Below, in pieces: positions 1 to 20,472 of a stretch of 20,472 nt of DNA. The stretch covers positions 1 to 20,472 of IMG/VR virus record IMGVR_UViG_3300007609_000113. One strand, written 5' to 3'. Source of the stretch: a virus. A model generated the notes under the pieces. It had not been told where the DNA came from. It searched no databases and saw only the letters and a program-made list of their open reading frames with translations. A program made the translations under genes and the position numbers. How positions within the stretch are numbered: position 1 is the stretch's first letter; the number at the start of each line of letters is the position of its first letter.

Positions 1-40
1 ACTTACTTTTTGCGCGTTTACGGAAAAAACTGAGGAAACA

Positions 41-511
41 ATGAGTCAGAAAAAGCGCAGCGACAAGAATAGCGTCACAGCGGCGCTGGGCGGGTTCAAG
101 GGCGCGATGGAAAGCGTGCCGATCCCGCAAGGCGTTGAATTGCGATCCGATGAAGAATTGATAATCTGGGACCAATTCACGCGCGCGCGCGCGAGGGAAG
201 ATTGGCGGGATATGGACCTGCTTTTGCTGGCCAAAGTTGTGCGCATGGAAGCGGACATTCGCAGCTATCAAACGCAGGTTGAACAGCAAGGTTCAATCGT
301 TGAAAACCAACGCGGCACGCCGATACCTAATCCGCTTTTGAATATCATTGACACGGTAGAGCGTCGGCAGCTTGCGGTGATACGTTCAATGAGCCTGAAC
401 CAGCAGGCCAGCGATCCGCGCACGCTCAATGGCACTGCTAAAAATACCAAGTCTGCTAGGTCTGCGATTGACGATGCTTCGGAGGGCGGGCTGATTGCCC
501 TGCCTAACTGA
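41..511 (+). CDS. terS: Phage terminase small subunit, P27-like
   Basis: Probable DNA-recognition subunit of the packaging motor, 156 aa. It lies directly before the large terminase, the usual terS position. Residues 36-80 form a charged helical region. Residues 84-120 read GSIVENQRGTPIPNPL and then a helix ending in RSMSL, the layout I know from P27-type small terminases (a conserved RGT..NP segment followed by a helix). The C-terminal 35 residues are polar and low in complexity, probably the large-terminase contact tail. The start ATG has GAGG 4 nt upstream (33-36). The stop TGA shares its A with the large-terminase ATG, so the two are translationally coupled. Family assignment is from residue pattern and position only; DNA binding is inferred. 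Confidence 0.8.
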   Translation: MSQKKRSDKNSVTAALGGFKGAMESVPIPQGVELRSDEELIIWDQFTRARAREDWRDMDLLLLAKVVRMEADIRSYQTQVEQQGSIVENQRGTPIPNPLLNIIDTVERRQLAVIRSMSLNQQASDPRTLNGTAKNTKSARSAIDDASEGGLIALPN

Positions 512-2028
512 TGGCAACTCGCGGCGAACAGGTATGCAAGTTTGTGGAGGCTTTCTGCCCCGTGCCGGAGGGCAAGCTGGTCGGTCAGCCTCTGAAGCTG
601 ATGGCGTTTCAACGCAAGTTCATCTTGGATGTTTACGACAACCCCAAGGGCACGAGCCGCGCCTATTTGTCAGTAGGAAGAAAGAACGGCAAGAGCGCTC
701 TTATCGCTGCAATTCTTTTGGCGCACATCGTCGGCCCAGAAGCGCGACAAAACAGCCAGATCATCAGCGGCGCTAGAAGCCGGGAGCAGGCCAGTCTAGT
801 TTTTAAGCTGGCCGAAAAAATGGTCAGGCTATCGCCGCGCCTGTCTCAGCTAATCAAGATCGTTCCTTCGCAGAAGTCTCTGGTCGGGCTGCCCATGAAT
901 GTTGAGTATCGGGCGATCAGCGCGGAGGCTGGAACGGCGCACGGCTTGTCTCCTGTCTTGGCCATCTTGGATGAGGTCGGGCAGGTGCGCGGCCCCACTG
1001 ACAGCTTCATCGAGGCGATTGAAACAGCGCAGGGCGCGCACGACGATCCGCTCTTGATTGCTATTAGTACGCAGGCGGCGACCGATGGTGATCTGTTCAG
1101 TATTTGGCTGGATGACGCCGCCAATGCGAAAGACAAGCGCATCGTGAGCCACGTCTACACCGCGCAGGAAGATTGCGAGGTCATGGACAAGGCTGCTTGG
1201 AAGGCGGCAAACCCGGCGCTGGGTGAGTTTCGCAGCCTGAAGGACATTCAAGATTTTGCTAAGCAGGCGGCGCGTTTGCCTGCCAAAGAGAACAGCTTTC
1301 GCTGGCTTTTCCTGAATCAGCGGATTGAGGCCACAAGCCCGTTTTTGAGCCGTGGCGAGTGGGAGGCCAACAAAGCGTCTCCGCAGATCGAAAGCGGCAT
1401 GACATGTTTCGCGGGATTGGACTTGTCGTCCAGCCGAGACTTGACGGCTTTTGTGATGGTCTTTCCTGACGGCGACAAATACCACGTCGTGCCGCAGTTC
1501 TTCATGCCTTCTGACGGCATTCGAGAGCGCGCCAAAGAGGATAAGGTTCCCTATGACGTGTGGGCCAAGCAGGGCTTCATCACGCTGATTGACGGGCCAG
1601 TGATTGTGCCTGCTGTTGTGGCGCAGCATGTGGCCGAGGCGGCTGAGAACTTTGACTTGCAGCTACTGGCCTATGACCGCTGGCGGATCAATGATTTCAC
1701 CCGCGAACTTGACACAATCGGCGTTCAGCTTCCAATGCAGCCGTTTGGTCAAGGCTTCAAGGACATGGCACCTGCTGTTGACAAGTTGGAGCGGCTGGTA
1801 GTGGACCACAAGCTGGCGCACGGCGACAATCCTGTGCTGAACATGTGCGCGGCCAACGCGATTGCAGAGCGCGATCCAGCGGGCAACAGAAAGCTAAACA
1901 AGGCCAAGTCTATTGGCAGGATTGACGGCTTGGTGGCGCTTGCAATGGCGCTGGGCAGCGAGTCTATGGTGGAGAACGTAGTGGCTTCATCGCCCTGGGA
2001 TGACCCTGCCTTTACGATAAGCGCTTGA
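511..2028 (+). CDS. terL: Phage terminase large subunit (packaging ATPase/nuclease)
   Basis: Motor that pumps DNA into the prohead and cuts the concatemer, 505 aa, typical length. The N-terminal ATPase has a deviant Walker A, GRKNGKS at residues 56-62, and a Walker B AILDE at 151-155 with the catalytic Glu last. The C-terminal RNase H-like nuclease begins at AGLDLSSSRDLTAF (about 301-314, acidic D304), with further acidic candidates D389 in AYDR and D472 in GRIDGL. This is the HK97/Terminase_1-type arrangement. Both the ATPase and nuclease motifs look intact, so the protein is probably active. It starts on the ATG overlapping the terS stop by one base. It is followed by a 36-nt gap and the portal gene. 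Whether packaging is cos or headful cannot be told from this window. Confidence 0.95.
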   Translation: MATRGEQVCKFVEAFCPVPEGKLVGQPLKLMAFQRKFILDVYDNPKGTSRAYLSVGRKNGKSALIAAILLAHIVGPEARQNSQIISGARSREQASLVFKLAEKMVRLSPRLSQLIKIVPSQKSLVGLPMNVEYRAISAEAGTAHGLSPVLAILDEVGQVRGPTDSFIEAIETAQGAHDDPLLIAISTQAATDGDLFSIWLDDAANAKDKRIVSHVYTAQEDCEVMDKAAWKAANPALGEFRSLKDIQDFAKQAARLPAKENSFRWLFLNQRIEATSPFLSRGEWEANKASPQIESGMTCFAGLDLSSSRDLTAFVMVFPDGDKYHVVPQFFMPSDGIRERAKEDKVPYDVWAKQGFITLIDGPVIVPAVVAQHVAEAAENFDLQLLAYDRWRINDFTRELDTIGVQLPMQPFGQGFKDMAPAVDKLERLVVDHKLAHGDNPVLNMCAANAIAERDPAGNRKLNKAKSIGRIDGLVALAMALGSESMVENVVASSPWDDPAFTISA

Positions 2029-2064
2029 TGTGTTAATTTGCCTCAAACATCGAGGACGCTCGTG

Positions 2065-3291
2065 ATGGCATTATTTGACCGCTTCCGCAAAGCAGAGAAG
2101 CGCAATCTGGAAAACCCCAACTCTCCTGTGTCGGCAGAGGACTTTCTGCAAGTCATGGGCTGGGGCGAACTGACTGCGTCCGCTGGCGTTACGGTCAACA
2201 CTGATACCGCGCTTGGCGTTCCTGCGGTCTGGGCTGCGGTCAACTTTCTGAGCGGCACGCTTGCTGGCCTGCCTTTGCACGTCTACCGCAAGACATCCAA
2301 GGGTCGCCAGCGCGCGACTGGTCCGCTTGAAGGCATCCTGCATGACGTGGCGAACGACAGCATGTCGTCTTTTGAGTGGCGCAAGTACATGTTCGACCAG
2401 GTGTTCACTGGCGGACGCTGCGTTACCTACATTGAGCGGTCTGGCAACGGCGCGGTCAAGAACCTTTGGCCGCTAGATCCGCAGTACACCCGCGTTGAGC
2501 ATCGGACGCAGGATAGGCGTCAGGTTCGCGTTTATTTGCACAGGGGCCACACCTACTCTGCGTCTGAGGTGATTGACGTGCCGTTCATGCTGAAATCAAA
2601 CGGCTTGGACGTTCGCGGCCCTATCTCGACCAACCGCGATGCGATTGGAATGGCGATTGCGGCGAGCCGCTACGGGGCCAAAGCATTCCAAAGCGGTGGC
2701 ATCCCGCCTGTTGTGCTGCAAGGCCCGTTCCAGAGCGGCGCTGCGGCTGCACGCGCCTCTGACGACGTGGCCAAGACCACAGCGAAGCTGGCGCGCGAAG
2801 GTCGGCCCGTCATGGCCCTGCCAATGGGCCACGAGATGAAGCAGATCGGGTTTAACCCCGAACAAATGCAGCTTATCGAGTTGCAGCGTTTCAGTATTGA
2901 GCAGATCGCGCGCATCTACAGCCTTCCGCCTGTTTTCTTGCAGGACTTGACGCACGGGACGTTCAGCAACACCGAACAGCAGGACTTGCAGTTCGTTAAG
3001 CACACGCTGAAACGCTGGATCGAGCAGGTTGAGCAAGAAATGAACCTCAAGCTGTTCCCGCGTGGCTCCAAGCAATATGTGGAGTTTAATGTTGACGGCT
3101 TGCTGCGCGGCGACTTCAAGACGCGTATGGATGCGCACGCCACGACGATACAGAACGCAATCCGCACACCTAATGAAGTTCGGACGATTGAGAACATGCC
3201 GCCGGTGGAGGGTGGCGACAGCTTGATGGTTCAGGGCGCGACTGTTCCGATTTCTGCGCAAATGGGGACGCCAAATGCCGACACCGAATGA
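2065..3291 (+). CDS. Phage portal protein, HK97 family
   Basis: Dodecameric ring at the unique capsid vertex through which DNA enters and leaves, 408 aa. Family features are the early GVPAVWAAVNFLSGTLAGLP segment (about residues 51-70) and the late YSLPPVFLQDLTHGTFSN segment followed by EQQ (about 284-305), both strongly characteristic of HK97-type portals. The reading frame is open from a TTG at 2038, but I choose ATG 2065. It has GAGG at 2052-2055, 9 nt upstream, and gives the usual MxLF-type portal N-terminus. A GTG at 2062 is one codon away and cannot be excluded. The 3' end overlaps the protease gene by 17 nt, so the two are probably coupled. Confidence 0.93.
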   Translation: MALFDRFRKAEKRNLENPNSPVSAEDFLQVMGWGELTASAGVTVNTDTALGVPAVWAAVNFLSGTLAGLPLHVYRKTSKGRQRATGPLEGILHDVANDSMSSFEWRKYMFDQVFTGGRCVTYIERSGNGAVKNLWPLDPQYTRVEHRTQDRRQVRVYLHRGHTYSASEVIDVPFMLKSNGLDVRGPISTNRDAIGMAIAASRYGAKAFQSGGIPPVVLQGPFQSGAAAARASDDVAKTTAKLAREGRPVMALPMGHEMKQIGFNPEQMQLIELQRFSIEQIARIYSLPPVFLQDLTHGTFSNTEQQDLQFVKHTLKRWIEQVEQEMNLKLFPRGSKQYVEFNVDGLLRGDFKTRMDAHATTIQNAIRTPNEVRTIENMPPVEGGDSLMVQGATVPISAQMGTPNADTE

Positions 3292-4573
3292 GGCAATGCG
3301 CGAAGAGGCTGAACGTGGCCTTGCTTGGCGTCGTGAGTTCGGGCGCGGCGGTACAGAAGTTGGTATTGCCCGTGCGCGTGACATTTCAAACGGTGAAAAC
3401 CTAAGCATGGAAACCGTGCAGCGGATGGCCAGCTATTTTGCGCGCCACGAGGTGGACAAGGACGCCGAAGGCTTCCGGCCCGGTGAAGATGGCTATCCAA
3501 GCAACGGACGCATAGCTTGGGCGCTTTGGGGCGGTGATGCCGGGCAGTCTTGGGCCAACGCGCAACTAGAACAAGTGGACGATGAACGCAGTTCTGTGGT
3601 ATTGTCGCAACAAATGGAGGCGAACATGCAGTATCGCGCAGAACCAGACGAGCTGAGCGTTGGCGATTATGTCACTTGGGACAGCTCGGGTGGCGAAGTT
3701 TATGGCCAAGTTGAGCGCATTGTGCGTGACGGCGATATTGATGTGCCGGACACTGACTTCACAATCACCGGCACTGAGGACGATCCGGCTGCATTGATCA
3801 TGGTTTATCGTGAGGTCGAGGACGGCTGGGCACCTTCTGGAACCCGTGTCGGCCATAAGTTCAGCACGCTGACAAAGGTTTCGGCTCGTGCTTACGATGA
3901 GGACGGCAAAAAGAAGCGTCACATCAAACGCATTGAAGAAACTGAGACTGAGGTGATTGTTGTGTTTGGCAAGTCTGAAGAATACGAAGAGCCTGAGCTG
4001 GTTGAAGAGCAGGAGCGTGAGTTCCGCCCAACTAAGCGCATCGAAGTTCGCGCTGATGAAGATGGTAGCATTCGCGTTTCTGGGTATGCCGCGGTTTTTG
4101 GCGAGGAGACAAACATCGGCGGCATGTTCCGCGAGGTGATTGAGCGCGGTGCGTTTGCCAGCGCTATCCAGCGTCAGGATGATGTGGTTTTTCTGATTAA
4201 CCACGACGGCCTTCCACTCGCACGTACGCGGTCAGGTACTTTGAATTTGCGCGAGGATGATCGCGGCTTGTTTGTCGAGACCTACCTAGATGCAAGCGAC
4301 CCAGACGTGCGTAGCATTGTTCCCAAGATGAAGCGCGGAGATCTGGACAAAATGTCGTTTGCGTTTGTGCCGACGCGACAGGAATGGGATGACAGTGGCG
4401 AGATGCCACTTCGCAGCATCCGAGATTTGCAGCTTTACGATGTGTCAATCGTGACGACACCTGCGTATGAAGGCACAGAGATCGGCTTGCGTTCTCTTGA
4501 GGCGCACCGTTCCAAGAGAATGAAAACACAAGCGGCTCGCCGCCTTAGAATGAAGGCGAAGCTGCAAGAATAA
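3275..4573 (+). CDS. HK97-type prohead maturation protease with two extra N-terminal domains
   Basis: 432 aa, about twice the length of a simple HK97-type prohead protease. Residues 250-405 are the protease (family S78/U35). They hold GYAAVFGEETNIGG, then LINHD with candidate catalytic His310, and DKMSFAF with candidate Ser361. The protein cleaves the capsid scaffold-like delta domain inside the prohead. Residues 1-95 form a separate module (GRGGTEVGIARARD, RHEVDKDAEGF, GRIAWALWGGDAGQSWA) that I remember as a recurrent add-on in phage structural proteins, function unknown. Residues 122-202 form a small beta-rich, SH3/Tudor-like module (VGDYVTWDSSGG, then HKFSTLTKV). An acidic linker follows at 205-250. 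ATG 3275 lies in the portal overlap with a GGGG-rich stretch upstream. Met118 (ATG 3626) has a much better GGAGG, so a 315-aa product starting there is plausible. It directly precedes the capsid gene. Confidence 0.88.
   Translation: MPTPNEAMREEAERGLAWRREFGRGGTEVGIARARDISNGENLSMETVQRMASYFARHEVDKDAEGFRPGEDGYPSNGRIAWALWGGDAGQSWANAQLEQVDDERSSVVLSQQMEANMQYRAEPDELSVGDYVTWDSSGGEVYGQVERIVRDGDIDVPDTDFTITGTEDDPAALIMVYREVEDGWAPSGTRVGHKFSTLTKVSARAYDEDGKKKRHIKRIEETETEVIVVFGKSEEYEEPELVEEQEREFRPTKRIEVRADEDGSIRVSGYAAVFGEETNIGGMFREVIERGAFASAIQRQDDVVFLINHDGLPLARTRSGTLNLREDDRGLFVETYLDASDPDVRSIVPKMKRGDLDKMSFAFVPTRQEWDDSGEMPLRSIRDLQLYDVSIVTTPAYEGTEIGLRSLEAHRSKRMKTQAARRLRMKAKLQE
3616..3628 (+). promoter_or_regulatory. 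Internal ribosome binding site and in-frame start inside the protease gene
   Basis: GGAGG at 3616-3620 stands 5 nt before an in-frame ATG at 3626, codon 118 of the protease gene. It is as good as the sites serving the capsid gene and better than that of the annotated start at 3275. The position falls exactly at the boundary between the first N-terminal module and the Tudor-like module. It could make a shorter protease lacking the first module, or be the start of most protease molecules. Use in vivo is inferred. Confidence 0.5.
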
Positions 4574-4590
4574 CGGCGGACTCCCGCTGT
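4573..4590 (+). other. RNA hairpin between protease and capsid genes
   Basis: A 7-bp stem (4573-4579 with 4584-4590, one G-U pair) closes a 4-nt loop at 4580-4583. It begins on the last base of the protease stop codon. It is followed by TTTG only, so it is a poor intrinsic terminator. It may be a processing or stability element in the 67-nt capsid leader. The rest of that leader also holds the short palindrome GCCCTTGGGC at 4608-4617. Confidence 0.4.
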
Positions 4591-4627
4591 TTGCCTAAAA
4601 CCAACCCGCCCTTGGGCAAGGCAATTG

Positions 4628-4634
4628 AAAGGAG
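4628..4634 (+). promoter_or_regulatory. Strong ribosome binding site of the capsid gene
   Basis: AAAGGAG lies 6 nt before the capsid ATG at 4641. With the tail-tube site it is one of the two closest matches to the anti-Shine-Dalgarno consensus in the window. This fits the high copy number of the capsid protein. Confidence 0.75.
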
Positions 4635-4640
4635 ACCAGC

Positions 4641-5894
4641 ATGGCTGATCTTAAAACTTTGCGGGAGCAAATGGCGAAAATCGCCACAGAGGCCCGCTCC
4701 AAGCTGTCGGAAGTGACAGACGCAACAGAAGAAACCCGCGCGGCTGAGATCGAGCGCGAGTTCGACGCCATGATGGCAGACCACGACAAGCTGGCTGCCC
4801 GTGCCGATCGCATGGAAAAGGTGGAATCCGCGCTGCGTGCCGGTGAAGGCGTTGACCTTGATCGTCGCCCCAAGTTTGAAGATCGTTCCGCGCCTGCCGT
4901 AGACGATGGCTTCAAAATGGACTACCGCGCTGCTTTCGCTGAGATGATCGCTGCTGGTGGTGAAGGCTACGTTGACCACGAGGTTCGCAGCGTTCTGAAA
5001 GAGTACCGCGTTCAGACTGGCGGCACCACGACTGCTGGCGGCTTTACCGTGCCCACAGAGCTGGCGACCTTCATCGAAAAAGCGATGATTGCGACTGGCC
5101 CGATGTACGGCAACGAGCTGTTCACTGTCATCAACTCCGCCGACGGCCGCACGTTCAACATCCCGACTGTTGACGACACCACTGTTGCGGCTGAGGCCCA
5201 CACAGAAGGCACACAGCCGACTGACGATGGCGGCAAGGATGTAACCTTCGGTCAGAAGTCGCTGGGCGCGTTTGCCTTTGACTCTGAGTGGGTTCGCTGG
5301 TCCGCAGAACTGAACGCAGACAGCATCCTGAACATGGAAAGCCTGCTTGGTGAGTTGCTTGGTGAGCGCCTTGGTCGCATCGCCAACAGCAAGCTGACAA
5401 CCGGCTCCGGTTCCTCGGACGTTGAGGGCATCGTGACCAACTCGGCGGAAGGTAAAGTCGCAGCCGCAACTAACGCTATCACTGCTGACGAGATCATCGA
5501 CCTGATCCACTCTGTTGACCCTGCCTACCGTTCCTCGCCCAACACCGCGATTATGATGGCAGACGCCACCCTGGCCGCTGTGCGTAAGCTCAAGGACGGC
5601 GACGGTAACTACCTGTGGCAGATGGGCAACTATCAGGCTGGCATCCCTCAGAGCCTTCTGGGCTACAACATCGCTGTCAACCAAGCGATGGCCAACGTCG
5701 GTTCCGGTGTTAACTCTAAGGTCATGCTGTTCGGTGACATGTCGAAGTTCTACGTTCGCAAGGTGGGCAATCCTTCGCTCTACGTTGCGCGCGAGCGTTT
5801 CGCGCCTGACTTCGGTATTCTCGGCTACATCCGCTTCGACGGTGTGCTGACTAACACCGCAGCGATCAAGCACCTGGCGCTGGCCGCGGCGTAA
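4641..5894 (+). CDS. Major capsid protein, HK97 fold
   Basis: Shell subunit, 417 aa. Residues 1-70 are a charged, helical coiled-coil region resembling the HK97 delta domain, which acts as an internal scaffold and is removed by the protease. A linker follows, then the shell domain from about residue 90. TGGTTTAGGFTVPTE at 126-140 is the classic entry to the HK97 N-arm and P-domain region (the family pattern is GG.LVP.E). The C-terminus with FAPDFGILGYIRFDG followed by an alanine-rich end is also typical. No separate scaffold gene is seen, consistent with the built-in delta domain. The gene stands alone between two hairpins and has a strong ribosome binding site. The mature N-terminus is not determined here; I would expect it between residues 75 and 95. 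Confidence 0.95.
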   Translation: MADLKTLREQMAKIATEARSKLSEVTDATEETRAAEIEREFDAMMADHDKLAARADRMEKVESALRAGEGVDLDRRPKFEDRSAPAVDDGFKMDYRAAFAEMIAAGGEGYVDHEVRSVLKEYRVQTGGTTTAGGFTVPTELATFIEKAMIATGPMYGNELFTVINSADGRTFNIPTVDDTTVAAEAHTEGTQPTDDGGKDVTFGQKSLGAFAFDSEWVRWSAELNADSILNMESLLGELLGERLGRIANSKLTTGSGSSDVEGIVTNSAEGKVAAATNAITADEIIDLIHSVDPAYRSSPNTAIMMADATLAAVRKLKDGDGNYLWQMGNYQAGIPQSLLGYNIAVNQAMANVGSGVNSKVMLFGDMSKFYVRKVGNPSLYVARERFAPDFGILGYIRFDGVLTNTAAIKHLALAAA

Positions 5895-5902
5895 GTCAAA
5901 AA

Positions 5903-5924
5903 AGAGGGGCTTAACGGCCCCTCT
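5903..5924 (+). terminator. Terminator-like hairpin downstream of the capsid gene
   Basis: A perfect 8-bp GC-rich stem, AGAGGGGC (5903-5910) with GCCCCTCT (5917-5924), closes a 6-nt loop. It is preceded by an A-run and followed by CACCCTATTTT, a short delayed T-tract. It sits 8 nt after the capsid stop. It could be a partial Rho-independent terminator that lowers neck-gene expression relative to capsid, or a 3' stabiliser of capsid mRNA. Some transcription must pass through it, since I see no promoter before the next gene. Confidence 0.65.
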
Positions 5925-5947
5925 CACCCTATTTTGGAGGGCATACA

Positions 5948-6145
5948 ATGCCAAAAGTAAAACTGCTTACTTCGATGGCCGGAATTGATTTTTCCCACAA
6001 CGCTGGCGATGTGATTGACTGCAACGCGGCAGAAGCCCAACGGTTTTTGAAGGCCGGTATTGCTGAGGCTGTGGCGGCTCCCGCTGCCAAGGTTGAGCGC
6101 GCCGTTAAGAAGCCAGTTACGCGAAAAGCGGTCGCTGAGGAATAA
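5948..6145 (+). CDS. Small conserved phage protein, function unknown
   Basis: 65 aa. Residues 1-42 (VKLLTSMAGIDFSHNAGDVI and a following helix with QRFLKAGIAEAV) match a small module I recall often lying between capsid and connector genes in siphophages. It looks like a compact beta-turn-helix fold. Residues 43-65 are an Ala/Lys/Val-rich basic tail (about PAAKVERAVKKPVTRK). The ribosome binding site GGAGG is at 5936-5940, 7 nt before the ATG. It lies just after the capsid terminator-like hairpin and 2 nt before the connector gene. A role in the head or neck is suggested only by position; no enzymatic motif is seen. Confidence 0.7.
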   Translation: MPKVKLLTSMAGIDFSHNAGDVIDCNAAEAQRFLKAGIAEAVAAPAAKVERAVKKPVTRKAVAEE

Positions 6146-6147
6146 AA

Positions 6148-6753
6148 ATGGATCAGCCATTGCAGCCCTTCAACTCATTGCAGCTTGTGACGGCACCAGC
6201 GGTCAAGCCTGTCACCTTGTCTGAGGTGAAGGATCAACTGCGTGTTGAGGGGCCGGACGATGATGTAATTCTGACACGCCTTATCAATGTTGCAGTGGCT
6301 TATACGGACGCAAAGGGCGCTCTTGGTCAGGCAATGATTACGCAGACATGGGCGCAGTGGATTGGCCCTAACCCGACGCAAAGCATTCGACTTCTGCTTG
6401 GCCCGATCCAGTCGGTGACGGCGGTCAAGTATTACGACGTTGACGGCGCATTGCAGACGGACACGCTCAGCAACTATCAGGTGTTTGGCACTGGTTCGGC
6501 AACAACGATTGAGCCTAAATCTGGGCAGAACTGGCCTGTTACTCAAGATCGTCCTGACGCGATCAAGATCGAGTATGTTGTAGGCTACGGCGATGCGACA
6601 ACGGACGTTCCCGACACGATCCGACACGCAATGATGCTGATGGTGGGCCATTGGTATGACAACCGCGAGCAGACGGGTTTTGATGAACTATCGAATATCC
6701 CGTTTGGCTATGAGTCGCTTTTGAACATGCACCGCGAGACTTGGTATGGTTAA
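6148..6753 (+). CDS. Head-tail connector protein, gp6-like (phiE125 gp8 type)
   Basis: 201 aa, probable adaptor ring binding under the portal. VTLSEVKDQLRVEGPDDDVI at about residues 22-41, followed by a helix, is the signature start of the gp6/phiE125 gp8 connector family. The middle carries RLLLGPIQSVTAVKYYD, a further family feature. The C-terminal part (PDTIRHAMMLMVGHWYDNRE) is the typical terminal helix. It starts 2 nt after the previous stop with GAGG at 6137-6140. It overlaps the next adaptor gene by 8 nt. The length of about 200 aa is usual for the longer members of this family. Confidence 0.88.
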   Translation: MDQPLQPFNSLQLVTAPAVKPVTLSEVKDQLRVEGPDDDVILTRLINVAVAYTDAKGALGQAMITQTWAQWIGPNPTQSIRLLLGPIQSVTAVKYYDVDGALQTDTLSNYQVFGTGSATTIEPKSGQNWPVTQDRPDAIKIEYVVGYGDATTDVPDTIRHAMMLMVGHWYDNREQTGFDELSNIPFGYESLLNMHRETWYG

Positions 6754-7084
6754 GGCTGGTCTTTTTCGGGATCGTGTCACGTTTCAGAGGCTCACAGAGG
6801 GCGCTGTTGACGATTACGGCAACGTCTACAGCGGCTGGAATGACCTTGCGTTCCGTTCAGGCGACTTGCGTGAGCAAAAAGGGCGTGAGCGCATTACTGG
6901 GGGCGCTTTGCAGGACAAGGCGCTGGCAACCCTGCGTGTGAGGTCAGACAGCACCACATCGGCAATCACAGCGGCTGACAGAGTTCTTGCGCGTGGCATT
7001 ACTTGGGCGATCAAGGATGTGATGCAGGTTGACGCCAAGGACACTCTGATAGAGTTCGTTCTTGAAAAGGGTGTAGCGTCGTGA
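6746..7084 (+). CDS. Head-tail adaptor / head closure protein (SPP1 gp16-like)
   Basis: 112 aa. It begins with GLFRDRVTFQR, followed by DDYGNVYSGW and then a beta-rich remainder (GITWAIKDVMQVDAKDTLIE). This is the standard layout of the phage head-tail joining family: RVT.QR, then D.YG....W, then a C-terminal I..V...D....I. It is thought to form the stopper ring below the connector. It overlaps the connector gene by 8 nt and its stop overlaps the GTG of the gp10-like gene (GTGA), so the three neck genes are probably coupled. Confidence 0.88.
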   Translation: MVKAGLFRDRVTFQRLTEGAVDDYGNVYSGWNDLAFRSGDLREQKGRERITGGALQDKALATLRVRSDSTTSAITAADRVLARGITWAIKDVMQVDAKDTLIEFVLEKGVAS

Positions 7085-7467
7085 GGATAACAGGCCACAA
7101 AAAGCTTATGAAGCAGATGAAAGACCTGCCAAAGGAGGCGCACAAGGCGCTGGAAAAGTCTGTTGAGCGAACGGTCAATGCTGGCGTCCGCAAGGCGCGT
7201 TCTATTGTGCCTGTGCTGGAAGGTGATCTAAAGGACGGCATCAACGGGAATGTTGAGGTGCGTGAAGGCGAAATCTTTGGCTTCATCAACTTCTATGAAG
7301 GTGATTTTGAAGACGGCTTGGCTGCCAACGCGATCAACTACGGCTGGGGCAACATGGAATATGGCTATCAGTTCCGCCGAGAAGTGAAGGCGATGATTGC
7401 TGATCGGCACAAGCGCACGGTCCAGCGCAACCTTAACAAGGCTATCAAGGATGCGATGAATGGCTGA
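7081..7467 (+). CDS. HK97 gp10-like neck/tail component
   Basis: 128 aa. The N-terminal helix with VNAGVRKARSIVPVLEGDLKDG and the middle stretch FINFYEGDFEDG, then a Tyr/Asn-rich loop (NYGWGNMEYGY), match the HK97 gp10 family (R.R.P..TG.L..SI, then a Y....E.G loop), though the usual TG is LEGD here. Members sit at the head-tail interface and are thought to help tail joining. It starts on GTG within a GTGA overlap, with AAAAGGG at 7065-7071. It overlaps the next gene by 8 nt. The last 25 residues are a basic helix ending in NLNKAIKDAMNG, usual for the family. Confidence 0.82.
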   Translation: MRITGHKKLMKQMKDLPKEAHKALEKSVERTVNAGVRKARSIVPVLEGDLKDGINGNVEVREGEIFGFINFYEGDFEDGLAANAINYGWGNMEYGYQFRREVKAMIADRHKRTVQRNLNKAIKDAMNG

Positions 7468-7876
7468 TGGTTACGCGCTCGCGACACAGAAAGGCTTGCT
7501 GGCGGCTTTGAAGGCTGCGAGCGGCGTGACAGATCTTGTTTCGACGCGCATCTATGACGAGCCGCCACAGGATGTGGTTTATCCATACCTGCGCTTTAAC
7601 ACGATCCAGCCCAGCGCGTTTGATACAGATACAGCGGAGGGTTCGCTTGTTGATATTAGCTTTGAAGCGCATTCGCGTAGCGCATCTGGTCGCGTTGAAG
7701 CAACTCGGATTGTTGAGGCTGTAAAAAGCGCTTTGCACCGTCAGGAAAGCGCGGTCACTGTGGATGGTTATACGCTGGTCGAATTGATTTTTGACACGAT
7801 TTCTGTCACAAGAGACGGCGATGGCCGTGGCTACACAGCCGTCATTGCACTTCAAGCGATGCTTGATACCGCCTGA
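7460..7876 (+). CDS. Tail completion/terminator protein, DUF3168-like
   Basis: 138 aa. LLAALKAASGVTDLVSTRIYD, split by a turn, then PPQDVVYPYLRFNTI at about residues 33-47, is the hallmark start of DUF3168 proteins (RIYD..P.....PYI). A conserved core DISFEAHSRSASGRVEA at about 62-78 follows. These proteins cap the tail tube at the end that docks to the head, like GTA gp8 and lambda gpU. It starts inside the gp10-like gene (8-nt overlap) with AAGG at 7447-7450. It is followed by a 40-nt gap and the tail-tube gene, exactly the expected order. Confidence 0.88.
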   Translation: MADGYALATQKGLLAALKAASGVTDLVSTRIYDEPPQDVVYPYLRFNTIQPSAFDTDTAEGSLVDISFEAHSRSASGRVEATRIVEAVKSALHRQESAVTVDGYTLVELIFDTISVTRDGDGRGYTAVIALQAMLDTA

Positions 7877-7902
7877 AACCCGCGCTCTGGGCAAGCGCTC
7901 TT

Positions 7903-7910
7903 AAAGGAGG
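7903..7910 (+). promoter_or_regulatory. Strong ribosome binding site of the tail-tube gene
   Basis: AAAGGAGG, a full consensus Shine-Dalgarno match, lies 6 nt before the ATG at 7917. The tube protein is needed in many copies, which fits. Confidence 0.75.
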
Positions 7911-7916
7911 CCGATC

Positions 7917-8342
7917 ATGGCTAAACAACTTGGACGCGCCCTGCTGGTCAAAATCGGCGACGGCGAAGCAGCTGAAGCATTTACGAACTTGTGCGGCTTG
8001 AACAGCAAGTCGCTCACGATCAACAACTCGTCAATTGACGTGACAACGCCAGACTGCACATCACCAGAGGGCGCGCTGTGGACCGAAACGCTTGCCGGTC
8101 TTAAGAATGTAGCCCTTTCCGGCGATGGTTTTTTTGAGGACAGCACGGCAGAGGCGCGCATGAACACCGTGGCAATGTCTGCCGACAACGCTGTGAACAT
8201 GCAGATTGTCATTCCTGACTTCGGCACATATGCTGGCGGGTTCCGCATCACATCGCTTGAGTTCGGTGGCGAAACAGAAGGCGGCGTTACTTACTCTCTG
8301 TCTCTTGAGAGCAATGGCGTTATCACATTCACGGCTGCTTAA
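7917..8342 (+). CDS. Major tail tube protein (TP901-1 family)
   Basis: 141 aa, forms the stacked hexameric rings of the non-contractile tail. The N-terminus (GRALLVKIGDGE, then TNLCGLNSKSLTINN, then SIDVTTPDC) and the middle WTETLAGLKNVALSGDGFF match the TP901-1/GTA gp9 major tail protein family: K.G, L.G.....I......D.T, then W...L.G....S.SG.G.F. The C-terminal SLESNGVITFTAA is also typical. It has the strongest ribosome binding site in the window and a leader of 40 nt. The next gene starts directly after its stop. Confidence 0.92.
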   Translation: MAKQLGRALLVKIGDGEAAEAFTNLCGLNSKSLTINNSSIDVTTPDCTSPEGALWTETLAGLKNVALSGDGFFEDSTAEARMNTVAMSADNAVNMQIVIPDFGTYAGGFRITSLEFGGETEGGVTYSLSLESNGVITFTAA

Positions 8343-8729
8343 ATGAGCATTACGGCTGAAGCGCCGCGCGGGGGTGTCGTCGAATATATCGGTGACACCT
8401 CCTACACGTTCCGCCTGCGCAATCGTGAGATCGAGCGGTTTGAGGACAAGTATCGCGGCATATTTGAACTGTGGGACGGCTTCTTTGGCCGTGGGACCAA
8501 GCCTTCAAGCTCCGAGTTGCGCGACCTGCTGGCGTTGGCGTTGGTTGGTGGCGGCATGAAGGATCACGAGGCAGACGAAATAATGGCCAAGTGTTCGCCT
8601 GCTGACTTGATGCGACTTTTTAAGATCGGGCAGGCCGTTTTGGGCGTGGCATTTATGCCTGATGCTGCTGAGGCGGCTGAGGCGGCTGATGTAAAAAAAA
8701 ACAATCAGGACCAGCCCCTAGAAGACTGA
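8343..8729 (+). CDS. Tail assembly chaperone, GTA gp10-like (short form)
   Basis: 128 aa in frame 0. The N-terminal 105 residues (FRLRNREIERFEDKY, GIFELWD, SSELRDLLALAL, MKDHEADEI, LFKIGQAVLGVAF) match GTA-type gp10 chaperones encoded between tube and tape measure. Such chaperones keep tape-measure and tube subunits assembly-competent and are not part of the virion. After residue 105 comes an Ala/Glu stretch and then VKKNNQDQPLED, unlike a folded end. Nine A residues at 8693-8701 set up a -1 frameshift that yields a longer 192-residue product. There is no spacer or clear ribosome binding site after the tube stop, so it is probably coupled to the tube gene. Confidence 0.85.
   Translation: MSITAEAPRGGVVEYIGDTSYTFRLRNREIERFEDKYRGIFELWDGFFGRGTKPSSSELRDLLALALVGGGMKDHEADEIMAKCSPADLMRLFKIGQAVLGVAFMPDAAEAAEAADVKKNNQDQPLED
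8693..8702 (+). promoter_or_regulatory. Programmed -1 ribosomal frameshift site
   Basis: The frame-0 codons read GTA AAA AAA AAC. This gives the canonical slippery heptamer A AAA AAC at 8696-8702, and A AAA AAA at 8693-8699. A -1 slip leads into an open frame from 8702 to 8917, closed by TAG at 8918-8920. A Shine-Dalgarno-like GAGG at 8679-8682 ends 10 nt before the A-run, the arrangement that stimulates dnaX-type slippage. No clear downstream pseudoknot was found by eye. Confidence 0.8.
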
Positions 8730-8920
8730 ATGTCCGGTCGATGATTAAGAACGGGATTGTTGCGGGGTTAAAACCTGACGAGATCCGTGATATGGTTCCG
8801 AAAGATACATGGCTTGTGTTTGAGGGGTGGTCTGATGCACACTCCCCAAAGAAGGCAGGCTCAGAGGCCATGACGGCTGAACAATATCGTGAACTTGTGG
8901 AGCGGGTCGATGGCAATTAG
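8702..8920 (+). CDS. Frameshifted C-terminal extension of the tail assembly chaperone (GTA gp10.1-like position)
   Basis: Read in the -1 frame after the slippery site, this adds 72 residues to the chaperone, about 192 aa in total. The core reads NGIVAGLKPDEIRDMVPKD and then TWLVFEGWSDAH, and the extension ends ELVERVDGN. Position and size equal the lambda G-T type extension and the separate GTA gp10.1 gene. In siphophages the long form is thought to bind the tape measure and recruit tube subunits. Independent initiation at ATG 8741 would give 59 aa, but no ribosome binding site precedes it and the upstream -1 frame is free of stops. The end overlaps the tape-measure start by 11 nt. Confidence 0.78.
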   Translation, partial: QSGPAPRRLNVRSMIKNGIVAGLKPDEIRDMVPKDTWLVFEGWSDAHSPKKAGSEAMTAEQYRELVERVDGN

Positions 8921-10844
8921 TGCGGAACAGCTTAACATCATCCTGAACGCTCGTGACAAAGAGTTCACGAAGGCGATGGATCGCAATCAAAAGCGCATTG
9001 AGCGTTTCGCAAAGCAATCCCAGAAGAGTTTGTCTGCCTCAGCCAGGTCTTTTGACATGATCGGGGCTGCGGCCAAGCGCATTGCGCCGCTTTTGGCTGC
9101 GTCTTTCAGCGTATCGGCCATTCAAGGCATGGTGAACACCACCGCCGAGATCGGTGTGATGGCGGACATTGCAGGGGTGTCTGCGGAGAAGTTTCAAGAG
9201 CTTTCTTTCGCTGCGTCAAACTTCGGCATTCAACAAGAAAAAATGTCAGACATCCTGAAGGATGTGAACGACAAGTTTGGCGACTACGTTCAAACGGGCG
9301 CTGGGCCGCTTGCTGATTTTTTTGACAACATCGCGCCAAAGGTCGGATTGACTGCGGATGCTTTTGCAGACCTTTCGTCGGATCAGAAGCTGGGCCGGTA
9401 CATCTCTGCGCTTGAGGCTGCAAATCTTTCTCAGTCTGAGATGACTTTCTTTTTGGAGGCGTTGGCAAGCGATGCGACTGCGCTTCAGGGCGTGTTTGCA
9501 AACAACGGCGCGGAGCTTGACAGGTTCTCTCAGAAGCTGCGCGATGCGGGCGGCGTTATGAGCAATGAGCTGATTGCAGAGGCCCGCACGGCGAAAGAGG
9601 AGCTTAACGCGGCGGCCACCATCATAAAGGCCAACCTGACAGTTGCTTTCGCGGAACTGATACCGCTTATCGCTGCTGGCGCGGAGGGCTTTGCGAACCT
9701 TGTCACAAACATTGCGACGGCGATCGATGCAGTTCAGGACTTTCTAGATCCGCAGAGTGAGCTTGAGACGTCTATCGACAATGTGGTTTTGGCTATGGGT
9801 GACGAGATAGACCAGTCAAAGCAGCTTGACGTCGCGCTAGGTAGAAGCACAGAGGTTTCCGTTTCCGCAGCAAAGGAAAAGCTAAAAGAGGCCATGGCGC
9901 GCCACGAGAACGCAAAGGCTGCTCTGGCCGAGCGCAAGGCCATAATGTCAAGCCTTGAGGCACAAATCAGCGACATGCGGGCCAGAGGCGAGGGGAGCGG
10001 TCGCAGCGCGAGAGGCTCTCGACTTGGCGCGGACAGATTGCAAAACCGTCTGGAAGAAATGCGCGAGGGGAGCAGCGATATTGACGCGCAGTTCAGCAGA
10101 ACGCAGGAAAATGTTTCTCGACTTGAGGAGGCTATTGCAAACGCTAGTGATGGGTTGGTTACGTTCGGTGAATCCTCTGCTGAGGCGATAACGCCAACTG
10201 AGCGACTTTCAGGCACAGTCTCAAGGGTCCGAACTGAAACTCAGGGTCTTGTTGATAGCTTGGTTGATGCAGCGCCTGCCATCGAAACCTTGGGCCTCAA
10301 TGCTGATCAGCTAGGCGGCATCATGTCAAACGTCGAAAGCAGCATGGAAAGCGCCTTCATGTCTATGATTGACGGAACTGAGTCAGCCAAAGGTGCATTT
10401 AAGTCTATGGCATCTGAAATCATTAAGGAGCTTTACCGCGTTCTTGTCGTGCAAAGGCTGGTAAGCGCCATAACGGGTGCTTTTGGCGGCCCAGGCATGA
10501 CAACTGGAACGCCATTGCAGGTTCCGTCGGGTAGCGGCGCGTCCTTGCTTCCGCCTAGCTTTTCTGGCGGCGGCTACACCGGCAATAGAGCGCGGGCAGG
10601 TGGCTTGGACGGCAAAGGCGGCTTCATGGCCATGATGCACCCGCGAGAGAGTGTGATTGACCACACCAAGGGGCAGAGCGCAGGCGGCGTCGTGGTAAAC
10701 CAGACGATCAACGTCAGCACTGGCGTACAGCAAACTGTACGCACAGAAATCAAGTCGCTCATGCCGCAGATCGCAGAGAGCGCCAAGAGTGCCGTTGTGG
10801 ACGCCAAGCGGCGCGGCGGCAGTTATGGAAGGTCTTTTGCATAA
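8910..10844 (+). CDS. Tail tape measure protein (GTA gp11 / lambda gpH-like C-terminus)
   Basis: 644 aa; sets tail length and passes into the host envelope during DNA entry. Parts: a charged N-terminal helix (1-50), a hydrophobic stretch about 52-74, a helical body with VMADIAGVSAEKFQELSF at 83-100, a second hydrophobic stretch about 247-275, a long coiled coil about 312-412, then IDGTESAKGAFKSMASEII at 487-505. That last segment and the GGYTG with HPRESVID near 554-584 are typical of lambda gpH-type C-termini. At roughly 0.15 nm per residue the tail would be near 95 nm. The frame is open from a GTG at 8889, but ATG 8910 has GGAG at 8899-8902, 7 nt away, and gives the familiar N-terminus. Confidence 0.93.
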   Translation: MAISAEQLNIILNARDKEFTKAMDRNQKRIERFAKQSQKSLSASARSFDMIGAAAKRIAPLLAASFSVSAIQGMVNTTAEIGVMADIAGVSAEKFQELSFAASNFGIQQEKMSDILKDVNDKFGDYVQTGAGPLADFFDNIAPKVGLTADAFADLSSDQKLGRYISALEAANLSQSEMTFFLEALASDATALQGVFANNGAELDRFSQKLRDAGGVMSNELIAEARTAKEELNAAATIIKANLTVAFAELIPLIAAGAEGFANLVTNIATAIDAVQDFLDPQSELETSIDNVVLAMGDEIDQSKQLDVALGRSTEVSVSAAKEKLKEAMARHENAKAALAERKAIMSSLEAQISDMRARGEGSGRSARGSRLGADRLQNRLEEMREGSSDIDAQFSRTQENVSRLEEAIANASDGLVTFGESSAEAITPTERLSGTVSRVRTETQGLVDSLVDAAPAIETLGLNADQLGGIMSNVESSMESAFMSMIDGTESAKGAFKSMASEIIKELYRVLVVQRLVSAITGAFGGPGMTTGTPLQVPSGSGASLLPPSFSGGGYTGNRARAGGLDGKGGFMAMMHPRESVIDHTKGQSAGGVVVNQTINVSTGVQQTVRTEIKSLMPQIAESAKSAVVDAKRRGGSYGRSFA

Positions 10845-11461
10845 TGGCTATTACCTATCCCCGCGACTTGCCCAGTCACACAGGCATCCGCAGCGTTGAA
10901 TTGCGGGCTATCAGTGCAACGGCTCTCAGTCAGTCGCCCTTTACGTTCCAAAGCACAGCTTACGAATACGCCGGGCAGATGTGGCAGGCGGACATAGAAC
11001 TGCCTCCGATGCGTCGCTCGGATGCAGAGGTTTGGGTTGCGTGGCTGCTGTCACTGCGCGGTCGCGCCAAGGACTTCCTGCTGGGTGATCCAATGAATTG
11101 TCTGCCACGCGGGCAAGCGGCTACCTTTCCCGGCACACCTATCATCACTGACCAGACCGGCGGCACGATTACTGTCACAGGCGCGTCTGTCAGCAAAACG
11201 GGTTGGCTGCTTCCCGGCGACTACATCCAGCTTGGCAGCGCCAGCACGGCCACGCTGCACAAGGTGCTGGAATCCGCCGACACAGATGCGAGCGGCGATG
11301 TCACTCTTGAGATCTGGCCCTACGTCCGGGGAACGCGCAGCGGCTCTGTGACCGTTAGCAATGCTGTCGGGCGGTTCCGCCTGGCATCCAATGAGCAGGC
11401 GTGGTCAATCAATGAGGCCAGCATCTACGGCATCACCTTCGGCGCAATGGAGGCAATCTAA
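10844..11461 (+). CDS. Distal tail protein candidate (between tape measure and hub)
   Basis: 205 aa, next after the tape measure. This is the slot of GTA gp12 or other distal tail proteins that form the ring at the tube end. The N-terminus TYPRDLPSHTGIRSVELR, then QSPFTFQS, AYEYAGQMWQADIELPPM and WVAWLLSLRGRAKDFLLGDP, belongs to a conserved group I recall from alphaproteobacterial siphophages, usually annotated only as phage protein. The second half is beta-rich and Thr/Ser-rich with a GDYIQLG segment, which would fit an inserted beta domain. It does not look like the DUF2460 pattern of classical GTA gp12. ATG shares one base with the tape-measure stop. The distal-tail role is inferred from position. 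Confidence 0.7.
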   Translation: MAITYPRDLPSHTGIRSVELRAISATALSQSPFTFQSTAYEYAGQMWQADIELPPMRRSDAEVWVAWLLSLRGRAKDFLLGDPMNCLPRGQAATFPGTPIITDQTGGTITVTGASVSKTGWLLPGDYIQLGSASTATLHKVLESADTDASGDVTLEIWPYVRGTRSGSVTVSNAVGRFRLASNEQAWSINEASIYGITFGAMEAI

Positions 11462-12021
11462 TGCCACGCGGCCTGAGCGCAGACTTTATCACGGCTCTGA
11501 CGGCTGAGGAGGTCAAACCATTCTATGCGGCGGAACTGGACTTGGACGCGGGGCCAATCCGGCTCTGGACCGGCTACGGCGATGCCACGATCAACGGCAA
11601 CACCTACACTGGCGCGGGCAATCTTTTGGGCTTCTCGGGCTTCCAAGAGGTCAACGACCTTTCTGCCAAGTCCATCACGATCACGCTGGACGGATTGGAT
11701 GCGACCGTTCTTAGCTTGAGCCTGACCACGCCAATCCGCAATCGCAAGGTGCGGGTTTATTTCGGTGTTATTGCGGATGACGGCACATTCCATTCGGTTG
11801 AGATATTCACCGGGCGGGCAAATAGAATACCGTTTGAGGACAACGGCGAGTCTGGCACCGTTCAGCTAGAAGTGGACAGCAAGCTGGTTGTCTTGGAAAA
11901 GGCTTCCAACCGACGTTACACGCATGAAAGCCAGCAATCGCGGCACCCTGGCGATACGTTCTTTTCATTCGTCGCTGACTTGCAAGATAAGGATCTGGTA
12001 TGGGGCCGCGCGAGAGCCTAA
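11461..12021 (+). CDS. Baseplate hub-like protein, DUF2163/GTA gp13-like
   Basis: 186 aa. ADFITALTAEEVKPFYAAEL at the start, then RLWTGYGDATINGNTYTGAG, then beta strands with KSITITLDGLDATVL and RNRKVRVYFGVI, ending in SRHPGDTFFSFVADLQDKDL and WGR. This pattern resembles the DUF2163/BR0599-type phage proteins found between the distal tail protein and the NlpC/P60 peptidase. They are thought to form part of the tail hub. The start codon overlaps the previous stop (TAATG). The end overlaps the peptidase gene by 22 nt. No enzyme motif is visible. Confidence 0.75.
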   Translation: MPRGLSADFITALTAEEVKPFYAAELDLDAGPIRLWTGYGDATINGNTYTGAGNLLGFSGFQEVNDLSAKSITITLDGLDATVLSLSLTTPIRNRKVRVYFGVIADDGTFHSVEIFTGRANRIPFEDNGESGTVQLEVDSKLVVLEKASNRRYTHESQQSRHPGDTFFSFVADLQDKDLVWGRARA

Positions 12022-12422
12022 ACGCCTACCTGTCTGAGATCCGGCACCGCCCGTTTGAGTGGGGCAAGCATGATTGCCTGACCTTTACGAATGAGGCTTG
12101 GAATCGCATGTATGGCCATGGCTGGGCTGACGAGTGGATCGGCCAGTACATGAAGGGCGACAAGCTGATCGGGCGGCGTGAACTCACGAGCGAACTGAAT
12201 CGGCTCTATGGATCTTTTACGTTGGAGGGGGCCATAGCGACGCGCTGGCGGCGTGTTGAGGGCATCCCGCCGTTAGGGGCGCTGGTGGCCACTGCTAAGT
12301 CTCGGCGGTGGCATACAGGCGTTGCTATGGGCATCAGCACAGGGCGACGTGGCGTTTTCCTATCGGACGAGGGTGTGCTATACATGCCTTTGACAGACAT
12401 TAAGGATGCTTGGCTCCCATGA
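12000..12422 (+). CDS. Tail-associated NlpC/P60-like cysteine peptidase (DUF6950/GTA gp14-like)
   Basis: 140 aa. FEWGKHDCLTFTNEAW at residues 19-34 carries the catalytic-type Cys26 in the WG.HDC context shared by phage NlpC/P60-like proteins. RRWHTGVAMGI at 102-112 supplies the expected His105. It probably cuts peptidoglycan cross-links at the tail tip during DNA entry, like GTA gp14 and lambda gpK. It starts at ATG 12000 inside the previous gene with AAGGA at 11989-11993. Its stop overlaps the ATG of the J-like gene (ATGA). It is short but complete for this family. The catalytic assignment is by motif, not by alignment. Confidence 0.83.
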   Translation: MGPRESLNAYLSEIRHRPFEWGKHDCLTFTNEAWNRMYGHGWADEWIGQYMKGDKLIGRRELTSELNRLYGSFTLEGAIATRWRRVEGIPPLGALVATAKSRRWHTGVAMGISTGRRGVFLSDEGVLYMPLTDIKDAWLP

Positions 12423-15016
12423 AGCGCGAACTGATCCCATACAACGTGATGCGCCATGCCGATTGGGATCGAGCGCCTAAGATGCCTCAAGCGATTGCTG
12501 CTGCCATTGCACCGGGCCTTTTTGTCGGGGGCGTTGCGACTGGTCTTGCTGGAACCTTGCTTGTGGGGGCAATAAGCATTGGCTTATCAGCCGTCACATC
12601 ATGGGCGCTGCAAGCACTTGCACCCAAGCCTGACCTTGGCCGCTTTGGCACGTCATCCGCTGGCCTGTTGGTCAATGACCGCAACGGGATCGCGCCGCAT
12701 GACTTCATATACGGCGAAGTTCGCAAGGGCGGCACGGTTGTCTATGATGAAACGACAGGCACGAACAACAAGTTCTTGCACCGCGCCATCGCATTGGCTG
12801 GCCACGAGGTCGAAGAGATTGGCGACATATACCTGAATGATGAGATCGTCACTTTGGACGCCCAAGGCGTTGTAGATAGCGGCCCATATGCAGGCAAAAT
12901 TCGCATAAACAAGCACCTTGGCGATCAGACGACCGCCGATGCTGACTTGCTTGCGGAAAGTGAACAGATAGACGCCAGCTTTGTTGGCAATGGCATCGCT
13001 TACATCTACGCGCGCTTTGAGTACGACCAAGACGCGTTCGCCAATGGCTTGCCGCTGATTACAGCCAAGATCAAAGGCAAAAAGGTATTTGATCCGCGCG
13101 ACGACACCACGGCTTACAGCAACAATGCGGCGCTCTGCCTGCGCGACTTCCTAACGGCCAGCTATGGCTTGCAGGACAGCGACATTGACGAGGCGGCATT
13201 CCAGATCGCGGCCAATGAATGCGACGAGGCGGTTGCGCTTGCTGGCGGCGGCACAGAGCCAAAGTACACAATGAATGGCGTTGTCAGGGCAGATCAGACT
13301 TTCGGAGACGTGCTTCAACAGATGACGACCTGCTGCACCGGCACGCTGTTCTGGGGCATGGGTGCTTGGGATCTGGTGGCTGGTGCTTACTCTTCGCCGG
13401 TGCAAGACTTCGGGCTAGACGATCTCCGCGGTCCTATCTCTGTTGATCCGCTGACGAACCTGCGTGACGCTTTCAATGCCGTCTCAGGCACCTTCAACGA
13501 CGCAAGCCAAGACTACATCACGGTTGACTACCCTACGATCACAAGCAGCGTGTTTGAAAACGAGGACGGCGGCGAACGCTTGCCGCTTGACCTTGAGTTG
13601 CCGTTCACCACAAGCGCCGCCACTGCGCAGCGCATCGCCAAGCTGACCCTGTTCCGCGCGCGTGAGCAGATTGGCGTGTCGGCTGACTTTAGCCTCAAGG
13701 CGTTCAACGTCGAAGTCGGCGACATCATCACGTTTACGAACCCGCGCTATGGCTGGAACGAAAAGCAGTTCGAGGTTGTCGGCTGGAACCTGAATATAGG
13801 TGAGAGCGCGGGCATTTCTGTGCGGCTGGATCTGCGCGAAACGAGCGAAGCGGCCTATGACTGGAACGCAGAAGAAGCGGCGATCATCGCCAATAATTCC
13901 AATCTGCTTTCATACACGGAGGTGCCAACGCTGGGCATTCCCGCAGACCAGATCGTGCCAAGTCTGCGCATTGTGCGCGAAAAGCTGACTGAAGTCATCT
14001 CGATCAATGTCACCACCGGGCGACCAGAAGCGGTTGATCGGGTCGAGGTTCAGTTCCAAGAGTTTTCTGACACGGACTGGAAGTCGCTGGGGTCTGGCGG
14101 TCTGGGCACATACGAGGCCGTTGATCTGCCGCCGGGTGAATACCGCTTTCGCGCCAGGGCTATCAACAGCTTTGGCTACTTTGGTGAGTTCACTGTGAGC
14201 GGCACGGTGCAAACGGCTGGATCTGCCGAGCCGCCGCAAGACGTTGACGGGCTGTTCTACGAAGTCAGCGAAGGCACTACGACGCTGGAATGGGAACCTG
14301 TCACGGATCTTGACCTGTCTTTCTATCGTATCCGCCACGCTGTTGAGACGACGGGCGCGACTTGGGCAAACGCCACCACTGCCGTTGATAAGGTTCCGCG
14401 ACCGGGAACAAGCGTGGCGCTACCTACGCGGCCCGGAACGTATCTGATACGCGCCTATGACAAGACGGGCATCGCGTCTGAGAATTACACCAGCGTTGTC
14501 GTTTCAAGCGATGAAGTGCCGTCCTTTACTCAGAGCCTATCGCAGCAAGAGGACAGCACGTTCAGCGGCACCAAGACGGGCTGCGAGGTGGCAAGCGGCC
14601 AGCTTCAAATTACGGACTCGTCATCTGGACCAAGTGAGGCGACTTACGACTTCAGCACCTACATTGAAACGCATGACAGCGCAGAGCGGCGCGTTCGGGC
14701 GCGCGTTGACGCTGCGGTCTTGCGCTTGGATGAAAGCGCGGGTCTGTTTGACGATGCACCGGGCCTGTTCATTGATGCACCGGGTCTGTTCGATGATCTG
14801 GGGGGTGACGCACAGTTCGCGGATACAAACCTTTTGTTCTACATCTCGACCACACCAGACGATCCGGCGGGAACGCCTACATGGTCGCCCTACAAGCAGT
14901 TCCGAGCGGGCGAGTTTTATGGACGCGCGTTTCGCTTTCGGGTAGTTCTCAAATCAACGTCTGACAATGTTACGCCGTCGATCACGGCGCTGTCATCTAT
15001 CGTGGAGTACAACTAA
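12419..15016 (+). CDS. Tail tip attachment protein J-like (host specificity/central hub)
   Basis: 865 aa. Residues 25-66 are strongly hydrophobic with glycines and end in ALQALAPKP, which recalls the C-terminal segment of lambda gpI-type proteins. Residues 90-145 (FIYGEVRKGGTVVYDETTG, then LAGHEVEEIGDIYLND) are the hallmark start of lambda J/TipJ proteins. The hub body runs to about 480 (RIAKLTLFRAREQIGVSADF near 407-426, then EVGDIITFTNPRYGWNE). Two fibronectin III-like modules follow, about 534-601 and 604-700. Residues 774-794 hold a threefold PGLFDDA-type repeat before a beta-rich C-terminus. The frame is open from TTG 12410, but ATG 12419 makes an ATGA overlap with the peptidase stop. 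It probably forms the tip and contacts the receptor; receptor identity cannot be read. Confidence 0.9.
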   Translation: MKRELIPYNVMRHADWDRAPKMPQAIAAAIAPGLFVGGVATGLAGTLLVGAISIGLSAVTSWALQALAPKPDLGRFGTSSAGLLVNDRNGIAPHDFIYGEVRKGGTVVYDETTGTNNKFLHRAIALAGHEVEEIGDIYLNDEIVTLDAQGVVDSGPYAGKIRINKHLGDQTTADADLLAESEQIDASFVGNGIAYIYARFEYDQDAFANGLPLITAKIKGKKVFDPRDDTTAYSNNAALCLRDFLTASYGLQDSDIDEAAFQIAANECDEAVALAGGGTEPKYTMNGVVRADQTFGDVLQQMTTCCTGTLFWGMGAWDLVAGAYSSPVQDFGLDDLRGPISVDPLTNLRDAFNAVSGTFNDASQDYITVDYPTITSSVFENEDGGERLPLDLELPFTTSAATAQRIAKLTLFRAREQIGVSADFSLKAFNVEVGDIITFTNPRYGWNEKQFEVVGWNLNIGESAGISVRLDLRETSEAAYDWNAEEAAIIANNSNLLSYTEVPTLGIPADQIVPSLRIVREKLTEVISINVTTGRPEAVDRVEVQFQEFSDTDWKSLGSGGLGTYEAVDLPPGEYRFRARAINSFGYFGEFTVSGTVQTAGSAEPPQDVDGLFYEVSEGTTTLEWEPVTDLDLSFYRIRHAVETTGATWANATTAVDKVPRPGTSVALPTRPGTYLIRAYDKTGIASENYTSVVVSSDEVPSFTQSLSQQEDSTFSGTKTGCEVASGQLQITDSSSGPSEATYDFSTYIETHDSAERRVRARVDAAVLRLDESAGLFDDAPGLFIDAPGLFDDLGGDAQFADTNLLFYISTTPDDPAGTPTWSPYKQFRAGEFYGRAFRFRVVLKSTSDNVTPSITALSSIVEYN
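14740..14802 (+). repeat. Three 21-bp tandem repeats in the J-like gene
   Basis: Three adjacent 21-bp units (14740-14760, 14761-14781, 14782-14802) share GGGYCTGTT at the start and ATG near the end; the third diverges in its last bases. In frame they encode AGLFDDA, PGLFIDA, PGLFDDL. Slippage could add or remove seven residues without breaking the frame. Confidence 0.75.
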
Positions 15017-15699
15017 TGGCACAGCACGACTTCAACATTGCCAATCAAACCTTTCCGGCAACGCGAGCCGACTTAAACAACGCACTTGAGGCGCTGGCTA
15101 CGCTTTCCAGCGGCGCGACGGCTCCGACCACCACTTATGCCGACATGCTGTGGTACGATACGGCCAACAACATTCTCAAGATGCGCTCTGAAGCAGATGA
15201 TGCTTGGCTCAGCATTGGCTACCTAGATCAAAGCGCAAACGCTTTCCGTATTCTTGATGACACGCAAGTGGTAAACACCAGTGGTACGCAAACCGGACTG
15301 TTGGGGGATCAGGCCACATCGGCTTGGGAAGCAGGTACAAGCACAACGGAGAGTCTTGTTTCACCGGCTAAGGTCAAGGCGGCGGTTGAGGCGTTTGCTC
15401 CAGCTACAAACGTAGCCACTGAAATTGCAGGCTTCTCTGCTGGCGGGGTAGGAACATATTGCTTTGCTGTTGGTAGTGCGGATGTAGCTTTCGGAAGCAC
15501 GACTGCTGGCTCGAATTTGGCACCGACTTCGGCAATGTACAGGGCAACAGGTTCTAATGATCCAATGTTGCAGGGCGCATTCATTACAGGTACCGCTTTA
15601 TCTGGAACATGGAGGGCAATGGGTACCTACGATGCTTCCACTGCTTGGGGTTCTGGGGTAACTGCATACGGCGCAACACTTTGGCTGAGGATTTCATAA
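15016..15699 (+). CDS. Tail fibre protein
   Basis: 227 aa. The N-terminal module (residues 1-75: HDFNIANQTFPATRADLNNA, then ATLSSGATAPTTTYADMLWYD, split by short variation, then ILKMRSEADDAWLSIG) is a virion-anchoring fibre domain I recall from many marine phages. A short shaft region follows at 85-130 (TESLVSPAKVKAAVEAFAP). The last 90 residues form a compact tip ending in GTWRAMGTYD, then TLWLRIS, a typical end of lambda- and Mu-like fibres. It is followed at once by a fibre-assembly chaperone, strengthening the call. ATG overlaps the J stop (TAATG). Base composition falls after about 15660. A trimeric receptor-binding role is inferred. Confidence 0.83.
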   Translation: MAQHDFNIANQTFPATRADLNNALEALATLSSGATAPTTTYADMLWYDTANNILKMRSEADDAWLSIGYLDQSANAFRILDDTQVVNTSGTQTGLLGDQATSAWEAGTSTTESLVSPAKVKAAVEAFAPATNVATEIAGFSAGGVGTYCFAVGSADVAFGSTTAGSNLAPTSAMYRATGSNDPMLQGAFITGTALSGTWRAMGTYDASTAWGSGVTAYGATLWLRIS

Positions 15700-16070
15700 T
15701 GAACTATCGTAACGCGCAATACACCAAAGATGGCAGAATTGACTGCGAAATTGAGCATCCGAAATTTGGTTGGATTCCTTTTACCGCTGACCCTGATGAC
15801 GTTGAGGATCATAGCCGAGAACTTCATAAGCAAATCCTTAAAGCAGGGAATATCGCAGCTTATACGCCGCCTCTGGGACCAACTTTGGATGAATTGGAAG
15901 CTGCTGCCCGCTCCAAGCGCAACGCCCTTCTCGCCTCTTCCGACTGGACGCAAGTAGCTGACGCACCTGTGGACCAATCAGCGTGGAGAACCTACCGACA
16001 AGCCCTGCGGGATATCACAGAGCAAGAGGGGTTCCCGGCTGATGTGGTCTGGCCCACACCCCCAGAATGA
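15699..16070 (+). CDS. Phage tail fibre assembly chaperone (Phage_tail_APC-like)
   Basis: 123 aa. The C-terminal half reads RNALLASSDWTQVADAPVD, then WRTYRQALRDITEQEGFP, ending VVWPTPPE. This is the unmistakable pattern of phage tail assembly chaperones (R..LL..SDWT..PDAP....W..YRQ.LRD......FP....WP..P). The N-terminal half has GRIDCEIEHPKFGWIPFTAD, a common partner domain. The start is ATG 15699, overlapping the fibre stop by one base; an upstream in-frame ATG at 15609 lies inside the fibre gene and is rejected. It probably helps fold the fibre encoded just before it. The region 15661-15840 is about 44% G+C by hand count, lower than nearby tail genes. Confidence 0.88.
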   Translation: MNYRNAQYTKDGRIDCEIEHPKFGWIPFTADPDDVEDHSRELHKQILKAGNIAAYTPPLGPTLDELEAAARSKRNALLASSDWTQVADAPVDQSAWRTYRQALRDITEQEGFPADVVWPTPPE

Positions 16071-16091
16071 CACACCTTCCCCCGGAACCTT

Positions 16092-16111
16092 CCCTGTGTT
16101 AAAATACAGGG
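16092..16111 (+). promoter_or_regulatory. Inverted repeat overlapping a possible promoter in the fibre cluster
   Basis: CCCTGT (16092-16097) and ACAGGG (16106-16111) flank GTTAAAAT; with one G-U pair the stem extends to 8 bp around a 4-nt loop. TGTTAAAAT at 16097-16105 could be an extended -10 (TAAAAT at 16100-16105), but the -35 at 17 nt spacing (TTCCCC) is poor. It is the largest gap in the appendage cluster (16071-16138). It may be a weak promoter with an operator-like dyad, an mRNA hairpin without a T-tract, or chance. Confidence 0.35.
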
Positions 16112-16138
16112 GCATATGCAAACTGAACGGAGGCCGTG

Positions 16139-16510
16139 ATGGCTACACTTAACGACCGCGTGTTCGACAACGGCCTGACCGTCCTCGACACCGAAGCAAA
16201 CGCAATTCACATTACCTCGCAAGAGGCGACAAGCTACACCGATGCGACCAGCACCAGCACGCTGGGCAACAGCACGTCGCTTTCCATCGGCGCACCACAG
16301 GACCGCACAGGCGGTGGCCGTGAGGTTGTCGTGGCTGCTATCACTGACGGCTCTGTGACCGGCACCGGGACGGCCACCCACTACGCGATTGTGGACACGG
16401 TAAACAGCCGCCTGTTGGCAACTGGTTCGCTTACGGCTTCGCAGGCCGTTACGTCTGGCAACACCTTCACGCTGTCGTCCGTCGCAATCGGCATTCCTGA
16501 TCCAGTCTAA
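16139..16510 (+). CDS. Conserved phage structural protein of the appendage cluster, function unknown
   Basis: 123 aa. LNDRVFDNGLTVLDTEANAI at residues 4-23, then SQEATSYTDATST, SLSIGAPQDRTGGGREVVVA, and a long Thr/Ser/Gly-rich beta region with THYAIVDTVNSRLLATGSLT. I recall this family as recurrent beside fibre genes in marine phages; it has no known activity. The composition (no Cys, few charged residues, many strands) suits a virion appendage subunit. GGAGG at 16129-16133 lies 5 nt before ATG 16139; GTG 16136 is one codon upstream and too close to the ribosome binding site. It follows the inverted repeat described above and precedes the repeat-rich fibre by 10 nt. Confidence 0.75.
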   Translation: MATLNDRVFDNGLTVLDTEANAIHITSQEATSYTDATSTSTLGNSTSLSIGAPQDRTGGGREVVVAAITDGSVTGTGTATHYAIVDTVNSRLLATGSLTASQAVTSGNTFTLSSVAIGIPDPV

Positions 16511-16520
16511 GGTTTAACCC

Positions 16521-17804
16521 ATGACCAAGCTAGTCAACCGCGCAAAGATGACCACGGCCACAACTGGCACAGGCACCATCAGCTTGTCTGGTGCGGTTGA
16601 CGGGTATCAGACCTTCGCAGATGCTGGCGTGGCTGACGGGGACGTGGTGCGCTACGTCATTGAAGATGGCAGCGATTGGGAGATTGGGACAGGCACCTAC
16701 ACGGCCTCTGGCACGACCCTGACGCGCACGGTGCTTGAGAGTTCCAATGCTGACGCTGCCTTGAACCTGACGGGCAGTGCGGTGGTGTATGTGTCGGCTG
16801 CGGCTGAGGATATTCCTGCGGTTCAGGAGTTGTATGCTGAGAACCCGTCTAGCCCTACTGCGCCTTCTGCTACTGGCACTAATGCTGTGGCTATTGGGAC
16901 GCAAGCAGAAGCAAATGGATCGGGGTCAGTCTCCATTGGAATTGACGCAACTGGAACCACCACGAACAGCCTTGCTATTGGCAACTATACCGACGCAATA
17001 GGCAACACAGGTGCGACCGCCATTGGCTTTTCCGCCCAAGCGAATGGCCTTAATGCAATGGCCCTTCAAAGATCATACGCCTCTGGCACAGACAGCTTCG
17101 CCGCATCTATAGCCAACAACACCTCTAGCTATGGCGCTACTGGCGCTAACTCTGTGGCGATTGGGTATCAGGCGAAGGCTATAGGCCAAAACTCAATGGC
17201 TTTAGGGGGAACATCAAATAATGCGAGTGGTCTTTTCAGTTCTGCTATAGGCCCAAGTTCAAACATATCCTCTGGCACATTTTCCGTTGCCATTGGGGAT
17301 GCTTGCGAAGCCACCACAAACAACGCCTTTGCTCTCGGGCACGATGGCAAGTCTGTTATTCAAGGCAAGCTAGCTTATGGGTCTGGTAAGTTTAGTACGG
17401 TAAGTGACGCACAGAGTGGGATGTTTGTTCTTCGACGGGCAACCACAGACGCCACTCCAACAGACCTTACTACAAACAACGGAGCGGCATCAACCACCAA
17501 CCAAGTCATCCTGCCCAACAACTCGGCTTACGCCTTTCACGGCACGATCGTGGCCCGTCAGCAAGCCTCCCAAGGCACTGCATGTGCAGCATGGAAGATT
17601 GAAGGCTTGATCCGCAGGGAAGGCTCGGCGGGGACGACAGTGCTGGTAAACTCTGCTACAACTGTGCTGGACAATACTCCCGGCTGGGGTATGGCACTGA
17701 GCGCAGACACGACCAACGGCGGCCTGAAGATTGAAGTGACGGGGGCTGCGGCCACGAATATCCGGTTCGTGGCTACAATACATACCAGCGAGGTAACATA
17801 CTAA
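16521..17804 (+). CDS. Tail fibre with YadA-head-like repeats
   Basis: 427 aa. Residues 1-100 form a fibre N-terminal domain common in marine phages (FADAGVADGDVVRYVIEDG, then EIGTGTYTASGTTLTRTVLE). Residues 119-275 hold repeats of the trimeric-autotransporter head type, with AIG or its variants at NAVAIG (121-126), SVSIG, SLAIG, TAIGFSAQANGLNAMAL, SVAIGYQAKAIGQNSMALG, SAIG, SVAIG and FALG. In YadA such repeats form a left-handed trimeric beta-roll. Residues 296-427 form a beta-rich C-terminal domain (AYAFHGTIVARQ, WKIEGLIRREG, RFVATIHTSEVTY), probably the tip. Start ATG 16521 has AAGG 8 nt upstream. Its stop overlaps the next ATG. A trimeric receptor-binding fibre is inferred. Confidence 0.83.
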   Translation: MTKLVNRAKMTTATTGTGTISLSGAVDGYQTFADAGVADGDVVRYVIEDGSDWEIGTGTYTASGTTLTRTVLESSNADAALNLTGSAVVYVSAAAEDIPAVQELYAENPSSPTAPSATGTNAVAIGTQAEANGSGSVSIGIDATGTTTNSLAIGNYTDAIGNTGATAIGFSAQANGLNAMALQRSYASGTDSFAASIANNTSSYGATGANSVAIGYQAKAIGQNSMALGGTSNNASGLFSSAIGPSSNISSGTFSVAIGDACEATTNNAFALGHDGKSVIQGKLAYGSGKFSTVSDAQSGMFVLRRATTDATPTDLTTNNGAASTTNQVILPNNSAYAFHGTIVARQQASQGTACAAWKIEGLIRREGSAGTTVLVNSATTVLDNTPGWGMALSADTTNGGLKIEVTGAAATNIRFVATIHTSEVTY

Positions 17805-18103
17805 TGGCTATTCAACTTGACTTGACAAACAGCCAATACGGCACCCCCTTTGCTGGTGCTTACTTCCGCATCGTCACGGCGGCTGTCTCTCGTATGCGCG
17901 AGGGTGGCCCCAAGTTCACCGTGATGATTGATGTCGCTGGCTATGCTACCGCAACGCCCGGTGATGACACCCGCGAAGTGGACTTCCGCCGCTACCACGC
18001 TGACTTGGCTGAGGTTGAGGCACAGGCTGGCGCTGAGTTCCTCGACAAGTGCTACGCTTGGGTGATGACGCAGGAAGATATGAACGGTTCTATCGCCGTA
18101 TAA
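17804..18103 (+). CDS. Small protein between fibre genes, function unknown
   Basis: 99 aa, no family recognised with certainty. The first half is beta-like (IQLDLTNSQYGTPFAGAYFR, then FTVMIDVAGYATATPG), the second alpha-like and acidic (YHADLAEVEAQAGAEFLDKC). There is no signal peptide or membrane segment. It starts on an ATG sharing one base with the fibre stop, so it is coupled to that fibre. Such position and size would suit a fibre chaperone or a small appendage subunit, but no chaperone motif is seen. Base composition is like its neighbours. Confidence 0.7.
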   Translation: MAIQLDLTNSQYGTPFAGAYFRIVTAAVSRMREGGPKFTVMIDVAGYATATPGDDTREVDFRRYHADLAEVEAQAGAEFLDKCYAWVMTQEDMNGSIAV

Positions 18104-18117
18104 CCTTGAGGTAAACA

Positions 18118-19212
18118 ATGCTTGGCTTTTCCCCATTAGCTTCTGCGCCCCTCGCGGATGATGGGGCTGTAGCCGAAGTTGTCTACCTTCTGAATGGTGA
18201 CGACATTACCACAGGCCAGCCTACGGTTGGTGCGTCTGACCTTGCACAAGAGCATAATCTTGCTCCTGTTGCCATCACTACGGGTCAGCCGACTGTTGGC
18301 GACAGCACTGTTGCTCAAGAGCATGACCTAACGCTTGCAGCTATTACTACAGGTCAACCTACTCTGGGAGCCTCTACGCTGGCTCAAGAGCATGACCTTG
18401 CCCCCGTAGGTATCACGACCGGTCAGCCAGCGATTGACGCCTCCAGCATTGCTCAAGAACACGACCTTGCGCCTGTCGGCATCACAACGGGCGCACCAAC
18501 GCTGGATGCTGCAACGGTTCAAGAAACGACCTTCATCAGCGCAGAGCCTGTCACAGCGGGCCAGCCTATTCTGGGCGCATCTACCATTGCCCAAGATCAC
18601 GATCTTGCGCTTACGGGCATCACCACCGGAAGCCCGGCTGTCCCCGGCATCACAATGTCGGAAGACGAGACGTTCAATGCGGATCCGATTGCGTCTGGCA
18701 TCCCTTCTGTTGGCTCTTCTGATCTGGCACAAATTCACCAGATCGCGCCGAATGGCATAGCGACAGGACAGCCTGTTGTTGGCCCGTCGGTCATCGACCA
18801 AGTGCACGACCTTGTGGCCGCTAACATCGCCACAGAGCCGCCTACAGTGGGTTCTCCTGTCATGGTGGTGGAGAGTGTCCTGGATGGTGACAGCATCACC
18901 ACAGGCCAGCCTAGCGTCTCTCAGGGGGCTATTGAGCAAGAGCACAGCCTGACAGGAACCAGCGTTGAGGCTGGCGCGCCTGTCGTGCAGCCTTCCACAA
19001 TGGTCGTCACGTTCATTCTGGCGGGAAGCGACATCACAACGGGCCAGCCTATCGTCGGCCCTCTTTTCCTCAACGCCAGCCGTCGGCGGGAGGTTCACGT
19101 TTCTGATCCATCAAACAACGTGGCGCTCGTGACTATCGGCGCAAATGCGTGTATTGTGTCGGAAATTACACCCAACAGCGTGTTGGTGTCTGAAGCGAAC
19201 GAGGCCGCATAA
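18118..19212 (+). CDS. Repeat-built phage appendage protein (twelve 23-residue repeats)
   Basis: 364 aa. Residues 1-29 form a leader ending VVYLLNGDD, which looks like the end of a repeat unit. Residues 30-305 are twelve consecutive units of exactly 23 residues, consensus ITTGQPTVGASTLAQEHDL plus four variable residues. A thirteenth, partial unit starts at 306. The G.P turn and the alternating hydrophobic pattern suggest a regular beta solenoid or stacked strands. Residues 320-364 (REVHVSDPSNNVALVTIG, then VSEITPNSVLVSEANE) are a distinct C-terminal beta module. Low charge, no Cys, no signal peptide. I recall related GAPVLG-type repeats in phages of alphaproteobacteria. The location among fibres suggests a virion fibre or whisker; no enzymatic motif. 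GAGG precedes the ATG. Confidence 0.8.
   Translation: MLGFSPLASAPLADDGAVAEVVYLLNGDDITTGQPTVGASDLAQEHNLAPVAITTGQPTVGDSTVAQEHDLTLAAITTGQPTLGASTLAQEHDLAPVGITTGQPAIDASSIAQEHDLAPVGITTGAPTLDAATVQETTFISAEPVTAGQPILGASTIAQDHDLALTGITTGSPAVPGITMSEDETFNADPIASGIPSVGSSDLAQIHQIAPNGIATGQPVVGPSVIDQVHDLVAANIATEPPTVGSPVMVVESVLDGDSITTGQPSVSQGAIEQEHSLTGTSVEAGAPVVQPSTMVVTFILAGSDITTGQPIVGPLFLNASRRREVHVSDPSNNVALVTIGANACIVSEITPNSVLVSEANEAA
18205..19032 (+). repeat. Twelve in-frame 69-bp degenerate tandem repeats
   Basis: Unit starts fall every 69 bp from 18205 (ATT of ITTGQP) to the end of unit 12 at 19032; unit 13 starts at 19033 and breaks off. Spacing is exact throughout, but DNA identity is low outside a core like ACAGGCCAGCCT (units 1, 11) or ACGGGTCAGCC (unit 2). 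Selection therefore acts on the protein register, and recent duplication is unlikely except between units 1-4. It is not a CRISPR array: there are no spacers and it is coding. Confidence 0.9.
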
Positions 19213-19535
19213 TGACATTCTACGTCAAACAGAACGACACAAGCCCGTCCATGCTGGCCACGCTGCAAGATGCGAACGACACGGCGGTAAACATCACCGG
19301 CGCATCGGTCAGGTTTCACTTGCGGCCAATCGGTTCAACGCAAGTCAAGGTCGACGCTCCGGCCACGATTGTCACGGCGGATGCGGGGATTGTCCGCTAT
19401 GACTGGCAAGCCGCCGACACAGACACCATCGGATCGTATCAGGCCGAGTTTGAGGTTACATACGGTGACGCCACTATTGAGACATTTCCGAACGACGGTT
19501 ACATCCGCGTTGAAATTATCTCTGACATCGCGTGA
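19212..19535 (+). CDS. BppU N-terminal-domain-like baseplate/appendage protein
   Basis: 107 aa. MTFYVKQNDTSPSMLATLQD, then NITGASVRFHLRPIGSTQVK, then ADAGIVRYDWQAADTDTIGS, YQAEFEVTYGDATIETFPND form an Ig-like beta sandwich. It is the pattern of the BppU N-terminal domain known from lactococcal phage baseplates (VKQND..P.L...L.D..G..V.LTGA.V.F.....). Here it stands alone without the long C-terminal part, so it probably serves as an anchor or decoration for the appendages. ATG overlaps the previous stop by one base. It is the last structural gene before the membrane-protein cluster. Confidence 0.75.
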   Translation: MTFYVKQNDTSPSMLATLQDANDTAVNITGASVRFHLRPIGSTQVKVDAPATIVTADAGIVRYDWQAADTDTIGSYQAEFEVTYGDATIETFPNDGYIRVEIISDIA

Positions 19536-19544
19536 GGCTGACCA

Positions 19545-19784
19545 ATGGAAACTATGACCCTGCTCAAAACACTGTGGCCAATTATTGTCGGCTTTGTCGC
19601 CTTTTTGGCTTGGCTAATCCGGCTGGAATCAAAAGGCTTGCAGAACGAGCGTGAGATAAAGCGCCTGTGGAACCAGCGGAAAGAAGACTTGGACGCGGCG
19701 CGAGAGGATCGACAGCGCATCCATGACATCTTGACGGAAATCCAGCAGGATATAAAGGCGCTGATTGCCAGAGTCGGGAAGTGA
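19545..19784 (+). CDS. Small protein with one N-terminal membrane segment and a coiled coil
   Basis: 79 aa. Residues 7-26 (LKTLWPIIVGFVAFLAWLIR region) form one membrane segment. From residue 28 on the protein is a charged helix (NEREIKRLWNQRKEDLDAAR, then DILTEIQQDIKALIARVG) with heptad-like spacing, likely a coiled coil. This is the shape of an inner-membrane spanin subunit, or of a holin-associated XhlA-like protein in reverse order; no motif decides between them. GAGG at 19534-19537 lies 7 nt before the ATG. The stop overlaps the next start (GTGA). Location before two further membrane genes supports a lysis role. Confidence 0.72.
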   Translation: METMTLLKTLWPIIVGFVAFLAWLIRLESKGLQNEREIKRLWNQRKEDLDAAREDRQRIHDILTEIQQDIKALIARVGK

Positions 19785-20248
19785 TTGACCCACTAACAGC
19801 CTTAGCCGTCGCTTCGAGCGCGGTGGCCAACGTAAAGCAGCTTATGGCTGCGGGGCAAGACGCTACGTCAGCCCTAACCAAGTTCGCCGGGGCTGTGTCA
19901 GACGTAAACTACGCAGCGGCCAAGGCAAAGAACCCCGGTATCTTTTCTGCAATTACGGGAAGCGCAGAAGAGGAAGCCATCAACGCTTTCGCTGCGCAAA
20001 AGAAAATACAGGAATACCGGCGCGAGCTTGAAACGCTGATTGCGTTTCAGTACGGGCCAAAGGGGCTTGAGGAATACAAAGCCACACTGCGCTCTGTGCG
20101 TGAGCAGCGGCGCAAGACGGCATATCGCAAGGCCGAGATTAAAGAAGCCGTCAAGGTCTGGACCATCGCCACCCTTGTCGCCCTGTCTGGCGTGGCTGGT
20201 TTGGCTTTGATTGCTTGGGGAATCGGAAAGTCGGAGGGGCGCTGGTGA
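19781..20248 (+). CDS. Phage protein with a C-terminal membrane segment (lysis region), function unknown
   Basis: 155 aa. MIDPLTALAVASSAVANVKQ at the start, then FAGAVSDVNYAAAKAKNPGI, then a long basic helix (about 64-124, with QYGPKGLEEYKATLRSVREQ) and a membrane segment at 126-147 followed by GKSEGRW. I recall proteins of this design near holin and lysin genes of marine podo- and siphophages, without known function. It starts on GTG in a GTGA overlap and ends in a second GTGA overlap, so three membrane genes are coupled. It may be a spanin-like or holin-regulating protein; this is inferred from context only. Confidence 0.72.
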   Translation: MIDPLTALAVASSAVANVKQLMAAGQDATSALTKFAGAVSDVNYAAAKAKNPGIFSAITGSAEEEAINAFAAQKKIQEYRRELETLIAFQYGPKGLEEYKATLRSVREQRRKTAYRKAEIKEAVKVWTIATLVALSGVAGLALIAWGIGKSEGRW

Positions 20249-20472
20249 CGCCAGAACTGTTGAACCGCTGGCGCATATGGCCGCGATTGATAATCACGCT
20301 CTACGGATTGGCCTTCTACCGGACCACGGAATGGTTCATGGCTCTGCCGGACCCGACAAACGCGCAGTCAGCCTTTGTGAGCGTCATTGTGGGCGCGGGC
20401 GCAGGCTTCTTTGGGATATACGTCAATGGCAAAGCATCTAGCTCTAGCGTGCCTTCTGATCGCTCTGACGGG
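20245..20472 (+). CDS. Holin-like protein with two membrane segments (partial, runs off the window)
   Basis: At least 76 aa, no stop before the window end. GTG 20245 overlaps the previous stop (GTGA), with GGAGG at 20232-20236 upstream. Residues 13-33 (RLIITLYGLAFYRTTEWFMA) form a first membrane segment. A short polar loop PDPTNAQ follows, then a second segment at 42-61 (SAFVSVIVGAGAGFFGIYV). A Ser-rich tail SSSSVPSDRSDG then begins. Two segments with a short loop fit a class II-type holin; I recall similar proteins (WRFFPR..., then DP..Q..F...VVGAG) in marine phages. It would let the endolysin, presumably encoded downstream, reach the cell wall. The function is inferred. Confidence 0.72.
   Translation, partial: MTPELLNRWRIWPRLIITLYGLAFYRTTEWFMALPDPTNAQSAFVSVIVGAGAGFFGIYVNGKASSSSVPSDRSDG

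Follow-up and report, generated by a model that had tools for sequence, protein, structure and literature searches.

The locus described here raises the question of how a second open reading frame, T, which overlaps the end of the small tail gene G in the -1 frame, comes to be translated, and, if a slip on a run of nine adenines (A9) is responsible, whether RNA polymerase or the ribosome makes the slip. The window, by which we mean the whole stretch of DNA analysed, is a 20,472-bp virus contig of IMG/VR, and the host of the virus appears to be a marine Rhodobacter-type bacterium. An earlier note, made from the letters of the window, had read the locus as a programmed -1 frameshift that joins a chaperone resembling GTA gp10 to a hidden extension with the help of a dnaX-like stimulator. 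Recoding of the G/G-T kind is generally taken to be ribosomal, and such frameshifts have reportedly been described for lambda G/G-T and related phage tail chaperones (Levin 1993; Xu 2004; review PMC5009743).

Collection of relatives

Close relatives were collected by scanning viral contigs; 80 loci were obtained with G and 56 with T, and 75 distinct fused sequences were available. Viral contigs and Rhodobacterales genomes supplied the more divergent relatives, and sequences less than 85% alike were used as representatives. A search of 385 genomes from the wider class recovered only the starting genome. One phage contig of the G/G-T family (L137) lies inside a record titled as a Euryarchaeota MAG (PBTA01000007.1), which is probably mis-binned.

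Organization of the cassette

G and T are placed between the genes of the tail tube and tape measure proteins (Table 1), which is the usual position of phage G/G-T, and a small open reading frame, an overlapping -1 frame and an in-phase heptamer, the further marks of a lambda-type cassette, are all present. In the 0 frame the sequence reads GTA (8691) AAA AAA AAC, with the C at 8702 directly after A9. Direct reading agrees with the earlier note on the coordinates of A AAA AAC and on its phase for a -1 slip, as well as on the 72 codons of the open -1 frame, its TAG and a product of about 192 residues (120 + 72 = 192); the other in-phase heptamer, A AAA AAA, had been missed. The two copies of GCTGAGGCG (8667-8675 and 8676-8684) were likewise read as claimed, and the second GAGG indeed ends 10 nt before the A-run, that is, 13 nt before A AAA AAC. 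A9 is the sole homopolymer of eight or more in the 20.5-kb window, and in a shuffled window one would expect 0.16 runs of A9+/T9+.

From this layout we infer that both products would be made. Most expression would end at the stop codon of G (8727-8729) and give G of 128 aa, and a minority would be read one base back at A9 and give G-T of 192 aa. The -1 reading could be reached by RNA polymerase adding one A, which would give an mRNA with A10, or by the ribosome slipping on A AAA AAA / A AAA AAC. By analogy with lambda, G would coat the tape measure protein, and recruitment of the tail tube protein would fall to the T part.

Table 1. Positions of the features of the G/G-T cassette in the window
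Feature	Position	Strand	Basis
Major tail (tube) protein, immediately 5' of G	7917..8342	+	PF06199, E=7.3e-29; phrog_1407
G, 128-aa putative tail assembly chaperone, GTA-gp10 family	8343..8729	+	PF11836, E=6.9e-8
Tandem GCTGAGGCG with SD-like GAGG (8670-8673, 8679-8682), possible non-conserved stimulator	8667..8684	+	direct sequence
A9 slip run	8693..8701	+	read directly; exactly A9 in 75/75 distinct close relatives
In-phase heptamer A AAA AAA	8693..8699	+	direct sequence
In-phase heptamer A AAA AAC	8696..8702	+	direct sequence; mostly A AAA AAG in close relatives
T, 72-codon -1-frame extension with TAG (8918-8920), g10.1/Phage_TAC_6-like domain	8702..8920	+	hhalign against GTA g10.1
-1-frame ATG, possible non-conserved independent start of T	8741..8743	+	17/75 relatives without ATG
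Tape measure protein, ATG at 8910 overlapping the end of T	8910..10844	+	phrog_2854, E=5.5e-65

Three other features of the window were recorded. A 364-aa protein (18118-19209) carries repeats of about 24 residues (ITTGQPTVGxSxxAQEHDLxP) and has no Pfam family above cut-off, a 427-aa protein of the tail region (16521-17801) has YadA head repeats (PF05658, E=4.8e-22), and the Prohead protease (3275-4570, PF04586) has a long extra N-terminal half which includes a TUDOR-like PF11160 match.

Family membership of G and T

The resemblance of G to GTA gp10, proposed in the earlier note, was confirmed by the match to PF11836 (Phage_TAC_11), whose 32.9 bits lie above the curated cut-off of 27.8. For T of the window alone, no match to PF09550 was obtained at E up to 1 (Pfam), nothing significant was found in Pfam/PHROG, and a direct search in the phages collection gave no match. 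T of one relative (L140) matches PF09550 (Phage_TAC_6) above the cut-off (1.3e-5), T of another (L154) nearly reaches it, and a profile comparison by hhalign between T and g10.1 of ten GTA-like clusters gave 94.8% (E=5.4e-8). When PF09550 was searched in 11 Rhodobacterales genomes with a G relative, eleven matches exceeded the cut-off, and the only two matches below it were located directly downstream of phage G genes. Since the direct profile match failed and the homology came through relatives, T is termed related to the PF09550/g10.1 family and not a direct member of it. T is conserved, and its length is 72-78 aa in nearly all relatives.

Conservation of the -1 frame

Of 213 distinct related loci, 208 have T in the -1 frame of G, as do 103 of 105 representatives, and a canonical slippery heptamer is in phase in 102 of these 103. 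The most divergent relative (L149 reverse strand / L360) has T in the -1 frame without a canonical heptamer, G GAA AAG being its candidate slip site. Among the 75 close relatives, the first codon of the slip site is GTA, TCA, GCA, ATA, TTA or ACA, codons that specify different amino acids and without exception end in A. At the equivalent of 8696-8702, the last codon is AAG in 68 and AAC in 6 of the first 74 distinct relatives. An alignment of homologues, which the earlier note had proposed as a check, speaks for the -1 frame: residues 8-12 of T (R8 L9 N10 V11 R12) are under purifying selection as protein, with third codon positions free. We regard G/G-T recoding at the A9 run as highly probable.

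T might instead be a separate small protein that starts from ATG 8741 and is coupled to the stop codon of G, in the manner of GTA g10.1. The ATG begins 12 nt past that stop in the window, and 58 of 75 relatives also have an ATG there. In those GTA clusters that were examined, g10 and g10.1 are two genes, as the earlier note had stated for the Rhodobacter GTA, and the start of g10.1 overlaps the stop of g10; ATGA is the usual form of this overlap, and, unlike in the window, no slip site is obvious. However, no ATG is found before the T core in 17 of the 75 relatives and no ATG, GTG or TTG in 14, the conserved RLNVR stretch precedes the sole ATG (residue 14), conservation extends to the slip site, and the two domains are fused in frame in Rhodobacter phage RcapNL. 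Because residues 5' of the ATG are conserved and relatives without a start codon exist, independent initiation of T is not a general explanation, and we hold it to be very improbable. The earlier note had denied the -1 frame its own ribosome binding site, which needs correcting: an ATG is present at this place, but it is not conserved. Still less weight, close to none, is given to a single gene split by a sequencing or assembly error, or to an overlap by chance. Homopolymers are error-prone, and both L108 (A10) and RcapNL (A7) are read through in frame, but the same -1 layout recurs in the 208 loci, drawn from many data sets, and appears also where there is no long homopolymer (G GGA AAG); as a general account, error or chance is refuted.

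Two loci (L038 and L081) have A8 with T in the third frame, and L108 has its T in frame with G after A10; close relatives of the three have A9, and these run lengths are probably homopolymer errors or broken copies. Gene 16 of RcapNL (L136:3001-3573) contains the same G and T domains at the same place as the window; unlike the window, they form one 190-aa ORF, with A7 at the site. Since RcapNL adjoins the A9 relative L197 in the tree (support 100/99), its A7 looks like A9 minus two; either the fusion is hard-wired or the record carries a homopolymer error of two bases. Annotation readily overlooks the T domain, gene 16 being annotated only as a hypothetical protein.

Site classes and the slipping enzyme

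The slip sites of the 103 representatives were classified as A9 (81), A10 (5), A8 (0), A7 (6), A6 (8), G GGA AAG (2) and none (1). The A9 runs start at the third codon position in 42 cases, at the first in 33 and at the second in 6, and A9 is thus held as such, independently of codon phase, which is the pattern of transcriptional slippage on A9 of the T. thermophilus dnaX type. A6 sites are always in the A AAA AAG phase and followed by G; the same applies to five of the six A7 sites, the sixth being A AAA AAA. Changes of site class number at least 29 on the tree, which is poorly resolved, and the short sites (A6G, A7G and G GGA AAG) are drawn from few lineages. At the phase 1 A9/A10 sites, the fourth codon starts with A in nine of nine (AGC, AAC, AAT, ACG; background 0.15), these nine representing perhaps five or six independent lineages.

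Since the length of A9 is fixed across codon phases, the sequences suggest that slippage by RNA polymerase is an equal or better candidate than a ribosomal slip at A9. According to PMC1088944, selection against slippage becomes visible in many bacteria at a run length of nine, and T. thermophilus dnaX has A9 as its site; frameshifting at E. coli dnaX is ribosomal (PMC1088944; PMC3711429). For E. coli RNA polymerase, the data on slippage in PMC6260861 make insertions about three times commoner than deletions, and this insertion bias fits the -1 frame. We give polymerase slippage about an even chance of being the principal route at A9; a principal role of the ribosome is possible and rather doubtful, and comparable shares of the two enzymes are unlikely.

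A purely ribosomal -1 frameshift on the tandem A AAA AAA / A AAA AAC, aided by the GAGG that precedes the run in the window, deserves serious consideration, at a probability appreciably short of even. The canonical heptamers in nearly all representatives favour it. A ribosomal slip is possible at every A9 site, because nine adenines in a row necessarily include A AAA AAA in phase, and in phase 0 A9 is the minimum length for this heptamer, which counts against polymerase slippage. Six genomes of the host group yielded tRNA-Lys(UUU) alone, as in E. coli, whose ribosomes slide along lysine-encoding A stretches according to PMC4363877. In some relatives A9 is replaced by A AAA AAG or G GGA AAG, and because polymerase slippage is hardly possible at the G GGA AAG or A6G sites, those relatives probably use ribosomal -1 frameshifting. 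On the other hand, the ribosome leaves three observations unexplained: the heptamer does not predict the absence of A8, since A8G would still contain A AAA AAG, it does not account for the ninth A of the phase 1 sites, since no in-phase heptamer needs the A with which the fourth codon starts, and it does not explain why A9 sites lack the stable downstream folds of the short sites (see below). As for the programmed -1 frameshift of the earlier note, the conserved G/G-T recoding cassette stands, whereas the ribosomal slip is a plausible candidate. The sole pattern match for tRNA-Lys(CUU), in G001, was judged not to be a tRNA.

Stimulators

The ribosomal reading is also weakened by the stimulators. 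The SD-like motif is present in 42 of 75 close relatives, against 34.1 +/- 3.4 expected; in the larger set, the anti-SD energy of the A9 class has no excess over synonymous recoding (z +0.34), and the energy in the window (-7.6) is good, yet its z against synonymous recoding is -0.85. Because there is no such excess, the SD was rejected as a conserved general stimulator, conservation of the motif being no more than codon expectation. The GCTGAGGCG repeat was not seen among the listed sites of relatives. No consensus structure was found downstream of the A9 sites, and in the window itself the sequence after the run folds in an unremarkable way (z=-0.96). The pair of a conserved upstream SD and a downstream hairpin, as in E. 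coli dnaX, is accordingly absent from the A9 class; the dnaX-like stimulator of the earlier note is possible in the window and is not a feature of that class.

The short sites are different in their downstream structure. In 35-nt folds, one of several window lengths tried, the mean z was -2.04 for short sites, -0.53 for all A9 sites and -0.13 for GC-matched A9 sites. In nearest-relative pairs, for which the mapping of tree to names was confirmed by sequence in 95 of 105 rows, the short site had the lower fold in 14 of 16 at 35 nt (p=0.0003), and the contrast was not significant with a 45-nt window (p=0.56). The anti-SD contrast between short and A9 sites was not significant with the synonymous-recoding null (p=0.07-0.10).

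Comparison with known systems

Recoding of tail assembly chaperones is classical (PMC5009743), and the present cassette is firmly of the lambda G/G-T kind. It shares with lambda the place between tube and tape measure genes, the small upstream protein, the overlapping T in the -1 frame and a slippery site near the end of G, and the lambda heptamer G GGA AAG is used by the two relatives of that class. It differs from lambda in that its families are of the GTA gp10/g10.1 type and its most frequent site is a run of exactly nine A's that lacks conserved stimulators. The GTA of Rhodobacterales is alike in the PF11836 match of G and in the relation of T to g10.1. As in dnaX of T. thermophilus and E. 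coli, some homologues have A9 without structure and others A AAA AAG or a similar site followed by a hairpin; unlike in dnaX, recoding here would lengthen the protein, and RNA-level slippage is what we infer for the present family. An incomplete, term-based literature search found no paper describing polymerase slippage for tail chaperones, and there is possibly a case for a mechanism that is new among such cassettes.

Significance for the phage family

With a likelihood just under even, we propose that in this family of Rhodobacterales phages the ratio of G to G-T is set mainly by polymerase slippage on A9, and that lineages which lose A9 switch to ribosomal heptamers with hairpins. Because the same fusion seems to be attained through A9, in any codon phase and with no stimulator, or through short heptamers with hairpins, slippage by polymerase and by ribosome could be compared in one gene, and such a family would show how a recoding site switches its mechanism. 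If true, phage tail chaperones would have their own counterpart of the two dnaX solutions, and the switch would have occurred repeatedly within one family.
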